A stretch of 64,000 nucleotides of DNA from Sinomonas notoginsengisoli (GTDB lineage: Bacteria; Actinomycetota; Actinomycetes; Actinomycetales; Micrococcaceae). The stretch covers positions 1 through 64,000 of the forward strand of contig NZ_JAIZDP010000008.1 in the NCBI RefSeq assembly GCF_021554725.1, read 5' to 3'. Positions 1 to 64,000 of the stretch are shown piece by piece (position 1 is the first letter of the stretch; each line of letters starts with the position of its first letter). The notes beneath the pieces are model-generated. The model did not search any database, had not been told where the DNA came from, and was given only the letters and a program-made list of their open reading frames with translations. The position numbers were made by a program, and so were the translations under genes.

Positions 1-522
1 GGTCTCCGGGTTCCCCAAGCGCAGGGACTCCGTGCCGATCCGGAAGTCCGCCGCGTAGGCCAGCTCCGCCCCACCGCCCAGCGCGAACCCCTCCAGCGCC
101 GCGACCACCGGCATCGGCAGGCGCGCGATCCGGTCGAACACGCCCGAGTTGATCCCCGCGAGCGCATCGTCCCGGCGCCGGGCACGCAGCTGGGCGATGT
201 CCGCCCCCGAGGCGAAGACCCCCTTCGCCCCCGGCGCCTCCCCGGCGGGGGTGCCCGAGAGGATCAGCACCTTCGGATACTGCTCGAGGTGCGCGCAGAC
301 CGCGTGCAGCTCGTCCACCATGGACTGGTCGATCGCGTTGCGCACCTCGGGCCGGTCCAGCCGCGCGTGCAGCCGATCCCCCCGCTCCTGGACCACCAAC
401 GTCCCGAAACCCGACGCGTCAAGGCGCGGCCCGCCGTCGTCCGTCTTAGCGGAGGGCGCGGACGACGCCGCGGCCTCTCCCGCCGCCGTGGCCTCCCCTG
501 AGGCGGTACTCGTCTCCGTCAT
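1..522 (-). CDS. enoyl-CoA hydratase/isomerase family protein (partial, 3' end outside window)
   Basis: This crotonase-fold protein probably hydrates a 2-enoyl-CoA. It runs off the left edge, so only the first 174 codons are seen. After a roughly 30-residue Ala/Ser-rich head come the RLDRPEVRNAID block, the oxyanion-hole stretch GVFASGADI and the ALGGGAELA segment, which is the usual crotonase order. Its ATG shares one base with the stop of the upstream thiolase (TGATG), so the two are translationally coupled and probably act in one acyl-CoA degradation route such as phenylacetate or a similar acid. The exact substrate cannot be read from the sequence. Confidence 0.85.
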   Translation of the reverse strand, partial: MTETSTASGEATAAGEAAASSAPSAKTDDGGPRLDASGFGTLVVQERGDRLHARLDRPEVRNAIDQSMVDELHAVCAHLEQYPKVLILSGTPAGEAPGAKGVFASGADIAQLRARRRDDALAGINSGVFDRIARLPMPVVAALEGFALGGGAELAYAADFRIGTESLRLGNPET

Positions 523-1748
523 CAGACTCCCTCAATGAGGAGGGCGGTGCCCTGGCCGACGCCCACGCACATCGTGGCCAGTCCGAGCTTGCGGGCCGGC
601 CCGGTCAGCTCGCGGTCCATGCGGCCCAGCAGGGTGACGACCAGGCGGGAGCCCGAGGAGCCGAGCGGGTGGCCGAGGGCAATAGCGCCGCCGTCGTTGT
701 TGACGATGTCCGCCTCGAGCTTGAGCTCGCGCATCACCGCGAGGGACTGGGACGCGAACGCCTCGTTCAGCTCCACAGCGCCGAGGTCCGCCACGGACAC
801 GCCCTGCCGCTCGAGGACCTTGCGGGTCGCCGGGACCGGGCCCATGCCCATGATCTCGGGGGCGATACCGGCCGAGGCACCGTCGAGAATGCGGGCGCGA
901 GGGGTGAGGCCGAAGCGCTCGATCGCGGCCTCGGAGGCCACGACGATCGCGGAGGCGCCGTCGTTGAGGGAGGAGGCGTTGCCCGCGGTGACCACGGAGC
1001 CGCCCTTGACCACCGGGCGCAGCTTCGCGAGCACGTCCATCGTGGTGCCCGCGCGCGGGCCCTCGTCCGTGTCGACGATCGTCTGGGCGCCTTTGCGGCC
1101 GGTGACGGTCACGGGGACAATCTCGTCCTTGAGCCGGCCGGCCTCGATCGCGGCGATGGCCTTCTCATGGGAGCGGACCGCGAAGGCGTCACAGTCCTCG
1201 CGCGAGGTGTCGAAGACGCGGGCGACTTCCTCGGCCGTCTCCGGCATGGAGTACGTGGCCTTGCCGTCGCGGGAGAGCTCGCCGGAGAGGAAGTTGGGGT
1301 TGGTGAAGCGCCAACCGATCGACGTGTCGAACACCGCTCCGGGCATGGCGAAGGCCTTGTCCGGCTTCTCCATGACCCAGGGGGCGCGGCTCATGGACTC
1401 GACGCCGCCGGCCACCACGAGGTCCGCAGCGCCGGCCTTGACCATGTGCGAGGCCATAATGATCGCCGAGAGGCCCGAGGCGCACAGCCGGTTCACGGTG
1501 ATGCCCGGGACAGCATCCGGGTACCCGGCGAGCAGCCACGCCATGCGGGCCACGTTCCGGTTCTCCTCGCCCGCGCCGTTCGCGTTGCCCAGGATCACTT
1601 CCTCGACCGCGGCCGGGTCGATTCCGGCACGCTCCACGGCCGCACGGACCGTCAGCGCCGCGAGATCGTCCGGACGCACCGAGGACAGCGCCCCGCCGTA
1701 CCGACCCACCGGGGTCCGGGCCCCGCCGACCAGAAACGCCTCAGCCAT
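522..1748 (-). CDS. acetyl-CoA C-acyltransferase (thiolase, PaaJ/PcaF type)
   Basis: A 408-residue thiolase that cleaves a 3-oxoacyl-CoA with CoA. The nucleophilic Cys is near residue 89 (NRLCASG). The GHPLGSSG histidine is near 360 and the second catalytic Cys near 394 (CVGVGQGTALLIE). The N-terminal RTPVGRYGGALSSVRPDDL resembles the PaaJ/PcaF subfamily. I chose the start at 1748 over the longer frame because AAGGGAG lies just upstream and the protein then begins in the conserved region. It is followed with a one-base overlap by an enoyl-CoA hydratase and preceded by a possible TetR-type operator. Thiolase identity is firm; the pathway is inferred. Confidence 0.9.
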   Translation of the reverse strand: MAEAFLVGGARTPVGRYGGALSSVRPDDLAALTVRAAVERAGIDPAAVEEVILGNANGAGEENRNVARMAWLLAGYPDAVPGITVNRLCASGLSAIIMASHMVKAGAADLVVAGGVESMSRAPWVMEKPDKAFAMPGAVFDTSIGWRFTNPNFLSGELSRDGKATYSMPETAEEVARVFDTSREDCDAFAVRSHEKAIAAIEAGRLKDEIVPVTVTGRKGAQTIVDTDEGPRAGTTMDVLAKLRPVVKGGSVVTAGNASSLNDGASAIVVASEAAIERFGLTPRARILDGASAGIAPEIMGMGPVPATRKVLERQGVSVADLGAVELNEAFASQSLAVMRELKLEADIVNNDGGAIALGHPLGSSGSRLVVTLLGRMDRELTGPARKLGLATMCVGVGQGTALLIEGV

Positions 1749-1814
1749 GTGCACTCCCTTATGCTCTGTTCCGCGCTGGATCCGGCCGGCAGAGGGCACA
1801 GAATCCCACAATAG

Positions 1815-1830
1815 TTACCGACCGTTCGTT
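1815..1830. promoter_or_regulatory. possible TetR/PaaR-type operator upstream of the thiolase operon
   Basis: The sequence TTACCGACCGTTCGTT has the ACCG-N-CG-TTCG layout of TetR-family operators that control acyl-CoA catabolic genes in actinobacteria (family knowledge). It lies 67 bases upstream of the thiolase start, next to TATAGA on the minus strand. No regulator gene is in view, so the assignment is tentative. The rest of 1749-1922 shows nothing else clear. Confidence 0.4.
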
Positions 1831-1922
1831 CTATAAAGATTCTCACCCCGTCCCCGCGTGGTCAACCTTGTGTCGACGGGTGGGCCGGAACCTGCGGGGT
1901 ACGGCGTTCGTTCACATCGGTG

Positions 1923-2657
1923 ATGCTCCGATCATCCTCCTTCTCGCCTGCCCGGCCACGGCGCTTCGACCGCTACACGTCCGCGGACGCACTCGCCGTC
2001 GTGCTGTACCTCGGTCTGCCCTTGGCTCTGGTCTTCCTGCCAGTCGACCGGCTCGCGTGGCTCACGAGGGACCCGCTGCTGGGCTCGTACCTGCTGAATC
2101 TCGTGCTGTACGCTGCGGTGTTCGTCGCGGCAATCGTGGCCGCGCGGCGATACGTGGTCCGAGACGCGCGGATCCTCGCGACCCGGCCGTTGTTCACGCT
2201 AGGTATCCTGCCGCTCCTGCTCGTGGCCATGCTCATCGTCACGGCGATCGTGGTGGCCCTCTCCGGCGGAGTCCAGATCTCGGTGAACCAGTCCGGCCTG
2301 GAGGACATGACCGCGCACGTGCCGTGGTGGCTCACGGCCCCGCTCCTGGTGCTTGTGGGGCCGTTCGTCGAGGAGTACATCTTCCGGCACCTCATGATCG
2401 GCAAGCTCAGCCAGTACCTAAACCGGTGGGCGTGCTACGCGGCATCGGTGGTACTGTTCGCATCGCTGCACATCGCGGGCCGAGAGGCCATTACGGTCCA
2501 GGCACTCGCGCCCTATCTGGGGCTGGGCTTCGTGCTCGTGTTCGCGTATGCCTGGACGGCCAACAACCTGATGTTCAGCTACTCCCTGCACGCCCTAAAG
2601 AACCTGCTGTCCGTGGTGCTCATGTATACGGTGGACATCAGTTCGCTGACTTCCTAG
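1923..2657 (+). CDS. CPBP family intramembrane metalloprotease
   Basis: A 244-residue multi-pass membrane protein of the CPBP (CAAX protease/bacteriocin-processing) family. The three signature motifs are in order: EEYIFR in the VEEYIFRHLM segment, FASLH about 30 residues later, and a late HALKN motif. These supply the expected catalytic Glu and metal-binding His residues. Several hydrophobic helices flank them. A GTG directly before the ATG could also start translation. It is followed after six bases by a YceI gene and may be cotranscribed with it. The substrate is unknown. Confidence 0.85.
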   Translation: MLRSSSFSPARPRRFDRYTSADALAVVLYLGLPLALVFLPVDRLAWLTRDPLLGSYLLNLVLYAAVFVAAIVAARRYVVRDARILATRPLFTLGILPLLLVAMLIVTAIVVALSGGVQISVNQSGLEDMTAHVPWWLTAPLLVLVGPFVEEYIFRHLMIGKLSQYLNRWACYAASVVLFASLHIAGREAITVQALAPYLGLGFVLVFAYAWTANNLMFSYSLHALKNLLSVVLMYTVDISSLTS

Positions 2658-2663
2658 GAATCC

Positions 2664-3350
2664 TTGAGCAAGCGCATCCTCCTCGTCCCGCTCGGCATTG
2701 TGGTGACGGTGATCCTTGCCGTCGTGATCGGTGGCCCGATCATCGCCTCCGCGATCCGGCCCCAGCAGGTGGACCCCTTCACCATCACCGGCGTCGCTTC
2801 CTCGGGAAGCACGACGCCGCGCCCCGCCGGCGCGGACAACGGCGTCTGGGCGGTGGGCAGCGGATCGCAGGCTGGATACCGGGTCAACGAGGTGCTCAAC
2901 GGGGAAGCCCTGACCGTGGTGGGCCGTACCGAGCGGGTCGCCGGATCGGCCACCGTCGCGGACGGGAAGCTGACGGCCGCGAGCGTCGTGGTCGAGGCGG
3001 GGAGCATCGCCACGGACAATTCTGGCCGGGACAACTACTTCCGCTTCACCGTGATTTCCGCGGGCAAGTACCCGCAGGCCACCTTCATCCTCGACTCGCC
3101 TGTTGCCCTCCCCGAGATCGGCGGGGCGCCGGTGGCGGTGACGATGCCCGGCACTCTGGCCTTCGCCGGCGAGAAGAGGGTGGTCGCTGCAGAGATGAAG
3201 GTGGTGCGCGACGGCGATCGCATCGCTGCCGCCGGGTCAGTCCCCATCGCCGTCAAGGACTTCGGGATCGATCCGCCGAACCTCGGCTTCGTCAAGGTCG
3301 AGGACCACGCGACAGTCGAGTTCCGGGTCAATCTGGATCACAAGCCTTAG
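2664..3350 (+). CDS. YceI family protein with N-terminal membrane anchor
   Basis: A 228-residue protein starting at TTG with one N-terminal transmembrane helix (residues about 5-27) and an extracytoplasmic YceI-like lipocalin domain. YceI landmarks include the GRTERVAGSATV region, ATFILDSPVALP and the late FGIDPPNLGFVKVEDHATVEF. YceI proteins bind isoprenoid-type lipids; what this one binds is unknown. The TTG start is supported by the membrane segment that follows and by AGGAA just upstream, though the spacing is short. It ends shortly before a large inverted-repeat cluster. Confidence 0.8.
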   Translation: MSKRILLVPLGIVVTVILAVVIGGPIIASAIRPQQVDPFTITGVASSGSTTPRPAGADNGVWAVGSGSQAGYRVNEVLNGEALTVVGRTERVAGSATVADGKLTAASVVVEAGSIATDNSGRDNYFRFTVISAGKYPQATFILDSPVALPEIGGAPVAVTMPGTLAFAGEKRVVAAEMKVVRDGDRIAAAGSVPIAVKDFGIDPPNLGFVKVEDHATVEFRVNLDHKP

Positions 3351-3365
3351 GCCCGGGCTGATGGC

Positions 3366-3455
3366 TTGAGGGGTCACTTCCGGGTTGAGGGGTCATATCC
3401 GTGACCACTCAGCACAGGGAAGTGACCCCTCATCCTTGGGAAGTGACCCCTCAAC
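3366..3455. repeat. two forward and two inverted copies of a GGGAAGTGACCCCTCAA element
   Basis: Two copies of TTGAGGGGTCA-N2-TCC (3366-3381 and 3385-3400) are followed by two inverted copies (3417-3432 and 3438-3455). The outer pair is a perfect 16-bp inverted repeat. The cluster sits between convergent genes (YceI and ABC-F), so it could fold into a bidirectional terminator or cruciform. The same core recurs as direct repeats at 8390-8453. Confidence 0.85.
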
Positions 3456-3465
3456 CGTCGGGGGG

Positions 3466-5217
3466 TCAGTGGTGGGCGTGGAGGTGTCCGCTGCCGGAGC
3501 CGACCGGCTCGAGCGCGAGCCGCCGCCCGCCGTCGAACGCGGCCGAGAACCACCGGGCCAGCGCCCGGTCGTGGCTCGCGACCACCAGCGTTCCCCGATA
3601 GCGCGTCAGCGCCTCCTCCAGCTCCCCCACGAGCAGCGGCGCGAGGTGGTTGGTCGGCTCGTCGAGCAGGAGCAGCTCGGGCCGGCCCGCGAGGATCCGT
3701 GCCAGCGCAAGGCGCCGGTACTGGCCCGCAGAGAGCGAGCCTACGGGCACGAAGAAGTCCTGCACCCGGAACAGTCCCGTGTGCATGAGCCGCTCGGCGT
3801 GGTCGTCAAGGTCGCCGGGCAGCCCGGCCGCGTACGCGGCGAGGAGGCGGACGTGCGGGTCAGCCGGCGCGGGGAGTTCTTGCGGGAGGAGTGCCGCCGC
3901 CGGTCCCGGCTCCATTGCGCTCCGGTGAGCCGCCACGCCCGCGATGAGCCCCAGGAGCGTGGTCTTCCCCGCACCGTTGGGACCCGTGACAAGCAGCCTC
4001 TCCCCAGGCACCAGCTCAAGCTCCAAGGGCCCGAGCCGGCCCGGCACTCCGGGGCAGGCCAATGCCACGCGCGCGCCCGACTCGACCTCGAACGCGGCCG
4101 CGAGGTGCAGAGGGCGCGGCGGGGGCAGCACAGGATCGGCCTCGAGGCGCCGAAGCCGCTCGCGCGCCGAACGAATCTGGCTCTCGACAGCCCCCGAGAC
4201 CCGCTGGCCGAGGTAGTTGTACCCGGACTTGTCGCCGTCCGTCCTGCGCCCGTACGCCACGCGGTCTGTGACGTCGGCGGCCTTGCCGCGCTCGCGCTCC
4301 TTCGCCTCGACCCACGCGGCGTAACGGCGCGCCCAGTCCCGCCGCTCCCGCGCCTTCTCAGCGCGGTACCCCGCGTAGCCGGCGCCGTAGCGTCGCACGG
4401 AACGGGTGTCGCCGTCGACCTCGAGGATCACCCGGGCGAACCGGTCGAGGAAGTCACGGTCGTGGGAAACAGCCACGACGATCCCGGGCCGGGCGGCGAC
4501 CTCCGCCTCGAGCCATGCGAGCGCAGCGGCATCGAGATGGTTGGTGGGCTCGTCGAGGAGCAGGATCGGCGCTGGATCCGCGAGCGCGAGGGCCAGCGCG
4601 ACGCGCTCCGCCTCGCCGCCCGAGAGGCTGCCGAGCGTGCGGTCCTTGCCCTCCCGCGCCAGATGGCCCACGCCGAGCCGCTCAAGGGCGATCGCGGCGG
4701 CGACCTCCGCACGGACGACGGCGTTCCCCGCCTCTGAGGGGTCGGCCTCCTCGCCGCTGGGCTCGCCGCGGTCGGCGGCCTCCGCTTCCGCGGCCCGCTC
4801 AGCAGCCGTGGTGAGGAGCGCGCCCAGGGTGGCAGCGGCGTCGAGCGTCTGGGCTAGGCGCGACGTGCGGCCGTGGACGGCGACTGTCCCCGAGTCGGGG
4901 CGTTCATGGCCGGCGAGGAGCCGCAGGAGCGTGGACTTTCCGGCCCCGTTTTCGCCCACCACCGCAATCCGCTCGCCGTGGGCGATCGCCAGATTCACAC
5001 GATCCAGGAGGAGTCGGTCGCCGTATCCATGGCTCACCTCCGTGACGGAGATGTGGACGGACCGGCGGCGCGTGGCGCGGCCGGGCTCGCCCAGCTCGGG
5101 GCGGCTGCGCTGGAATCGGTTCAGGGGTGCATGCATGGCTGGACTCGCTTGGGCGGCGGGCAGGGTGCGCCCGGGCGGACGGGGATCGGGGAAGCGGTCA
5201 GCGGAGCATGCCTTCAA
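3466..5217 (-). CDS. ABC-F family ATP-binding cassette protein
   Basis: A 583-residue protein with two ATP-binding cassettes and no membrane domain, the layout of ABC-F translation factors or antibiotic ribosome-protection proteins. Cassette one has GENGAGKST, LSGGEAERVALA and LLLDEPTNHLD. Cassette two has GPNGAGKTT, LSAGQYRRLALA and LLLDEPTNHLA. An Arg/Lys/Glu-rich linker joins them. The first 27 residues look unlike the family, so the ATG at 5136 may be the true start. Whether it protects ribosomes from a drug or has a housekeeping role cannot be decided from the sequence. Confidence 0.9.
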   Translation of the reverse strand: MKACSADRFPDPRPPGRTLPAAQASPAMHAPLNRFQRSRPELGEPGRATRRRSVHISVTEVSHGYGDRLLLDRVNLAIAHGERIAVVGENGAGKSTLLRLLAGHERPDSGTVAVHGRTSRLAQTLDAAATLGALLTTAAERAAEAEAADRGEPSGEEADPSEAGNAVVRAEVAAAIALERLGVGHLAREGKDRTLGSLSGGEAERVALALALADPAPILLLDEPTNHLDAAALAWLEAEVAARPGIVVAVSHDRDFLDRFARVILEVDGDTRSVRRYGAGYAGYRAEKARERRDWARRYAAWVEAKERERGKAADVTDRVAYGRRTDGDKSGYNYLGQRVSGAVESQIRSARERLRRLEADPVLPPPRPLHLAAAFEVESGARVALACPGVPGRLGPLELELVPGERLLVTGPNGAGKTTLLGLIAGVAAHRSAMEPGPAAALLPQELPAPADPHVRLLAAYAAGLPGDLDDHAERLMHTGLFRVQDFFVPVGSLSAGQYRRLALARILAGRPELLLLDEPTNHLAPLLVGELEEALTRYRGTLVVASHDRALARWFSAAFDGGRRLALEPVGSGSGHLHAHH

Positions 5218-5321
5218 GGGTGGCGGCGGCCATACCCGGTGTCAAGGCCAGCCGGACACTGCGGACACTTGCTGTCCGCTTCCGCCTTCCGCCCGCGGCG
5301 CGGCGACCCTAGCGTGGTGCC

Positions 5322-5759
5322 ATGGCATACAGATTCCAGGTCGTCATCGACAGCCGCGACCCGCACGCTCAGGCCGACTGGTGGGCGGAGACCCTCGGCT
5401 GGACGGTGGAGCCGAGCGACGAGGACTTCATCCGCCGCATGGTCACCGACGGCTACGCGACCGAGGACGAGACCATCACGCACAACGGGGTGCTCGTCTG
5501 GGCAAGCGCGCAGGCCATCTGCCCGCCCGACGAGGTGGGCCGGAAGGACCGCCAGCGCTTCCTCTTCCAGACCGTGCCCGAGGGCAAGACCGTCAAGAAC
5601 CGCGTGCACTGGGACGTCCGGCTCGACGGCGACGACAAAGACAAGGTCCGCTCCGCGCTCGAGGCCCGCGGCGCGGCATTCCTGTGGGAGGCCAGCGAGG
5701 GGCCGCACAGCTGGTACACGATGGCGGACCCTGAGGGCAACGAGTTCTGCATCTCGTGA
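5322..5759 (+). CDS. VOC (glyoxalase-like) family protein
   Basis: A 145-residue protein of the vicinal-oxygen-chelate fold, with the opening strand RFQVVIDSRDPHAQADWWAETLGW and the closing MADPEGNEFCIS typical of glyoxalase-like domains found singly in actinobacteria. The substrate and any metal are unknown. A TAGCGT box at 5310-5315 lies six bases before the ATG, so the mRNA is probably leaderless. Confidence 0.85.
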   Translation: MAYRFQVVIDSRDPHAQADWWAETLGWTVEPSDEDFIRRMVTDGYATEDETITHNGVLVWASAQAICPPDEVGRKDRQRFLFQTVPEGKTVKNRVHWDVRLDGDDKDKVRSALEARGAAFLWEASEGPHSWYTMADPEGNEFCIS

Positions 5760-5776
5760 CCGGCTAGGCTCCCCTT

Positions 5777-5803
5777 GTGCGCACTCTGGGGACCTCACCG
5801 TGA
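5777..5803 (+). CDS. putative 8-residue leader ORF coupled to the YhhN gene
   Basis: GTG at 5777 lies six bases after TAGGCT (5765-5770), the leaderless arrangement seen repeatedly in this window. It encodes MRTLGTSP, and its TGA overlaps the GTG start of the YhhN gene (GTGA). The GGGGA ribosome-binding site for that gene lies inside the mini-ORF. The translation is a prediction only. Confidence 0.4.
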   Translation: MRTLGTSP

Positions 5804-6435
5804 CGCCGCTCGTCGGGGCGCTCGCCACACTCGCGGCCCTCGCCGCGCTGATCGACTGGCGGGCGACGGCGCGTGGTGCCGACCGTGTCCAGCACCGCAC
5901 CAAGCCTGCCCCGATGGTCCTGCTGATCGCCGCCGCGGCAGCGGTGCAGCCGTGGCACGGGTGGACTCAGGTGCTGCTGCTCGCTGCCTTCGCGGCGTCC
6001 CTCGCCGGTGACGTCCTGCTACTGCCGGGCCGCCCGCTCGCGCCGGGCCTCGCGGCGTTCCTGGTCGCGCATGTGTTCTTCGTCGCCGCCTTCGTCACCG
6101 GCGCCTCGTCCGTGGCCGGAACGCTGTTCGCCGCCGCGCTGCTCGCCGTCGTGCTGCCGCTCGCCGCACCGCCGCTGCTGCGGGCGGTCCATGACACGGA
6201 CCCGCGGCTGTCCGTGCCGGTGGCGATCTACGTCGCGGCACTCGCGGCCCTCGTGCTCGCCGCCGGGACGACCGGCTCGCTGTGGGCGCTCGTCGGGGCG
6301 GCACTGTTCCTCGCCTCGGACCTGCTGCTCGGCTGGCGCGCGTTCGTGCGCCCCGTCCTCAAGGACTGGCACGTCATGGCGGCGTACCACGGCGCGCAAT
6401 TCGCGATCCTCGGGTGGGCCGCCGCGATTCAGTAG
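5800..6435 (+). CDS. YhhN family membrane protein (lysoplasmalogenase-like)
   Basis: A 211-residue multi-helix membrane protein of the YhhN/TMEM86 family. The conserved YhhN features are the early KPAPMVLLI, the [13 protein letters not shown] segment, the late [15 protein letters not shown] and the ending [17 protein letters not shown]. Members hydrolyse lysoplasmalogen vinyl ethers in animals; the bacterial role is less clear. The start is GTG with GGGGA eight bases upstream, overlapping a mini-ORF. Its stop overlaps the stop of the convergent lactate dehydrogenase gene by seven bases. Confidence 0.8.
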
Positions 6436-7382
6436 CCCAATGACTGCGCGGCAGCCCGCAGCGCGTCGGCCGAGCGCACGAGCCGCGCCCGCTCGCCGTC
6501 GTCCATGGGCACCTCGAGGACGCGCCGCACGCCCCCGGCGCCCACCACGGAGGGCAGGCTCAGCGCGACGCCGTCAATCCCGCACTGACCGGTGAGTACG
6601 GTCGAGACGGGCAGCACCGTATCCTCGCGGCCCAGCACCGCCTCGACGATGCGCGCGGCGGAGAGCCCAATCGCATAGTTGGTGGCACCCTTGCCCGCGA
6701 TCACCTTGTACGCCGCGGTCCGGACCTCGTGCGCGAGTTCCTCGAGCGAATCCGGTGTGAAGGCCGGCACGCCGTCGTCGTCGGTCCAGTCGCGCAGCGG
6801 GACGCCGCCAATCGTCGCGCACGCCCACAGCGGGAACTCGGTGTCCCCATGCTCGCCCACAATGTAGGCGTGCACCGACCCGCGGGACACGCCGGCACGC
6901 TCGCCCAGGAGCCAGCGCAGCCGCGATGTGTCCAAGACGGTCCCGGACGCGAAGACCCGCCCGGCCGGCAGGCCCGAGACCTGCTGGGCCGCCACCGTGA
7001 GGACGTCGCACGGATTGGTCACGAGGACATACACGGCGTCGGGGGCGTGGGTGAGGAGCGTGGGGAGGAGGTCCTCGAGGATGCGCGCGTTCGTGCCGGC
7101 GAGCTCGAGGCGCGTCTGTCCGGGCTTCTGCTTCGCGCCGGCGGTGACCACGACGACGTCGGCGCCCACCGCGAGCGCGGGATCGGCGCCGCCGCTGATG
7201 CTCGACGCCCCGGTGAACTGCGTGCCGTGGGCCAGGTCGAGGATTTCCGCCTCGACCTTGGGCGCGTCAATGTCGTAGAGCACCACCTCCCGGGCCGATC
7301 CGCGGATGAGCGCCGCGTACGCCGTCGAGCTCCCCACCGCCCCGGCCCCGACCACCACGAGCCTTCCTGCGTGCGCCGCCAT
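6429..7382 (-). CDS. ldh: L-lactate dehydrogenase
   Basis: A 317-residue NAD-dependent L-lactate dehydrogenase interconverting pyruvate and lactate. The Rossmann GAGAVG lies near residues 12-17. The mobile loop [13 protein letters not shown] carries substrate Arg91, Asn123 is in VTNPCD, and the catalytic His178 is in GEHGDTE. Gln in the QKPGQTR loop favours lactate over malate specificity. A TAGTCT box at 7389-7394 lies six bases upstream of the ATG, implying a leaderless mRNA, and it overlaps the -10 box of the divergent menB gene. Confidence 0.93.
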
Positions 7383-7388
7383 GGGCCC

Positions 7389-7398
7389 AGACTAGACT
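7389..7398. promoter_or_regulatory. overlapping divergent -10 boxes of ldh and menB
   Basis: The 23-bp gap between ldh and menB contains AGACTAGACT. Read leftward it gives TAGTCT (7394-7389), six bases before the ldh ATG. Read rightward it gives TAGACT (7393-7398), seven bases before the menB GTG. The two boxes share two bases, so the promoters should be mutually exclusive at any instant. Confidence 0.65.
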
Positions 7399-7405
7399 CT
7401 TTCCA

Positions 7406-8377
7406 GTGACCACCACTGCGTCGGGTGAACAGCCCCTCCTGCCCGAGAAAGTCTCCGACACCTTCGACCCGAGCCGCTGGCGTGCCGTCGAGGGGTTCGA
7501 CTTCGAGGACCTGACCTACCACCGGCAGGTCGAGCGTGAGGCGAGCGGCGCCGTCATGCGCGACCTGGCCACGGTGCGCATCGCCTTCAACCGGCCCGAG
7601 GTGCGCAACGCGTTCCGCCCCGGCACCGTGGACGAGCTCTACCGCGCGCTGGACCACGCGCGCATGACGCCGGACGTCGCGACCGTGCTCCTGACCGGCA
7701 ACGGGCCCTCGCCCAAGGACGGCGGCTACGCCTTCTGCTCCGGCGGCGACCAGCGCATCCGCGGCCGCGAGGGCTACAAGTACGCCTCGGGAGATACTGC
7801 CGAGACGATCGATCCCGCCCGGGCCGGCCGCCTGCACATCCTCGAGGTCCAGCGGCTGATGCGCACCATGCCGAAGGTGGTCATCGCGGTGGTGAACGGG
7901 TGGGCCGCGGGCGGCGGGCATTCGCTGCACGTGGTCTCCGATCTCACGATCGCCTCCCGCCAGCACGGGAAGTTCAAGCAGACCGATGCGACGGTCGGCT
8001 CGTTCGACGCTGGCTACGGCTCGGCCCTGCTGGCCCGCCAGATCGGGCAGAAGAACGCGCGCGCCATCTTCTTCCTGGCCCGCGAGTACTCCGCCGAGGA
8101 CATGGTCGCTATGGGCGCTGTCAACGAGGCCGTCGACCATGCCAGGCTCGAGGAGGTGGCGCTTGAGTACGCCGCGGACATCGCCCGGCAGTCCCCCCAG
8201 GCGATCCGCATGCTCAAATTCGCGTTCAACCTCGCCGATGACGGGCTCGCAGGCCAGCAGGTCTTCGCCGGGGAGGCCACGCGGCTCGCGTACATGACCG
8301 ACGAGGCCGTGGAGGGGCGGGACGCGTTCCTGCAAAAGCGCGATCCGGACTGGAGCCCGTTCCCGTACTACTTCTGA
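7406..8377 (+). CDS. menB: 1,4-dihydroxy-2-naphthoyl-CoA synthase
   Basis: A 323-residue crotonase-fold enzyme that closes the ring of o-succinylbenzoyl-CoA in menaquinone synthesis. The MenB hallmarks are present: RPEVRNAFRPGTVDEL, the CSGGDQRIRG stretch, GWAAGGGHSLH for the oxyanion hole, TDATVGSFDAGYGS, and the family's characteristic ending DWSPFPYYF. The start is GTG with a TAGACT box seven bases upstream, so the mRNA is probably leaderless. menE and menA follow on the same strand. Confidence 0.95.
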   Translation: MTTTASGEQPLLPEKVSDTFDPSRWRAVEGFDFEDLTYHRQVEREASGAVMRDLATVRIAFNRPEVRNAFRPGTVDELYRALDHARMTPDVATVLLTGNGPSPKDGGYAFCSGGDQRIRGREGYKYASGDTAETIDPARAGRLHILEVQRLMRTMPKVVIAVVNGWAAGGGHSLHVVSDLTIASRQHGKFKQTDATVGSFDAGYGSALLARQIGQKNARAIFFLAREYSAEDMVAMGAVNEAVDHARLEEVALEYAADIARQSPQAIRMLKFAFNLADDGLAGQQVFAGEATRLAYMTDEAVEGRDAFLQKRDPDWSPFPYYF

Positions 8378-8389
8378 CCCTTGGCGGCC

Positions 8390-8453
8390 GGGATGTGACC
8401 CCTCAACGCAGGGATATGACCCCTCAACGCAGGGATGTGACCCCGCAACGGCA
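8390..8453 (+). repeat. three 21-bp direct repeats (GGGATGTGACCCCTCAAC core)
   Basis: Units begin at 8390, 8411 and 8432. The first two are nearly identical, with a single GTG/ATA-type change; the third has CCCCGCAAC. A degenerate fourth trace follows at 8461. The array lies in the menB-menE gap and shares its core with the inverted cluster at 3366-3455. It could be a regulator-binding array or a REP-like element. Confidence 0.85.
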
Positions 8454-8483
8454 CGCCAGAGACCCCGCAACGAGAGGTGCCCC

Positions 8484-9692
8484 GTGAACTTGGACCCAGT
8501 GCTCTCCGCGCTCGCCGCCGCATTGGCCGGCGAGGGCCCGGCCGTCGAGTTCGGGCCCGCCGGGGGCGGCGAGACGGGGCGCACCCGCGAGCCCTCCCTC
8601 GCCGCGCGCGCCCGGGCGCACGACGCCGCGTGGCGGCTCTGGCAGCCATCGGCCAGCGCGGAGGCCCTGCCCGCGGGGACGGCCGTGGTGGTGCGCACAT
8701 CCGGCTCCACGGGTGTGCCCAAGGCGGCGGCACTGACGATCGACGCACTCGCGGCCTCCTCGATGGCCACAGCCATCGCGCTCAAGGGCGAGGGCCAGTG
8801 GCTCCTGGCACTGCCGCTCGAGTATGTGGCGGGCGTGCAGGTGCTGGTCCGCTCGCTGTACGCAGGCACCCGGCCCTCCGTGATGGACCTGTCCGGCGGC
8901 TTCACTCCCGAGGCCTTCGCCGACGCAGCCGAGGCGCTCACCGATCCAGTCCGGTTCACGTCGCTGGTGCCGACCCAACTGCGGAGGCTCCTCGATGACG
9001 GCTCGCCTCGGGTCCTCCTGGCGCTCGCACGCTTCAAGGCCATCCTCCTCGGCGGCGCCCCGATCCCGCCCGGCCTGCTCGAGCGGGCGCAGGGGTTCGG
9101 GATCCGGGTCGTGACCACGTACGGCTCGGCGGAGACGTGCGGCGGATGCGTGTACAACGGCGAGCCGCTCCAGGGCGTCGAGGTCGAACTCGTCGACGGC
9201 CGGGTGTGGCTCGGCGGAGACGTGGTCGCGGCCGGATACGTGGGCGACCCGGAGCGCACCGCAGAGCACTTCCGCACCGACGAGCACGGGCAGCGCTGGT
9301 ACGTGAGCTCGGACGTGGGGGAATTCGGGCCGGACGGCCGACTGCGCGTCCTGGGGCGCGCTGACGACGTGGTGATCACCGGCGGCGTCAAGGCCTCGGC
9401 CGCGCGTGTTGCCGCGGAGCTCGACTCGCTTCCGGGGGTGCGCGAGGCCTTCGTGGCCGGCATCGACGACGCCGAGTGGGGCCAGGCGCTCGCCGCCGCG
9501 CTGGTGCTCGTCCCGGCGGAGGGCCCGCAGGAGGCAAGGCTCGACGCGGTGCGCGAGGCCGCCGTCGTTCGGCTGGGACGCCTCGCTCCGAAGACTTGGC
9601 TCGTGCTGGACGCGCTCCCCCACCTGCCCAACGGCAAGCCGGACCGGCTCGCGCTCACCGAGCTGCTGCGGGAGCGGCACGGCCTCACCTGA
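8484..9692 (+). CDS. menE: o-succinylbenzoate-CoA ligase (AMP-binding)
   Basis: A 402-residue adenylate-forming ligase, short for the superfamily as many actinobacterial MenE proteins are. The phosphate loop is RTSGSTGVPKAA near residue 75. The second motif TTYGSAETCGG is near 212, RLRVLGRADDVVITGG gives the hinge, and the catalytic Lys lies in PNGKPDRLAL near the C-terminus. The position between menB and menA supports o-succinylbenzoate as substrate. The GTG start is preceded by GAGAGG. The upstream repeat array may influence expression. Confidence 0.9.
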   Translation: MNLDPVLSALAAALAGEGPAVEFGPAGGGETGRTREPSLAARARAHDAAWRLWQPSASAEALPAGTAVVVRTSGSTGVPKAAALTIDALAASSMATAIALKGEGQWLLALPLEYVAGVQVLVRSLYAGTRPSVMDLSGGFTPEAFADAAEALTDPVRFTSLVPTQLRRLLDDGSPRVLLALARFKAILLGGAPIPPGLLERAQGFGIRVVTTYGSAETCGGCVYNGEPLQGVEVELVDGRVWLGGDVVAAGYVGDPERTAEHFRTDEHGQRWYVSSDVGEFGPDGRLRVLGRADDVVITGGVKASAARVAAELDSLPGVREAFVAGIDDAEWGQALAAALVLVPAEGPQEARLDAVREAAVVRLGRLAPKTWLVLDALPHLPNGKPDRLALTELLRERHGLT

Positions 9693-9740
9693 GCACCCCC
9701 GCTGGCTTCAACCCTACGAGCACCCCGAAGGAACAAACCC

Positions 9741-10622
9741 GTGGCAACCCTCGCCCAATGGATCTCCGGCTCACGCCCGCGCACCCTGCCGATGGCGGCC
9801 GCCCCCGTGGTGATCGGCAGTGCGGCCGCGTTCGGGCTCGACGCGTTCAAGCCGGCGAACGCGGTGCTCGCGGCCCTCGTGGCCGTCCTCCTGCAGGTGG
9901 GCGTGAACTACGCGAACGACTACTCCGACGGCATCCGCGGCACGGACGACAACCGGGTCGGACCCTTTCGGCTCACGGGATCCAAGGCGGCTGAGCCGGC
10001 CGAGGTGAAGCGCGCTGCCTTCCTCGCGTTCGGGGCCGCGATGGTGTTCGGCCTGTTCCTCGTGGTGCTGTCCCAGACCTGGTGGCTGCTCCTGGTCGGA
10101 GCAGGCTGCGTCGCGGCCGCGTGGGGCTACACCGGCGGGAAGAACCCGTACGGGTATCTGGGGCTGGGCGACGTGTTCGTGTTCGTGTTCTTCGGCCTCG
10201 TGGCCACCCTCGGCACCACCTACACGCAGGCTGGCACGCTCAGCGCGGCGTCGTGGGTCGGCGCGATCGGGACCGGACTCATCGCTGACGCCCTGCTCAT
10301 GGCCAACAACGTGCGCGACATCCCCACGGACCGTGTCTCCGGCAAGCGCACGCTGGCGGTACGGCTTGGGGACTCGCGCGCCCGCAGGGCGTATGTGCTC
10401 ATGCTCGGCGTCGCCGTCCTAGGCTCCCTCGTGCTCGTCCCGTGGAACCCGTGGATGCTCGTCGTGCTGCTCCTCGTGCCGGCATGTCTCACGCCGACGT
10501 GGCTCATGCTCGGCGGCAAGAGCGGCCCGCGGCTCATCCCGGTCCTGGCCCAGACGGGCTTCATCAACCTCGGCTACGCGGGACTGTTCTCGCTCGCGAT
10601 CGTGCTCGGAGTGCTCCTCTAG
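9741..10622 (+). CDS. menA: 1,4-dihydroxy-2-naphthoate polyprenyltransferase
   Basis: A 293-residue UbiA-superfamily membrane enzyme that attaches the prenyl tail to dihydroxynaphthoate. The first aspartate motif is NYANDYSDGIRGTDD near residue 55. The second, NNVRDIPTDRVSGKRTLAVRLG, is near 190. Both fit MenA rather than UbiA. Around eight hydrophobic helices are visible. The GTG start has AAGGAA upstream. Its stop shares CTAG with the stop of the convergent DUF4229 gene. Confidence 0.93.
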   Translation: MATLAQWISGSRPRTLPMAAAPVVIGSAAAFGLDAFKPANAVLAALVAVLLQVGVNYANDYSDGIRGTDDNRVGPFRLTGSKAAEPAEVKRAAFLAFGAAMVFGLFLVVLSQTWWLLLVGAGCVAAAWGYTGGKNPYGYLGLGDVFVFVFFGLVATLGTTYTQAGTLSAASWVGAIGTGLIADALLMANNVRDIPTDRVSGKRTLAVRLGDSRARRAYVLMLGVAVLGSLVLVPWNPWMLVVLLLVPACLTPTWLMLGGKSGPRLIPVLAQTGFINLGYAGLFSLAIVLGVLL

Positions 10623-10942
10623 GCGCGCGCTGGCCCGTCGCCCTGCTCGAACCGGCCCTGGTAGCCGTCGTCGTCCGCGCGCTGGGCCTCGTCGATCGCA
10701 TCCTCGGCCTCAGAGTCGGCGACCTCCTTCTTGGACCGAGTCTGCTTGCGCCCGCTGAACACGTCACGGACCTCGCCGGCCGCAGCCTCTCGCTGGCGGC
10801 TCAGGAACAGGAAATTGACCGCGAACGCGATGAGGACCGCGAAGACAGCTGAAAGGATGACCCCGATCTCCAGCACCATGAACAGTGCGAACGGCACGAC
10901 GAACAGGACTGCGCGGATCAGGAGGTACTTGAGGGATGCCAC
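10619..10942 (-). CDS. DUF4229 domain-containing membrane protein
   Basis: A 107-residue protein with two hydrophobic helices (residues about 5-25 and 28-48) followed by a charged tail with RQREAAAGEVRDVFSG. The DUF4229 family is regularly found beside menA in actinobacteria; its function is unknown. The GTG start has TAGACT (10949-10954 on the minus strand) six bases upstream, implying a leaderless mRNA. It is transcribed against menA. Confidence 0.8.
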   Translation of the reverse strand: MASLKYLLIRAVLFVVPFALFMVLEIGVILSAVFAVLIAFAVNFLFLSRQREAAAGEVRDVFSGRKQTRSKKEVADSEAEDAIDEAQRADDDGYQGRFEQGDGPARA

Positions 10943-10948
10943 TGGACG

Positions 10949-10961
10949 AGTCTACTAAAAT
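10949..10961. promoter_or_regulatory. adjacent divergent -10 boxes of the DUF4229 and PLDc_N genes
   Basis: The 25-bp gap holds TAGACT on the minus strand (10954-10949) and TAAAAT on the plus strand (10956-10961). Each lies six bases from its start codon. This is a second compact back-to-back leaderless promoter pair in the window. Confidence 0.6.
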
Positions 10962-10967
10962 AGCCCT

Positions 10968-11231
10968 ATGATCCGCGTTCTGCCCTGGCTCATCGTCCTC
11001 GTCGCCTGGCTGTACGGCATGGTCGACTGCGTCATGAGCGATCGTCAGGCTGTGCGCGGCGGCATCTCCAAGACAGCGTGGTTCCTCATCTCCGTGCTGC
11101 CCGCCGTGGGCACGGCATTGTGGTTCATCTTCGGACGCCCGCGGGGCACCACGCCGCCGCGCACGGGCCGCAACCAGAGCCGCCATCCGGTAGCCCCGGA
11201 CGACGACCCTGACTTCCTCCGCGGGCTCTGA
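10968..11231 (+). CDS. PLDc N-terminal domain membrane protein
   Basis: An 87-residue protein with two transmembrane helices and the PLD nuclease N-terminal domain pattern (WLIVLVAWLYGMVDCVMSD, then GGISKTAWFLISVLPAVGT and WFIFGRPR). The charged C-terminal tail faces the cytoplasm. The domain occurs alone in many actinobacteria and has no known activity. A TAAAAT box lies six bases before the ATG. Confidence 0.8.
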   Translation: MIRVLPWLIVLVAWLYGMVDCVMSDRQAVRGGISKTAWFLISVLPAVGTALWFIFGRPRGTTPPRTGRNQSRHPVAPDDDPDFLRGL

Positions 11232-11238
11232 GGCCGGA

Positions 11239-12324
11239 TCAGCCGCTCACGCCGCCGTAGGAGTGCAGGCCCGAGAAGTAGATGTTGACCACGGTGAAGT
11301 TGAAGAGCACGCACAGGTAGCCGACGATCGAGAGCCACGCGGCGCGGGCTCCGGTCCAGCCGCGGGTGGCGCGGGCATGCAGGTAGGCCGCGTAGACCAC
11401 CCAGATCACGAAGCTCCAGACTTCCTTCGTGTCCCAGCCCCAGAACCGCCCCCAGGCCTTCTCGGCCCAAATCGCGCCGAACATGACGGTGAGGGTCCAC
11501 CCGACGAACGCGATGGTGTTGATCCGGTAGGAGAGGGCCTCGAGCGTCATGGATCCCGGAACGAGGCGCATGAAGCCGCCCGTGTCGAGCCCGCCGGCGG
11601 CGATCTTTGCCTCACGCCGGCTCTGGATCAGCTGGAGGACGGCCATCGAGAACGTCAACGTGAACAGGGCCGAAGACATGACGGCGATGGACACGTGGAT
11701 AATGAGCCAGTAGCTCTGCAGCGCCGGCACGAGATGCCCCACGGGGATCCAGAACGCGACGGCAGCGGCCACCATCATGACCACCGCGAGTCCCAGCACG
11801 AACGTGCCGAGGAACCGCAGGTCGCGCTTGATGAGCACCACGAGGAAGACGGCGACCACGAGGAACGCGCCCGTGGTGCAGAACTCGTACATGTTGCCCC
11901 ACGGCACGCGGCCCGCTGCGATGCCCCGCGTGAGCACACCGGCAGCGTGGACCAGGAGGCCCAGGATGCTCAGGTTCACGCCCACGCGGGCAGCCACCCG
12001 GCGCGAGCGGTACTTCAGGTCCGCGTCCGCCACGACAGCGCCCGAGCCGGCACCGGAGGACTTCGGCGAGGACGACGGCGTGCGGCCCCCTCCGGCGTCG
12101 GAGGAGCCCTGCCGCCCGCCCGCGGTCCCGGCGAGGGCCGGTTCCTTCACCGCCGCACCGGCTTTCGCCTTCTCCCCCGCGATCAGGGCGGCATCGCGCT
12201 GGGCGACCTTGCCGCTCGTGGCCATGTCCCACGCGAAGGCGAGGAATGCCACGACGTAGGTTCCGGCGGCAAGCAGCATGAACAGCTCGCTGTAGGAACC
12301 GAGGGTGAAATTGATGGTCGGCAT
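11239..12324 (-). CDS. ccsB: cytochrome c biogenesis protein CcsB (ResC)
   Basis: A 361-residue integral membrane protein of system II cytochrome c maturation, which delivers haem across the membrane with ResB. The tryptophan-rich WAEKAWGRFWGWDTKEVWS motif near residue 290 binds haem in this family, and flanking His residues are present. An Ala/Ser/Gly-rich insert lies near residues 55-90 between the first helices. Its ATG overlaps the resB stop by one base (TGATG), so it is the last gene of a coupled operon. Confidence 0.93.
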   Translation of the reverse strand: MPTINFTLGSYSELFMLLAAGTYVVAFLAFAWDMATSGKVAQRDAALIAGEKAKAGAAVKEPALAGTAGGRQGSSDAGGGRTPSSSPKSSGAGSGAVVADADLKYRSRRVAARVGVNLSILGLLVHAAGVLTRGIAAGRVPWGNMYEFCTTGAFLVVAVFLVVLIKRDLRFLGTFVLGLAVVMMVAAAVAFWIPVGHLVPALQSYWLIIHVSIAVMSSALFTLTFSMAVLQLIQSRREAKIAAGGLDTGGFMRLVPGSMTLEALSYRINTIAFVGWTLTVMFGAIWAEKAWGRFWGWDTKEVWSFVIWVVYAAYLHARATRGWTGARAAWLSIVGYLCVLFNFTVVNIYFSGLHSYGGVSG

Positions 12325-14063
12325 CAGGCGTCCTTCTGATTGCTGTCCGATGTGGTCTTCGGGTTCTTAGTCTGCTCGTCCTGCTCGGCCTCGGGAACTC
12401 CCCACGCCTCGGCGAGCACGGCCCATATGGCACGGGCCTCGGCCGCGAGGCCCCCGTGGTCCTCGCCGCGGGTCAGCAGTCCGTACTCGACCATCGTGCG
12501 GCCGTCCTCGTGCTGGCCCACGCGGACCCAGAGTCGGCGCCTCGTGAGGAAGAGGGAGGCGATCAGGCCGGCGAGGGAGAACAGGGCGAAGCCGAGGGCC
12601 CACTCCTGTCCGGGGTTGTGGTGGATGTCGAGGGCCACGTACCGCTTGAGCCCGTCGAAGCTGATGGAGCCCTGGCCGTCGGGCATCGTGTAGGACTGGC
12701 CAGCGCCGAGGACGATGCCCCCTGCGGGCTTGTCCCTGCCGTTCACCTGGGTGAGCTTGGCGACGTCGAGCGCGTAGACGTTCTGCGGGGTGCCCTTGTT
12801 CAGCCCTAGGTCGCCCACATAGGAGTTGAGGTTGAGCTGGACGTTGAGCGGGTCCGGGTCGGCGCTGAAGGCGACGTTGTTGGCCCCCTTGTCCGCTGTG
12901 GGAAGGAAGAAGCCAACGAACCCGAGCTGGGCGGGAGCGGCGTCCGGCGCCTTGATTACGATCGTCGAGGTGTACACGCGGTCCGTCGGGATGGCCGGAA
13001 CTGGCCCTTGGAAGGCAATCTTCCCGTCGCCGCCGCGGACTGTGATGACGGGCGCGTACCCATTGCCCACGAGGTAGACGTTCGTGCCGCCGATTGTCAC
13101 CGGGTCGTTGACCTTGAGGTCGCGCTCCTGCTCGGGCGCGTCCGGGGAGTCCTTGGTGGTCACGCGGGCGTTGAAGTCGAGCGGCTGACCGAACTGCTTG
13201 TCCGACTCGCGGTCGTAGCGGACGTCGAACTTGTCCAGACGGAAGGAGTACGGCGCGAGCCAACCCGACTGGAAGTTCGAGCCAGGGTTGAACGTGTCGT
13301 AGCCCACGAGGGTGTTGACGAAGGTCTCGCCCTCCACGAGGGTGCGCTGGCCGCTGTACCCGAACAGCCCGCCGACCGCGACGGAGACGAGCACACCCAC
13401 GAGGCCCGAGTGGAAGCAGAGGTTGCCCAGCTCCTTGAGGTACCCCTTTTCGGCCCCGACGGAGGGAAGGTCCCCCGCGGACCGCAGGTCCACCCGGTAG
13501 CCACGCTTCTTCAGCAGCCCGGCGGCCTGCTCAGCAGCTTCGGCGGCGGCGAGGCGCTGCTCTGCCGGGACCACAAGGGTGCCGTACACGGGCAGGCGGC
13601 TCAGCCGGGCTGGGGTGCGCGGGGGCTTCGAACGCCACGACTTCCAGTGTGCGATGGCACGCGGAACCACGCAGCCGATGAGCGAGATGAAGAGCAGCAG
13701 GTAGACGGCGGAGAACCAGACTGACGAATAGACGTCGAACATCTGGAGCTTGTCCAGGATCGGGCCGTAGTCGGCGTGGTCCTTGAGATACTGCGTCACG
13801 ATCGCGGGGTTCGCGGGCCGCTGTGGGAACAGGGAGCCCGGGACGGCTGCGACGGCGAGCAGGAGGAGCAGGAAGAGCGCGGTCTTCATGCTGGTCAGCT
13901 GGGTCCAGGCCCAGCGCAGCATGCCGAGGACGCCGAGCGAGGGAAGGGCGACGTCGGTGCGCTTGGCCTGCTTGCCCCGCACCTTGGTGGCGCCGTTGCC
14001 CGGGGGGCGGTCCTCGGCGGCGGCATGGGCCTTGACCTGCGCCTTGGGCTTCGTCTCACTCAT
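12324..14063 (-). CDS. resB: cytochrome c biogenesis protein ResB
   Basis: A 579-residue ResB-like protein. After a Lys/Ala-rich head come three early helices with the family's VPGSLFPQRPANP stretch, a large extracytoplasmic domain, and a last helix near residue 500 followed by RRRLWVR. It forms the haem-handling complex with CcsB. I chose the start at 14063 because it overlaps the ccdA stop (TGATG) and avoids a long N-terminal extension unlike the family. Confidence 0.9.
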   Translation of the reverse strand: MSETKPKAQVKAHAAAEDRPPGNGATKVRGKQAKRTDVALPSLGVLGMLRWAWTQLTSMKTALFLLLLLAVAAVPGSLFPQRPANPAIVTQYLKDHADYGPILDKLQMFDVYSSVWFSAVYLLLFISLIGCVVPRAIAHWKSWRSKPPRTPARLSRLPVYGTLVVPAEQRLAAAEAAEQAAGLLKKRGYRVDLRSAGDLPSVGAEKGYLKELGNLCFHSGLVGVLVSVAVGGLFGYSGQRTLVEGETFVNTLVGYDTFNPGSNFQSGWLAPYSFRLDKFDVRYDRESDKQFGQPLDFNARVTTKDSPDAPEQERDLKVNDPVTIGGTNVYLVGNGYAPVITVRGGDGKIAFQGPVPAIPTDRVYTSTIVIKAPDAAPAQLGFVGFFLPTADKGANNVAFSADPDPLNVQLNLNSYVGDLGLNKGTPQNVYALDVAKLTQVNGRDKPAGGIVLGAGQSYTMPDGQGSISFDGLKRYVALDIHHNPGQEWALGFALFSLAGLIASLFLTRRRLWVRVGQHEDGRTMVEYGLLTRGEDHGGLAAEARAIWAVLAEAWGVPEAEQDEQTKNPKTTSDSNQKDA

Positions 14064-14812
14064 CAGACAGGCATCTCCACGGTTCCGATCCAAATCTGCA
14101 CCTGGCTGATCCAGTAGGTCCAGACCCCCGAGACCATCAGGACGCCGACCAGGATCAGCAGTCCACCGCCCGCGGCCTGGAGCGCGCGGCGATGCTTCTT
14201 GAAGAACGCCATGGCTCCCAGTCCGCGGCGCATGCCGAGGGCAATGAGCAGGAACGGCACCCCAAGGCCGAGGCAGTACACGAATGTCAGCAGGGCGCCC
14301 TTGTACGCGCTCGAGCCCTCGGAGAAGGCGAGGACCTGGACGGAGGCGAGCGTCGGGCCGATGCAGGGGACCCAGCCGAGGCCGAATGTGACCCCGAGCA
14401 GCGGCGCCCCCCACAGGCCCGCGGGCGGGCGTGCGTGGACGCGGGCCTCGCGCTGGAAGATGCCGAGCCCGCCCATGAACACGATCCCCATGAGCACGAC
14501 GACGATTCCCAGCACGCGCGTCAGCCATCCCGAGGAGATGGCCAGAACGCGGCCGATCTCGCCGAAGAGGGCGCCGGTCGCGACGAACACGGCCGTGAAG
14601 CCGAGGACGAACAGGCCTATTCCCGCGACCATGCGCCCGCGCCTCTGCTTCGCGAGGTCCACGCCCGTCAGCCCGGTGACGTAGCCGAGGTATCCGGGCA
14701 CGAGCGGGAGCACGCACGGGGAGAGGAACGAGACGAGGCCTGCGAGCAGGGCCACGGGGAGTGCGAGCAGGAGGGACCCGTTGAGGATGATGTCGCTGAA
14801 GACCTGGCCCAC
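14063..14812 (-). CDS. ccdA: cytochrome c biogenesis protein CcdA
   Basis: A 249-residue six-helix thiol transporter of the DsbD/CcdA family that carries reducing power from cytoplasmic thioredoxin to extracytoplasmic thiols. The redox cysteines are in FLSPCVLPLVPGYLGYVTG near residue 32 and LGWVPCIGPTLASV near residue 155. The neighbour upstream is a TlpA-like lipoprotein that it probably reduces. Confidence 0.92.
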   Translation of the reverse strand: MGQVFSDIILNGSLLLALPVALLAGLVSFLSPCVLPLVPGYLGYVTGLTGVDLAKQRRGRMVAGIGLFVLGFTAVFVATGALFGEIGRVLAISSGWLTRVLGIVVVLMGIVFMGGLGIFQREARVHARPPAGLWGAPLLGVTFGLGWVPCIGPTLASVQVLAFSEGSSAYKGALLTFVYCLGLGVPFLLIALGMRRGLGAMAFFKKHRRALQAAGGGLLILVGVLMVSGVWTYWISQVQIWIGTVEMPV

Positions 14813-14813
14813 G

Positions 14814-15458
14814 CTACTCGGCCGCCGCGGATGTGATGAGGGCCCTGAGCGTCCCGCGCTCGAGCTGGCCGAGCACTCGCGACGCGACCCTTCCCTGCTT
14901 GTCGAGCACGAGCGTGGTGGGCACTGCGCCCGGGGGCACCATGCCGGACATGGCCAACAGCACTTGGCCGTCCTTGTCGTTGAAGCTCGGATAGGTCAGG
15001 TTGAAGCTCTGCTCGAAGGCTTCCGCTGTGCCCTTCTCGTCGCGGAGATTCACGCCGTAGAACGCCACGCCCTGCGGCTTGAACTCGCTGTGCAGCGACT
15101 CGAGCTCGGGCGCCTCCACGCGGCACGGAGCGCACGCCGCGAACCAGAAGTTGAGCACCGTGACGTGACCGGCGAAGTCCTTCGAGCTCACGGCAGTGCC
15201 GTCGTACAGCGTCCCGCTGAACTGGACGGGCGGCTTGCGGGTGTCCTTCGCGTACTCGGTGACCGAGCCGTCGCCGGCCACGTAGTTCTTGTTGTCGCCT
15301 GCGCGAGCCTGCTTCGCGAGCGGATCGTCGGCAGCACACCCTGCCAGGGCTGCGGCGAGTCCGACTGCGCCCAGCGCGCCGACCGCGCCCAGCAGGCGAC
15401 GGCGGGAGAACGTACCGGCCGCGGGACTCGCGGCGCGGACTGGCTCGGGGTGGTTCAT
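14814..15458 (-). CDS. TlpA/ResA-like thioredoxin-fold lipoprotein
   Basis: A 214-residue extracytoplasmic thiol-disulfide protein. Its head contains SRRRLLG with a hydrophobic stretch and the lipobox LAGC, so it is probably a lipoprotein, possibly exported by Tat. The active site is CAPC in the NFWFAACAPCRVE block. A cis-proline region follows at GAVPTTLVLD. It likely reduces apocytochrome c cysteines after receiving electrons from CcdA. The start at 15458 is favoured by AGGAG six bases upstream; an ATG at 15476 is the alternative. Confidence 0.88.
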   Translation of the reverse strand: MNHPEPVRAASPAAGTFSRRRLLGAVGALGAVGLAAALAGCAADDPLAKQARAGDNKNYVAGDGSVTEYAKDTRKPPVQFSGTLYDGTAVSSKDFAGHVTVLNFWFAACAPCRVEAPELESLHSEFKPQGVAFYGVNLRDEKGTAEAFEQSFNLTYPSFNDKDGQVLLAMSGMVPPGAVPTTLVLDKQGRVASRVLGQLERGTLRALITSAAAE

Positions 15459-15476
15459 GCGTTGCTCCTGGGCCAT

Positions 15477-16145
15477 TCAGGCCCCCGGTGTCGCGGCGGC
15501 GCCTGGCAGGAGGCGGGCGGCGGGCTCGGTGTAACGGACGTCCATGACGGCACCCGTCGCGGTGTCGACCGTGAGCGAGGTCAGGGACGTGAGGGTGCAC
15601 TCGCGGCGGCGCGGGTCGTGGGCGAGGCTACGGCCCTCGGCCTTGAGCCGGGCGGCCCAGATGGGGAGCTGGTGCGCCACGAGTATGGCTTCGGCGCCCT
15701 CTCCCCCACGGCCGATGGCGGTGCGGGCCGCGTCGCCCACTGCGTCAAGGACACGCTCCGCCTGAGCCTCGTAGGCCTCCCCCCACGAGGGGCGCAGCGG
15801 ATTGAGGAGGTAGCGCCAGTGCCTGGGCCGGAGAAGCTCACGCGGGGTCACTTTGAGGCCCTCGAAGTGGTTCTCCGCTTCGATGATGCGCGGTTCCGTC
15901 TCGATCTCCAGGCCGAGGGCCCGCGCGGTAGGCGCGGCCGTCTCCTGGGCCCGCGTCAGAGGTGAGGCCGCGAGCAGGACGAACCGCGCGCCGTCGTGCG
16001 CCCGCTGGGCGAAGTGATCGGCGAGGCATTCCGCCATCTGACGGCCCAGTTCGGAGAGATGGAAGTCCGGCAGCCGGCCGTAGAGCACGCCGGCCGGGTT
16101 GTGCACCTCGCCGTGGCGCAGCAGATGGACGGTAGAGGAGGGCAT
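15477..16145 (-). CDS. histidine phosphatase family protein (phosphoglycerate mutase-like)
   Basis: A 222-residue histidine phosphatase. The phospho-accepting RHGE motif is in VHLLRHGEVHNP near residue 9, and the second catalytic His is in ILVAHQLPIWAA near residue 165. The specific substrate is unknown. It is the first gene of the cytochrome c biogenesis cluster, with 18 bases to the TlpA-like gene. The start at 16145 places the RHG motif at the usual distance from the N-terminus. Confidence 0.88.
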   Translation of the reverse strand: MPSSTVHLLRHGEVHNPAGVLYGRLPDFHLSELGRQMAECLADHFAQRAHDGARFVLLAASPLTRAQETAAPTARALGLEIETEPRIIEAENHFEGLKVTPRELLRPRHWRYLLNPLRPSWGEAYEAQAERVLDAVGDAARTAIGRGGEGAEAILVAHQLPIWAARLKAEGRSLAHDPRRRECTLTSLTSLTVDTATGAVMDVRYTEPAARLLPGAAATPGA

Positions 16146-16218
16146 GTCATCCAGTTTCTCAAAGGTTGCGGGCGGCGGCGAAATCGCCGGGACGGCGCGG
16201 CCAGACAACCACCCCGAA

Positions 16219-16242
16219 GATTCTACAGGTAGTAGAACTACC
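16219..16242. promoter_or_regulatory. nested palindromes over a TAGAAT -10 box
   Basis: TTCTAC-N5-GTAGAA (16221-16237) overlaps GGTAGT-AGA-ACTACC (16228-16242); both inverted repeats are perfect. On the minus strand TAGAAT (16224-16219) looks like the -10 of the phosphatase/cytochrome operon, so a regulator could block it. The yceI gene starts 126 bases to the right. A close relative of this sequence lies upstream of proC at 43666-43682. Confidence 0.6.
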
Positions 16243-16367
16243 ACGGGCACCCTAGAGTTCCCTGTGTAACCTCGAACACACGCTCTTGCGGTCCATGCAC
16301 CTGCATGTTTTCATGGATACACGCAGTTGCTTGACGCTTCAATCAAATTCTAGACAGGAGAAATCCC

Positions 16368-16916
16368 GTGACCCTCCCCCATGGCCTCACCACCGGCACT
16401 TGGACCCTCGACGGCTCCCACAGCGAGATCGGCTTCACCGTCCGCCATGCGGGCATCAGCAAGGTCCGTGGCCGCTTCCAGGAGGCGTCCGCCACCGTCC
16501 AGGTCGGCTCGACCGCCGCCGAGACGAAGGCGACTGCCGCCATCAAGACCGCCTCCTTCGACTCCGGTGACGCCAATCGCGACGGCCACGTCAAGGGCGC
16601 CGACTTCTTCGACGTGGAGCAGTTCCCGGAGATCACCTTCGAATCGACCTCGATCGTGGCCAAGGGTGACGACTACGACGTCACCGGCAACCTGACGATC
16701 AAGGGCGTCACCAAGGAGGTCACCATCGAGACCGAGTTCACCGGCATCGCGGTCGACCCGTTCGGCGCCACCCGCGCCGGCGTCTCCGGCGAGACGACCA
16801 TCTCGCGCAAGGAGTTCGGCCTCACCTGGAACGCTGTCCTCGAGACCGGCGGCGTGCTCGTTTCCGACAAGGTCGTCATCTCCCTCGACCTCGCGTTCGT
16901 CGCCCCGCAGGCCTGA
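16368..16916 (+). CDS. YceI family protein (cytosolic)
   Basis: A 182-residue YceI-domain protein without signal peptide. It has the canonical opening GTWTLDGSHSEIGFTVRHAGISKVRG, the central SFDSGDANRDGHVKGADFFD and ITFESTS, and the ending FGLTWNAVLETGGVLVSDKV. Members bind polyisoprenoid or amphiphilic ligands. The GTG start has AGGAG eight bases upstream. The long 5' region holds an operator-like palindrome. This is the second YceI gene in the window; the first is membrane anchored. Confidence 0.9.
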   Translation: MTLPHGLTTGTWTLDGSHSEIGFTVRHAGISKVRGRFQEASATVQVGSTAAETKATAAIKTASFDSGDANRDGHVKGADFFDVEQFPEITFESTSIVAKGDDYDVTGNLTIKGVTKEVTIETEFTGIAVDPFGATRAGVSGETTISRKEFGLTWNAVLETGGVLVSDKVVISLDLAFVAPQA

Positions 16917-17076
16917 GCCCTGCCGCGCCAGCAGGCGCGGCGCCCGCGGACCGTGTGAACGGCCGGGCCCATTGCGGCCCCGCCGCCAGTGAACATCTGG
17001 CGGCGGGGCCGTTTACGTCGGCTGGTTTCCCGCGCCGCCCTCGTGACGATGCCTCTGCGCGGATACAGTGGGCCGC

Positions 17077-17739
17077 ATGAGCGAACCCATCCCTCCTGCA
17101 CCCCAGGACCCGCACGCGCAGAACCCCTACGGCCAGGAGCCGTACGGCCAGAACCCGTCCGGCCAGAGCCCCTATGGCCAGAACCCCTCCGGCCCGCCCC
17201 AGGCCCCCCAGTACCAGCAACCGCAGTACCCGCAGCAGCCCCCCTTCCCACCGTACGGTGCGGCGCAAGGGCCTGCCGGGCTCGGCTACCCGGCCCCGCC
17301 CGTGAACACGTTCGGCCTCGACAGGCGCGTCTTCGGCATTCGCCTCACCAACACTGATGGGGTGCAGCAGGAAGTCAAGATCTCCTACTACCTGTGGCTC
17401 GCCGCCTCCGCCCTCAACGTCCTCGCCGGGCTCATCAACCTGTTCGTGCTCCCGGGCCGGTACGGCGCGTTCGTCTTCGTGGCGGCCCTGATCGGCCTCG
17501 CATTCGGCGTAGTCTTCTCGGCCCTCTGGCTCTTCTGCGCCATCCGCGCCAAGGAGGGTGCCAAGTGGGGCCGGATCGTCCTGACCGTGCTCGGAGTCCT
17601 CTCCGTCTTCAGCTTCCTCGGCCAGCTCGGTGGCCCGAGCCTGAGCATGATCCCGTCCCTGCTCGCCGTGGTCGGCACCGTATTCCTGTGGCTGCCCAAA
17701 TCACGGACATGGTTCAGGCAGATGTCCGGTCGCGGCTGA
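17077..17739 (+). CDS. proline/glutamine-rich membrane protein
   Basis: A 220-residue protein. Residues 1-75 are a Pro/Gln/Gly/Tyr-rich cytoplasmic region with repeats of PYGQNPSG, and four hydrophobic helices follow. The helical part resembles small tetraspan proteins common in actinobacteria, often annotated as hypothetical. TACAGT at 17064-17069 lies seven bases before the ATG, implying a leaderless mRNA. Two genes of the same design follow. Confidence 0.75.
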   Translation: MSEPIPPAPQDPHAQNPYGQEPYGQNPSGQSPYGQNPSGPPQAPQYQQPQYPQQPPFPPYGAAQGPAGLGYPAPPVNTFGLDRRVFGIRLTNTDGVQQEVKISYYLWLAASALNVLAGLINLFVLPGRYGAFVFVAALIGLAFGVVFSALWLFCAIRAKEGAKWGRIVLTVLGVLSVFSFLGQLGGPSLSMIPSLLAVVGTVFLWLPKSRTWFRQMSGRG

Positions 17740-17915
17740 AGCCCGCACGGCCGAACCCGGTAGGGCGGCTGCACCGGCATCCTTCCACAGTCCAGGGGTG
17801 CTTCCAGCCTCAGGGCAGGGGTGCCGGCGCGGCGGCCTCGGGCGATACAGTGAGGGCAACGCGTCGGGGGCGCGCCAGATGCTCCCGCCGGGCCACCTTC
17901 AACGATTGGACCCCC

Positions 17916-18746
17916 ATGAGCACGCCTGACGTCCCTCCGAACGGCTCGCAGCAGCCCGGGCCCGAGGAACCTCCGCAGCGGGAGCCCGGCGCGCAGGGCT
18001 CGCAGGCCCGAGGCCAGCAGCAGGACCCTGAGGGACGGACGGGGCGTCCCGCACCCCGTTACGGCCAGTACGCCCCGGGGTACGACGGCAGCGGGCAGCA
18101 GCCCCCGGCCCATGGGCAGCCCGGCGCGGGCTACGGCCAGCAGGGCCAGGGCTACGGCCAGCAGCCTTGGCAGCAGCCCTCGTACGGCCAGTCGCAGTGG
18201 CAGCAACCGGGGATGTACGGCTCGGCGCCGGGCTACGGTGTACCCGGTCCGCAGGAGCAGCGCTCGGCGGTGCGGAAGGCATCGATCCTGCTCTTCGCCA
18301 CCGCTGCCGCGGAGGTAGTGATCGGCTTCTTCGCCACGATGGTCACCCTCAACACTCCGACGGGCGCCCTCAGGGACCTCTTCAACCAGGCCGGAGGCGC
18401 CTCGTCCGGCATTTCCTTTGAGCAGTTCCGTCAGATCCTCGGCACGCTCGTGTGGTTCGCTGTGGCGGGTGCGGTGGTCAACGCGATCGTCCTCGTCCTG
18501 TGCGGCGTCTTCCTCTCAAGAGGCCGCCGCTGGGCACGTGCGCTGGGAACGGTGTTCCTGTGCCTCACCCTCGGCGCCTTCTTCTCAGGGGGCCTGTTCT
18601 CGCTCATCACGATCGGGTTGGCCGTCGCCGGAGTCGTGACGATGTTCCGGCCCGGAGTCACCGCGTTCCTGAACGCCAAGAACTCGTTCGCCAACCCGTA
18701 CAACACCCCGAAGGGACCCACCTTCGGCAACCCCTACGGACAGTGA
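17916..18746 (+). CDS. proline/glutamine-rich membrane protein
   Basis: A 276-residue protein with a 115-residue low-complexity head rich in GYGQQ and QQPSYGQ motifs followed by four hydrophobic helices. It has the same layout as its two neighbours, and the helix pattern suggests paralogy. The ATG at 17916 begins the low-complexity head; no strong ribosome-binding site is seen. The function is unknown. The next gene starts one base after its stop. Confidence 0.7.
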   Translation: MSTPDVPPNGSQQPGPEEPPQREPGAQGSQARGQQQDPEGRTGRPAPRYGQYAPGYDGSGQQPPAHGQPGAGYGQQGQGYGQQPWQQPSYGQSQWQQPGMYGSAPGYGVPGPQEQRSAVRKASILLFATAAAEVVIGFFATMVTLNTPTGALRDLFNQAGGASSGISFEQFRQILGTLVWFAVAGAVVNAIVLVLCGVFLSRGRRWARALGTVFLCLTLGAFFSGGLFSLITIGLAVAGVVTMFRPGVTAFLNAKNSFANPYNTPKGPTFGNPYGQ

Positions 18747-18747
18747 C

Positions 18748-19431
18748 ATGAGCCCTGAGCCGACGCCGCCCCCGTATCAGGAACAGCCGTACCAGCCCAA
18801 CCAGCCGGACCGGCCGGCCTACGCCCCCCTCCCTCCCCAGGGCGCATACCAAGGCCCATGGCCCAGCCAGATGCCGAGCGGTACGTTCCCCGGAATGTCA
18901 CCGGTAGGCGGCATTCCCCGGCCCACGACCATTACGCTCGCGTTCTGGATGCTCATCGCAGCTGCTGTCCTGCCGCTCGCGACCATTCCTGCGGTCCTCG
19001 ACTGGATGCGCCTCTACATCCAGGAGGCAGCAAGAGAAGCCATCACGGCTTCCGGCCGGCGCACTGCGGGGGCGTTCGCCGAGCAGTTCGTCACGGTCTC
19101 GGCACCGATCGTGTGGATCTCGTCGATCGCAACCGTCGCAATCGCCGTGCTCCTCGCCTTGGGCATCCGCGCGGGCATGGGCTGGGTCCGGATCCTGCTG
19201 ACGGTGATGACTGGCCTCTCGCTCGTGGGCTACCTCATGAACGCGGTCATCCTCACGGCCATCTCTGTACCCACTGCGGTCCTGTTCCCGTTCCCCGTGT
19301 TCGTCTACGTGACGTCAGCCGCCGCCGCTCTCCTGTATCTGGCGGCCGCCGTGCTCATGTGGCTGCGCCCCTCAAGCCGGTACTTCGCCGCTCGGCGCGC
19401 CGCGAAGCTCGGCGGTGGATACCTCCGCTGA
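18748..19431 (+). CDS. proline-rich membrane protein
   Basis: A 227-residue protein with a 60-residue Pro/Gln/Tyr-rich head and four predicted transmembrane helices. The segment between helices one and two (WMRLYIQEAAREAITASGR) is amphipathic. It is separated by one base from the preceding paralog, so the two are cotranscribed. No domain with known activity is recognised. Confidence 0.72.
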   Translation: MSPEPTPPPYQEQPYQPNQPDRPAYAPLPPQGAYQGPWPSQMPSGTFPGMSPVGGIPRPTTITLAFWMLIAAAVLPLATIPAVLDWMRLYIQEAAREAITASGRRTAGAFAEQFVTVSAPIVWISSIATVAIAVLLALGIRAGMGWVRILLTVMTGLSLVGYLMNAVILTAISVPTAVLFPFPVFVYVTSAAAALLYLAAAVLMWLRPSSRYFAARRAAKLGGGYLR

Positions 19432-19500
19432 CCTTCCCCGCCACCCGGGCTGTCCCTCCCGACCATCAGCACACCGCGGCGCACGACGGCGGTAGGCGCC

Positions 19501-20274
19501 TCAGGCGGGACGCCCCCGGTGGGGGGTGGCGGCGTCGTGCCCGACAGGCGAGGATTCCTGCGCGCCCGCCGCGGGCTCTCCCGTCTCACCGCCCGATTCG
19601 CCGCGCTGGGCATGGTAGGCGAGGATCTGGAGCTCGGTGGCCATGTCCACCTTGCGCAGGGTGACGCCGGGCGGGACCTGGAGGATCGTGGGGGCGAAGC
19701 TGAGGATGCTGCGGACCCCTGCGGCGACGACCTGGTTGCAGACCCCCTGCGCCGCGGACGCCGGGAGTGCGAGCACGGCCATGTTGGTTCGGGTGCGCGC
19801 AAAGACGGCCTCGAGCTTCGCCGCGTCAGAAACGCGCAGCCAGCCGATCTCGTTTCCGATGATCTGGGGGTCCCTGTCCAGGAGGGCCACGACATCGAAC
19901 CCGCGGGTACCGAAGCCGCCGTAGCGGGCCAAGGCCCGCCCCAGGTTCCCGGCGCCAACAATCGCCACACGCCAGTCTCGCGTGAGGCCCAGCGCCGCGG
20001 AGAGGTGCTGCAGGAGGTTCTCGACCTCATAGCCCACGCCCCGGGTGCCGTACGAGCCCAGCTGCGAAAGGTCCTTGCGGAGCGTCGCGGAGCTCACCCC
20101 GGATGCCTCCGCGAGGGCATCAGAGGAGACCCTGTCCACGCCGTCGGCCAGGTAGGAGTTAAGTGCGCGCAGGTAGACGGTGAGGCGCGCGACGACGGCG
20201 GGCGGAAGTCCCTTCTCGTCGGGCGCCGAGCCCGGGGTGTCCCCTCCGTTCCTCGCCCGTCGTACCACTGCCAC
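19501..20274 (-). CDS. rex: redox-sensing transcriptional repressor Rex
   Basis: A 257-residue Rex repressor that binds DNA when NADH/NAD+ is low. An N-terminal winged helix (PPAVVARLTVYLRAL through SSATLRKDLSQLGSYGTRGVGYEV) is followed by the Rossmann motif VGAGNLGRALARYGGF. The C-terminal tail after about residue 215 is a variable Gly/Pro-rich extension. The GTG at 20274 is taken as start; GTG at 20268 or 20331 is possible. In this family Rex controls respiratory and fermentative genes, so ldh and the cytochrome operon here are possible targets. No Rex site was identified with confidence. Confidence 0.9.
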   Translation of the reverse strand: MAVVRRARNGGDTPGSAPDEKGLPPAVVARLTVYLRALNSYLADGVDRVSSDALAEASGVSSATLRKDLSQLGSYGTRGVGYEVENLLQHLSAALGLTRDWRVAIVGAGNLGRALARYGGFGTRGFDVVALLDRDPQIIGNEIGWLRVSDAAKLEAVFARTRTNMAVLALPASAAQGVCNQVVAAGVRSILSFAPTILQVPPGVTLRKVDMATELQILAYHAQRGESGGETGEPAAGAQESSPVGHDAATPHRGRPA

Positions 20275-20345
20275 TCCAATCCCGGCGCCGTGTCGGCGGA
20301 CCGCACTCACTCTAAGTTCCGGGCGCGGCACGGGCCAAATGTCGT

Positions 20346-20600
20346 TCAGCCGCGCCGCGCCGCCTCCACGGTGCGGCGGAGCCTGGCCTCGTCGATCTTC
20401 CAGAAGTCGCGTTGGATCCCGTCCACGAGCACCACCGGGACCTCTTCCGCGAAGCGGTCCCGGAGGGCGGCGTCGTCGTCAATGCGCCGCTCCGCCCAGC
20501 CGAGGCCGGCCTCCGAGGCCACCTTTGCGACCGTTTCCCGCGCCGCCTCGCACAAGTGGCACTGGTTCTTGGTCACCAGGACGATCTCGGGTTCACGCAT
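20346..20600 (-). CDS. glutaredoxin family protein
   Basis: An 84-residue thioredoxin-fold protein with the redox motif CHLC in LVTKNQCHLCEAARE and a cis-proline at VPVVLVDG. The family is often encoded beside rex and HAD-IB phosphatase genes in actinobacteria. TACCGT lies six bases upstream of the ATG on the minus strand, so the mRNA is probably leaderless. The electron donor is unknown. Confidence 0.88.
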   Translation of the reverse strand: MREPEIVLVTKNQCHLCEAARETVAKVASEAGLGWAERRIDDDAALRDRFAEEVPVVLVDGIQRDFWKIDEARLRRTVEAARRG

Positions 20601-20655
20601 GGGTCAACGGTAGCGCGCGTCTGTGGGCCAGCTGTGAATCGCTAGACTCTGACCC

Positions 20656-21465
20656 ATGCCCGGAGAGAAGAAGGCGCAGGCCCCGGCCCGCCCTGCACCG
20701 CTTGAACGCGCCGGCGAGGCAGCCTTCTTCGACGTGGACAACACCCTCATGAAGGGCGCGAGCCTGTTTCATGTAGCTCGCAAGATGTACGAGCGCAAGG
20801 CGTTCACTCTCCGGGACGCCGTCGGGTACGCGTGGAAGCATGCCGCGTTCCTCTTCCGTGGCGAGAGCCTCGAGGACGTCCGCTCGATCCAGTCCTCAGC
20901 GCTCGCGCTGGCCGCGGGCATTCGGACAGCGGACGTGGCGACAATCGGGCACGAGGTGTACGACGAGTTCATCGAGTCTCGGATCTGGCCCGGCACCAAG
21001 GCCCTCGCCGAACAGCACCTCCGTGTGGGTCGCCGGGTATGGCTCGTGACCGCGACGCCGATCGAGGTTGCGTCGGTGATCTCCGAGCGCCTCGGGCTCA
21101 CGGGCGCCCTGGGGACTGTCGGCGAGATCGAGGACGGCGCCTACACGGGACGCCTCGTCGGGCAGATCCTGCACGGAGCGGCCAAAGCCTCGGCCGTGTC
21201 CGGGCTCGCCGAGCGCGAGGGGCTCGATCTGCGGCGGTGCTGGGCGTACTCCGACTCGCGCAACGACATCCCGCTGCTGACCCTCGTGGGACACCCCGTG
21301 GCGATCAACCCGGACATCCGGTTGCGCGCGCATGCGAACGCGCACAACTGGCCGATCTACGACTTCCGGGCCGGCCGCCGTGCCGCGACGCTCGGGCTCA
21401 AGGCGGCGACCGTGGGCGGAGCGCTGTACGGACTGTGGCGCGGATACGCACGGATCCGCCGCTAG
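20656..21465 (+). CDS. HAD-IB family hydrolase (SerB-like phosphatase)
   Basis: A 269-residue HAD phosphatase. Motif I is FFDVDNTLMKG near residue 25. Motif II is WLVTATP near 128, and motif III is in YSDSRNDIPLLTLVGHP near 200. The cap region between motifs I and II is helical as in HAD-IB. A C-terminal hydrophobic stretch (LKAATVGGALYGLWRGY) may attach to the membrane. The substrate is unknown; phosphoserine or a lipid phosphate is possible. TAGACT at 20643-20648 is seven bases before the ATG. Confidence 0.85.
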   Translation: MPGEKKAQAPARPAPLERAGEAAFFDVDNTLMKGASLFHVARKMYERKAFTLRDAVGYAWKHAAFLFRGESLEDVRSIQSSALALAAGIRTADVATIGHEVYDEFIESRIWPGTKALAEQHLRVGRRVWLVTATPIEVASVISERLGLTGALGTVGEIEDGAYTGRLVGQILHGAAKASAVSGLAEREGLDLRRCWAYSDSRNDIPLLTLVGHPVAINPDIRLRAHANAHNWPIYDFRAGRRAATLGLKAATVGGALYGLWRGYARIRR

Positions 21466-21544
21466 CACTCCTGCCCCTGGCCTCGGCCCTCAAAGGGTCA
21501 AGTGGCCTCGACGGGACGGTGGGGGCAGTGTGGCCAAAAGCCGC

Positions 21545-21578
21545 GTGAGGCCCGTCCCGCGACCGGGACGGGCCTCAC
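21545..21578. terminator. hairpin terminator, 15-bp perfect stem
   Basis: GTGAGGCCCGTCCCG (21545-21559) pairs perfectly with 21564-21578 around the loop CGAC. It lies between the convergent HAD and bS22 genes and can serve both. The flanking T tract is poor, as is common in high-GC actinobacteria. Confidence 0.85.
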
Positions 21579-21604
21579 TTCACACCAATGCCCGCGAGGG
21601 GCGC

Positions 21605-21703
21605 CTACTTCTTGTTGCGGCGCTGGTGACGAGTCTTGCGCAGCAGCTTGCGGTGCTTCTTCTTGGCCATGCGCTTGCGGCGCTTCTTGATAACCGAACC
21701 CAC
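21605..21703 (-). CDS. 30S ribosomal protein bS22 (AURKAIP1/COX24 domain)
   Basis: A 32-residue, extremely basic protein starting with GTG: it opens MGSVIKKRRKRMAKKKHRK and ends with RTRHQRRNKK-like residues (KTRHQRRNKK). This matches the tiny actinobacterial ribosomal protein bS22 found near the decoding centre. AAGGAA lies eight bases upstream. It is usually missed by gene finders because of its size. It sits between bldC and the HAD gene, and the hairpin downstream ends its transcript. Confidence 0.9.
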   Translation of the reverse strand: MGSVIKKRRKRMAKKKHRKLLRKTRHQRRNKK

Positions 21704-21820
21704 GTAAGTTCCTTACAGATAGTTGATGCCCCGGGCTGCTGGCCGGCCGCGCTCAAGGCGCCTGGCAACCAACTGCTGGTGACGTGACGTAAAACGTTCC
21801 TGAACAGAATACAGCACCCG

Positions 21821-22030
21821 TCAGGCAGTCTCGCTCCGTCCGTCCACCACGGCCTTGCGCAGGTACTCCTCTACCGCCCCCTCAGGAACACGGTAGGAAC
21901 GGCCGAACCGCACCGCCGGCATCTCGCCCGAGTGCACGAGGCGGTAGACCGTCATCTTCGACACACGCATCATCTCGGCAACCTCAGCGACCGTGAGGAA
22001 ACGCGAGGAGGAAAAGTCCACCGCAGCCAT
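21821..22030 (-). CDS. BldC-family MerR-like DNA-binding protein
   Basis: A 69-residue single winged-helix protein: FLTVAEVAEMMRVSKMTVYRL is the recognition helix region and HSGEMPAVRFGRSYRVP the wing. This matches BldC, a developmental regulator of Streptomyces that has homologs in non-sporulating actinobacteria. BldC binds direct repeats cooperatively. TAGAGT lies six bases before the ATG on the minus strand, so the mRNA is probably leaderless. Confidence 0.85.
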   Translation of the reverse strand: MAAVDFSSSRFLTVAEVAEMMRVSKMTVYRLVHSGEMPAVRFGRSYRVPEGAVEEYLRKAVVDGRSETA

Positions 22031-22039
22031 GCGAATACT

Positions 22040-23167
22040 CTAGTTGTTGGAGTGACCGTTGTGAATGCGGCGATGACGAACGGCGCCGGCGAGGTGCCCG
22101 AGGACCTGCGCGGTGATGCCCCACTCCATGCACTTGTCCGTGACGCTCTGCCCGTAGGTGAGCTGCGAACGGCCGGCGGCGAGCTCGGCGACATCGAGTG
22201 CCTGCGCTCCACCCACGAGGAAGCTCTCGAGCATGACGCCGGCCACAGCCTCCGCGGCCTCACCGCCTGCGGCCAGCTGCGCGCCGATCTCAAGTGCCAC
22301 CTCGGCCTGGCGATGATGGTCCTTGCCGCTGTTGGCGTGGCTCGCGTCCACGATCACCCGCGGGTTGAGCCCCTTGCCCGCCATCTTTGCCGAGGCAGCC
22401 TGCACGTGCGCAGCGGAGTAGTTCGGGCCGTCGGAGCCCCCACGCAGGATGAGGTGCGTGTCCGGGTTGCCGGCAGTGGCCACGAGAGCCGCCCGCCCGG
22501 CGTCGTCAATCCCCAGGAAGGCCTGGGAAGCGGCCGCGGCGCCGCACGCATCGATCGCGATCTGGAGCCCGCCGTCCGTGCCGTTCTTGAACCCGACCGG
22601 CACGGAGAGGCCGGAGACGAGTTGGCGGTGGATCTGGCTCTCGGTGGTGCGGGCGCCGATGGCCCCCCACACGATGGCGTCCGCGGTGTACTGGGGGCTG
22701 ATCGGCTCGAGGAACTCCGTGGCCGTGGGGAGGCCGAGCTCGAGGACGTCCAGGAGGAAGCGACGCGCCGCCCGCAGGCCTCCGGCGATGTCGTGGCTGC
22801 CGTCGAGGTCCGGGTCGTTGATGAGGCCCTTCCAGCCCACCGTGGTGCGCGGCTTCTCGAAGTATGTCCTCATCACCACGAGCACGTCCTGGCGGACCTC
22901 GCGGGCGACTGCGGCGAGCCTGGACGCGTACTCGAGCCCCGCCTCGGGATCGTGGATCGAGCAGGGGCCGACGATCACGAGCAGCCGGTCGTCGACGCCG
23001 TCCATGATGGCACGCACCTCGTCGCGGCCGCGGGCGACCGCACGCGCGGCGGCCTCGTTCAACGGCAGTTCCTCGAGGAGGTCACCCGGGGTGGGAAGCG
23101 GGGTGAACTCGGCGACGCGGAGGTTGCTCGTCGATGTGTCAGTGGCGGCAGTACTGCTCGGGTTCAT
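22040..23167 (-). CDS. 3-deoxy-7-phosphoheptulonate (DAHP) synthase, class I
   Basis: A 375-residue AroG/F/H-type enzyme that condenses phosphoenolpyruvate with erythrose 4-phosphate, the first step of aromatic amino acid synthesis. Recognised blocks are LLVIVGPCSIHDPEAGLEYA, MRTYFEKPRTTVGWKGLINDP, the KNGTDGG loop, HLILRGG and IVDASHANSGKDH for metal and substrate binding. The start at 23167 has AAGGACAG upstream; the longer frame is rejected because it runs through the leader. The 170 bases upstream hold a leader peptide rich in Phe, Trp and Tyr and a terminator, so attenuation by aromatic amino acid supply is likely. Confidence 0.92.
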   Translation of the reverse strand: MNPSSTAATDTSTSNLRVAEFTPLPTPGDLLEELPLNEAAARAVARGRDEVRAIMDGVDDRLLVIVGPCSIHDPEAGLEYASRLAAVAREVRQDVLVVMRTYFEKPRTTVGWKGLINDPDLDGSHDIAGGLRAARRFLLDVLELGLPTATEFLEPISPQYTADAIVWGAIGARTTESQIHRQLVSGLSVPVGFKNGTDGGLQIAIDACGAAAASQAFLGIDDAGRAALVATAGNPDTHLILRGGSDGPNYSAAHVQAASAKMAGKGLNPRVIVDASHANSGKDHHRQAEVALEIGAQLAAGGEAAEAVAGVMLESFLVGGAQALDVAELAAGRSQLTYGQSVTDKCMEWGITAQVLGHLAGAVRHRRIHNGHSNN

Positions 23168-23226
23168 GGTCTGTCCTTGTCCTGACAGGCCCCGAGTGGG
23201 CCAGAGCCTGCCGTTGATATGGCAAA

Positions 23227-23252
23227 GGGCAAGGACCATGAGGTCCCTGCCC
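23227..23252 (-). terminator. intrinsic terminator in the DAHP synthase leader
   Basis: In the minus-strand RNA, GGGCAGGGACC pairs with GGUCCUUGCCC over 11 bp (one G-U pair) around the loop UCAU and is followed by UUUGCC. It stands 60 bases before the gene start and 32 bases after the leader peptide stop. This is the position of an attenuator. Confidence 0.75.
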
Positions 23253-23254
23253 TG

Positions 23255-23307
23255 TTGGCTCTGGAGTCGGTACGCGACGAAATCTACGCTTGGCCCTCCA
23301 GAGCCAA
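23255..23307 (-). promoter_or_regulatory. 12-bp leader stem overlapping the leader peptide codons
   Basis: TTGGCTCTGGAG on the minus strand (23307-23296) lies within leader codons 11-14. It is perfectly complementary to CTCCAGAGCCAA (23266-23255), which abuts the terminator. A ribosome stalled on the aromatic codons would cover the first arm and free the second. GGCTCTGG occurs a third time at 23208-23201. Confidence 0.65.
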
Positions 23308-23337
23308 CGCAAAATACGCATACCAACGCTTGAACAT
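23284..23337 (-). CDS. aromatic-rich leader peptide of DAHP synthase
   Basis: A 17-codon ORF encodes MFKRWYAYFALALEGQA. Five of its first nine residues are Phe, Trp, Tyr, Tyr and Phe, the products of the pathway that the next gene starts. TACCGT (23349-23344 on the minus strand) lies six bases before the ATG, so the transcript probably begins at the leader start codon. It is followed by a long stem and an intrinsic terminator, the layout of ribosome-mediated attenuation. Translation and stalling are inferred. Confidence 0.75.
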   Translation of the reverse strand: MFKRWYAYFALALEGQA

Positions 23338-23427
23338 GGACCTACGGTAAGAGCCGCGCGGTCCAAGATGCAAACAGCCGCCCGTATCGTGGACATCGAT
23401 CACGGGCGGCGGTTCGCTAGAAGGAGG

Positions 23428-24777
<1,350 letters not shown>

Positions 24778-24825
24778 TCACAATGGATGGTGCGTGCCCG
24801 CTGTTTCCCCCAACGGGCATGGCAA

Positions 24826-24844
24826 GTATTCCAGAACGGAATAC
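24826..24844. promoter_or_regulatory. inverted repeat GTATTCC-N5-GGAATAC upstream of gdhA
   Basis: A perfect 7+5+7 palindrome lies 58 bases upstream of the gdhA ATG and is a candidate operator for nitrogen control. It does not match the GlnR or AmtR consensus as I know them. The remainder of the 24769-25081 gap, up to the ANTAR gene, shows only a weak GCCCG/CGGGC stem at 24796-24818. Confidence 0.5.
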
Positions 24845-25081
24845 CCCTCGGGGAATCCGGACCGCGGGATGAACCGGGCCCGAACACCGGGTCGGCGGCC
24901 AGCCCGTCGATTTGACCGGGTCTGGGCACGTCATCAAAGATGATCAAAGGACCACCACTGGCCGAGCCGTGGTGCCGTGCGCTCAAGAACCGGGCACCTT
25001 CCATTCATCGCGGCATGCGCTCCCAGCAGTCCGCGCGTCCGAAGGAGCGCCCTCATCGCCGCCCGGCCCCCGCACCGCACG

Positions 25082-25774
25082 ATGCACGAACTGGTCCACC
25101 TCCTGCTGGCGGTCACGGAACCCCAAGCACTCCTGACCGCCCTCACCGCCCACACCCACGAGCACCTCCAGCGCCTCGGTGCCTCCGACTGCGCCCTCGT
25201 GCTGCGGCGTCGGAACCAGCCGGCGCTCACCGCGGGCAGCAGCCCCGCGCTGGCACGTGTGGTCGAGAAGCGGCTCGCGGACGACGACGACGACCTCGCC
25301 ACCGCACTGGACCGCGCCCGAACTGCGGCGAGGCTCGGGCTACCCTCGACGTGGGCCTCGGGCATCGCATGGGGCGCGCAGGCCGGGCTCCTCGTTGTCC
25401 CGGCCAACGCCGGCCCCACCGCGCGCGCCGCGCTGGCCATCATCGGGAGGGTGCCGGCAGATCCGGACCACAGGCGGGCGCTGCTTGCAGGCATCGGCCG
25501 GGTGCGGAACGAGGCCTCGGGGGTGCTGCGGCTCGCCGTGCGCTTGGCGGACAGCGAGGAGATCGCCCAGCATCGAGCGCTGGCGATGCAGAGCCGCACG
25601 ATCATTGACATGGCCGTCGGCGTGATCATGGCCCAGAACCGCTGTTCCGCAGACGAGGCGTTCGATGTCTTGCGGAGGGCGTCCAACAACAGGAACATCA
25701 AGCTCCGGGAGGTCGCCGCAGACCTCGTCCAGCGCGTCCATCCGAATCTGCCCCAGACCGTGTTCACCGAGTAG
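25082..25774 (+). CDS. ANTAR domain-containing antitermination regulator
   Basis: A 230-residue protein whose last 60 residues form an ANTAR RNA-binding domain: MQSRTIIDMAVGVIMAQNRCSADEAFDVLRRAS followed by IKLREVAADLV. The N-terminal part has a GAF-like length and pattern and may sense a signal. ANTAR proteins bind paired RNA hexaloops to prevent termination; the target RNAs are not evident here. The start is uncertain, and codons upstream to 24977 remain open. Confidence 0.82.
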   Translation: MHELVHLLLAVTEPQALLTALTAHTHEHLQRLGASDCALVLRRRNQPALTAGSSPALARVVEKRLADDDDDLATALDRARTAARLGLPSTWASGIAWGAQAGLLVVPANAGPTARAALAIIGRVPADPDHRRALLAGIGRVRNEASGVLRLAVRLADSEEIAQHRALAMQSRTIIDMAVGVIMAQNRCSADEAFDVLRRASNNRNIKLREVAADLVQRVHPNLPQTVFTE

Positions 25775-25811
25775 GCCCGGGAGTGTCGGAGCCCGCTGTG
25801 ATGATCCATCC

Positions 25812-26117
25812 ATGAGTGGGCTGAATCTGCTCGGCGAGCCCGAGCCGTATCCCGTTGTCGTCCCAGCGGAAACCCTGAACGCGCTTCGCACGGTCCGCTC
25901 ACGCCACGCCCCGCCCGTGTGGGTGCGCCTGACGTTCGACGATGAACGCCCGGACCGCATCGAGAAGGGCTTCGCCCAAGCGTGGACCGGCGCCCACGTG
26001 CTCGTGCAAGTGCTCTGGTCTCTGTCCTACTATCGAGGAGCACGGGAGTTCTGGGTCGAGGCCCACCAGGTGCGGCGCCGGACCGTGGGGCCGCAGTGGC
26101 ACGGGCGTCCGGCGTGA
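25812..26117 (+). CDS. hypothetical protein
   Basis: A 101-residue protein of unknown family, with a predicted beta-rich first half (PVVVPAETLNALRTV, VWVRLTFDD) and a Trp/Tyr-containing second half. Codon usage is like its neighbours. It starts 37 bases after the ANTAR gene and ends 56 bases before a lipoprotein gene. The ATG is preceded by GATGAT at six bases, a near match to the leaderless box. No function is proposed. Confidence 0.6.
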   Translation: MSGLNLLGEPEPYPVVVPAETLNALRTVRSRHAPPVWVRLTFDDERPDRIEKGFAQAWTGAHVLVQVLWSLSYYRGAREFWVEAHQVRRRTVGPQWHGRPA

Positions 26118-26173
26118 CCTTCGGACGGCGGGAAAGCCCATCCTTCCTTCCTGTCGAACGAAAGGGGCCGCTC

Positions 26174-26836
26174 GTGGAGCACAAGCCTGCCATCCTCATC
26201 GCGCTCTCGGCCATGGCCGTCGCCCTGTCGGCCTGCTCGGGCACGCCGACGGGCACCACGCCTGCATCATCAAGCGGAGCTGCTGCAGCCCCGTCCACGC
26301 CTGCAGCAACAAGCGGGGCCACTGCGGGCCCGTCCACGTCTGCGGGGGCAGAATGGGGCCTAGTTCCGGCCAACGGTGCCACCAACATCAAGGCCGCAGG
26401 GCTCACCGTGTTGACCGAGGAGGGCACCGCAGAGCATTTCCATGCCCACCTCGACGTGATCGCCGACGGCAAGACCGTCCCCGTTCCCGCCGAGATCGGC
26501 TTCAGTTTCGGCGCCAACGGACGGCCGAACGGCATCTCGGCCCTCCACACCCACGACACTTCCGGTGTCATCCACATCGAAGCCCCCACGACGGGGCAGA
26601 CCTACACTCTGGGACAGGTCTTGGCCGAATGGGGTGTCCTCGACGGGACCTCGAGCGCATCCGCAGGGCCACACTCCGATGTCACGGATTGGACTGTCTA
26701 CGTGAACGGGACCAAGCAGTCGGGCAACCCCCGGGATGTTGTCCTCAAGCCCCATGCCGAGATCGCCCTTGTGCACGGCAGCGGTGCCAGCACGGTCCCC
26801 ACTCCGAGTTCCTACGCCTTCCCCTCTGGCCTCTAG
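26174..26836 (+). CDS. histidine-containing lipoprotein
   Basis: A 220-residue exported protein. A GTG start with AAAGGGG upstream leads to a signal peptide ending in the lipobox LSAC, then a Ser/Thr/Ala-rich linker to about residue 60. The folded part has HFHAHLDVIADGKTVPVPAEIG and ALHTHDTSGVIHIEAP, with clustered His residues that suggest metal binding, and a TYTLGQVLAEWGV block. Similar proteins in other bacteria are annotated only as hypothetical. It may bind copper or another metal at the cell surface, but this is inference. Confidence 0.75.
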   Translation: MEHKPAILIALSAMAVALSACSGTPTGTTPASSSGAAAAPSTPAATSGATAGPSTSAGAEWGLVPANGATNIKAAGLTVLTEEGTAEHFHAHLDVIADGKTVPVPAEIGFSFGANGRPNGISALHTHDTSGVIHIEAPTTGQTYTLGQVLAEWGVLDGTSSASAGPHSDVTDWTVYVNGTKQSGNPRDVVLKPHAEIALVHGSGASTVPTPSSYAFPSGL

Positions 26837-26966
26837 GGCCATGGGGCCCGGCCGTAGAGGGTCCAAGGGCCGTATCCGGACGCCTCTGGGCGCTATAAGT
26901 TCACGAGTGGAGGCCCTGCCCTCTGCGAGCTCAGTGCAACCATCTGCGTGTCGAGGAGATCCCGCC

Positions 26967-28022
26967 ATGAAAGCACTCGTCTACCACGGCCCCGGCCAGA
27001 AGGCTTGGGAGGAGGTCCCGGATCCCACCCTCCACGATCCCACGGACGCAATTGTCAGGATCGAGACCACCACGATCTGCGGCACGGACCTGCACATCCT
27101 CAAGGGGGACGTTCCCGCGGTCACAGACGGCCGCATCCTCGGCCACGAGGGCGTCGGTGTGGTCACCGAAGTGGGCCCGGACTGCACGAAGGTCAAGGTC
27201 GGCGACCGGGTGATCGTCTCGTGCATCACCAAGTGCATGGACTGTGACTTCTGCAAGGCGGGCCTCACCTCGCACTGCCAGCGGGTGGGCGGCATCGGCT
27301 GGATCTTCGGCCACCTCATCGACGGCACCCAGGCCGAGTACGTGCGCGTGCCGTTCGCGGACAACGGTCTCATTCCGCTCCCGGACGGCGTCAGTGCGGA
27401 GCAGGGTGCGATGCTCAGCGACATCCTCCCCACCGGCTATGAGATCGGGGTCCTGTACGGACAGGTCAAGGAGGGCGACGTCGTCGCGGTCGTCGGGGCG
27501 GGTCCCGTGGGCCTCGCGGCGATCATGACGGCGGGCCCGGCCGGAGCGTCGAAGGTCATCGCCGTGGACGGCAACGAGTACCGGCTCGAGGAGGCGAAGA
27601 AGTTCGGCGCCACTGACACGGTCACTGTGCGGGAGGGAGTCGACGTCGTGGCCGAGCTCAAGAAGTTCAGCCGTGACGGCCTCGGCGTCGACGTGGCCAT
27701 CGAGGCCGTCGGCATTCCGGCGACCTTTACCGCTGCCCTCGACTCCATCCGGCCCGGTGGCCGCGTCGCGAACGTGGGCGTCCACGGCAAGCCGGTCGAG
27801 TTCCCGATCGACCGTGATTGGATCAACAACATCACCGTCACGACTGGCCTGGTGAACGCGACGACGGCCCCTGAGCTCCTCGACAAGATCACTGCAGGCG
27901 CGATCGACCCGGCCAAGTTTGTCACGCACCGTTTCACATTCGAGCAGATCATGGATGCCTACGAGACGTTCTCCAATGCTGCCGCCGAGCGTGCGCTCAA
28001 GGTGATCATCACCGCCGGGTAG
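26967..28022 (+). CDS. zinc-dependent alcohol dehydrogenase family protein
   Basis: A 351-residue medium-chain dehydrogenase. Catalytic zinc ligands are in TTICGTDLH near residue 38 and GHEGVG near residue 60. The structural zinc cysteines are in CITKCMDCDFCKAGLTSHC. The NAD(P) motif GAGPVGLAAI is near residue 175, and an acidic residue at the end of the next strand (VIAVDGNEYR) favours NAD. The substrate alcohol is unknown. GAGGAGA provides a strong ribosome-binding site. It is transcribed toward the convergent thiolase operon. Confidence 0.9.
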   Translation: MKALVYHGPGQKAWEEVPDPTLHDPTDAIVRIETTTICGTDLHILKGDVPAVTDGRILGHEGVGVVTEVGPDCTKVKVGDRVIVSCITKCMDCDFCKAGLTSHCQRVGGIGWIFGHLIDGTQAEYVRVPFADNGLIPLPDGVSAEQGAMLSDILPTGYEIGVLYGQVKEGDVVAVVGAGPVGLAAIMTAGPAGASKVIAVDGNEYRLEEAKKFGATDTVTVREGVDVVAELKKFSRDGLGVDVAIEAVGIPATFTAALDSIRPGGRVANVGVHGKPVEFPIDRDWINNITVTTGLVNATTAPELLDKITAGAIDPAKFVTHRFTFEQIMDAYETFSNAAAERALKVIITAG

Positions 28023-28061
28023 CGGGGAGACCACGGCTCTTCCGCTCACGGGGACAGTCGC

Positions 28062-29249
28062 TCAGACAGCCTCGAGCACGCTCACGTAGTTGGCGATCGC
28101 GAGGCCGCCCATGTTGTGGACCGCGGCCCTGCGCGCGCCCGGGAGCTGCATCTCCCCGGCCGTCCCGGACAGCTGCATTGCGGCGACGACATGCTGCGAT
28201 ACCCCCGTGGCACCCACCGGGTGCCCCTTGGCCTTCAGACCGCCCGAGAGGTTCACCGGGAACCGGCCACCACGGAAGACGGAGCCGTCCTCGATGGCCA
28301 CGGAGCCCTTGCCGCGCTCGGCCAGGCCCATGACCTCGTACATGAGGAGCTCGGCAATGGTGAAGCAGTCGTGGACCTCGGCGAGGTCCAGATCCGCGAG
28401 TCCGATTCCGGCCATCTCGAGCGCCCTGGCCCATGCCGCGCGGGAGCCGGCGAACTCGAGCGGATCGCGCTTGGCTGACGGGAGGAAGTCGTTCGCCTGA
28501 CCGAACCCGGCCAGGCGAACGGGTGCGGCGACGGCCGACGGCGCGTGGTCGGCGGAGAGCACGAGGGCGGCGGCGCCGTCGGACACCGGGGAGCAGTCGG
28601 TGCGCCGCAGCGGCGCGTCGACCATCGGGTTCTTCTCGGAGACCGTCCGGCAGAACTCAACGCCGAAGTCGCGGTGCATGTGCGCGTACGGGTTGGCCAT
28701 GCCGTTGTGGTGGTTCTTGGCGGCGATCGAGCCGAGCACGTCGGAGACGGACCCGTACCGCTCCTCGTAGGCGCGAGCCACTTCGGCGAACAGGCCGGTG
28801 AAGCCGGTGCTCGACGGGTGGCCTGCCGACTCGTATCCGGCTCCGAGGAGCGCGGCGCCCACGGTGTCCACTCCCGCGGCGGTCATCTTTTCGGCGCCGA
28901 TCACCAGGACGTTGCGCGCCGTGCCTGCCAGGAGCGCCTTGACGCCCTGCTGGAACGCGCCGGACCCGGAGGCACACGCGTTCTCGACCCGTGTGGCCGG
29001 GACGTTGGCAAGCTCGTCTGAGACCTGCAGCGCGAGCGAGGACGTGAACGCAAGAGGCACCATGCCCGCGTTGTAGTTCCCCACGTAGATCTCGTCGATC
29101 TGGCCCGGCTCGAGACCCGAGTTCCCGATCGCCTCCGCGGCCGCGGACACGATGAGGGACTCGAGCGTCTCGCCCTCGAGCTTGCCGAAGGCAGTGTGGC
29201 CCCACCCTGTGAGCAGGACGTCCTTGACGAACTGGTCCTTCAATGCCAT
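28062..29249 (-). CDS. thiolase (SCP-X/lipid-transfer type acetyl-CoA acetyltransferase)
   Basis: A 395-residue thiolase-fold enzyme of the SCP-X-like branch. It has VENACASGSGAFQQG with the nucleophilic Cys near residue 91, VHDCFTIAELLMYE near 295, and the C-terminal GGLKAKGHPVGATG histidine block. This branch cleaves branched or sterol-type 3-oxoacyl-CoA in some bacteria. Its ATG overlaps the stop of the CoA-transferase B gene (TGATG), so the operon activates and cleaves a 3-oxoacid. Confidence 0.88.
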   Translation of the reverse strand: MALKDQFVKDVLLTGWGHTAFGKLEGETLESLIVSAAAEAIGNSGLEPGQIDEIYVGNYNAGMVPLAFTSSLALQVSDELANVPATRVENACASGSGAFQQGVKALLAGTARNVLVIGAEKMTAAGVDTVGAALLGAGYESAGHPSSTGFTGLFAEVARAYEERYGSVSDVLGSIAAKNHHNGMANPYAHMHRDFGVEFCRTVSEKNPMVDAPLRRTDCSPVSDGAAALVLSADHAPSAVAAPVRLAGFGQANDFLPSAKRDPLEFAGSRAAWARALEMAGIGLADLDLAEVHDCFTIAELLMYEVMGLAERGKGSVAIEDGSVFRGGRFPVNLSGGLKAKGHPVGATGVSQHVVAAMQLSGTAGEMQLPGARRAAVHNMGGLAIANYVSVLEAV

Positions 29250-29947
29250 CAGCGCACCACCTCCGCGAGCGCCTCGTCCGCCTCGCCCGCTTCTCGCGCG
29301 ACGTCGAACTCCGCCTCGGTCTTCCCCCGCACCTCGTCGAGCCCGACGCCGGGGGCGAGCCTCACGAGCGTGAGCCGCCGCGCGCCGTCGTGCGCTGGAT
29401 CCTGAACCACGTCGAAGACGGCGAGGTCCGTGATGATCCGGTCCACCACGCCGACGCCGGTGAGCGGGAGGGTGCACTCGGAGACGATCTTGGGCGAGCC
29501 GTCCTTGGCGACGTGCTCGGTGAGCACGACGACGCGCGGTGTCCCCGCCACCAGGTCCATGGCCCCGCCCATCCCCTTGACCATCTTGCCGGGGATCTGC
29601 CAGTTGGCCAGATCCCCCGAGCCGGAGACCTGCATCGCGCCGAGGACCGCGACCTTGACGTGGCCGCCGCGGATCATGCCGAAGCTCGTCGCAGAGTCGA
29701 AGATCGAGCCGCCCGGCAGCACCGTGACAGTCTGCTTGCCTGCGTTGATGAGGTCCGGGTCCTCGTCCCCCTCATAGGGGAACGGGCCCATCCCGAGCAG
29801 GCCGTTCTCGCTCTGGAGGTGCACGGTCACGCCGTCGGGGAGGTTGTTGGCCACGAGGGTCGGGATGCCGATCCCGAGGTTCACGTAGTCGCCGTCGGAA
29901 AGCTCGGTGGCGGCGATGGCCGCCATCTCGTCACGGGTCCAGGACAT
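29249..29947 (-). CDS. 3-oxoacid CoA-transferase subunit B
   Basis: A 232-residue beta subunit of a family I CoA-transferase. The catalytic Glu is in [13 protein letters not shown] near residue 46; [15 protein letters not shown] and [15 protein letters not shown] are further signatures. It moves CoA from succinyl-CoA or acetyl-CoA to a 3-oxoacid such as acetoacetate or 3-oxoadipate. AAGGAG lies upstream, and it starts 27 bases after subunit A ends. Substrate choice cannot be read from the sequence. Confidence 0.9.
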
Positions 29948-29974
29948 GGAGGTCTCCTTCTTGCTCGTATGAGG

Positions 29975-30691
29975 TCAGGCCACCGCGGCGGCGGGCCGGG
30001 GCCGAGTCGTGACCTGCTCGATGTGCTTCACCCGGTCCGTGGCGGGCACGAGCCGCTGGACGAACACGCCGGGGGTGACGATGAGGTTGGGGTCGAGCTC
30101 GCCAGCAGGCACGATGTGCTCGGCCTCGGCGACCGTGAGCCGCCCGGCCGTGGCCACGACCGGGTTGAAGTTCCGCGCGGTATACCGGTAGACGAGGTTG
30201 CCCGCAGCGTCCGCGGTGTGGGCATGGACGAGCGCGACATCGGCCACGATCCCCCGCTCCTGGACGTACAGCTCGCCCTCGAACGTCTCATGCGGCTTGC
30301 CTTCAGCCACGAGCGTGCCCACCCCGGTCTTCGTGTAGAAGGCGGGAATCCCCGCACCGCCGGCGCGCAGCCGCTCTGCGAGAGTACCCTGGGGGGTGAA
30401 CTCGACCTCGAGCATACCGGCGAGGTACTGCTGCGCGAACAGCTTGTTCTCTCCCACGTAGCTCGCGATCACCTTCGCCACCTGGCCGGCCTCGATGAGG
30501 ACGCCGAGCCCCTTGCCGTCGACGCCCATGTTGTTGGAGACGACCGTGAGCCCGCTGACGCCGGAATCGCGGACGGCGTCAATGAGATCAGCCGGAATTC
30601 CGCTGAGGCCGAATCCCCCGACGGCGAGCGTCATCCCGTCGGCGAGCGCCCCGGCGAGGGCCTCTGCAGCGTCGGTGTGGATCGTGGGCAT
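29975..30691 (-). CDS. 3-oxoacid CoA-transferase subunit A
   Basis: A 238-residue alpha subunit with the glycine-rich CoA loop AVGGFGLSGIPADLIDA near residue 25, TVVSNNMGVDGKGLGVLI, and TARNFNPVVATAG. AGGAGGAGCAC gives a very strong ribosome-binding site for the ATG at 30691, so the longer upstream frame is rejected. It is the first gene of the operon and is divergent from an IclR-type regulator that probably controls it. Confidence 0.9.
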   Translation of the reverse strand: MPTIHTDAAEALAGALADGMTLAVGGFGLSGIPADLIDAVRDSGVSGLTVVSNNMGVDGKGLGVLIEAGQVAKVIASYVGENKLFAQQYLAGMLEVEFTPQGTLAERLRAGGAGIPAFYTKTGVGTLVAEGKPHETFEGELYVQERGIVADVALVHAHTADAAGNLVYRYTARNFNPVVATAGRLTVAEAEHIVPAGELDPNLIVTPGVFVQRLVPATDRVKHIEQVTTRPRPAAAVA

Positions 30692-30842
30692 GTGCTCCTC
30701 CTCGAGCTCGCTGCGCCTTCGCGTATCCGTCGGCGCCACTTTATGGACTCTTCTGGTCTGTGAGCGTAGGCGGGATATGACGGCGATCACAAGGACATGG
30801 GCGCTGATGTGTTCACCTAGTGGCAGATCTGGCCTATCCTGT

Positions 30843-30853
30843 CCACATTGTGG
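30843..30853. promoter_or_regulatory. CCACA-T-TGTGG palindrome between scoA and iclR genes
   Basis: A perfect 11-bp palindrome lies in the 188-bp divergent region, 27 bases before the IclR start. It is a candidate operator for the IclR-family regulator. It does not match an IclR consensus I know exactly. Confidence 0.4.
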
Positions 30854-30879
30854 CGTATTTCTCCGGAGGGGCTGAGGGC

Positions 30880-31659
30880 GTGGTGTCTGACATCCAGGGC
30901 ACGCAGGTAGTGGGACGCATCGCGCTCCTGCTGCACATCATCGCCAAGGCCGGAGGCGCCGGACTCTCACTCGCCGGGATCGTCCGCGCCTCCGGCCTGA
31001 CCCGACCCACGGTCCACCGCCTCCTGAAGGCCCTCGCCGGCAACGGCCTCCTCGACCTGGACGAGGACACAGGACGCTGGCACTTGGGCCCAGAACTGTA
31101 CGTCATGGGGACGGTCGCGGCCGGCCGGTTCGCCGTCGAGCATCTCGCGCGGCCCGCCCTCCGCCACCTCGCCGAGGCCACCGGCGAGTCGGCGTTCCTG
31201 TCAATCCGCCGCGGAGACGAGACGGTGTGCCTGGCCCGCGAGGAGGGCAGCTTCCCGGTGCGCTCGTTCGTGCTCTACGAAGGCAAGCGGTTCCCGCTCG
31301 GCGTCGCCTCGGCCGGGATCGCGATCCTTGCCTTCATGCCCGGAGAAGAGGCCGAGCCGATCATCACCGACGACGGCGAGCGCGCCGCCGAGTACGGCCC
31401 CTCCCACGCGGCGGGTCCCCTCCGGGCGAAGCTTGCAGAGACACGCGAGCTGGGGTATTCGGTCAACCCCGGGCTCATCGTCGAGGGCTCCTACGGACTC
31501 GGCGCAGCCGTGTTCGACCCGGCAGGCAGACCAGGGTGGGCGCTGTCACTGACGGGCATCGAACCGCGCTTCCGTCCCGGCCGGCGGGAGGAGCTCGGAG
31601 AACTGCTCATGGCCGAGGCGCACCGGCTCTCGACCGCCATCGCCGCGCCGCGGGCCTGA
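30880..31659 (+). CDS. IclR family transcriptional regulator
   Basis: A 259-residue regulator with an N-terminal winged helix (LSLAGIVRASGLTRPTVHRLLKALAGNGLL) and a C-terminal ligand domain with GESAFLSIRRGDETVCL, FPLGVASAGIAILAF and ELGYSVNPGLIVEGSYGLGAAVFD. It is divergent from the CoA-transferase/thiolase operon and is the natural candidate for its regulator, with a 3-oxoacid or aromatic breakdown product as likely effector. The GTG at 30880 is chosen because GGAGGGG precedes it; upstream in-frame starts exist. Confidence 0.88.
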   Translation: MVSDIQGTQVVGRIALLLHIIAKAGGAGLSLAGIVRASGLTRPTVHRLLKALAGNGLLDLDEDTGRWHLGPELYVMGTVAAGRFAVEHLARPALRHLAEATGESAFLSIRRGDETVCLAREEGSFPVRSFVLYEGKRFPLGVASAGIAILAFMPGEEAEPIITDDGERAAEYGPSHAAGPLRAKLAETRELGYSVNPGLIVEGSYGLGAAVFDPAGRPGWALSLTGIEPRFRPGRREELGELLMAEAHRLSTAIAAPRA

Positions 31660-31741
31660 GCGGATTGCGCATCCGCGGCACTAGGGGCGATAGTCCCCGC
31701 GCCCTCCCCCGGCATCCGCCGCGACGCGTAGGGTAGGCGGC

Positions 31742-32731
31742 ATGGTCGACTCCGCCCTGACCGACTGGCTCCTGGACTCCGACCCGGCGCTCCGCTGGCA
31801 GGTCGAACGCGATCTGCTCCACGCGCCGTCGGACATCTGGCAGGAAACCCGGACGAGGGTCGCCGCGGATGGCTTCGGCGCGCGGCTGCTCGCGCTCCAG
31901 GACGCGGACGGCCAATGGGCCGGCGGCGCATTCTTCCCCTCTGACTTCGACTTCCACGGCCCCGAGGCCTCCACAGACGCAGGGCAGCCTTGGACAGCCA
32001 CGACCTGGACCCTCACCACCCTGCGCGAATGGGGCCTCGACGCCACTGCCCTGACCGGGACGGCTGAGAAGCTGGCCGCGAACAGCCGATGGGAGTACGA
32101 GGACCTCCCGTACTGGGGCGGCGAGGTGGATGTGTGCATCAACGCGGCCACTCTCGCCAACGGAGCCTGGCTCGGAGCCGACGTGGAGGGCCTGGCCCGG
32201 TGGTTCGTGGAGCACCAGATGGACGAGGGCGGATGGAACTGCGAATGGGTCAACGGCTCGGTCCGCTCGTCCTTCAACTCGACCCTCAACGCGCTCAGGG
32301 CGATCCTGTACTACGAGAACTCGGGCCTCAGCCCGTGGGAGCTGGTGGAACCGCTGCGCGAGGCCCGGAAGGCGGGCGAGGAATACCTCCTCTCCCGCGG
32401 CGCCCTCCGCCGCCAAACCACTGGCGAGCTCGTCCAGCCCTGGTTCGGCGTCCTCGCCTATCCGTTCCGCTGGCAGTACACAGCGCTCCGCGCCGCGGAC
32501 TACTTCCGCGAAGCCTCCCTGCACGACGCCACCCCTCCGGACCCCCGGATGGCCGAGGTGATCGGCATCCTGCGGGACAAGCGGAGCGAGGACGGCACAT
32601 GGCTCCAGGAACACCGGTTTCCCGGGAGGGTGTGGTTCGAGGTGGACGTTCCACCCGGCGAGCCCTCGAAGTGGCTCACGTTCTACGCCGCCCGTGCACT
32701 CGACTGGTGGGACGGCGCCCCGGCGGCGTGA
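31742..32731 (+). CDS. squalene cyclase-like alpha/alpha-toroid protein
   Basis: A 329-residue protein with the prenyltransferase/squalene-oxidocyclase repeat pattern: LLALQDADGQWAGGAFF, WTATTWTLTTLREWGL, MDEGGWNCEW and DKRSEDGTWLQ match Q-D/E-G-x-W repeats. It lacks the DXDD cyclase motif, so catalysis as a terpene cyclase is unlikely. Similar proteins are annotated as hypothetical in actinobacteria. TAGGGT at 31729-31734 lies seven bases before the ATG. Confidence 0.7.
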   Translation: MVDSALTDWLLDSDPALRWQVERDLLHAPSDIWQETRTRVAADGFGARLLALQDADGQWAGGAFFPSDFDFHGPEASTDAGQPWTATTWTLTTLREWGLDATALTGTAEKLAANSRWEYEDLPYWGGEVDVCINAATLANGAWLGADVEGLARWFVEHQMDEGGWNCEWVNGSVRSSFNSTLNALRAILYYENSGLSPWELVEPLREARKAGEEYLLSRGALRRQTTGELVQPWFGVLAYPFRWQYTALRAADYFREASLHDATPPDPRMAEVIGILRDKRSEDGTWLQEHRFPGRVWFEVDVPPGEPSKWLTFYAARALDWWDGAPAA

Positions 32732-32734
32732 GGC

Positions 32735-33295
32735 CTACTTCCGACGGCCGAACTTCGGCAGGTTCGCCATGAGCTCCGTGGCCCGGGCTGCAGCCCGCTC
32801 GACCGAGCGCTGGATCTGCCCCTGGCGGCTCGCCTCCGTACCCCTCTCCCCGGAATGAGGCACAAAGGCGGCGGCCACCAGCGCGGCGTCCTCGCCTGGA
32901 CCGGTGGGGTGGTCAAGGGGTCTCGGCCCCGTGGACGGCGCGAGCACCGCCGGCTCTTCTGACGCGGCGAGCTCAGCGGACGATGCCGGAGCCGCTGGGG
33001 CGGCCGGTGGGACGGCGGTGTCAGCCGGGGACGGCGCCGTCGTGCGCAGTGCCTCGAGCCAGCCGCCCACCTCGGCGAGCGGCTCGAGCCGGAGTGTGTA
33101 GAAGCGCTTCTGGCCCTGGGCCCGGGTGGTGACGAGGCCGGCGTCGCGGAGGACCTTGAGGTGCTTGGACACCGTGGGCTGGCTCGCGGAGAGAGCATCG
33201 ACGAGCTCGCCCACTGCCTTGTCGCCGCCGCGCAGCGTCTCCAGGATGTCCCGGCGTGTGCGGTCCGCGATGACGGCGAAGATGTCAGTCACCAT
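32735..33295 (-). CDS. ArsR family transcriptional regulator with long C-terminal tail
   Basis: A 186-residue protein. Residues 1-85 form a winged helix of the ArsR type (IFAVIADRTRRDILETL, VGELVDALSASQPTVSKHLKVLRDAGLV). The rest is an Ala/Pro/Ser-rich tail ending in a basic RATELMANLPKFGRRK segment. No metal-binding cysteines are seen, so it is not a classic metal sensor. TAGGCT lies six bases before the ATG. Its stop is three bases from the stop of the convergent cyclase-like gene. Confidence 0.83.
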   Translation of the reverse strand: MVTDIFAVIADRTRRDILETLRGGDKAVGELVDALSASQPTVSKHLKVLRDAGLVTTRAQGQKRFYTLRLEPLAEVGGWLEALRTTAPSPADTAVPPAAPAAPASSAELAASEEPAVLAPSTGPRPLDHPTGPGEDAALVAAAFVPHSGERGTEASRQGQIQRSVERAAARATELMANLPKFGRRK

Positions 33296-33313
33296 GCTCC
33301 CAGCCTACCCATC

Positions 33314-34552
33314 TCAGTCGAACCACGGATCGAGCCCGTGCAGCGGGAAGACTTCCTTGCGGGTGGCCATGACAGCGCGGTCCACGGGATCGTTCGGGTT
33401 GAAGCCGATCTCCCATGAGCGCCACCACAGGTCGGCGTCCTCGCCCATGAGCGCCGGGACGTTCTTGCCGTACTCCTCGCGCACGTAGTCGCGCCAAGGC
33501 TGCGGCGTTGGTGTCTGCAGGCTCACCGGGTGGCCCGCGGCGATGCCGACGAGGTGCGCCCACGAGCGCGGAACCACCTGCACAACCTCGTACCCACCGC
33601 CTCCCGTGGCGATCCAGCGGCCCTCGCAGAACCTCCGCGCGAGGGCCGAGACCGACAGGGCCACCTCCCGCTGGGCGTCCACGGTGACCTGGAGGTTCGT
33701 CAGCGGGTCGAGGTGGTGTGCGTCGCAGCCGTGCTGGCTCACGATCACCTCGGGGCGGAACGCCTCGACCAGTTGGGGGACGATCGCGTGGAAGGCTCGC
33801 AGCCACCCGGCATCCCTGGTCCCGGCCGGCAGCGCGACGTTGACGGCGGTGCCCTCGGCCGAAGGGCCGCCCACCTCGGTGGGGAAGCCCGTCCCCGGGA
33901 ACAGCGTCAGACCGCTCTCGTGGAGCGAGATGGTCATGACGCGCGGCTCGTCCCAGAAGATCCGCTCGGTGCCGTCGCCATGGTGCGCATCGGTGTCGAT
34001 GTAGACCACGCGCGCCACCCCGCGGTCGAGGAGCCGCTGGATGGCGACGGCGGCGTCGTTGTAGATGCAGAAGCCGCTGCCCCGGTCCGCAGCCGCATGG
34101 TGCATGCCGCCCCCGAAGTTCACGGCGTGGAGCGCCGAGCCTGACAGGATCGCCTCGGCTGCCGCGAGCGAGCCGCCGACCAGGCGTGCACTGGCCTCGT
34201 GCATGCCGGAGAAGGCCGGATCATCCTCGGTGCCGAGGCCCCGATCGGGGTCAGGCACCTCGGGGTTCTCGCTCACGCGGCGGACGGCGGCGATGTATTC
34301 GCGCGTGTGCACCGTGGCGAGCTCGTCGTCAGTGGCCACAGCCGGCTCGGCCAGCCGCACGAACGGGAGGCCGAACAGCCCGAGCGCCTCGCACAGGCGC
34401 GCGGTGAGATCCAGCCGTGCGGGACTCATGGGGTGGTGCCTGCCGAAGTTGTAGGCCAGGAGGTCTTCACTCCAGGCTACGAGGGTGGGGTACTCGACCC
34501 GCCGGATCGCGCTGGCCGGGCCGCTGGCCTGCTGCGCTGCACCCTCGGACAT
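33314..34552 (-). CDS. acetoin utilization protein AcuC-like deacetylase
   Basis: A 412-residue histone-deacetylase-fold protein. The metal site and charge relay are present: GGGMHHAAADRGSGFCIYND, VVYIDTDAHHGDGTERIF and SQHGCDAHHLDPLTNL, with the catalytic Tyr region at ATGGGGYEV. In Bacillus, AcuC deacetylates acetyl-CoA synthetase; the same role is possible here but no acs gene is in view. TAACCT lies six bases before the ATG on the minus strand, so the mRNA is probably leaderless. Confidence 0.9.
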   Translation of the reverse strand: MSEGAAQQASGPASAIRRVEYPTLVAWSEDLLAYNFGRHHPMSPARLDLTARLCEALGLFGLPFVRLAEPAVATDDELATVHTREYIAAVRRVSENPEVPDPDRGLGTEDDPAFSGMHEASARLVGGSLAAAEAILSGSALHAVNFGGGMHHAAADRGSGFCIYNDAAVAIQRLLDRGVARVVYIDTDAHHGDGTERIFWDEPRVMTISLHESGLTLFPGTGFPTEVGGPSAEGTAVNVALPAGTRDAGWLRAFHAIVPQLVEAFRPEVIVSQHGCDAHHLDPLTNLQVTVDAQREVALSVSALARRFCEGRWIATGGGGYEVVQVVPRSWAHLVGIAAGHPVSLQTPTPQPWRDYVREEYGKNVPALMGEDADLWWRSWEIGFNPNDPVDRAVMATRKEVFPLHGLDPWFD

Positions 34553-34673
34553 GCAGCTAGGTTACCGGACGGCCGCTCCCATGCGGCCCCGGGGGCATGG
34601 TTGGTGGTTTACTGTGACACGAAGCCGCCGCCCGGCCCCTCTGGGCGACCAGGACACACAGGACACGCTTTCG

Positions 34674-36086
34674 ATGGCCCAGATCAAGCCGACGTGGCAG
34701 CCGGCACCCCAGCGCGAAGGACTCGGCCCCCTGACCGGGCTGCGGGACGTCGTCGACCGGGTTGCTGCATCCTCCCCCGCACGGCTCGCGATGCTCGCGT
34801 TCGCGGCCGTGATCATAGTGTTCACGCTCCTGCTCTCGCTTCCCGTCGCCTCCGCAGAGGACAAAGTCACTCCTCTCCACGAGGCTCTGTTCACAGCGGC
34901 CTCGGCTGTGTGCGTGACGGGGCTGACGGTTGTCTCCACGGCGACGCACTGGACGTTCTTCGGCCAGTTCGTGATCCTGCTCGGCATCTTCGTCGGAGGC
35001 CTCGGCACGCTCACCATCGCATCGCTCCTGACGCTCATGGTCAGCCGGCGGCTCGGCCTGCGCAGCAAGCTGATCGCCCAAGAGGCACTGAACAACTCGA
35101 GCCGTCTCGGTGAGGTCGGCGAGCTCCTGCGCGTGGTGATCATGACCTCGGTGGTGATCGAGGGCTCCCTCGCGGTTGTGCTCACCGGCAGGTTCTTGGC
35201 ACTCGGCGAGGGCTTGTGGCAGTCGCTGTGGCACGGGGTGTTCTACTCGATCTCCGCGTTCAACAACGCCGGCTTCACACCGCACTCGGACGGAATTGTC
35301 CCTTACGAGGAAGACCTGTGGATCCTCGTGCCCCTGGCGGTCGGCGCGTTCGTGGGCTCGCTCGGGTTCCCCGTGATCCTCGGCCTGCGCCAGGCGGGCT
35401 TCCGCTGGCGGAGGTGGAGCCTGCACGTCAAGCTCACCATCCAGGTCTCGGCGATCCTCGTCCTCATCGGCGGTGTGCTGTGGGGATGGATGGAGTGGGA
35501 CAACCCTCGCACCATCGGCTCCATGAGCGTTGGGGACAAGCTCATCCACGCGGTCTTCGCGTCCATCATGACCCGCTCCTGCGGATTCAACCTGGTGGAC
35601 CAGAACCACATGGAGGGGACCACCCAGCTCCTGACTGATGCCCTCATGTTCGCCGGCGGCGGCTCGGCCTCGACCGCAGGCGGCATCAAGGTCACCACGG
35701 TCGCCGTGCTCTTCCTCGCCATCCTTGCGGAGGCCCGAGGAGATGCGGACGTCAAGGTGTACGGGCGCACCATCCCGCAGAGCGCGCTGCGGGTCGCGAT
35801 CTCGGTCATCGTGGCCGGGGCCACCCTTGTCCTCGTAGGCTCGTTCCTCATGTCCGCCATCACACAGCAGTCCCTCGACCGGGTCCTGTTCGAGGTGATC
35901 TCAGCCTTCGCCACGTGCGGCCTGAGCTCCGGGCTCAGCGCCGAGTCTCCCCCAGCGGGCATGTACGTGCTGACGGGCCTCATGATCGCCGGCCGCCTCG
36001 GCACGATTACGCTCGCCTCCGCGCTGTCCGTCCGCCAGCGCATCCAGCTGTACCACTATCCGGAAGAGAGGCCGATCATTGGCTAA
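34674..36086 (+). CDS. Trk/Ktr family potassium uptake membrane protein
   Basis: A 470-residue KtrB/TrkH-type transporter with four M1-P-M2 repeats. Selectivity-loop segments are SAVCVTGLTVV, SAFNNAGFTPHSD, MTRSCGFNLVD and FATCGLSSGLS, each with the conserved Gly. The ATG is eight bases after AGGACA. The short 5' region holds TACTGT at 34610-34615 as a candidate -10 box and is too small for a cyclic-di-AMP riboswitch. The cytosolic partner overlaps its 3' end by eight bases. Confidence 0.92.
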   Translation: MAQIKPTWQPAPQREGLGPLTGLRDVVDRVAASSPARLAMLAFAAVIIVFTLLLSLPVASAEDKVTPLHEALFTAASAVCVTGLTVVSTATHWTFFGQFVILLGIFVGGLGTLTIASLLTLMVSRRLGLRSKLIAQEALNNSSRLGEVGELLRVVIMTSVVIEGSLAVVLTGRFLALGEGLWQSLWHGVFYSISAFNNAGFTPHSDGIVPYEEDLWILVPLAVGAFVGSLGFPVILGLRQAGFRWRRWSLHVKLTIQVSAILVLIGGVLWGWMEWDNPRTIGSMSVGDKLIHAVFASIMTRSCGFNLVDQNHMEGTTQLLTDALMFAGGGSASTAGGIKVTTVAVLFLAILAEARGDADVKVYGRTIPQSALRVAISVIVAGATLVLVGSFLMSAITQQSLDRVLFEVISAFATCGLSSGLSAESPPAGMYVLTGLMIAGRLGTITLASALSVRQRIQLYHYPEERPIIG

Positions 36087-36777
36087 TCCCACGCCCAGCA
36101 CGGCGGCGGCAAACCGGCGCCCGAATCCCTCCGCGCCCGTCCTCGTGATCGGGCTCGGCCGCTTCGGCGCCGCAACCGCCGAGCAGCTCGTCAAGCAGGG
36201 TCGCGAGGTCCTCGCCATCGAACGGGACATCAACCTCGTCCAGAAATGGTCGGGAACGCTCACACACGTGGTCCAGGCAGACGCGACCAACATCGATGCG
36301 CTCCGCCAACTCGGCGCCCAGGAGTTCCAGTCCGCCGTGGTCGGCGTGGGCACCTCCATCGAGTCCTCTGTGCTCATCGCGGCCAACCTCGTGGATCTCG
36401 GCATCGAGCACCTCTGGGTCAAGGCGATCACGCCCTCCCACGGCAAGATCCTCGCCCGTATCGGGGCGAACCACGTGATCTATCCCGAGGCGGATGCAGG
36501 GGTGCGCGCAGCGCACCTGGTCTCGGGGCGGATGCTGGACTTCATCGAATTCGACGACGACTTCGCGATCGTCAAGATGTACCCGCCCAAGGAGACCCAG
36601 GGCTTCACGCTCGCCGAATCGAGCGTGCGCTCGAAGTACGGGGTGACGATCGTGGGGGTCAAGAGCCCCGGCGAGGACTTCACCTACGCCCAGCCCCACA
36701 CCAAGGTCTCGGGCCGGGACATGCTCATCGTCTCGGGCCACGTTGACCTCCTGGAGCGGTTCGCCGCGCGTCCGTAG
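36079..36777 (+). CDS. Trk/Ktr potassium channel regulatory protein (RCK)
   Basis: A 232-residue cytosolic gating subunit. The RCK-N Rossmann motif VLVIGLGRFGAATAEQL is near residue 22, with VLAIERD placing an acidic residue for nucleotide binding and VVQADATNIDALRQLG following. An RCK-C domain occupies about residues 150-230 (FAIVKMYPP, TIVGVKSPGEDF) and may bind c-di-AMP as in KtrA. It starts with TTG inside the transporter gene with GAGAGG upstream, so the two subunits are coupled. Confidence 0.9.
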   Translation: MANPTPSTAAANRRPNPSAPVLVIGLGRFGAATAEQLVKQGREVLAIERDINLVQKWSGTLTHVVQADATNIDALRQLGAQEFQSAVVGVGTSIESSVLIAANLVDLGIEHLWVKAITPSHGKILARIGANHVIYPEADAGVRAAHLVSGRMLDFIEFDDDFAIVKMYPPKETQGFTLAESSVRSKYGVTIVGVKSPGEDFTYAQPHTKVSGRDMLIVSGHVDLLERFAARP

Positions 36778-36817
36778 CCGCCTTCCCAGCCATTCGGGAC
36801 GCCCGCGGTAGCCGGGC

Positions 36818-37651
36818 TCAGAGCCGGCGCAGCGTGGCGTCGAGCATCTGTTCGGTGAGACGCCTCGTCGACGTGTTGTGCGGGCTCACGTGGTAGCAGC
36901 CGAGCAGCCGGACTGCGCCGCCGTCCGGGAGCCCCAAGTGCTCCTCGGCGCCGTGTCCGAACATCGGCTTGGGGCGCGGCACGGCCCAGCCGAGCCTGCG
37001 GGCTGCGGCGAGCGCCGCATTCCACCCCACCCCGCCGAGCGCGAGGATCGACTCGAGCCCCGCGGGCGAGGCGGCCGTGAGGGCAAGGTCGCGGTCGAGC
37101 CAGTGCCCACAGGTGGCGAGCTCGGCCGGCGTCGGCCGGTTCTCTGGAGGTGCGCAGCGCACTGAGGCGACCACGCGGACCCCCGTGAGTGTCATGCCGT
37201 CGCCAGCCGCGACGGACGTCGGCTGGCTCGCGTACCCCGTGCGGTGCAGGGCCGCGTAGAGCCAGTCACCGGAGCGGTCCCCCGTGAACATGCGGCCCGT
37301 GCGGTTCGTGCCGTTGGCGGCGGGCGCCAGGCCCACGATGAGCCTCGACGCCGTGGGGTCGCCGAACGAGGGTCCCGGCCGGCCCCAGTACGGCTGGTGC
37401 GCGAAGGACGCCCGCCGGTTCCCGGTTGCCACTGACTCCCGCCATGCGACGAGCCGCGGGCACGCTCGGCACACGGAGCTCATCGCGTCGACCTCGTGCA
37501 CGGTGGCGGCGTCGGCCGCGAGCCGCGCGACGTCCACTGCGGTGAGTGCCACCGGTGTCCCGCGCGTCGCGGGATCCCCGGGCCACCCCGTCCCGGGTGG
37601 GACGGGTGAGTCGAAGGGCTGTCCCGTCATGGGGTGTGGCTCAGCGTGCAT
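36818..37651 (-). CDS. uracil-DNA glycosylase, family 5 (UDGb) type
   Basis: A 277-residue DNA repair glycosylase. The active-site block is GLAPAANGTNRTGRMFTGD near residue 110, which lacks the usual acidic residue, as in family 5. The second motif is GCYHVSPHNTSTRRLTEQM near the C-terminus. Four cysteines fitting an iron-sulfur cluster are in CRACPRL, VRCAPPENRPT and later. TACCGT six bases before the ATG at 37651 supports this start over the longer frame. Confidence 0.85.
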   Translation of the reverse strand: MHAEPHPMTGQPFDSPVPPGTGWPGDPATRGTPVALTAVDVARLAADAATVHEVDAMSSVCRACPRLVAWRESVATGNRRASFAHQPYWGRPGPSFGDPTASRLIVGLAPAANGTNRTGRMFTGDRSGDWLYAALHRTGYASQPTSVAAGDGMTLTGVRVVASVRCAPPENRPTPAELATCGHWLDRDLALTAASPAGLESILALGGVGWNAALAAARRLGWAVPRPKPMFGHGAEEHLGLPDGGAVRLLGCYHVSPHNTSTRRLTEQMLDATLRRL

Positions 37652-37728
37652 GCCATCACGGTATGCCTCGCACGGCGCGCGCGCCGCCCACAGGAATACG
37701 CCGTGCCCCGCGGCGGGTTGCGCCAGAC

Positions 37729-38371
37729 ATGACAACGATAGGAATCATCGGCGCAGGACGCATCGGCAGTCAGATCGCGCGGAAGGCCGTGGAGGTCGGC
37801 TACGACGTCGTGGTCAGCAACTCCCGCGGGCCGGAGACGCTAGCGGACCTCGTGGCTGAGCTCGGTCCCCGGGCTAGAGCTGCGACAGCCGCGGACGCCG
37901 CAGCGGCTGGCGATTTCGCCGTCGTCACGGTCCCCCTCAAGAGCCTCCCACGGGTCCCGGTGGGGCCGCTCGCGGGCAAGGTCGTGATCGACACGAACAA
38001 CTACTACTGGGAGCGCGACGGTCACATCGAGGTCCTCGACGAAGGGCAGGCCACCACCTCTGGGCTCCTCCAGGAACACCTCCCGACGTCCAAGGTGGCG
38101 AAGGGCTTCAACCACATCCTCTACACGGACATCACCACCGACGGCACGCCCGCTGGCGCCCCAGGCCGTCGCGCCCTCGCGACGGCGAGCGACTCCCACG
38201 AGGCCGGCGAGCTCGTGAGAAAACTCTACGACGAGTTCGGCTTCGACACCGTCAACATCGGGCCGCTCGGACAGCTGGCGCGTCGAGCGCGACCGCCCTG
38301 CGTACAGCGCCGGCCGACAGACCGCCGCGGAGCTCACGGCCAACCTTGCCAAGGCGCCACGCACCATCTGA
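37729..38371 (+). pseudogene. NADPH-dependent F420 reductase-like protein, frameshifted
   Basis: A Rossmann protein starting MTTIGIIGAGRIGSQIARKAVEVG, with VVSNSRGPETL and FNHILYTDI typical of the NADPH:F420 reductase/NAD(P)-binding family. The frame is intact to FDTVNIGPLG at about 38268. There the reading shifts by one: the +1 frame continues WRVERDRPAYSAG and ends with APRTI and a TGA at 38371, just as intact homologs do, while the original frame runs on through unrelated sequence. A one-base insertion or two-base loss near 38268-38280 explains it. A sequencing error is possible. Confidence 0.75.
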
Positions 38372-38390
38372 GAGCACCCCACACGGAGGT

Positions 38391-38432
38391 GACTGACCCA
38401 CGACGCCGAGCGCGCGCCGTCGTGCGTCAGTC
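38391..38432. terminator. 15-bp stem hairpin between convergent genes
   Basis: GACTGAC-C-CACGACG pairs with CGTCGTG-C-GTCAGTC (38418-38432) with one mismatch and a 12-base loop. It lies between the end of the reductase gene and the convergent hydrolase and can end both transcripts. Confidence 0.75.
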
Positions 38433-38454
38433 GCCGTCGCGGCAGGCCACCAGC

Positions 38455-39267
38455 TCAGCCAGCGGCACGCTGGCCCACAAACTCCAAGAGGGCGCCGGCG
38501 AGGAGCTCCGGTGCTGCCACATGGGCAATGTGCCCCTGGCCAGGCAGGACCGTGACTCGGACATCCTGAAAGAGCCCGGCGAGGCTCTCGAACCATGCCC
38601 GGCGCATTGAGTCCGTCGTTCCTCCGACCAGCAGCTGTACGGGTGCCGTGACGTCCTTGGTGGGCACCGGATCCGCACCGTGTACTCCCAGGGCCCGGAG
38701 TTCGCGGGAGATGGTGTGGACCGCGTCCACGCGGCCGCGCCAGCTGGGCTGGGCCTTGAGCGCGTCGAGGCCGGCCGGGTCAAGGCCGACGTTCTGCCGC
38801 ATGAAGGCCTCGAGGGCCTCCTCCCGCTGCCCGGCGGCGACGAGCGCGTCGAGGTCGTCCAGGAACGTACTTGGAGCGAGCTCCATGCCAGCGGGCATGA
38901 TCCCGCCCTCGTACAGGGTGAGGGCCGCGAGGTTCGGGATGCGCGGCGCGGCGTGCATCGCCACGTATCCGCCAAAGGAGTGGCCGTACACGTGCACCGG
39001 GCCGGGGAGCGCGGCGGCCACCGCTACGGCGTCGTCCACCTCGCGCTCGATCTCGTACCGCTCCGCATCCCCGCTTGCTCCGCGGCCGCGACGATCAATA
39101 ACGGCGACCGTCATTGTCGGTGCGAGCAGCGGAATCACGCGGTCCCAGGCCGTGTGGTCCGCCGCCGTCCCGTGGATCGCGAGAAGGCTCGGCCCCTCGC
39201 CGGTGATCCACACGGCGATGGGCGTGCCGTCAGTCGAGGCGACGGTCTCACAGCGTGTCTGCATCAT
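38455..39267 (-). CDS. alpha/beta hydrolase
   Basis: A 270-residue alpha/beta hydrolase. The oxyanion region is LLAIHGTAADHTAW, the nucleophile is in VYGHSFGGYVAMH near residue 98, and the catalytic His is in LPGQGHIAH. It resembles small esterase or chloroperoxidase-like hydrolases. Its ATG overlaps the TGA of the upstream hydrolase (ATGA), so the three hydrolase genes 38455-40934 form one operon. The substrate is unknown. Confidence 0.88.
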   Translation of the reverse strand: MMQTRCETVASTDGTPIAVWITGEGPSLLAIHGTAADHTAWDRVIPLLAPTMTVAVIDRRGRGASGDAERYEIEREVDDAVAVAAALPGPVHVYGHSFGGYVAMHAAPRIPNLAALTLYEGGIMPAGMELAPSTFLDDLDALVAAGQREEALEAFMRQNVGLDPAGLDALKAQPSWRGRVDAVHTISRELRALGVHGADPVPTKDVTAPVQLLVGGTTDSMRRAWFESLAGLFQDVRVTVLPGQGHIAHVAAPELLAGALLEFVGQRAAG

Positions 39268-40073
39268 GGATCTTCCCCCGTCTGTGCGGCGCCGGCTCCG
39301 GCAGGCGTCCGCGAGGCCCCGTCCCAGAGCGCCGCGAGGGATCCAGCGACGCGGTCCGGCTCGAGCGCATGAGGCGGAGCGAGGTGGTTGCGGCCCTCGA
39401 AGACCTCGAGGCGGAAGTCATCGAAGACGCCCGCGAGCTTGGTGGCGATCTCCTCGAACTCGTCGGGGTTCGAGTCGCTGCCGAGGGCGTAGTACACCGG
39501 CGCAGCCAGGCCGGCGAGGGCGTTACGGTCGAGGTCGTAGGTTGCGAACGTGTCGAGGAATGCGAGGATCCCCGCAGGACGGTTGGCCATCCAGACGGGC
39601 GGATCTGCGGGGTCGAACGGCGGGTGGACTGCGATTCCTGGGCCGACCTGGAGGCCCAGGAAGGTGGGGACGAATTCGTGAGGCGGGAGGCTCCGCAACT
39701 CCTCGTAGCGGCGCCAGAGCCTCTCGTGCGGCTCGGTCCAGCCCCAGCTGCCCGCCCACGCGGGCTCGAACAGCGCGAGGCTCTCGAGGCGCCCGGGCAC
39801 CCGGGCCGCCGTCGCGAGGGCCACGGCGCCGCCCCCTGAATACCCCACAAGGTGGAAGCGGTCCCAACCCCGCTCGTCGGCGAAGCGGAAGACGGCGGCG
39901 ACCTCATCGTCGAGTGTGTACGCGGGCGGAGGGGTAGGGCCGGCGAAGACTTCGAGGTCCTTCGCCACGGCGTCCACATCAGGGCCAAGGGCGGTGAGGA
40001 GGGCCGAGAACTCGAGGGCAGCAGGGGCGCCGCCGCCCGGGAGGAGGATGACGCGGGGCTTGATGGTGTCCAT
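39264..40073 (-). CDS. alpha/beta hydrolase (tandem paralog 2)
   Basis: A 269-residue hydrolase with VGYSGGGAVALA as nucleophile elbow near residue 84 and a late FEGRNHLAPPHA His block. It is clearly paralogous to the next gene upstream: AVAKDLEVFAGPTPP, FHLVGYSGGGA, FEPAWAGSWGW and LDTFATYDLDR recur there with small changes. The ATG at 40073 has only a close-spaced GAAAGG, so a start at 40109 remains possible. Confidence 0.83.
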   Translation of the reverse strand: MDTIKPRVILLPGGGAPAALEFSALLTALGPDVDAVAKDLEVFAGPTPPPAYTLDDEVAAVFRFADERGWDRFHLVGYSGGGAVALATAARVPGRLESLALFEPAWAGSWGWTEPHERLWRRYEELRSLPPHEFVPTFLGLQVGPGIAVHPPFDPADPPVWMANRPAGILAFLDTFATYDLDRNALAGLAAPVYYALGSDSNPDEFEEIATKLAGVFDDFRLEVFEGRNHLAPPHALEPDRVAGSLAALWDGASRTPAGAGAAQTGEDP

Positions 40074-40121
40074 GCCTTTCAGGGTGCGCGCGGCCCGGCG
40101 CTCTCGCATCGCGCGATCGCG

Positions 40122-40934
40122 CTATTCGAACCGTCGGGGCAGGAGTGCGGCTGGCGTCTGGGCCTCGGCCCAGAGCTGCGCGAGGGATGCGGCAATGCGA
40201 TCGGGCTCGACGCGGTGCGGCGGATCGAAGTGATGGCGACCAGGGAAGACCTCAAGCCTAAAGCGCGGGAACACGCCGGAGAGCCGATCGGCGATCTCGT
40301 CGTACTCGTCCGGGTTGGATAGGGCGCCGAGGGCGAAGTACACGGGCCGATCGAAGCGGGCCAGAGCGTCCCTGTCGAGGTCGTAGGTCGCGAACGTGGC
40401 CATGAAGGCCCTGATCCCGGCGGGCCGCAGGGCCATCCACGGCGGCTGCTCCCCTCCGCCTGTCGGCAGACCGGCCGTGACACCCGGGCGGACGCCAAGC
40501 CGGACGAACTCGGCCATGAACTCCTCCTGTGGGAGGGCTTCGAGCTTCTGGTACCGGGCCCACAGATCATGATGGGCAGGGCTCCAGCCCCAGTTGCCGG
40601 CCCAGGCTGGCTCAAGCAGCGCAAGCGACTCGAGCATCTCTGGATGCTTCGCTGCAAACGCCAGCGCCGACGCGCCGCCCCCCGAGTACCCCACGAGGTG
40701 GAAGGTCTCCCACCCGAGCCCGCGGGCGGCGCGCACGACGCCGGCCACTTCAGTGTCGAGCGAATAGCCGGTCGGCGGGGTGGGACCGGAGTAGACCTCA
40801 AGGTCCTTCGCGACAGCGTGGACTCCGTCGCCGAGCCGGGCCCACAGGGCGCCGATGAGGGCGCCGTACGCTAGGGCCGCAGGCAGGACGCTGCCGGGGA
40901 GGAGGATGACGTGTTGTTCGGTGGTAGTTGTCAT
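40122..40934 (-). CDS. alpha/beta hydrolase (tandem paralog 1)
   Basis: A 270-residue hydrolase related to the downstream gene, with HVILLPGSVLPAALAYGAL, AVAKDLEVYSGPTPP, FHLVGYSGGGASALA and the late FPGRHHFDPPHR His motif. The pair arose by tandem duplication. It is divergent, 138 bases away, from an HD-GYP protein with a LuxR-type DNA-binding domain that could regulate it. The substrate is unknown. Confidence 0.85.
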   Translation of the reverse strand: MTTTTEQHVILLPGSVLPAALAYGALIGALWARLGDGVHAVAKDLEVYSGPTPPTGYSLDTEVAGVVRAARGLGWETFHLVGYSGGGASALAFAAKHPEMLESLALLEPAWAGNWGWSPAHHDLWARYQKLEALPQEEFMAEFVRLGVRPGVTAGLPTGGGEQPPWMALRPAGIRAFMATFATYDLDRDALARFDRPVYFALGALSNPDEYDEIADRLSGVFPRFRLEVFPGRHHFDPPHRVEPDRIAASLAQLWAEAQTPAALLPRRFE

Positions 40935-41072
40935 GGTGCAAGAATCGCCCGTAGGCCGGGGCAACACATCGCGCGATGCTTACGATGCTCGCGATCCGCG
41001 TGCAGCGGAGCCGCTCCAGGCGCCGTCGCGCGCCCACTGTACGGCAGCGACCCGCGGGTCCATGATCGACCC

Positions 41073-42581
41073 ATGACGCGCCCGCTGAGGCTCGCGGAGT
41101 TCATCGCCGCGGTCTCCCTCGCCACCGATCTCGGCATGGGCCAGCCCCTTGAGCAAGGCCTCCGGACGTGCCTGGCCGCTCTCGAACTGGCAGAGGCGGC
41201 CGGCGTCGACCGCGACGCGCTGCCTGAGGTCTACTACACGGCGCTCCTGCGCTTCCTGGGCTGCACAGCGGACGCGCACGAGTCAGCGGAACTCGCGGGC
41301 GGCGACGAGATCGCCCTCCGTGCGGCCATCGCCCCGGTGCTCGGCGCCCCTCCGCGGGAGTTCCTGGGGGGCGTCGTGCCGTCCCTGGCGGCGGGGCTGG
41401 GGGCGCCGCGGCGGCTCCGGACGACGGCGGTGTTCCTCGCCACCGGGTCGGCGCGCATGCGCGCAGGCGTGCGTGCCCACTGCGAGGCGGCGGAGATGCT
41501 CGCGGTGCGGCTCGGGCTCCCCGAGGCAATCCGGCGATCCTTGGCCGCAACCTTCGAGACCTGGGACGGGCACGGCTTCCCGTCCGGGGTGGCCGGCGAG
41601 GACATCCCCCTGCCGGCGCGGATCGTGTTCTTGGCCCGGGACGTCGAGATCATCGGCAGGCTCCACGGTCCGGAAGCTCTCCGGACAGCGCTCCGGGACC
41701 GCGCCGGCCATTCGCTCGACCCGGCACTGGCGGACGTGGCCCGGCGTTCTCTCGACCGGCTGCTCGACGCCGCGCGCGCCGAGATGCCGTGGGAGGAGAC
41801 ACTGCGGCGTGAGCCCCGCCCCCTCGCGGAAATCCCTCACGAGCGCGTCGACGAGGTCCTCGAGGTGTTCGCCGACTTCGCCGACCTCAAGTGGCCCGCT
41901 CGGGCGGGCTTCTCACGGGACGTCGCCGCGCTCGCTTCCTCCGCTGCCCCGGACCACGCCGAGACGCTGCGCCGGACCGGGCTCGTCCAAGACCTCGGGC
42001 GCGTGGCCGTTCCGGGCGGGATCCACGGTTCGCCCGGCGACGACGAACGGATCCGCCTGCACCCGTACTACAGCGAGCGGATCCTCACCCGCGTCCCGGC
42101 CATGGCCCCGCTCGCGCGGATCGCCGGAATGCACCACGAGCGCCTCGACGGGTCCGGCTACTACCGCGGGGCTGCCGGTGCCGAGCTGCCCTGGGCGGCC
42201 CGCATCCTCGCGGCGGCAGACGCGTTCCGTGAGCTTCTAGTGCCTGCGTCCGGTCGACCCGACCCACCGCTCGCCCGGGCCGCCGATTCGCTCGCCCGCC
42301 AGGTGCCGCAGAAGCTCGACAGGGACGCCGTCGATGCCGTCCTCGCCGCCGCCGGCCTCCACCACCGGCGGTCGCGCCCGGGATGGCCGAGCGGGCTCAC
42401 GGAGCGCGAGGTCGAGGTGCTGGGACTCATCTGCCGCGGCGCCACGAAGAAGGACGTCGCCGCGAAACTCGCGATCTCGCCGAACACCGCCGACCACCAC
42501 GTGAGGCACATCTACACCAAGATCGGCGTCTCCTCGCGCGCCGCGGCGACGCTCTTCGCGGTCGAGCACGACCTCCTCTGA
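41073..42581 (+). CDS. HD-GYP-like phosphohydrolase with LuxR-type HTH
   Basis: A 502-residue protein with two HD-like modules and a DNA-binding tail. The first module has AHCEAAEMLAVRLGLP and ETWDGHGFPSG near residue 170. The second has RLHPYYSERIL, MHHERLDGSGYYRG and ILAAADAFREL near 340-390, a near-complete HD-GYP motif. A LuxR-type helix-turn-helix (GLTEREVEVLGLICRGATKK, NTADHHVRHIYTKIGVSSRA) ends it. It could couple signal-nucleotide hydrolysis to transcription, perhaps of the divergent hydrolases. The HD metal ligands are only partly conserved. Confidence 0.82.
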   Translation: MTRPLRLAEFIAAVSLATDLGMGQPLEQGLRTCLAALELAEAAGVDRDALPEVYYTALLRFLGCTADAHESAELAGGDEIALRAAIAPVLGAPPREFLGGVVPSLAAGLGAPRRLRTTAVFLATGSARMRAGVRAHCEAAEMLAVRLGLPEAIRRSLAATFETWDGHGFPSGVAGEDIPLPARIVFLARDVEIIGRLHGPEALRTALRDRAGHSLDPALADVARRSLDRLLDAARAEMPWEETLRREPRPLAEIPHERVDEVLEVFADFADLKWPARAGFSRDVAALASSAAPDHAETLRRTGLVQDLGRVAVPGGIHGSPGDDERIRLHPYYSERILTRVPAMAPLARIAGMHHERLDGSGYYRGAAGAELPWAARILAAADAFRELLVPASGRPDPPLARAADSLARQVPQKLDRDAVDAVLAAAGLHHRRSRPGWPSGLTEREVEVLGLICRGATKKDVAAKLAISPNTADHHVRHIYTKIGVSSRAAATLFAVEHDLL

Positions 42582-42594
42582 GCTTCGTACGCCC

Positions 42595-42653
42595 CTGCGG
42601 CGAGCGGACGCTGCGGCGAGCGGACGCTGCGGCGAGCGGACGCTGCGGCGAGC
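42595..42653 (+). repeat. 16-bp tandem repeat, three full copies and a partial one
   Basis: CTGCGGCGAGCGGACG is repeated head to tail at 42595, 42611 and 42627, with a partial copy from 42643. It lies directly downstream of the HD-GYP gene and just before a hairpin. Copy number could vary between strains. Confidence 0.9.
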
Positions 42654-42689
42654 GCGCGCACGACGGCGCGGACCCGCCGTCGTGCGCGC
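42654..42689. terminator. 15-bp perfect hairpin terminator
   Basis: GCGCGCACGACGGCG (42654-42668) pairs perfectly with 42675-42689 around a six-base loop. It separates the convergent HD-GYP and proC genes. The GCACGACGG core also appears in the hairpin at 38391-38432. Confidence 0.85.
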
Positions 42690-42714
42690 CGAACCACGGC
42701 CGTCGGCGACCGGC

Positions 42715-43563
42715 TCAGTCGAGTTTGCGCGCGGCGTCGAGCTCGCGGGTGATCTGGCGCGAGCGCTCGGAGGCGGCCTTGGCGCCATCCGCGATGACCG
42801 CGGGGAGGCCGCGCTCGTCGAACACCCTGATGGCCTGCTCGGTGGTGCCATTGGGACTGGTCACGGCCCGACGGAGGGCCACCGGGTCCGCCCCCGGCTC
42901 GGCGAGCATCATGCCGGCACCGACCACTGTCTCGCGGGCCAGACGGAGCGACAGCTTGGGATCGAGTCCAAGGGCCTCGCCGGCCTTGGCCATGGCCTCG
43001 GCCAAGTAGAACACGTAGGCCGGGCCCGAGCCGCTCAACGCACCCACCGCCTCCATCTGCTCCTCGGGCACCTCCGCCACGATCCCGAGGCCCTTGAAGA
43101 GCTCCATGATCGTGGCAATGTGCTCCCGGGTCGCGTGGGTACCGCCCGAGAGGGCCACGACGCCCTTGCCGAGGCGGGCAGGGGTGTTGGGCATGGTGCG
43201 GATCACCGGCTGGCCCTGGGGGAGTTCACTCTCCAGCTGGGCGATCGGGACGGCTGCGGCCACACTCACCACTAGGGCCCCCGGCTCAAGCACGGGGGCA
43301 ATCTCCCGTGCCACTGCGGCGACCCCCACCGGCTTGACCCCGATCACCACCACCGACGCCCCGCGAGCCGCCTGGGCGTTGGAGTCGCTCTCCTCCTCCC
43401 AGGCCATCACAGTGACGCCGTAGCGCTCGGCGATCTCGGTGGCGCTCTCCCGACGGCGGACCGTGGCGACGATGTCCGTCTTGGGGAATCCCCCTGCCAG
43501 CAGGCCGCCCATGATGGCCCCGTTCATTGAGCCGGTGCCGAGGAATGCGATCTGGTTGCTCAT
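42715..43563 (-). CDS. proC: pyrroline-5-carboxylate reductase
   Basis: A 282-residue enzyme for the last step of proline synthesis. The Rossmann motif IAFLGTGSMNGAIMGGLL starts at residue 5, VIRTMPNTPARLGKG is near 120, and the signature ALSGSGPAYVFYLAEAM is near 170 with GAGMMLAEPGADPVALRRAVTSPNGTT following. GGAGA lies just before the ATG; an ATG at 43572 is possible. The TGA of a 24-codon upstream ORF overlaps this start (ATGA). Confidence 0.93.
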   Translation of the reverse strand: MSNQIAFLGTGSMNGAIMGGLLAGGFPKTDIVATVRRRESATEIAERYGVTVMAWEEESDSNAQAARGASVVVIGVKPVGVAAVAREIAPVLEPGALVVSVAAAVPIAQLESELPQGQPVIRTMPNTPARLGKGVVALSGGTHATREHIATIMELFKGLGIVAEVPEEQMEAVGALSGSGPAYVFYLAEAMAKAGEALGLDPKLSLRLARETVVGAGMMLAEPGADPVALRRAVTSPNGTTEQAIRVFDERGLPAVIADGAKAASERSRQITRELDAARKLD

Positions 43564-43665
43564 GTTCTCCATCCTGCCAGCAGGGACGCGCGGCCTGCAC
43601 GCGAGGGTGGGGTGCATTCCCAGCCTTTTCCCATGCAGGACCCGGGTTCCTCCCAATGTCGGTCC

Positions 43666-43682
43666 CTACAGTAGTAACTACC
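43666..43682. promoter_or_regulatory. CTACAGTAGTAACTACC operator-like motif over the proC promoter
   Basis: CTAC-A-GTAG overlaps GTAGT-A-ACTAC. The sequence differs from the palindromic cluster at 16224-16242 mainly by three missing bases. On the minus strand TACTGT (43674-43669) would be the proC -10 box, about 100 bases before the start. Confidence 0.5.
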
Positions 43683-43702
43683 TCACAGGGTGCGAGTGAT
43701 GG

Positions 43703-43733
43703 GGCGGTCAGTCTCCCCCCAAGACTGACCGCC
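43703..43733. terminator. 12-bp perfect hairpin upstream of proC
   Basis: GGCGGTCAGTCT (43703-43714) pairs with AGACTGACCGCC (43722-43733) around CCCCCCA. It follows the isomerase gene on the minus strand, so it probably helps to end that operon. Confidence 0.75.
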
Positions 43734-43735
43734 AG

Positions 43736-43787
43736 GCACTGGCAGTTCGGATGCATGGTCCCCTAACCTTCTCCGAACTGCCAGTGC
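43736..43787. repeat. 15-bp perfect inverted repeat with 22-bp spacer
   Basis: GCACTGGCAGTTCGG (43736-43750) and its exact complement (43773-43787) enclose 22 bases. CCCTTTTAAGGG follows at 43792-43803. It may be a large terminator hairpin or the ends of a tiny mobile relic. It abuts the hairpin at 43703-43733. Confidence 0.85.
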
Positions 43788-43840
43788 CGAACCCTTTTAA
43801 GGGCCCAGTCAAGTTCCGACCCGGCGGAGAACGCGCGGGG

Positions 43841-44725
43841 CTAGATTCCGCCGCCGGCGTCGAGCTGGGCGCGATGGCCCAGGTGGGTCCGAGCGAACTC
43901 GAGGGTCTCGGCGAGCATCCGCTCCCTCTCACCCGTGACCTTGGCCTTGCGGGTGCTGATCTCGGCCACGATCACACCCTCGAACCCGTTCTGCGCCAGA
44001 TGCGAGAGGCACTCGGCGACCCTCTGCGTCCCCTGTCCCGGCAGCAGGTGCTCGTCGCGGAAGGACCGCCCCGAGCCGTCGGTCAGGTGAACGTGCCTCA
44101 GGGTGCTCCCGAGGGCCTTGATCGCCGCGAGGCTGTCCTCGCGGGCGGTGGCGGCGTGCGAGAAGTCCCACGTGACGTCCTGGTACCCCTGGCCCACCGG
44201 ATCCCAGTGCGGGAGATAGGCGAGCGTCTCGCGGCCACGGACGCGCCACGGGTACATATTCTCGACCGCGATCCGCACACCGTACGCGCCTGCCAGGTCA
44301 CGGACGCCCTGCGCGAACGTCTCGGCATAGTTGCCCTGCCAGCGGAAGGGCGGGTGAACCACCACGGTGTCGCAGCCCACCTCGACCGCCATCTTGCAGG
44401 ACTGGCTGATCTTGTTCCACGCGGAGCCCCAGACCTGCTGCGTCAGCAGGAGCGTCGGAGCGTGGATGGACACGATTGGCTGGTCGTAGCGCTGGGCGAG
44501 GTGGATGAGCTCGTCGGCACGCTGGCTCGTGGCGTTGTTCGTGACCATGACCTCCACGCCGTCGAACCCCAGATCCGCGGCGACGGCGAACGCGTCGTAC
44601 ACGCTGAGGGGATAGACGGATGCGCTCGATAGCGCAACTGGGATCTCGTTCCCGTTGTCGGATGGGCCGGAGAGCTCGGACGTCTCGATCTTGATCTCCT
44701 TTTCGGAGCTGTTGGAGGTGTTCAC
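43841..44725 (-). CDS. sugar phosphate isomerase/epimerase (TIM barrel)
   Basis: A 294-residue xylose-isomerase-like TIM barrel. It has DAFAVAADLGFDGVEVMV, IVSIHAPTLLL, DTVVVHPPFRWQGNY, IAVENMYPW, DFSHAATARED, HVHLTDGSG and VIVAEISTRKA, which supply the Glu/Asp/His metal ligands of the fold. The specific sugar is unknown. The GTG start overlaps the TGA of the Ppx/GppA gene (GTGA), so the two are coupled. The 30-residue head is Ser/Glu-rich and variable. Confidence 0.85.
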   Translation of the reverse strand: MNTSNSSEKEIKIETSELSGPSDNGNEIPVALSSASVYPLSVYDAFAVAADLGFDGVEVMVTNNATSQRADELIHLAQRYDQPIVSIHAPTLLLTQQVWGSAWNKISQSCKMAVEVGCDTVVVHPPFRWQGNYAETFAQGVRDLAGAYGVRIAVENMYPWRVRGRETLAYLPHWDPVGQGYQDVTWDFSHAATAREDSLAAIKALGSTLRHVHLTDGSGRSFRDEHLLPGQGTQRVAECLSHLAQNGFEGVIVAEISTRKAKVTGERERMLAETLEFARTHLGHRAQLDAGGGI

Positions 44726-45741
44726 ACGCGCGCCCTCGAAGGATGAAGGCTCTCGGAGCGCAGGCGCTCGCTCTGGATGGGGCCGACATGTGCGGGCGGC
44801 TCGAGCGGGCCGTCGAAGACGAGTTGGTCGAGCCGCCGGAGGATCAACCCCTCGCGCAGGGCCCAGGGGCAAATCTCCAACTCCTCTACCTCGAACAGCT
44901 CCATGGCGGCCTCGGCCACCAGCGCGCCAGCAAGGAGCTGCTGTGCGCGCGCTTCCGAGACTCCGGGGAGATGGACTCGGTCCGAGGCCGCCATGGCGGA
45001 GATCCGCTGCGCCCAGAGGCCGAGATCCGTCCTCTGCAGAATGCGCCGCACATAGGGTCCGGCGCCAGACGGCGCGGCCCCGGCGATGCGTGCAAGCGAA
45101 CGGAACGTCTTCGACGTCCCGGTGACGAGGTTGGGTGCGCCGAGCTTCCCGAAGCCCTTGACTGCCGGCCGTAGAGTGTCGCGGATGTACTTGCGCACGT
45201 CCTTGATGCTCTTGGCTGTCGGCGGGTCCTCCGGCAGCCAGTCACGGGTGAGGCGCTGAGCGCCGAGCGGAACGGACGTTGCGATTGCGGGGAGGGAGTC
45301 GTGGCCCATGGCCATCTCGAACGACCCACCGCCGATGTCGAAGTCGAGGATCGTGCCGGCGCCCCAGCCATACCAGCGGCGCACCGCGAAGAAGGTCATC
45401 GCGGCCTCCTCGGATCCTGTGAGCTCCTGCATCGTCACATTGGCTTCCCGCCGCACGCGCTCAAGGACTGCATCCCCGTTGGTCGCCTCGCGGATGGCCG
45501 AGGTGCAGAAGGCCAGCAGGTCCTCGGCGTTGTGCCGACCGGCGAAGGCCCAGGCCTCCTTCACAAAGGCAATCAGCTCCGACTGGCCCTTCTCGCTGAC
45601 GCTACCATCCGGCGCGAGGTACCTGACGAGGGACAGCGGCCGCTTGTGGGAGGCGTAGGCGACAGGCTGCGCACCCGGGTGGGCGTCCACCAGGAGCAGG
45701 TGCACGGTGTTCGAACCGATGTCGAGGACGCCTAGCCGCAT
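44722..45741 (-). CDS. Ppx/GppA family phosphatase
   Basis: A 339-residue exopolyphosphatase/guanosine pentaphosphatase-like protein. The phosphate loop is VLDIGSNTVHLLLVD at the N-terminus, LLAFCTSAIREATNG follows, and DFDIGGGSFEMAMG near residue 140 is the second nucleotide motif. It lacks the C-terminal HD domain of longer relatives. In actinobacteria the short Ppx1-type enzymes degrade short-chain polyphosphate; pppGpp hydrolysis is also possible. AATAAT six bases before the ATG is a near match to the leaderless box. Confidence 0.9.
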   Translation of the reverse strand: MRLGVLDIGSNTVHLLLVDAHPGAQPVAYASHKRPLSLVRYLAPDGSVSEKGQSELIAFVKEAWAFAGRHNAEDLLAFCTSAIREATNGDAVLERVRREANVTMQELTGSEEAAMTFFAVRRWYGWGAGTILDFDIGGGSFEMAMGHDSLPAIATSVPLGAQRLTRDWLPEDPPTAKSIKDVRKYIRDTLRPAVKGFGKLGAPNLVTGTSKTFRSLARIAGAAPSGAGPYVRRILQRTDLGLWAQRISAMAASDRVHLPGVSEARAQQLLAGALVAEAAMELFEVEELEICPWALREGLILRRLDQLVFDGPLEPPAHVGPIQSERLRSESLHPSRARV

Positions 45742-45748
45742 GAGCCCA

Positions 45749-46276
45749 TTATTCCCCGCCGACCGCTCCCGGTGTCTCCCCCGGCTCAGTCTCCCCGGGC
45801 TGTGCCGGACGGAAGTCGCGCAGGACGGCGGCGACGTGCTCGGTGCTCAGCTCGAACCCGTAGGCGCTGCCCGGGTTGAGGACGAGTCCCAGTTCGCTGC
45901 CGAGGTTCTGCAGAAGCAGTGCGCCCTCCGTCTCGACCACCGTCGGCGCGTGCTCGAGGAAGTCGGGGCGGATGCGCTGGCGGTGCGTGAACGCGGCCAC
46001 CACCGGCTTCCCTTCGCCGTTGTTCAGCACGAGCGGCTCGACGTACTCGGTTTCCCCCGGCACCGGCTCCGGCACTAGCAGGAACACGAAGCTGTTCAGG
46101 AACACGAGGATCGACTCCTGGCCCGCATCCTCGGTACCGGCCTCCGTCGCTGCGCGGAGGGACTCCTCGAGTTCTGTCAGCGGGACCGGGTCCACGTGCG
46201 GGGGCACAGCCTGGCCCGGAGCGGACGACGCCGCGTCCGCACCCGAGGTGGCCGGCTCGCCATCATGCGTGCTCAC
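45749..46276 (-). CDS. SseB family protein
   Basis: A 175-residue protein with an SseB N-terminal domain: SILVFLNSFVFLLVPEPVP, PVVAAFTHRQRIRPDF and LLLQNLGSELGLVLNPGSAYGFELS are typical. The role in actinobacteria is unknown. The GTG start overlaps the TGA of topA (GTGA), so it is translated with topoisomerase I. The flanks are Ala/Pro/Glu-rich and disordered. Confidence 0.8.
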   Translation of the reverse strand: MSTHDGEPATSGADAASSAPGQAVPPHVDPVPLTELEESLRAATEAGTEDAGQESILVFLNSFVFLLVPEPVPGETEYVEPLVLNNGEGKPVVAAFTHRQRIRPDFLEHAPTVVETEGALLLQNLGSELGLVLNPGSAYGFELSTEHVAAVLRDFRPAQPGETEPGETPGAVGGE

Positions 46277-49080
46277 TTCGCACCGGCCTTGGTTCGCCCG
46301 GCGGCGGTCCGCCGTGCTGGCTTCTTGGCCGGGCCCTTGGCGCGCTTCTCCGCGAGGAGCTCGACGGCGCGCTCGCGCGTGAGCTCCTCGATCGCCGTGG
46401 CCCTCGGGACCGTAATGTTGGTGACCCCGTCGGTGATGTACGGGCCGAATCGGCCCTCCTTCACCACGATCGGCTTGCCCGAGGTCGGGTCCTCGCCGAA
46501 CTCCGCGAGGGCCGACGCCGCGGTGCGACCGCCACGGGCCTTGGGCTGCGAGTAGATCTCGAGGGCCTGCTCAAGGGTGATCGTGAAGATCTCCTCCTCG
46601 CTCCCGATGGACCGGGAGTCCGTGCCCTTCTTCAGGTAAGGGCCGAACCGGCCGTTCTGGACGGTGATGGTGTTGCCCTCGGCGTCCTCGCCGAGACGCC
46701 GTGGGAGCGTCAGGAGCTGGAGCGCCTGCTCGAGCGTGACCGTCTCGAGGCTCATGGACGTGAACAGGGAGGCCGTGCGGGGCCGGACCTTGGCTGGCTT
46801 CTTCGGGGGCTTGGGCTTGCCGTTCTTGTAGTACTCGACCGGTTGGGCCGCGAGCTGCTCGGGCGTCATCTCCGGGATAACCTCGGTGACGTACGCGCCG
46901 TAGCGGCCGTTCTTCGCCACGATCTGATGGCCGGTATGGGGGTCGGTTCCGAGCACACGCTCCTCGGGACCAGCGCTCTCCATGAGCTCGAGCGCCTTCT
47001 CGGCGGTGAGCTCGTCCGGCGCGAGGTCCTCGGGTACGTTGGCCCGCTCGGGCACGGCGCCCTCGGGCGCATCGGCCGGAAGCGGCTTCTCGAGGTACGG
47101 GCCGTACTTGCCCACGCGCAGCACGATCCCGGGGGCGATCTCCACCGAGTTCACTTCGCGCGCATCGATCTCGCCGAGACCGTTGACGATCGTCGTGAGG
47201 CCCGGGCTCGTCGCGTCCCCGAAGTAGAAGTGGCTCAGCCAGTCTGACCCGGCCGCCTCGCCTGCGGCGATGCGGTCGAGGTCCTCCTCCATCTCCGCGG
47301 TGAAGTCGTAGTCCACGTAGTTGCCGAAGTACTCCTCGAGGAGGCGCACCACGGAGAACGCGATCCAGCTCGGCACAAGCGCTGTGCCGCGTGACCGCAC
47401 GTAGCCGCGGTCCATGATCGTGGAGATCGTGGCCGCGTACGTCGAAGGTCGGCCGATGCCCCGCTCCTCGAGCGTCTTGACGAGCGAGGCCTCGGTGTAT
47501 CGCGGGGGCGGGGATGTCTGGTGGCCGTTCGAGGTGATCTCGAGCGCGTCGAGGGACTGCCCCTTGGCGAGGACGGGCAGCCGGCCGCCCTCGCCAGAGC
47601 CTGTGGGCCGGTTGGCTCCGTTCACTGCGCTCTCTGTGTCTTCGCGGACCTCGTCCCGGCCCTCCTCGTAGGCGGCGAGGAAGCCGCGGAACGTGATGAC
47701 GGTCCCCGAGGCCGCGAACTCGGCGTCCCGGCCCGCGGCCTCGCCGGAGACTGCGGTGGCGCCGAGCCGGACGGTCGCGGTGGAGCCCTTAGCGTCCTCC
47801 ATCTGAGAGGCAACTGTGCGCTTCCAGATGAGCTCGTAGAGGCGGAACTCGTCGCCGGAGAGCCGCTTGGCAACCTGGGCCGGTGTCCGGAAGGAGTCAC
47901 CGGCGGGGCGGATCGCCTCGTGGGCCTCCTGGGCGTTCTTGGCCTTCGACGCATACACGCGGGGGCGGCCCGGAACATACTCGGACCCATACAGCTCTGA
48001 GGCCTGGCGCCGCGCAGCCGTGACGGCCTGGTCGGACAGTGCCGTCGAATCCGTACGCATGTAGGTGATGTAGCCGTTCTCGTACAGGCGCTGGGCCACC
48101 TGCATCGTCACCCGCGAGGAGAAGCGCAGCTTGCGCGCAGCCTCCTGTTGGAGCGTCGAGGTGGTGAAGGGCGCCGCCGGACGGCGAGTGTAGGGCTTCT
48201 CCTCGACAGAGCGGACCGCGAATGCGGCACCGTCGAGGCCCTCGGCGAGCGCGGTGGCTGTTGCCTCCGTGAGGAGTTCCGCGTTCTTCGCCGTGAGCCG
48301 GCCTCGGTCATCGAAGTCGCGGCCGGTGGCCACCTTCTTGCCGTCCACCTGCGCGAGGCGGGCCTGGAAGCTCTGGGGGCGCCCGCCTTCACCGGCTACG
48401 CCGATGTGCGCACCTTCCGCCTCCGCCACGGGGGCGAGCGTCGCCACGAGGTCCCAGTAGCTCGCGGTGCGGAATGCCATGCGCTCACGCTCACGCTCCA
48501 CCACAAGGCGCGTCGCGACCGACTGCACACGCCCGGCCGAGAGCCCGCCTGCCACCTTCCGCCACAGCACGGGGGAGATCTCGTAGCCGTAGAGCCGGTC
48601 GAGGACGCGGCGGGTCTCCTGGGCGTCGACGAGCGACTCGTCGACATCGCGCAGCTCGGCCATCGCGCGCTGAATGGCCTCCTTGGTGATTTCGGGGAAG
48701 GTGAGGCGGTGCACGGGCACCTTGGGCTTGAGGACCTCGAGCAGGTGCCACGCGATGGCCTCGCCCTCGCGGTCACCGTCGGTGGCGAGATAGAGCTCGT
48801 CAGCATCCTTGAGCTTGGCCTTGAGCTCGGCGACCTTCTTCTTCTTGTCAGGGGAGACCACATAGTAGGGCTCGAACCCGTTGTCGATGTCGACGGCGAA
48901 CTTGCCCAGTGACGTTTTCTTCAGCTCAGGGGGGAGGTCTGAGGGCTGCGGGAGGTCGCGGATGTGGCCCATGGAGGCGTCGACCTCGAAGCCGTCGCCC
49001 AGGTACTGGGCGATCGTCTTGCTCTTGGCCGGCGACTCCACGATCACGAGCTTCTTGCCGGTTCTAGCCTTCGTGGCCAC
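46273..49080 (-). CDS. topA: DNA topoisomerase I
   Basis: A 935-residue type IA topoisomerase that relaxes negative supercoils. The Toprim domain begins KLVIVESPAKSKTIAQYLG and includes YLATDGDREGEAIAWHL. The active-site Tyr is near residue 340 in YITYMRTDST. Instead of zinc fingers it has repeated C-terminal modules, each with a GRFGPYL- or GRYGAYV-type core, and a Lys/Arg-rich tail, as in mycobacteria. I prefer the GTG at 49080, preceded by AGGAG, over the TTG at 49095. Confidence 0.95.
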   Translation of the reverse strand: MATKARTGKKLVIVESPAKSKTIAQYLGDGFEVDASMGHIRDLPQPSDLPPELKKTSLGKFAVDIDNGFEPYYVVSPDKKKKVAELKAKLKDADELYLATDGDREGEAIAWHLLEVLKPKVPVHRLTFPEITKEAIQRAMAELRDVDESLVDAQETRRVLDRLYGYEISPVLWRKVAGGLSAGRVQSVATRLVVERERERMAFRTASYWDLVATLAPVAEAEGAHIGVAGEGGRPQSFQARLAQVDGKKVATGRDFDDRGRLTAKNAELLTEATATALAEGLDGAAFAVRSVEEKPYTRRPAAPFTTSTLQQEAARKLRFSSRVTMQVAQRLYENGYITYMRTDSTALSDQAVTAARRQASELYGSEYVPGRPRVYASKAKNAQEAHEAIRPAGDSFRTPAQVAKRLSGDEFRLYELIWKRTVASQMEDAKGSTATVRLGATAVSGEAAGRDAEFAASGTVITFRGFLAAYEEGRDEVREDTESAVNGANRPTGSGEGGRLPVLAKGQSLDALEITSNGHQTSPPPRYTEASLVKTLEERGIGRPSTYAATISTIMDRGYVRSRGTALVPSWIAFSVVRLLEEYFGNYVDYDFTAEMEEDLDRIAAGEAAGSDWLSHFYFGDATSPGLTTIVNGLGEIDAREVNSVEIAPGIVLRVGKYGPYLEKPLPADAPEGAVPERANVPEDLAPDELTAEKALELMESAGPEERVLGTDPHTGHQIVAKNGRYGAYVTEVIPEMTPEQLAAQPVEYYKNGKPKPPKKPAKVRPRTASLFTSMSLETVTLEQALQLLTLPRRLGEDAEGNTITVQNGRFGPYLKKGTDSRSIGSEEEIFTITLEQALEIYSQPKARGGRTAASALAEFGEDPTSGKPIVVKEGRFGPYITDGVTNITVPRATAIEELTRERAVELLAEKRAKGPAKKPARRTAAGRTKAGAK

Positions 49081-49250
49081 GGTACTCCTCGCCAAACTTC
49101 CTCAGAACTCCCGCGCTTCGGGAACCGGGCTGGGCCGGACGCCTGGGCGCGAGGGGAGCGCGGCAGGTGGCCGCGCAATTCCCTAGTTCACCATACGACG
49201 ACGGTCCTGATGCAAGCCGAGGCCCGTCGCATGTGGACAGTCGGCAGTCT

Positions 49251-49997
49251 TCACGAGTCCGCGACCGAGGCCTTCTGCCCTGCCTTGGTGCCAGCTCCGA
49301 CGCTCGCCGCCGCGGTGGCCTCGGTGCCCGCGGCAGGCAGGCCGGCCCCCGCGCTGCGCCCACTGGACTTCCGCCCTGTGGTCTGGGGTGCCACCGGCTT
49401 CGAGGACTCGCGCACCTCAGGGAGCATCGACCAGACGAAGTACATCCGCTCGGCGTCGGTTCCCTCCTGGGGCTCCTCGAGTTCGAACTCGTCCAGAAGC
49501 TCGAGCATCCGCTGCTTGAACCTTGCCCGCTGCTCGAGGGTGAGCTTGATGACATTGCCGGAGATCATCATGACCGGCGACTCGTCCGGCTCCCCCTTCC
49601 GGCGTGCAGTCTCGCGGTGTCTGGCATGGCTCGCGATCCGGGTCCGCAGCGACTCGATCTCCATGTCCACGATCGCGAGGCCGGGCGTCTGCCCGGTGGT
49701 CGCCGTATCGAGGTTGAGGTCGGTGCCCGCGGCCTTCCAGCGCCGCTCACGACCATCGCCGTCGCTCGGCGCATCGACGACGATTCCCCACTTCTTCAGC
49801 GCGCGCAGGTGATAGCTCATGGCGCTCGGGGTAAGCCCTGTGAATGCGGCGAGTTCGGTAGCCGTACGGCTCTCCTGGCTCGAGTAGAGCTCGTTGATGG
49901 CCTCAAGCCGGGCGGCGTGGGCCAGGGCGCGGATGGCCTTGGGGTCCGTGATGCGGACGGGGTTCTCGCTGCGCGAGCTGCGCTTCTTGTCAGTCAT
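49251..49997 (-). CDS. ArsR-like helix-turn-helix transcriptional regulator
   Basis: A 248-residue regulator with a winged helix (AIRALAHAARLEAINELY, TATELAAFTGLTPSAMSYHLRALKKWGIV), a middle region DLNLDTATTGQTPGLAIVDMEIESLRTRI, a helical C-terminal half and a disordered tail. The middle resembles HTH proteins with an effector-binding helical domain; the effector is unknown. A strong sigma-70-type promoter lies 40-70 bases upstream with a TGTGT/ACACA repeat over the -10, suggesting autoregulation. Confidence 0.82.
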   Translation of the reverse strand: MTDKKRSSRSENPVRITDPKAIRALAHAARLEAINELYSSQESRTATELAAFTGLTPSAMSYHLRALKKWGIVVDAPSDGDGRERRWKAAGTDLNLDTATTGQTPGLAIVDMEIESLRTRIASHARHRETARRKGEPDESPVMMISGNVIKLTLEQRARFKQRMLELLDEFELEEPQEGTDAERMYFVWSMLPEVRESSKPVAPQTTGRKSSGRSAGAGLPAAGTEATAAASVGAGTKAGQKASVADS

Positions 49998-50036
49998 GCC
50001 GCTTTTCGCCGTATTTCGTCGTGCCGATCTTGCTGT

Positions 50037-50067
50037 GTAATAAACGCCACACAAGGGGCGATGTCAA
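50037..50067 (-). promoter_or_regulatory. sigma-70-type promoter of the ArsR-like gene
   Basis: On the minus strand TTGACA (50067-50062) is followed after 18 or 19 bases by TTATTA/TATTAC (50043-50037). TGTGT and ACACA arms flank the -10 box and could be an autoregulatory operator. Confidence 0.6.
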
Positions 50068-50104
50068 GCTGTTTTTTCAGGGTTTCCCCCGGTGCTGCCG
50101 TCGC

Positions 50105-51754
50105 TCACCCTCTGGCGCCGTCCTCCGACTCCCGCGCATGGAGTACGCCGGGAATCAGGAAGCCGTCCGCGACGAGGTTGGCCGCCTCCGCGAGGAGGCC
50201 CGAGCGGAACCCTGGCTCGTCCCGATTCAGGAGCGCCGCGAGGGCCGACGCGATTTGTCCGGCCGTCAGCTCGCCGTCGCACGCCGAGACGAAGCCTGCA
50301 AGTTCGGTGCTCATGAGATTCGTCCGGCGGAATCCCGCTCCCTGCCGCAGGAGGATGACGCCGGGGTGCTCGGCGCCCGGTCGCTGGTGGCGCTCCTCGG
50401 TGACGTCTGCGGCAACAACCAGCCGCTCACGAGCCAGGTCCGGGTGTGAGGCGAGCCAGTCAGCACGCTCGACGGCAGCGGCCCAGTGGGGCCCTATCGG
50501 CTGCTCGAGCGGATGTGTGAGCTCCTCGAAGCGGTCCAGCCATGCCTGGCCCGGGGCGGGGCGGCGGAGCCAGAGTGCGCCGAAGCCGATCGAGGCTGTG
50601 CCGCGGGACGCGAAGTCCGCCAGATACGCGGCATAAGCCGCCTCATAGGAGTGCGGCTCGCGGTGCTGTGACACGTCGGCGAGCCACGTCTCGGCGTACT
50701 GGCCCGGATCCACCTCTTCGCGCTCGAGCACCCAGGCGTCCACGCCCTCGGGCACCCAGGCACGGACGCGCTCGTGCCATGCGGATCCTGCGGGGATCTC
50801 CCAGTTGCCCAGCATCTGAGCGGTTCCGCACTCCGCGAGGACCTCCCCCATGCCCGCTACCACAGTGGCCACGAGCTGGTCCCCGGGCAGGCCGCCGTCC
50901 CGGTAGGTGAACTGGTCCTCGGCGCGCTCCTGCGAGGTGCGCGGCGTGATGACGAATGGAGGGTTGGAGACCACGAGGTCGAACCGCTCTCCCGCAACGG
51001 GTTCGAGGAGCGAGCCCTTCCGCAGCTCGACCCGGTCCTCGGGACGCTCCGGGTCGATTTCAAGGGTGTGCGCGTTCAGGAGGAGATTGAAGCGCGTGAA
51101 CGCCAGCGCGCGGTCCGAGATGTCAGTCGCGACCACATGGCGAGCATGGCCGAGCAGGTGGAACGTCTGGATCCCGCACCCGGTGCCGAGGTCCAGGGCA
51201 CGGTCCACCCGGCGCCGAGCGGTGGTCTGGACGAGGGTGGTGGAGGCCTGGCCGATGCCCAGCACGTGGTCCGTGCGCAGTACCCCCTCGCGCTGGTGCG
51301 CCGCAAGGTCGGACGCGACCCAGACTTCCTTCTGTCCGCCCTCGGCGTCCCACGCATAGGGGCGGAGGTCGACGGCGGCGGCGAGGGCGCCGTCGGGTGC
51401 CCAGCCGTGGTGCTCGGAGCCGTCCGGGACCGGCTCCGCGAGCCCGAGCGCGAGGAGCCCCTCCGAGCGGGTGCGCGGAAGGACGTCGTCGACCGCCGTG
51501 GCCGGCAACGGACAGGCCAGCAGGAAGAAGCGCACGAGCGCGCCGAGTGGTTCCCCGGCCGGGTCCTCGGCTGCGGCGCGGGTCGCCACGAGCGCCGGAA
51601 CGATCTGGTCGCGTGCGAGGGCTGCATGAGCCTCGTGGCCCAAGAGGTCTGCGACGGCATCGACGGTGTAATCCGCCATGGCGAAGTCCTCGGCGAGAGC
51701 GCGCAGGAGCTCCGGACGGTCGAAGGCGGGGGCGGCGATCTGCGGGCGGGTCAC
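50105..51754 (-). CDS. methyltransferase (small-domain, PrmC-like fold)
   Basis: A 549-residue protein. Residues about 1-150 are a helical winged-helix-like domain. The SAM motif DLGTGCGIQTFHLL is near residue 190, and VVSNPPF near 265 is the NPPY-type motif of N-methyltransferases acting on planar amino groups. A C-terminal third of unknown fold follows. Large actinobacterial proteins of this plan are annotated as class I methyltransferases, and the substrate is not known. TAGACT lies six bases before the GTG start, so the mRNA is probably leaderless. Confidence 0.85.
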   Translation of the reverse strand: MTRPQIAAPAFDRPELLRALAEDFAMADYTVDAVADLLGHEAHAALARDQIVPALVATRAAAEDPAGEPLGALVRFFLLACPLPATAVDDVLPRTRSEGLLALGLAEPVPDGSEHHGWAPDGALAAAVDLRPYAWDAEGGQKEVWVASDLAAHQREGVLRTDHVLGIGQASTTLVQTTARRRVDRALDLGTGCGIQTFHLLGHARHVVATDISDRALAFTRFNLLLNAHTLEIDPERPEDRVELRKGSLLEPVAGERFDLVVSNPPFVITPRTSQERAEDQFTYRDGGLPGDQLVATVVAGMGEVLAECGTAQMLGNWEIPAGSAWHERVRAWVPEGVDAWVLEREEVDPGQYAETWLADVSQHREPHSYEAAYAAYLADFASRGTASIGFGALWLRRPAPGQAWLDRFEELTHPLEQPIGPHWAAAVERADWLASHPDLARERLVVAADVTEERHQRPGAEHPGVILLRQGAGFRRTNLMSTELAGFVSACDGELTAGQIASALAALLNRDEPGFRSGLLAEAANLVADGFLIPGVLHARESEDGARG

Positions 51755-51808
51755 CTAGGAAGTCTAGGCGGGCTGTGCGAGGCCTCGGGACCGAAGCACA
51801 ATGGTGGC

Positions 51809-51835
51809 ATGGGCAGAGGCGGGACGAGCCAATGA
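51809..51835 (+). CDS. putative 8-residue leader ORF coupled to a lipoprotein gene
   Basis: ATG at 51809 encodes MGRGGTSQ, and its TGA overlaps the ATG of the lipoprotein gene (ATGA). The downstream GGGA ribosome-binding site is inside the mini-ORF. CACAAT (51797-51802) six bases before the ATG is a weak match to the leaderless -10 box. The layout copies the mini-ORF at 5777. Confidence 0.3.
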   Translation: MGRGGTSQ

Positions 51836-52446
51836 CGGCCTCTTCCAGGGAGTGCACGCGCAGGCGGACCCGCACGCGCCTGTGCCTAGCGCTAGCTGCC
51901 GCGGTGTTCGCGTCCGCCCCCCTCACGGGCTGCGCGTACTCCTATGACGACGGGCAGGCGCCGCTCGGGCAGCGGCGCGCTGCAGCGAGCGCCTCCGCGG
52001 CTGCCTCCGAACAGGCATCGGCCTCGGCGGCCGCGGCAGAGATCGCGCGTCAGTCCCGCATCCAGCGCGAGCTGGCCGCGAGAGCGCCCCTGGACCGGCT
52101 CCTCGCCGGTCCGGCCCTCCAAGAGTGGTCCAACCTCATGCTCCCGGACGTTTCGGGGCAGTCCCTCGGCTTCAGCGCGGACGCCGTGTGGCCCGACAAG
52201 GACGCTCCCGGAATGAGCGCGGACACTGGGACTGGTCCGGCGACACTGCACTTTGCCTGCCGCGGGATTGGGCTCGCGGCGGTAAGGGTGACAGGCGATG
52301 GGGTGGAGCTTCTCAGTACGACGTTCGCGTGCAACCGGGCCTGGTCGCGGCACCTTGAGGTCCCGGCGTCCGGACACCTCGACGTGCAGTTCAGTTCCGC
52401 TGGGGACACGGCGTCGAACGTGGCCTACAGGCTCACACGGCCGTGA
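51832..52446 (+). CDS. putative lipoprotein of unknown function
   Basis: A 204-residue exported protein: a basic head (RRRTRTRLC), hydrophobic core and lipobox LTGC near residue 34, then an Ala/Ser/Gln-rich helical stretch with likely coiled-coil character (residues about 50-80), and a C-terminal beta-rich domain with two conserved-looking Cys (HFACRGIG and STTFACNRAW) that may form a disulfide. The family is not recognised. It follows the methyltransferase gene divergently and converges on trhO. Confidence 0.65.
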   Translation: MTASSRECTRRRTRTRLCLALAAAVFASAPLTGCAYSYDDGQAPLGQRRAAASASAAASEQASASAAAAEIARQSRIQRELAARAPLDRLLAGPALQEWSNLMLPDVSGQSLGFSADAVWPDKDAPGMSADTGTGPATLHFACRGIGLAAVRVTGDGVELLSTTFACNRAWSRHLEVPASGHLDVQFSSAGDTASNVAYRLTRP

Positions 52447-52457
52447 GGCCCGTGGGA

Positions 52458-53360
52458 TCACGCTATGCAGCCATCCGGGCAGCGGAGAGTCTCGGGCGAT
52501 GCCGCACAGTCCGAGCAGTAGAGCGTGAGCTGCCGGCAGGCCGGATCGGAGCAGTTGTGGAACTCGCTGGTGGGGGCGTCGCAGCGGATGCACCGGCCCA
52601 TGGTGGTGGCTTCCTCGCTGAACTCGAGGTGCATCCGGCGGTCGAAGACGTAGAGGGAACCCTCCCACAGGCCCCCATCCTTGAACGTCTCCCCGTAGCG
52701 CACGATCCCGCCGTCGAGCTGGTAGACCTCCCGGAAGCCGCGGCGGCGCATGTGCGCCGTGAGCACCTCGCACCGGATGCCTCCAGTGCAGTACGTGACG
52801 ACCGGGCGGTGTTTGAGGTCGTCGTACTTTCCGGAGTCTAGTTCCGCGAGGAAGTCGTGCGTCGTGGACGTGTCGGGAACTACCGCGCCCTTGAACCGTC
52901 CGATCTGCGCCTCGAAGGCGTTCCGCCCGTCGAAGAACACCACTTCGCGTCGCGGATCGCCGTCTTCGGCTCCTGTGGCGACGAGCTCATGGAGCTCGTG
53001 GGGGCTCAGCCTGGCACCTCCGCCCACGACGCCGCCCGGACCCACCTCGAGCTCGTCCGGGGCACCGAATGACACGAGTTCCGGGCGGACCTTCACCGAG
53101 AGGCGGGGGAAATCCTCGGCAGTGCCCTCGGACCACTTCACGTCGATGTCCCGGAAGCCCGGGTACTCCTTGGTGGCGCGGACGTAGCGTTTGACGGCGT
53201 CCAGTTCGCCCCCAGCGGTCGCGTTGATCCCGTCTCTGGAGACGATGATGCGGCCCTTCAGGCCGAGACCCTCGCACAGCGTCCGCTGCCACAGCCTGAC
53301 CGCCTCGGGATCGGGAAGAGGGGTGAAGCAGTAGAACAGGACGATACGGTGCAGAGCCAC
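52458..53360 (-). CDS. trhO: tRNA uridine(34) hydroxylase, rhodanese-like
   Basis: A 300-residue TrhO (YceA) protein that makes 5-hydroxyuridine at the wobble position of tRNA. An N-terminal domain ([32 protein letters not shown]) precedes a rhodanese domain with the catalytic Cys in [14 protein letters not shown] near residue 191. The C-terminal tail has paired cysteines ([22 protein letters not shown]) likely to bind zinc. TACCCT lies six bases before the GTG start. Confidence 0.9.
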
Positions 53361-53454
53361 CCATCAAGGGTACCGGGGCGGCGGGGACTGGGGCGGGTGA
53401 CAGTTCTGTCACAGCCCTTATCAGGCTCCTCTGGTACCGGTTATCGTCATGGCT

Positions 53455-54141
53455 ATGGGAGAGGCATCGCTGAGCGAACTTCTGGGTATCTGGGTCGAGG
53501 GCTGGGCCTCCACGCGCCACTATCCTGTGCAGGATCTGGGGGCGTTCAAGACGGTTCAGCTGACCGACAAGTCCGGCGACTGGGAAGCCTTCGCCGCCAA
53601 CCCGAACGAGCAGGAGTTCGCAGACCTCGCGTCGTTCATCGCAGAGGCGCCGCAGCGCCTGCTCACTGTCCTGACGGACGATCTCCCGGCATACCGCGGA
53701 CTCGCCGGGAAGCACAGCCTGGCCGAGCTCGCCGCCGATCAGGAGCTCATGATCATGGACTTCGAGGGCAAGGACGTCGAGTCGCCGTGGCTCAATGACG
53801 ACGAGCTCAAGCTGACCACCGAGTACGAGGACCACAGCGCGACCGTCACTGTGGCGACGACCGACGGCACGCTTGCAGCACGTGGGCACGTTGCCGTGGC
53901 CCATGGTTACGCGGTCTTCGACCGGATCATTACCGAGCCGGACTTCCGCCGCCGTGGCCTCGGCAGCTTCGTGATGCGCGCCCTCACCGCCGCGATGAGC
54001 GAGCATGACCTCGATCAGGGACTCCTGATCGCCTCGACCGATGGACAGCACCTCTACCACCACCTTGGCTGGAGCGACGTCTCGGGCGTGCTGATCCTGA
54101 CCAACCCCGGGAACCTGAAGGGTGGCTCGCTGTCCGACTGA
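53455..54141 (+). CDS. GNAT family N-acetyltransferase
   Basis: A 228-residue protein with a GNAT domain at about residues 120-205: VAVAHGYAVFDRIITEPDFRRRGLGSFVMRAL holds the acetyl-CoA loop RRRGLG, and LLIASTDGQHLYHHLGW completes the fold. The N-terminal half may be a degenerate GNAT copy. The substrate is unknown. TATCGT at 53442-53447 is seven bases before the ATG at 53455, so this start is preferred over 53449. Confidence 0.82.
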   Translation: MGEASLSELLGIWVEGWASTRHYPVQDLGAFKTVQLTDKSGDWEAFAANPNEQEFADLASFIAEAPQRLLTVLTDDLPAYRGLAGKHSLAELAADQELMIMDFEGKDVESPWLNDDELKLTTEYEDHSATVTVATTDGTLAARGHVAVAHGYAVFDRIITEPDFRRRGLGSFVMRALTAAMSEHDLDQGLLIASTDGQHLYHHLGWSDVSGVLILTNPGNLKGGSLSD

Positions 54142-54198
54142 GGGAACGCTGCTCCGCTCAGGGGCGGGACGCGAATGCAGTACTGGCAGAATGCTCCC

Positions 54199-56565
54199 GT
54201 GGCCGCGCATGATTCTCTCCTCTCCTTCCTCGGCCGGGTCCCGGCCCCCGAGGAGCTACGACATCTGCGCACCATCCCCGCGCGTCCTGCCCGCCATGGC
54301 GAGTGGCCGGCATGGGCACACGCGGACCTGATCGGCGCGTACGAGCGCTTGGGGATCCACCTGCCCTACACCCATCAGGCTGAGGCCGCCGACCTCGCCC
54401 ACTCCGGCCGCCACGTCGTGCTCGCGACGGGCACTGCCTCCGGAAAGTCCCTTGCGTACCAACTGCCGGCCCTCGACGCGGTCCATCGGTCCGAGCTGAG
54501 GATCACCGCAGAGCCGGGCCGGATCCACCACGACGGCGCCGCGGTCCTGTACCTGTCTCCCACCAAGGCGCTCGCCGCCGACCAGCTCACCGCGATCCGG
54601 GCGCTTGGGCTCCAGACTGTTCGGGCCGAGACCTACGACGGCGACACGGAGCAGGCCGCCCGGCGCTGGATCCGCGACCATGCGAACGTCATCCTCGCCA
54701 ATCCGGACATGCTGCATTTCGGGATCCTGCCGAACCATGCGTGGTGGTCGTCGTTCTTCCGACGTCTGCAGTTCGTGGTGATCGACGAGGCCCACTCGTA
54801 CCGAGGCGTCTTCGGCTCGCACGTTGCCAACCTCCTGCGACGCCTGCGGCGCATCTGCGAGCACTACGGGTCGTCCCCCGTCTTCATTGCGGCATCGGCG
54901 ACTTCGGGTGACCCTGAGGGGTCGGTCAGTCGCCTGATCGGGAACGAGGTCACAGCCGTCACGGACGACGGCTCGCCCCATGGAGCCACCGAAGTCGCTT
55001 TCTGGGAACCGGCACTCACTGAGGCAAGAGGGGAGAACGGAGCTCCGCAGAGGCGGACAGCGATCGCCGAGACGGCGGACCTCCTCGCGAACCTCGTCTC
55101 AGCGCGTGTCCGCACGATCGCCTTCATCAAGTCCCGCCGCGGTGCGGAGGCCATCTCGTCGATCACACAGCGGCTCCTCAATGAGGTGGACCCCAGCCTT
55201 CCGGCTCGGATCGCGGCGTACCGCTCGGGCTACCTGCCAGAAGAGCGTCGCGAGCTCGAGCGACGCCTCCGTTCCGGTGAGCTGCTGGGTGTCGCAAGTA
55301 CCTCTGCCCTCGAGCTGGGCATCGACATCTCCGGGCTCGATGCCGTACTCGTGGCCGGCTGGCCGGGGACCAGGGCCTCCCTGTTCCAGGAGATTGGGAG
55401 GGCAGGGCGTGCAGGCCAGGACGCGCTGGCCGCCTTCGTTGCGAGCGACGACCCCCTCGACACCTACCTCGTGAACCACCCCGAGGCCATCTTCGACACC
55501 TCGGTCGAGGCGACAGTTCTGGATCCCTCGAATCCCTACGTGCTTGGCCCGCACCTGTGCGCCGCCGCGGCGGAGAAGCCGCTCGCGCCGAACGATCTGG
55601 AGCTCTTCGGCCCACCGGCGGAAGCCCTGCTGGGCCAGCTGGAAGCTCAGGGCTACCTGCGCCGGCGCCCCTCCGGGTGGTACTGGACCCATCCGGAGAG
55701 CGCGGCCGGCATGGTCAGCCTCCGGGGCGATGGCGGCGGGCCGGTGAGCATCATCGACGCCGAGACTGGGCAGCTCTTAGGCTCGATGGATTCTCCCCAG
55801 ACCCACTACCAGGCGCATCAGGGGGCGATCTACGTGCATCAGGGCGCCAGCTACTTGGTCGAAGAGCTCAATGAGGCTGAGCACTGTGTGGTGGCACGCA
55901 GGGTGAATCCGGACTATTACACGACAGCGCGGGACATCACGACCATTGAGGTACTCACTGAGCTTCGCTCCCAGCAATGGGGGCCCATCGGTGTCCGCTT
56001 CGGCGAGGTGCGTGTGACCACGCAGGTCGTCTCCTTCCAACGCAAGGCGATCGTGTCGAACGAGGTCCTCGGCGAAGAGCCCCTCGATCTCGGTGCCCGG
56101 GACCTGGTCACGAAGGCGGTGTGGCTCACCATCCCCGAGCCGACGTTGGCGGCGGCGGGCCTCATCGCCGGGCAGTTCCCGGGGGCTCTGCACGCCGCTG
56201 AGCACGCGTCGATCGGACTCCTGCCACTCGTAGCATCAAGCGACCGGTGGGATGTGGGCGGCGTTTCCACTGCGCTACACGCCGACACTGAACAGCCCAC
56301 CATCTTCGTCTACGACGGACACCCTGGCGGGGCCGGCTTCGCTGAGCGAGGCTATGACCGCATGCGCACGTGGCTCGGGGCAACCAAGGATGCGATCGAG
56401 GCCTGCGAATGCGACGCCGGCTGCCCCTCATGCGTGCAGAGCCCGAAGTGCGGCAACAAGAACAACCCACTCGACAAGGCGGGGGCGGTGGCCCTCCTCT
56501 CAGCGGTCCTCAGGCAGGCGAGCCTCGCCGATGAGATGGTAGGGGTACGGGCGCAGGGCGGCTGA
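54199..56565 (+). CDS. DEAD/DEAH-box helicase with DUF1998 C-terminus (MrfA/Hrq1-like)
   Basis: A 788-residue superfamily 2 helicase. Motif I is ATGTASGKSLAYQLP near residue 80, motif II is the DEAH of VVIDEAHSYRGVFGSH near 195, and LELGIDISGLDAV with QEIGRAGRAGQ near 395 gives motifs V and VI. A C-terminal cysteine cluster (CECDAGCPSCVQSPKCGN) fits the metal site of MrfA/Hrq1, which act in repair of mitomycin-type lesions. In actinobacteria it sits beside the TadE-like genes, as here. CAGAAT six bases before the GTG is a weak leaderless box; ATG 54175 is an alternative. Confidence 0.9.
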   Translation: MAAHDSLLSFLGRVPAPEELRHLRTIPARPARHGEWPAWAHADLIGAYERLGIHLPYTHQAEAADLAHSGRHVVLATGTASGKSLAYQLPALDAVHRSELRITAEPGRIHHDGAAVLYLSPTKALAADQLTAIRALGLQTVRAETYDGDTEQAARRWIRDHANVILANPDMLHFGILPNHAWWSSFFRRLQFVVIDEAHSYRGVFGSHVANLLRRLRRICEHYGSSPVFIAASATSGDPEGSVSRLIGNEVTAVTDDGSPHGATEVAFWEPALTEARGENGAPQRRTAIAETADLLANLVSARVRTIAFIKSRRGAEAISSITQRLLNEVDPSLPARIAAYRSGYLPEERRELERRLRSGELLGVASTSALELGIDISGLDAVLVAGWPGTRASLFQEIGRAGRAGQDALAAFVASDDPLDTYLVNHPEAIFDTSVEATVLDPSNPYVLGPHLCAAAAEKPLAPNDLELFGPPAEALLGQLEAQGYLRRRPSGWYWTHPESAAGMVSLRGDGGGPVSIIDAETGQLLGSMDSPQTHYQAHQGAIYVHQGASYLVEELNEAEHCVVARRVNPDYYTTARDITTIEVLTELRSQQWGPIGVRFGEVRVTTQVVSFQRKAIVSNEVLGEEPLDLGARDLVTKAVWLTIPEPTLAAAGLIAGQFPGALHAAEHASIGLLPLVASSDRWDVGGVSTALHADTEQPTIFVYDGHPGGAGFAERGYDRMRTWLGATKDAIEACECDAGCPSCVQSPKCGNKNNPLDKAGAVALLSAVLRQASLADEMVGVRAQGG

Positions 56566-56591
56566 CCCCCGGGGCTTTCTCCTCAATGCGG

Positions 56592-57005
56592 CTACCCGCC
56601 GTGGTCGTTGGGCGGTCCGGCTCTGGCATGGCCGGCTGCTGGCCCCCACAGCGCACCCGTGTGAACCTCCACCCGGACGCGGACAACGCTCCCGGGTATC
56701 TCGACTTCGCAGCCCACCAGGGTAGCGCCGTTGAGACTGGCTACATCCTGGGCCGTGGCACATGCGCTGCCAAGGCGCAGACCGCGCTCGGTGTCCGCTG
56801 CGGCGAGCGCGGAGAGATCCGCTGCCGCCGCGGCCCTGGCTGACGCGGCGAGGGCCTGGCCAAGGAGCACGACAGCTGCACAAGCGGCGATCAGGACCAG
56901 CCCCACCCCGAGCGCGAGCACCGTGCCCGACCCGCGCTCGTGCTGATCGCGGTGAGCCCGCAGCCCACCGAGCCCTCGCCGCCAGGCCTGACTCCTGTAG
57001 GTCAT
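56592..57005 (-). CDS. Rv3654c-family TadE-like protein
   Basis: A 137-residue protein with a short basic head, the motif ERGSGTVLALGVGLVLIAACAAVVLLGQALAA cut as pseudopilin-like Gly-Ser-Gly plus one hydrophobic helix, and an Ala-rich ADLSALAAAD stretch. This matches the TadE-like family next to Flp pilus genes and a large helicase in actinobacteria. Its ATG overlaps the stop of the preceding TadE gene (ATGA). It is probably secreted or membrane bound and part of pilus assembly. Confidence 0.78.
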   Translation of the reverse strand: MTYRSQAWRRGLGGLRAHRDQHERGSGTVLALGVGLVLIAACAAVVLLGQALAASARAAAAADLSALAAADTERGLRLGSACATAQDVASLNGATLVGCEVEIPGSVVRVRVEVHTGALWGPAAGHARAGPPNDHGG

Positions 57006-57385
57006 CGGCCACCTTCCACACTGAGGCTGGCCTTGGCGTTGGCCTGCAGTCCCGCCAGCGCGGCCACAGGTCCGGGCACAGGGACGGTAACCCGCACGGT
57101 GACGATCCCGGTCGAGGACTCGATGGCATGTTGGGCCTCTGGCCCCGCCACCCGCGCAACCTCCTGCGCCACCGCGGCGGCCGCCTCTCCTCGGGCAATG
57201 GCCCTGGCAGCGGCGCGTGCAGACTCCTCGGCCCTGACCTGACACATTGCTGCCGTTCCAGCGCTCAGGAGCATGCCCAAAAGCAGAATGACTGCGGGCA
57301 CAGCCACGGCGAACTCCGCCGTGACCGAGCCCCGCAGGGGCGCCCGGCCTCCGATCCTGCCGGCGCCCCCGCGAGCCCGATTCAC
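57002..57385 (-). CDS. TadE family pseudopilin-like protein
   Basis: A 127-residue protein with the motif RGSVTAEFAVAVPAVILLLG near residue 18, the TadE signature including the conserved Glu after Thr-Ala. One helix and an extracellular domain follow. The GTG start overlaps the stop of the truncated DUF4244 gene (GTGA). It would take part in Flp-type pilus assembly, but the rest of the tad operon is missing on this side. Confidence 0.82.
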   Translation of the reverse strand: MNRARGGAGRIGGRAPLRGSVTAEFAVAVPAVILLLGMLLSAGTAAMCQVRAEESARAAARAIARGEAAAAVAQEVARVAGPEAQHAIESSTGIVTVRVTVPVPGPVAALAGLQANAKASLSVEGGR

Positions 57386-57495
57386 GGGAGTGCGAGGGCC
57401 GCGCGGATGATTCCGAGGAGGAAGCCTCGGACCTCGTCGCTTCGCATGATCACCACGAGGAGGCCTGCGAACGCCACTGCGCCGAGAGTCGCCAA
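57382..57495 (-). pseudogene. DUF4244 pilin gene, 3' remnant
   Basis: Only the last 37 codons remain: from LATLGAVAFAGLLVVIM through RGFLLGIIRAALALP to the TGA. Intact DUF4244 (Flp pilin-like) proteins have about 25-30 further residues with a TAEYA motif before this point. Here the reading frame meets a TAA at 57496-57498 and the similarity stops. The break is the edge of the foreign region to the right, so an element has inserted into, or a deletion has removed, the tad operon. Confidence 0.7.
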
Positions 57496-57555
57496 TTATA
57501 GGGAGGTGCGGGCGCTAACCCCCGGGGCCCGCGAGAGTGAAAGGAGTGCCCGGCA

Positions 57556-57747
57556 ATGTGCAACGACAAGCGCCTAGCGCCCGAGGTACTGAGGAAGATG
57601 CCTTGTCTGGTCCAGCTCGCCGACTACGCGCACGAGAACGGCCTCGAGACCCGGGCCGTACTTGATGCAGCGGCGGCGGATGCTGCTGAGAACCGCTCGG
57701 CGTGGGGTGATGGCAAACAAGGCGACGACGACCGGCCTTCGGCTTGA
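57556..57747 (+). CDS. small hypothetical protein at the island edge
   Basis: A 63-residue ORF with AAGGAG nine bases upstream. The first half is helical (PEVLRKMPCLVQLADYAHENG) and the end is charged. No family is recognised. It is the first gene inside the foreign region and points toward AbiV. Confidence 0.45.
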   Translation: MCNDKRLAPEVLRKMPCLVQLADYAHENGLETRAVLDAAAADAAENRSAWGDGKQGDDDRPSA

Positions 57748-57760
57748 TGTACGCTTGCCC

Positions 57761-57808
57761 GAAGCTGCGGCGCGTCTCGTATCCCCCATGCGGACGCGCC
57801 GTCGCTTC
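57761..57808. terminator. imperfect hairpin between convergent genes
   Basis: GAAGC-TG-CGGCGCGTC pairs with GACGCGCCG-TC-GCTTC over 14 of 16 positions around a 16-base loop. It can end the small plus-strand gene and possibly AbiV. Confidence 0.6.
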
Positions 57809-57843
57809 TCACTCTGCGGGGCTCAGGCGGGGGCCCTTTTTCG

Positions 57844-58674
57844 TCAGACGTCGGGAGCTTCCCCTGGGTCCTGCATCAATGCCCAAAGCTCGCGGTCGTG
57901 CGCCTCATAGCCTGATCGGCCGAGATTCTCGAGGGGGTTGTCCGGCAGCCGAAATGCATAAGCCTCATTGTTAAGCTTCTTGCCTTGGGTGCCCTTGCGC
58001 ATCGACTCGAGTATGCGCTCTGACATGTCCTGATCGACCCGTCGCATGAGGGTACGCATGCCCTGGATGTCGTCCTCATTCATGGGCGGTACGTCCCGTT
58101 CTCGCTCCATGCGTCTCTTCCCCTCGATGTGCTCGCCGAGACGGAGCTGCCACCCGATCTGATGAATGTGGCCGACCACGGCCCGAACAATCTGCGCGTC
58201 GGCAGTGTCCTGGGGCGTGATCGGGTCGCCTGCCGGGCTTACATCCACATAGAACCCGCGCTGCTTGAACGTGTTGTGGTCGCGCTTCCACTCATCGATA
58301 GTGCCGAGTACCCTTTCGTTCTCTTCCGGGAGAGGCCAATCGCTGCCGAACCAGTACTGCTCGCGCACGAGGAAGCCATGCACCTCGTCGAGCTTGAGGA
58401 CATGATCGCCCCACAACCTCCGGAGGCCCGCGTCCAGGAATGCCTCTCCCTCAGGGACGTCGGCCATGCGAACACGGCGATTGTGCAGAGCGATCGCCTT
58501 CCCGGACTCCTCCATGCCGAGAATCGCAAGCGAGCGGGCCAGCGTGACATTGCCGGAGTCGAGCATTGTCAGCGCGGCGTGGAGGAGCTGATCGGCGTTC
58601 GCGAGCAGGGCATCCTGCAGTGCAATCACCTGTGCGGGAGACAGGTCTGCGGGTAGATGTGATTTGCGGGCCAT
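57844..58674 (-). CDS. AbiV family abortive infection protein
   Basis: A 276-residue, mostly helical protein. The AbiV signature is in ALLANADQLLHAALTMLDSG and ARSLAILGMEESGKAIALHNRR (residues about 25-70). AbiV of Lactococcus stops phage growth by blocking phage translation through a phage-encoded partner; the same activity here is inferred. The start at 58674 leaves out an unrelated open frame through the capsid gene. It lies beside a capsid gene and near a TAC module, so the region is rich in defence functions. Confidence 0.78.
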   Translation of the reverse strand: MARKSHLPADLSPAQVIALQDALLANADQLLHAALTMLDSGNVTLARSLAILGMEESGKAIALHNRRVRMADVPEGEAFLDAGLRRLWGDHVLKLDEVHGFLVREQYWFGSDWPLPEENERVLGTIDEWKRDHNTFKQRGFYVDVSPAGDPITPQDTADAQIVRAVVGHIHQIGWQLRLGEHIEGKRRMERERDVPPMNEDDIQGMRTLMRRVDQDMSERILESMRKGTQGKKLNNEAYAFRLPDNPLENLGRSGYEAHDRELWALMQDPGEAPDV

Positions 58675-58736
58675 GGGCCAATTCTCTGCCAGAGGTCCGA
58701 CACCACACGGAAGCCATGAGCGACGAGTTCTTTTAG

Positions 58737-58774
58737 AAGGGGACGGTCCCCTAGCCGCGGTGGACCGTCCCCTT
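58737..58774. terminator. 13-bp perfect hairpin upstream of abiV
   Basis: AAGGGGACGGTCC (58737-58749) pairs with GGACCGTCCCCTT (58762-58774) around a 12-base loop. It lies after the capsid gene on the minus strand and insulates abiV from it. Confidence 0.8.
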
Positions 58775-58845
58775 CGTTTGGGGGGGCGGCGCTGGCGGGA
58801 CTCCGGGCGAGGGGGTGAAAGGGCCCCTCTCGTCCCGCCATCGTT

Positions 58846-58877
58846 CCCCCACCCGGCCCAGCTCGGCCCGGTGGGGG
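58846..58877. terminator. GC-rich hairpin after the capsid gene
   Basis: CCCCCACCCGGCC (58846-58858) pairs with GGCCCGGTGGGGG (58865-58877) with one mismatch around a six-base loop, 21 bases after the capsid stop. Together with the hairpin at 58737 it makes a double terminator. The rest of 58675-58898 shows nothing more. Confidence 0.7.
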
Positions 58878-58898
58878 TGGCGTTGACGCCGCGGTCTG

Positions 58899-60407
58899 TC
58901 AGAACGTCGGCGCGATCAGGCCGTTGCCGGCCGTCGTGTCCACGCCGCCGACCTTCGCGACCGCCTGCGGGTACCTCCCGGCCGTGAAGGCGACATACCC
59001 GTAGACGACGAGCTTCGTCGTCAGCGACCCGCCGGTGGTCTGCTCGAAGGACAGCTGCCGGGGCATCCCGTCGCCGTCCTCCCACAGGAGCAGCTGGTCC
59101 GCGTCCACGGAGAGCACCAGGTCCTCGCTGAGCGTGCCCACGGTGGTCGGGACGTTCAGGTCCAGCAGGACCGGGAGCCCCGAGTTGTGGACGCCCACGA
59201 ACGGGGTCTCGACGTTCGCGAGGTCCTGGTTGCCGAGCCCGCCCTGGGCGATCGTGTTGTACGCGACGTTCAGGTTGGACTGGACGATGGGCCGGTTGGT
59301 CGTGTCCACGAGGCCGCACAGCCACGACCAGCGCCGCGGGTGCATCACGAGGAGCTCGGGCGCGAGGCCCATGCCCGCGGAGTACACCGCGTTGTTCGCG
59401 CCGGCGACCTTGAGGTTGAAGTTCGCCGGCCCGGCCACGGCGCCGAACGCCGTCGCCGCGCCGATACCGGCCGTGTTCAGGATGCCCAGGGCCTGGCCTG
59501 CTGCGCCCGAGCCGTTGATGATCTGCGTGTCCTCGGCCGCGGCGTAGGCCTTGACGAGGTCCATGTAGATCAGCTGGTCCACGCCCGCGCCGCGCTCGAG
59601 GGACTGGCGGGACACGTCCTGCGCGCCGGCGATTGTCACCACGGGCACGGTGAGGTTCGCCCACACCTCGTCCGTGGAGGACACCGCCGAGTTCTCGGAC
59701 GACTGCACGGCCGCGGACGCGCCGGTGGTGCCGCGCGGGATGACCAGGGACATGCCCTGCTCGGGGATCGGCAGGCGCTGGACCACGTTCGCCAGCGGGC
59801 GGCCGTTGCGGAGCACGAGGGCCGCCTGCTCGACGAGGTACTGGGGCACGACGAGGCCGGCGAACGAGCCGGTGGACGTCGCGCGGGCGCTCATCTCGCG
59901 GTGGTGCTCGACCTCGCGCGCGTGCCGCTCGACGCGGTCGCGCGCGCCCCCGTCGGTGCCCTGCATGAACCGGAACGCGTCGGCGAAGAACGAGATGCCC
60001 TGCGCGTTCGTCCGCCGGTCGTACGTACGCGGCTCGCGCGTGTCCCCGGTGCGGATGACCGAATCGTAGGCGCGGCCCCCGACCCGGTACTCGTACTCGC
60101 CGCCGCCGACGCCTGCCGCGCGGGTCGCCGCGGCCGTGGGGACCACCTGCGCCTGCGCGCGGCGGACCTCCTCGTCGGCCTCCTGCTCGGCCTCGTACAT
60201 GCGGAGGCGGTCCTTCATGGTGTCGAGCTCGCCGTCGAGCGCGTCCTTCTGGGCGCGCACCGCGCGGACCTGGGCGGGGTCGACCTCACGGCCGGCCGCC
60301 TGCGCGTCACGGAAGCCGGCGAGCTGGTCTGCGAGGCCGTTGCGCGTCGCGAGCGTGCGCCGGATGCTGTCCTTCGTGGTCTGGATCACTTCAGGGATGG
60401 TAGTCAT
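58899..60407 (-). CDS. HK97-type phage major capsid protein
   Basis: A 502-residue capsid protein. Residues about 1-90 are a charged helical delta-like scaffolding region (IQTTKDSIRRTLATRNGLADQL). The HK97 fold follows, with SFAGLVVPQYLVEQ near 190, QRLPIPEQGMSLVIPR and a helical spine including RQSLERGAGVDQLIYMDLVKAY. No portal, protease or terminase is beside it. The start is supported by GGGGAG upstream. The open frame to 60749 adds 114 residues without capsid character and is not used. The gene fits a phage satellite or decayed prophage. Confidence 0.85.
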   Translation of the reverse strand: MTTIPEVIQTTKDSIRRTLATRNGLADQLAGFRDAQAAGREVDPAQVRAVRAQKDALDGELDTMKDRLRMYEAEQEADEEVRRAQAQVVPTAAATRAAGVGGGEYEYRVGGRAYDSVIRTGDTREPRTYDRRTNAQGISFFADAFRFMQGTDGGARDRVERHAREVEHHREMSARATSTGSFAGLVVPQYLVEQAALVLRNGRPLANVVQRLPIPEQGMSLVIPRGTTGASAAVQSSENSAVSSTDEVWANLTVPVVTIAGAQDVSRQSLERGAGVDQLIYMDLVKAYAAAEDTQIINGSGAAGQALGILNTAGIGAATAFGAVAGPANFNLKVAGANNAVYSAGMGLAPELLVMHPRRWSWLCGLVDTTNRPIVQSNLNVAYNTIAQGGLGNQDLANVETPFVGVHNSGLPVLLDLNVPTTVGTLSEDLVLSVDADQLLLWEDGDGMPRQLSFEQTTGGSLTTKLVVYGYVAFTAGRYPQAVAKVGGVDTTAGNGLIAPTF

Positions 60408-60816
60408 GGCAAACACTCCCCGTGGGGATAGATGGGTTGCTGAAAGAGGGTGAAGCCTCGAGCCGGGGCGCACCAGGACCGGCACCGTGGGTGCGGGCAC
60501 TGTGGCGCGCGTGTCGTGCTTCGCGGGAGGATAGCCGCACTCCCATGCCCAGACGGGGGACCCGTAGGTTCCACCCCGCGCGAGCCTGGCCACCAGATAC
60601 CGGCCGTCGCTGGCTATCCGGTCGCCGACACGAGGCTCCTCTCGGAGGGCGGAGGCCGTAGCGCCCGTTGACGCCCGGGGCGCCCCGTGTAGCTGTAGCA
60701 CAGATTCTACGCCTCGAACTACAAAGGTGTAACTAATTGCGGCGAGCAAGTCGTAGACTCAGGCCACAGCCACCACACACGTGGCGGGGGGAGCCGGGGG
60801 TTCACGTCTGATGCAG

Positions 60817-60832
60817 TTTAGGGTACTCTAAA
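60817..60832. promoter_or_regulatory. operator-like palindrome at the TAC promoter
   Basis: TTTAGGGTACTCTAAA is a 16-bp palindrome with one mismatched pair. It ends one base before the toxin start codon and contains TAGGGT (60819-60824), a leaderless-type -10 box. This is where an autorepressing antitoxin would bind. The remaining gap 60408-60816 holds no convincing gene. Confidence 0.65.
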
Positions 60833-61348
60833 GTGGATCGAACGATAGTGGTCAAGGGTTCTTGCCACGAGATCGCGTGCGCGGTCATCAAGGACGGCCG
60901 TTCGCCTGCGGGTGAGGCGCTGAATCAGTTGACCCAGGGGATGTGGGAGGCCGACCCGGATGCCGAGACTCTACCGGACGACGCTCAAATTTCCGACGCC
61001 GATCTGTTCTTGACTGGACTGGAGTTTTTCGCAAACAACGGGGTGCCTCATAGCCCGTCCGTCAAAATGAACTCGCTTAATTATGGGATCTGGGAGTTCA
61101 AGGTCCGTCGGAAGAGATTCTCGTTCTATGAAACGGATGGGCGAGGCGGCAAATTCGACACGAGAAAGATCACCGATCGCGATCAAAGCCTCGATCCTTA
61201 TGATGAATACTTCTGGCACGTACCCGATTTTCAGAAGCTCATTCGTTTGGGCCATTGCTTCGGCAAGGATACTCAGTCAACGACTGATAAGGACCTGAGG
61301 CGTTGTCGACAGGTGAGACAGGAGGATCTGGAACATGACCGCGGATAA
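60833..61348 (+). CDS. putative toxin of a toxin-antitoxin-chaperone module (HigB/RelE-like)
   Basis: A 171-residue protein starting at GTG. Its C-terminal half follows the Gp49/HigB pattern: YGIWEFKVRRKRFSFYETDG, then after an insertion KLIRLGHCFGKDTQSTTDKDL, comparable to the LLHGF-KKTQKTP-EI ending of RelE-like mRNA interferases. The first 85 residues are extra and unrecognised. It overlaps the antitoxin gene by 14 bases. Cleavage of mRNA at the ribosome is the family activity; it is inferred here and the long N-terminus could change it. Confidence 0.65.
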   Translation: MDRTIVVKGSCHEIACAVIKDGRSPAGEALNQLTQGMWEADPDAETLPDDAQISDADLFLTGLEFFANNGVPHSPSVKMNSLNYGIWEFKVRRKRFSFYETDGRGGKFDTRKITDRDQSLDPYDEYFWHVPDFQKLIRLGHCFGKDTQSTTDKDLRRCRQVRQEDLEHDRG

Positions 61349-61907
61349 GCCAACGCTCATTGAGCAGCGACAATCTTCTAACTCTGGGCGACTCGGCATA
61401 GCCGCTGCCCGGCTTGCTGTGCAGGCGGCCCATCTCCTGAGTTCAGCGTTTGCTGCCCGTCGCGATATTGACCAGAAATCGCTTGCTGAGTTGATTGGCG
61501 TTTCCGAGGGCCGTGTCTCGCAGGTTCTACATGGGGATGGAAACGTTCATGTTGCAACACTGGCCAGATACCTCGCCGCACTCGGGTACGAGATCGAGAT
61601 TACGGCTAAGCCAGTCGAGCCTAGTGCGCAACCACTAGAGTCTCCCCGCCGATCCTCGCGGGGCGTCAGGCGACGTGATGAGCAGGCATTCCGCCAGGCA
61701 CTCCACCAGTACAAGGTCAAGGTTGCGAGAGGCTGGGACGTGCGGGACGAGACTCTCTTAGTTGCCGGTCATTCGGGTACTCATGCCCCAGTGTTCCTGG
61801 AGGCTCCGGTTAGGGTGTCAGTGGGGACACTCCAGGAGCTCTCGCAGCCCTCACGTGCGGCTGAAGATATGCGGCTGCGAACGCCTGAAGTATCGGGGAC
61901 ACTGTGA
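61335..61907 (+). CDS. putative TAC antitoxin, HTH with C-terminal chaperone-dependence extension
   Basis: A 190-residue protein. Residues about 40-75 form a Cro/C1-type helix-turn-helix (DIDQKSLAELIGVSEGRVSQVLHGDGN) followed by the antitoxin-like ATLARYLAALGYEIEI. The last 95 residues are polar and poorly structured, which is where HigA1-type antitoxins of TAC systems carry the chaperone addiction segment. AGGAGG gives a strong ribosome-binding site. The operator-like palindrome before the operon fits autorepression. Confidence 0.7.
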   Translation: MTADKPTLIEQRQSSNSGRLGIAAARLAVQAAHLLSSAFAARRDIDQKSLAELIGVSEGRVSQVLHGDGNVHVATLARYLAALGYEIEITAKPVEPSAQPLESPRRSSRGVRRRDEQAFRQALHQYKVKVARGWDVRDETLLVAGHSGTHAPVFLEAPVRVSVGTLQELSQPSRAAEDMRLRTPEVSGTL

Positions 61908-62347
61908 CTGCCACCCAGACCATGAACGACATTCTTGTATTGCAGGGTGTTTATCTATATGAGGCCACTGCAGTTCGCTATGATGGCGTGGCGTGGAGCG
62001 AGCCTATGGACTTATCGATTTCCATTGAAAATGGAACTGCGATTCTAGATGACGGAATGGTGGAGGCCCGTAGCGTCTGCTCGTTCAGAGTGAAGAATGG
62101 TGACGACGATTTCGCTCTCTTGATCTCGCAGTACCGGGCCAGATTCAACGTCACGGGTTCATCTGATAACATCGATCTCTCTGAGGGATCGCCGTTGGGA
62201 GCAGACGTCAACGCATGGATGCTGAATTACATCTACCCATATCACCGTCAGCTGATTTCTGATATGAATTCGAGAATGGCTCTTCCTCCGTTTCCGTTGC
62301 CGACTTTCGATGGACGGCAGTTCCAAGGGATGCAGTCCTCGAACTAA
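61904..62347 (+). CDS. SecB-like chaperone of the TAC module
   Basis: A 147-residue protein that follows the SecB fold. It has the opening LQGVYLYEATAVRYDG, central strands FALLISQYRARFNVTG, and the C-terminal helix IYPYHRQLISDMNSRMALPPFPLPTF, which matches the FPYAR...ISR-G-PPL-LPP block of SecB. Actinobacteria generally lack export SecB, and such copies serve TAC modules, as Rv1957 does in M. tuberculosis. The GTG overlaps the antitoxin TGA (GTGA), so all three proteins are made in a fixed order. Confidence 0.8.
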   Translation: MTATQTMNDILVLQGVYLYEATAVRYDGVAWSEPMDLSISIENGTAILDDGMVEARSVCSFRVKNGDDDFALLISQYRARFNVTGSSDNIDLSEGSPLGADVNAWMLNYIYPYHRQLISDMNSRMALPPFPLPTFDGRQFQGMQSSN

Positions 62348-62558
62348 TCACTGAGCCTTGAATACGCTACGTTAGGCCGGGTCAGATCGGGGAGAGAAAA
62401 ACTGGTCGACTGGCGTGGGTCTGCCGCGTGCTCGATTCCTAAAAAACCTGGGCCGTGGCGCGCCCAGTGCGCTGCTGTGGGCGCTGGAGGGGGCGGATGC
62501 GCCCGAGTGCACTGCTTGGGCATGTGGGCGGCCCTGCGGGGCGTGTGGCGCGTCTGGC
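62348..62558. other. intergenic stretch without visible gene
   Basis: Between the chaperone and the leftmost small minus-strand gene I see no supported ORF, hairpin or repeat. Open frames here are high-GC shadows. Confidence 0.5.
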
Positions 62559-62885
62559 TCACGCTGGCGCGTCCCCGCCCGGTCGTGCCTGCCCGGGGCC
62601 GTCGCCGCCGAACGCCTCGCGTGCCTGTCCGCTGTCCGCGCCGGCGATCTCCACCCATCTGCGGAAGGCCTCGAGCGCTGCAGCCTGGGTGCCGTGGTGC
62701 TGGTGCATGGCGGCGGCGAACCAGGGCAGCAGCGTCATGGTGACGGCCTCGGCCCATCGCCGCCGCGCGGCGGGGTCTGCCTCGCGTCTGAGCTGGCGGT
62801 AGAGGGGCACGGGATCTTCGCCGTTGAGCATGGTGGTGGCGAGCGCCTGCGCGTCGCGCATGATCGCCTGGGGGTCGAGGGTCAT
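62559..62885 (-). CDS. hypothetical protein of the mobile element
   Basis: A 108-residue helical protein (MTLDPQAIMRDAQALATTML, AVTMTLLPWFAAAMHQHHG) with a Gly/Pro-rich tail. Its ATG overlaps the stop of the preceding gene (ATGA), so it is the last of a run of small coupled genes. No family is recognised. Confidence 0.6.
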   Translation of the reverse strand: MTLDPQAIMRDAQALATTMLNGEDPVPLYRQLRREADPAARRRWAEAVTMTLLPWFAAAMHQHHGTQAAALEAFRRWVEIAGADSGQAREAFGGDGPGQARPGGDAPA

Positions 62886-63142
62886 CGGTCTGCTTCCTGG
62901 TGAGTGCTGGTGTGCAGCGCGTCGAGGGTGTCGGCGAGAGCGGAGGCGAGGCGGTAGGCGGCTGGGAGGTCGAGGAGGATGCGGGCCCTGCCTCCGGTCA
63001 TGATCAGGACGCCGTCGTGCTGTTCGCCGACAGTGTCGGTGAGCCCGGCGGAGCGGACGTGGACGGTCGTGCTGTCCTCCTGTGCCCGTCCCCAATCATC
63101 GCGGCGGGCTTGATATCGGGGCCGGTGTGCCGGGCGTTCCAT
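62882..63142 (-). CDS. hypothetical protein of the mobile element
   Basis: An 86-residue protein with AGGAGG four bases before the ATG. The C-terminal half (HDGVLIMTGGRARILLDLPAAYRLASALADTLDAL) looks folded. It overlaps the next gene upstream by 139 bases in another frame, so one of the two overlapping ends may not be translated as drawn. Confidence 0.6.
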   Translation of the reverse strand: MERPAHRPRYQARRDDWGRAQEDSTTVHVRSAGLTDTVGEQHDGVLIMTGGRARILLDLPAAYRLASALADTLDALHTSTHQEADR

Positions 63143-63303
63143 GGGTCCTCCTGTGTGTCGGCCAGCTGAACGAGTCGCCGGTTGGCGATGCGGAGCTGCC
63201 TGTTCGCCGCATCGAGGCGTTCGGCGAGCCACTGCAGCTCGCGGCGGGTGAAGGGCTCGAGCCAGGGCCGCGGTGCCCAGTCCGGCGGGACTGTGTCGGT
63301 CAT
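63004..63303 (-). CDS. hypothetical protein of the mobile element
   Basis: A 99-residue protein. The N-terminal part is a Trp-containing head and a likely coiled coil (RRELQWLAERLDAANRQLRI). The C-terminal 45 residues overlap the following gene in another frame and look random. GAGGAG is seven bases before the ATG. Spacing and strand place it after the AT-rich region in the same run. Confidence 0.55.
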   Translation of the reverse strand: MTDTVPPDWAPRPWLEPFTRRELQWLAERLDAANRQLRIANRRLVQLADTQEDPWNARHTGPDIKPAAMIGDGHRRTARPSTSAPPGSPTLSANSTTAS

Positions 63304-63346
63304 CGGGTGCTCCTCGGCTCGAAGCTCGCGCGCGTTACTCGGGATG

Positions 63347-63379
63347 ATAATAATAATTCTTATTCTCATTTATTATTAT
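63347..63379. repeat. AT-rich inverted repeat
   Basis: ATAATAATAA (63347-63356) and TTATTATTAT (63370-63379) flank a 13-base loop. This is the only strongly AT-rich stretch in the window and resembles a DNA-unwinding element. Confidence 0.8.
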
Positions 63380-63423
63380 GAAATTCCGATTGGTGAGATT
63401 GAAAACTGGGGCGAGTACAGAAT

Positions 63424-63468
63424 CGGGTCGGGTCGGGTCGGGTCGGGTGGGGTCGGGCCGGGTCGGGG
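63424..63468 (+). repeat. GGGTC pentanucleotide repeat tract
   Basis: CGGGT/GGGTC units are repeated about eight times, with two variants. The tract lies between the AT-rich repeat and the iteron-like array. Confidence 0.9.
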
Positions 63469-63472
63469 TAGC

Positions 63473-63519
63473 GTTACTAACGCCGTTACTAACGCGTTAC
63501 GTAACCCGTTACGTCACGC
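63473..63519 (+). repeat. iteron-like array of four GTTAC-type repeats
   Basis: GTTACTAACGC at 63473 and 63485, GTTACGTAACCC at 63496 and GTTACGTCACGC at 63508 are spaced 11-12 bases, about one helical turn. With the AT-rich repeat this suggests a replication origin or a phage regulator site. Confidence 0.7.
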
Positions 63520-63840
63520 CTTACGCTGCCGGAAGCGCTGCTGCCGCTCCCGTTGCTTGCGTCTGCGCTCCATGACATCCGCGGCCTGTTCCTGGTCGAC
63601 CCAGTCGAGAATGTAGGTCCCCTCGGCGTGCACCCACAGGCCCGCGGCGACGAGCTCCGGGATCGCCTCCGGGTGGCTGAGTATCCTGCCGAGCAGTGCG
63701 GGGTCCGCCGGCAGCACGCCGTCCGTGAGCTGCCGGTTGCACCAAACGAGCGCCTCCACATGCGTCCTGAAGGCGGCGTCCGAGAGGCCGAGGACTTTGG
63801 GCCTGTCCACGAAGTCGTCCGAGAGCCTGGTCCAGGTCAT
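63514..63840 (-). CDS. phage replication-associated protein (replisome organizer-like)
   Basis: A 108-residue protein: MTWTRLSDDFVDRPKVLGLSD, a central helical part with EALVWCNRQLTDG and GRILSHPEAIPELVAAGLW, then YILDWVDQEQAADVMERRRKQ and a strongly basic tail. This pattern occurs in actinophage and integrative-element proteins near replication genes. The role as a replisome organizer is a guess. Its ATG overlaps the preceding stop (ATGA). Confidence 0.6.
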   Translation of the reverse strand: MTWTRLSDDFVDRPKVLGLSDAAFRTHVEALVWCNRQLTDGVLPADPALLGRILSHPEAIPELVAAGLWVHAEGTYILDWVDQEQAADVMERRRKQRERQQRFRQRKA

Positions 63841-63977
63841 GCTGCCTGGCCCCGGTCTGCGCGCGGGCGGAGGAGGGCTGCGATCGCGTCAATCTGCTCG
63901 GGCGTGAGCGCGGGGGCAGCAGCCACGACCTGCTCGACATACGCCTCGAGCTGCGCTGCGTACTCCTCGATCGTCAT
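63837..63977 (-). CDS. small hypothetical protein of the mobile element
   Basis: A 46-residue helical, acidic protein (MTIEEYAAQLEAYVEQVVAA, LTPEQIDAIAALL). GGGAGG lies upstream. Its TGA overlaps the next start (ATGA). Its size suggests an accessory factor; no family is recognised. Confidence 0.6.
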   Translation of the reverse strand: MTIEEYAAQLEAYVEQVVAAAPALTPEQIDAIAALLRPRADRGQAA

Positions 63978-64000
63978 CGCGCCGCCGCCTCCCGGCGGAA

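Follow-up and report, generated by a model that had tools for sequence, protein, structure and literature searches.

The class-I DAHP synthase gene of Sinomonas notoginsengisoli is preceded by a conserved 17-codon leader ORF carrying Trp, Tyr and Phe codons and by a set of covarying RNA helices; in folding models, the choice between two of these helices (B:B' and B':C) depends on the position of the ribosome. Aromatic synthesis is entered through DAHP synthase (3-deoxy-7-phosphoheptulonate synthase). That an aromatic leader peptide is coupled to RNA switching ahead of this gene is strongly supported by conservation across genera, by covariation and by the published aroR leader of Corynebacterium glutamicum. 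The RNA element is very likely a real starvation sensor, kin of the device shown working in Corynebacterium, since the same device is present in much of the actinobacteria. Sensing of all three aromatic amino acids is plausible, judging from the codon content. Ribosome-mediated attenuation of the aroR type, with segment B' switching between partners B and C, is considered the probable mechanism. Throughout, ‘the window’ denotes the whole stretch of DNA analysed, positions 1 to 64,000 of contig NZ_JAIZDP010000008.1 (64,000 nucleotides); its features are listed in Table 1.

Table 1. Features of the leader region and of the gene behind it, in window coordinates
Feature	Position	Strand	Basis
Candidate -35 element TTGCAT, 18-nt spacer to TACCGT	23368..23373	minus	sequence; TTTGC-like motif in the corresponding position in most genomes of the genus
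Candidate -10 element TACCGT, 6 nt before the leader ATG	23344..23349	minus	TANNNT spacing in relatives
Leader ORF MFKRWYAYFALALEGQA*	23284..23337	minus	same or near-identical peptide in the genus; across actinomycete families
Sensor codons Trp5-Tyr6-Ala7-Tyr8-Phe9 (TGG TAT GCG TAT TTT)	23311..23325	minus	TAT/TTT near-invariant in relatives
Arm B (GTTGGCTCTGGAG), within leader codons Ala10-Glu14	23296..23308	minus	pairs with B'; tree-null covariation p=0.003; shuffles 0/500
Arm B' (CTCCAGAGCCAAC), partner of B or alternatively C	23254..23266	minus	pairing and covariation
Hairpin H2, 12 bp including one G-U, terminator position, tail UUUGCC	23226..23253	minus	covarying stem
Small hairpin H2b (TGCC/GGCA), in the B':C state	23209..23224	minus	covariation p=0.010
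Segment C (GGCTCTGG), second copy of the B core, partner of B' or D	23201..23208	minus	B':C p=0.010 versus window shuffles; tree-null p=0.003
Segment D (GGGGCCTGTC), partner of C (hairpin H3) or of the ribosome-binding region	23184..23193	minus	C:D covariation p=0.017
Shine-Dalgarno AAGGA and segment E (GACAG)	23171..23178	minus	sequence; D pairing in the window putative
Class-I DAHP synthase gene	22040..23167	minus	NCBIfam TIGR00034, 469 bits; Pfam PF00793

The leader ORF, its promoter and its codons

The leader ORF is real. A preliminary description of this DNA had proposed a 17-codon ORF with Phe, Trp, Tyr, Tyr and Phe codons, and both the ORF and these codons are found in the sequence; the gene behind it does encode, as had been stated, the first enzyme of the aromatic pathway. 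The element is also present where it had been placed, but the end given for it, 23227, is too early, as it extends to the start codon of the gene at 23165. Within its own genome the sensor sequence occurs as a single copy. A class-II DAHP synthase is also encoded in this genome (G000:C1:12341-13633, L299), with no aromatic leader apparent upstream by eye.

The TACCGT box lies six bases ahead of the leader ATG, as had been described. Among non-redundant leaders, 133 of 140 have a TANNNT box 6–7 nt ahead of the start codon (where several in-frame starts were available the boxed one was chosen), compared with 0.6% at random upstream positions used as a control. Because of this spacing the leader ORF is probably leaderless; transcription would begin at the leader ATG or right next to it, and ribosomes would read the ORF without a Shine-Dalgarno site. 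The possibility of a leaderless start, raised earlier, thus gains support from the promoter spacing in relatives. A consensus scan at the leader found no promoter and so lends the candidate -35 element no support. Adjoining this candidate -35 is a GC-rich inverted repeat (GCCGCCCGT..ACGGGCGGC, window 23376-23412), which follows the upstream glutamate dehydrogenase gene and is probably the terminator of that gene.

Tyr and Phe in the leaders are encoded almost entirely by TAT and TTT, codons which are rare in the window's genome. Across the leaders TAT occurs 203 times versus nine for TAC, and TTT 138 times versus 12 for TTC; in four genes of the window the counts are one TAT versus 33 TAC and four TTT versus 40 TTC. 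These counts show clearly that rare codons have been retained in GC-rich genomes, with shared ancestry inflating any formal significance.

Conservation and distribution

DAHP synthase was searched for at four levels around the window's genome (genus, family, order and class) and also within the family of its mycobacterial relatives; leaders were selected on the presence of at least three aromatic residues, all three kinds not being required, and clade labels ending in ‘-like’ are inferred assignments. The leader is present in all 15 same-genus genomes, nearly unchanged even at synonymous positions, while the sequence farther upstream has diverged. It was found at each of 52 further same-family loci examined and detected at about 180 loci in many genera across actinomycete families. 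Comparison of upstream regions among relatives, which had been suggested as a check, shows that the aromatic codons are kept across genera: Trp, Tyr and Phe occur together in 133 of 141 non-redundant leaders, six lacking Trp and two lacking Phe. The wording of the core varies, with RWFTY and RWYWRF..APGGA in other families, AYWRFIEAPGGA in mycobacteria, RAYFWF in Nocardia-like genomes, QRFYF or WRFYF in Corynebacterium-like genomes, and RRYPYF as a variant without Trp.

No leader was found in the two-copy genomes of a Bifidobacteriaceae-like family (f4), at most loci with a class-I enzyme in a Streptosporangiaceae-like family (f35), or at the few proteobacterial loci inspected. When a covariance model of B:B' and H2 was run against 346 genomes of the class, matches fell chiefly at DAHP synthase loci. 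In f35 genomes and one related MAG (L325, L327, L331-L334) the same element, its U run strong, lies not before a class-I DAHP synthase but before a DAHP-synthase-like/chorismate mutase fusion (DAHP_synth_1 and chorismate mutase domains), another gene of the aromatic pathway that shares this leader design. No Rfam family matched at gathering score, the sub-threshold matches being to unrelated families only, and no NCBIfam or Pfam leader-peptide family matched up to E=10.

Helices and their covariation

The leader region folds at -96.8 kcal/mol, compared with -65.3 ± 4.7 for shuffled sequences (z -6.7). A pair of arms, one within the leader codons and the other adjoining a hairpin, had been noted in the preliminary description and is present; its pairing is perfect and 13 bp rather than 12 bp long (B:B'). 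The hairpin described there as an 11-bp terminator likewise exists (H2), but with a stem of 12 bp including one G-U pair.

Covariation was tested on a 78-sequence alignment centred on Micrococcaceae, with evolution simulated on the tree in 300 simulations. No single pair was significant against this tree null, the best having an E of about 1, and whole helices were tested after this per-pair version; the support is therefore at the level of the helix. Canonical covariation gave p=0.003 for B:B', B':C and H2, p=0.010 for H2b and p=0.017 for C:D, while the paired fraction of B':C gave p=0.047. An independent pair counter applied to 30 sequences found 94.4% and 92.8% of cells paired for the two states, values reached by none of 500 shuffles, and the score collapsed when partners were slid by one column. 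In this 30-sequence count B':C showed one-sided changes only; the compensatory support for this helix comes from the larger alignment together with the comparison of clades. That comparison pairs CCAGAGCC with GGCTCTGG in the window, TTCAGAGCC with GGCTCTGAA in part of the genus and CTTCAGAGCC with GGTTCTGAAG elsewhere for B' and C respectively. Segment C lies 16–18 nt beyond H2 in most Micrococcaceae and tracks B'.

Scored against shuffles in single sequences (p<0.05), B:B' stood out in all 75 sequences and B':C in 63%; the figures of 36% for C:D and about 29% for D:E are rough, the duplex scan having mis-segmented C in some Micrococcaceae. In the window itself C:D reached p=0.02. D:E was not significant there (p=0.29) and gave p=0.01-0.035 in the same-genus loci L086, L089, L090 and L093.

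Three further pairings were considered and set aside. Pairing of the Trp/Tyr codons with a segment ahead of B' is visible by eye within the genus but decays in relatives. A near-perfect 10-bp match between CGTTGGTATG (23328-23319, the Arg-Trp-Tyr codons) and CATATCAACG (23221-23212, just past H2) is confined to the window and close relatives. A local hairpin within arm B (H0), which catches the eye in mycobacteria, showed no covariation support in the Micrococcaceae-centred alignment (p=0.77).

Ribosome position and the choice of helix

On the family alignment, unconstrained RNAalifold returned B:B' with H2 and C:D; with B masked it returned B':C enclosing H2 and H2b. Modelling of the ribosome as a footprint on the window RNA gave 0.83-1.00 for B:B' with the ribosome at Trp5 or Tyr6 and 0.63-0.99 for B':C with the ribosome at Phe9 or the stop codon. 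These results were stable when three footprint sizes and three RNA lengths were tried. At Tyr8 either fold was obtained, depending on footprint size, and the ribosome-free fold of the window varied with the length folded. With the ribosome at the stop codon, B':C formed in the window's genus and B:B' in most other Micrococcaceae. The footprint folds are equilibrium models, by which the direction of regulation is not fixed. Because the modelled stalls at Trp5/Tyr6 and at Phe9 fold oppositely, a single simple logic for the three amino acids does not follow from them. Predicted access to the Shine-Dalgarno site showed no consistent change between states across sequences; uniform Shine-Dalgarno sequestration as the outcome is unsupported, the opening energies being inconsistent.

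In the mechanism considered probable, a shortage of charged aromatic tRNA would stall the ribosome on the TGG, TAT, TAT and TTT codons, immediately 5' of arm B. Whether B is then free, masked or unwound would determine which partner B' takes: B, or C, the second copy of the B core beyond H2. Formation of B:B' would leave C free to pair with D; formation of B':C would release D, which could then cover the ribosome-binding site of the DAHP synthase gene. Stalling is presumed to turn the gene on. In this clade the main readout would be translation of DAHP synthase, and H2 would be a weakened form of the terminator in those relatives that keep a U run.

Readout and competing explanations

The preliminary description had H2 as a terminator with a U run and assumed an antiterminator pairing, not fully resolved by eye. 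In the window the U run is not convincing, and the folding models show no antiterminator in competition with H2. The main competing explanation is classical transcription attenuation, in which H2 is an intrinsic terminator governed by the leader ribosome and the downstream pairings are secondary. Transcription attenuation is the control ascribed to C. glutamicum aroF in PMC11802643, the H2 stem covaries, and U-rich tails follow H2 in Corynebacterium (TTTTGTC), some mycobacterial relatives (TTTTTGTT) and f35 genomes (TTTTTGTTTC). In Micrococcaceae, however, these tails are poor: the window has only UUU and then GCC (UUUGCCAU), most relatives have UUCGCC, and a terminator scan was negative. For RNA ending just past H2, each of the 75 sequences formed H2 with a probability of at least 0.79, whichever of the four ribosome states was modelled, so no antiterminator upstream competes with it; the alternative partner of B' is C, which lies downstream of H2. 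Moreover, the Nocardia-like relatives apparently lack H2 yet keep B' and C. A choice between terminator and antiterminator is thus not supported by the models in the window's clade, and classical attenuation as the whole explanation is rather unlikely. H2 may instead have begun as a terminator and weakened in this clade, as we infer from its tails. In the Nocardia-like loci concerned (L271, L274, L278, L288) pairing of B' with C makes a simple local hairpin (GAGCCGG..CCGGCTC), and another stem is able to form across the ribosome-binding site.

Two other explanations are far less probable. The nascent peptide (RWYAYF or AYWRF) might respond to a free aromatic amino acid by arresting the ribosome, like TnaC with tryptophan, instead of tRNA charging being read by its codons. 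The near-invariance of the core within families, including the Arg ahead of the aromatics, would fit such arrest, but between families the order and identity of the aromatics change (RWYAYF, AYWRF, RWFTY, QRFYF) while composition is kept, and the conservation of nucleotides, synonymous sites included, points to codons and RNA; arrest is considered very unlikely. The least probable explanation is that the RNA structure is conserved for some other reason, such as mRNA stability or protein binding, with the aromatic codons incidental. Strong nucleotide conservation would fit this, but the aromatic content survives sequence divergence and stands ahead of aromatic-pathway genes, and a Phe response is reported for C. 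glutamicum in PMC11802643.

Attenuation of the aroR type with B' switching between B and C therefore remains the preferred mechanism, and translational control is its favoured, still proposed, readout in the window's clade. Segment D is able to pair with the ribosome-binding region in several clades; this pairing is not significant in the window and is absent by eye in one Micrococcaceae genus. A broader formulation is tentative and on balance doubtful: a class-wide riboregulator in which a leaderless peptide would read Trp, Tyr and Phe tRNA charging through exclusive helices (B:B', B':C, C:D and D:Shine-Dalgarno), its output moving between clades from termination to control of translation initiation.

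If true, a single leader integrating three end products would explain the tuning of the entry-point enzyme, and an attenuator known from one Corynebacterium species would extend to much of the actinobacteria, mycobacteria included. A weakening terminator with retained downstream helices would provide a natural series for the shift of attenuation from transcription to translation. Where control has to be relieved in aromatic-producing strains, the leader would also be a ready target.

Comparison with known systems

The closest known system is the AroR leader of C. glutamicum, which has Phe-Tyr-Phe before aroF (PMC11802643, PMC4046766; after Neshat et al. 2014). According to PMC11802643, aroF transcription is enhanced under Phe limitation, Tyr availability being without effect; PMC7356990 calls aroR a translational regulatory leader peptide. 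The readout of aroR itself is thus described in two ways in the literature, as transcription attenuation and as a translational leader. As in the window, a short aromatic leader ORF lies directly before the DAHP synthase gene, with a Phe codon adjoining the B arm, and in the Corynebacterium-like locus L259 (QRFYF) the same search finds B/B' arms and then H2. They differ in that aroR contains no Trp and that a U run follows H2 of L259. In the window the leader carries Trp, Tyr, Tyr and Phe, the tail of H2 is degenerate, and B is clearly duplicated as segment C, which pairs with B'.

The classical trp attenuators of Corynebacterium and Streptomyces (PMC1262725) resemble the window in that a leader peptide containing regulatory codons is combined with alternative RNA helices ahead of a biosynthetic gene, but their antiterminator overlaps a poly-U terminator, and none was found against H2 in the window. 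PMC1262725, a survey of actinobacterial attenuators from 2005, saw no conserved structures ahead of genes for the synthesis of other amino acids, and reported no attenuator for the DAHP synthase gene. Mycobacterial cysteine genes, as outlined in PMC13236596, offer a parallel to the proposed readout: in an actinobacterium, a uORF with a stalled ribosome alters pairing around the Shine-Dalgarno site. There the uORF pairs directly with the Shine-Dalgarno site, whereas in the window a chain of four helices intervenes and the effect on that site is only proposed.

In the literature searched, which left out most subscription journals, no description was found of a class-wide tri-aromatic family, the B':C switch or the leaderless start. 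The window's element is a tri-aromatic relative of aroR with a degenerate terminator, and of a kind already known; what is new is that most of the class keeps the tri-aromatic codon set and that the switch has a downstream partner, C.

Follow-up and report, generated by a model that had tools for sequence, protein, structure and literature searches.

In Mycobacterium tuberculosis, the HigB1-HigA1-SecBTA operon (Rv1955-Rv1956-Rv1957) encodes a toxin, an HTH antitoxin extended at its C-terminus, and a SecB-like chaperone. The catalytic residues of this toxin-antitoxin-chaperone (TAC) toxin are E66, R68, R77, F93, and K95, and their equivalents in Streptococcus pneumoniae HigB are E66, R68, R73, and K92 (PMC9098466). 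For the pneumococcal protein (PDB 6af3/6af4), which has a modelled chain of about 115 residues, a SecB-like partner is not described in the sources cited here. Chaperone addiction has been described (PMC5105189). In Escherichia coli, the phage-defence TACs CmdTAC, MqsRAC, and HigBAC are likewise organised in three parts, one of them a SecB-like chaperone; in several cases studied, TACs protect this host against phages, and chaperone-linked phage sensing has been reported for CmdTAC and HigBAC (PMC11618068, PMC9519451, PMC11980606).

We analysed a window of 64 kb, meaning the whole stretch of DNA under study, and found in it an operon of this three-part kind:

60817..60832, no strand: imperfect palindrome TTTA-N8-TAAA, TTTAGGGTACTCTAAA, 16 bp, directly before the toxin GTG
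60833..61348, + strand: toxin of the HigB/Gp49 fold, 171 aa, GTG start, with a loop insertion
61335..61907, + strand: antitoxin, HTH_3 domain (E=6.1e-6, above the cut-off) and polar tail, 190 aa
61904..62347, + strand: SecB-like chaperone by family profile and fold, 147 aa

The three ORFs (171, 190, and 147 aa) overlap one another, span 60833-62347 on the + strand, and are all unbroken. The earlier note on this DNA had described three overlapping genes, a 16-bp palindrome ending at the first start codon, and an operon less GC-rich than its surroundings, and each of these points is borne out: the palindrome, though imperfect, abuts the GTG, and the G+C content of the operon is 0.552, versus 0.693 in the rest of the window. 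Moreover, among 2395 sliding 1.5-kb windows of the 121-kb contig, the operon region ranks fourth from the lowest in G+C, and the lowest one begins at the operon itself. The operon contains a SecB-like gene, a toxin of a known type II family, and an antitoxin with a C-terminal extension. We therefore hold with high confidence that it is a type II TAC module of the HigBA-SecB class, the architecture that the note had recognised, because the profiles, the folds, the held-out homologues, the gene order in relatives, the active-site residues, and the mobile context all agree.

How does the toxin compare with the known HigB proteins? Its match to Gp49 (PF05973) reaches 18.7 bits (E=0.0019), under the Pfam gathering cut-off of 23.9, and 7 of its 12 homologues match Gp49 at E<=1, the best at 6.1e-6. 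A toxin profile built without the window protein retrieves it at 1.5e-62. Structure prediction and comparison with the Gp49/HigB profile, both proposed in the note, were run, and the HigB fold was found. In a Foldseek search, the AlphaFold2 model (pLDDT 85) matched S. pneumoniae HigB at the top (prob 1.0, TM up to 0.78 by target), over ~150 columns of the 171-residue model, and M. tuberculosis HigB1 (Rv1955) second. The pneumococcal protein is thus the closest solved fold, nearer than HigB1, and the order of its active-site residues is identical. By motif and spacing, the M. tuberculosis catalytic residues correspond to E88, K90, R95, F143, and K145 of the window toxin. Among the 12 homologues, which share 33-47% identity with it, E88, R95, F143, and K145 do not vary, and position 90 holds either K or R (alignment A5). 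The fold and most of the catalytic positions are common to HigB1 and the window toxin, and K99 of the former has no counterpart, being Ser149 here. Consistent with the description of the first protein as HigB/RelE-like, the model places the toxin in the Gp49/HigB fold, by fold and profile rather than by the Pfam cut-off.

The “extra 85-residue N-terminus” attributed to this toxin turned out to be wrong. Family-profile positions 58-99 align with residues 55-96 of the S. pneumoniae HigB chain, and the toxin therefore has no extra N-terminal domain; its first 85 residues correspond to the first half of an ordinary HigB fold, in keeping with the extent of the Foldseek match. The insertion claimed alongside it is real: in the model, the extra material is mainly a loop of ~30 residues, at about 102-135, between the core strands 94-101 and 136-144, and it is modelled at low confidence (pLDDT about 59-68 in mid-loop). 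This loop makes the toxin longer than HigB1, and S. pneumoniae HigB lacks it. It is also missing from the distant relatives L022-L024, two of which keep a chaperone gene. The loop was also considered as the cause of chaperone dependence, and this was rejected: L022 and L024 lack it and still carry a chaperone gene. A tblastn search with the toxin against phage and plasmid records gave no match.

In the antitoxin, the HTH_3 domain occupies residues 43-88 and is followed by a polar C-terminal tail of 102 residues, in agreement with the HTH protein with a long polar C-terminus that had been proposed. A held-out antitoxin profile retrieves the window protein at 2.6e-49. The tail measures 48-119 residues in the aligned relatives, versus 28 in L023, a locus without a chaperone gene in which the antitoxin is followed by another frame, which we take to be glutamine-synthetase-like. 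This relation between tail length and chaperone presence agrees with chaperone addiction, with L023 as the one contrasting locus, and the tail is a candidate chaperone-addiction region. By eye, it holds no clear match to the WxRxxxYR-type motif of M. tuberculosis.

The third protein matches SecB (PF02556) at E=0.021 and 15.2 bits, under the Pfam gathering cut-off of 26; among 12 third-gene homologues, four match at E<=1, the best at 3.3e-4. However, searched against the PDB, a profile of these 12 proteins hit the TAC chaperone Rv1957 (4.7e-12), and a held-out profile retrieved the window chaperone at 1.2e-15 among 771 contig ORFs, the next best reaching 0.26. In the AlphaFold2 model (pLDDT 79), a long helix accompanies four strands, and Foldseek placed Rv1957 and E. 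coli SecB at the top (prob 1.0, TM about 0.7-0.8). No other PDB entry matches the family as well as Rv1957, whether by sequence or by fold. As modelled, the third protein has the SecB fold, as the note had supposed; lack of a SecB match by profile or structure had been named there as grounds for abandoning the idea, and the protein matches by both. In L032 (5898-6902) and L019 (95-1102), the SecB-like proteins carry a C-terminal extension of ~175-190 residues.

The relatives were collected from genome searches, one provirus contig (L008), and a profile scan of contigs (L026-L037). They are rare, occurring in 6 of 396 genomes sampled from the same order, and are scattered over the Actinomycetota; one, L034, lies on a contig binned as Planctomycetaceae. 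A toxin gene followed by an HTH gene on the same strand was found in all 23 relative loci examined, and a profile-detected SecB-like gene is third in 18 of them. In L007, L011, and L012, the third gene resembles the SecB C-terminus by eye only, with weak or absent SecB profile support (E 0.018, 1.7, and 0.036). The L021 locus is decayed. The toxin gene is frame-broken in L007, L021, and L036, while the antitoxin is still open, as is the SecB-like gene of L036. In addition, L068 and L069 are more distant Gp49-HTH pairs, and their third gene is SecB-like by eye.

In Microbacterium suaedae (L031, 6016-6414; the same as L003:2510-2908), a DUF6941 gene (PF22091, E=4e-10, hmmscan) takes the place of the SecB-like gene and starts one base after the antitoxin end. 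The genome search for DUF6941 did not list this genome, G069, in spite of the hmmscan value. An hhalign comparison, run with a profile built from just 2 sequences, gave no support for kinship between DUF6941 and SecB. At 15 other actinobacterial loci with a DUF6941 gene, none of the neighbouring genes matches the toxin, antitoxin, or chaperone, and the L031 case is therefore isolated. It is doubtful that the subfamily has a swappable third partner, with DUF6941 taking over the chaperone or sensor role for the antitoxin in a TAC-like system without SecB.

The palindrome TTTA-N8-TAAA is unique in the 64-kb window, even when one mismatch is allowed. Counting the window, 20 loci carry it at or near the toxin start, 16 with the exact motif and four with one mismatch (L008, L011, L034, and L036), and it was not found in L022 and L024. 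In the 243.8 kb of the window and relatives, the exact motif occurs 16 times, once in each of 16 loci, and off-target near-matches are limited to two, at L023 1717 and L035 5341, with one mismatch each. In most members, the right half encodes the x-Lys-Val at the toxin start, and may therefore be kept partly by the protein, but this does not account for the left half. The Lys codon in the palindrome is AAA, while AAG prevails elsewhere in most of these genes. In the simplest reading of this distribution, TTTA-N8-TAAA is probably the operator bound by the HTH antitoxin, and it differs from the operator of the M. tuberculosis TAC. A TANNNT in the left half is not claimed as a leaderless promoter, since in some relatives the sole start codon would then precede the transcript.

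The operon lies within a mobile element that extends beyond the window end:

57487..64000, no strand: window part of the mobile element, which continues to about contig 65700
57844..58674, - strand: AbiV-like HEPN protein, candidate defence gene (PF18728 E=6.5e-26)
58899..60407, - strand: major capsid protein gene (PF05065 3.2e-20; PHROG major head protein 6.1e-46)
63514..63840, - strand: replication-initiator-like short protein (phrog_2447 E=2.2e-20)
contig 64302-65654: serine integrase (PF00239/PF07508; phrog_95 2.1e-93)

The initiator-like protein is short and matches longer phage initiators over their N-terminal third, an excisionase-like ORF lies in the element beyond the window end, and small phage-type genes are also among the neighbours. 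One half of a Flp-pilin-type gene stands at either end of the element, GMATAEYAIATLG and TLGAVAFAGLLVVIMRSDEVRG; the gene is interrupted at codon ~ATLG (window 57402-57490; L014:1680-1800), and the same gene is whole in G251, G229, and G760. This split at both ends, with intact copies elsewhere, indicates the insertion of an element of ~8.2 kb, and the split pilin gene was taken as its boundary; no convincing long exact att repeat was found at the element ends. The integrase, the phage-type genes, and the split gene together uphold the suggestion of a mobile element. With an integrase, an initiator-like fragment, and one capsid gene, its gene content resembles that of a phage satellite (PICI-like), and a degraded prophage or prophage remnant is a possible alternative.

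What is the operon for? Besides the AbiV-like gene in the element, which the PADLOC models used did not recognise, defence genes and phage genes also accompany the relatives. In L011 and L012, type I restriction genes flank the operon, hsdM/hsdS on one side and hsdR on the other; in L035, the second such case after the window, an HK97-type capsid gene (2599-3702) lies shortly upstream, and a TIR-domain gene (9683-10489) downstream; L034 has a phage tail gene at the locus, and L027 a phage integrase nearby. The AbiV gene, the restriction genes, the capsid and TIR genes of L035, and the tail gene of L034 suggest a defence role, and by analogy with the studied TACs we lean towards phage defence as the function of the operon. 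Alternatively, the TAC may be purely an addiction module that keeps the element in the chromosome, with the chaperone guarding the antitoxin and sensing no phage. The location inside an integrated element fits this explanation, as does the presence of relatives on prophages or other mobile DNA, which is expected of any addiction module; however, the defence gene neighbours (AbiV, type I restriction, and TIR) and the phage defence by the studied TACs (PMC9519451, PMC11618068, PMC11980606) argue against addiction only, and we consider it the less probable answer, albeit one with an appreciable chance. The two roles are compatible with each other.

The TAC reading itself has points against it, namely the toxin and chaperone scores under the Pfam gathering values, the three third genes without SecB-profile support, the DUF6941 gene of L031, Ser149 in place of K99 in the toxin, and a relation between tail length and chaperone that has a single chaperone-less locus behind it. 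The operon could be a two-gene HigBA-type pair, in which the third protein is unneeded for neutralisation and the SecB-like gene is an accessory. L023, with a toxin and an antitoxin alone, indicates that the pair can exist by itself in the wider group, but the SecB-like gene stands immediately third in 18 of the 23 relatives, and the relatives that keep it have long antitoxin tails, and this makes the two-gene explanation very improbable. About as improbable is an operon that is decaying cargo, with a toxin that has lost catalysis or acts on another target. In favour of this, M. tuberculosis HigB2 and HigB3 were non-toxic under conditions where the TAC toxin was toxic (PMC9098466), some relatives have frame-broken toxin genes, and K99 is replaced by Ser149, but the window frames are intact and the four catalytic residues E88, R95, F143, and K145 are invariant.

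For the TAC module, we propose the following mechanism. The antitoxin would bind the toxin and repress the operon at the palindrome, and through its tail it would rely on the SecB-like chaperone of the operon. Loss of this chaperone, or its occupation by, for instance, an abundant phage structural protein, would lead to loss of the antitoxin in turn. The freed toxin would then cut mRNA in the ribosomal A site, and growth or phage production would stop. That phage activates the module seems to us somewhat probable. The toxin sets this operon apart from two of the E. coli systems: CmdT is an ADP-ribosyltransferase, whereas the window toxin has the HigB fold, so the operon is not a CmdTAC, and MqsR belongs to another nuclease family.

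The TAC kind is already known, and what is new here is the probable operator, the loop of the toxin, and the isolated case of DUF6941 in place of the SecB-like gene. The NCBIfam and PADLOC models gave no name for the toxin or the SecB-like protein, and the window operon represents an actinobacterial TAC subfamily without a label in the curated libraries (Pfam cut-offs, NCBIfam, and PADLOC). This branch now has a ready diagnostic, TTTA-N8-TAAA at the toxin start. Its loci with the SecB-like gene present, absent (L023), or replaced by DUF6941 (L031) lend themselves to a comparison of chaperone addiction, and in the window a TAC stands next to AbiV and a capsid gene on a mobile element of an actinobacterium.
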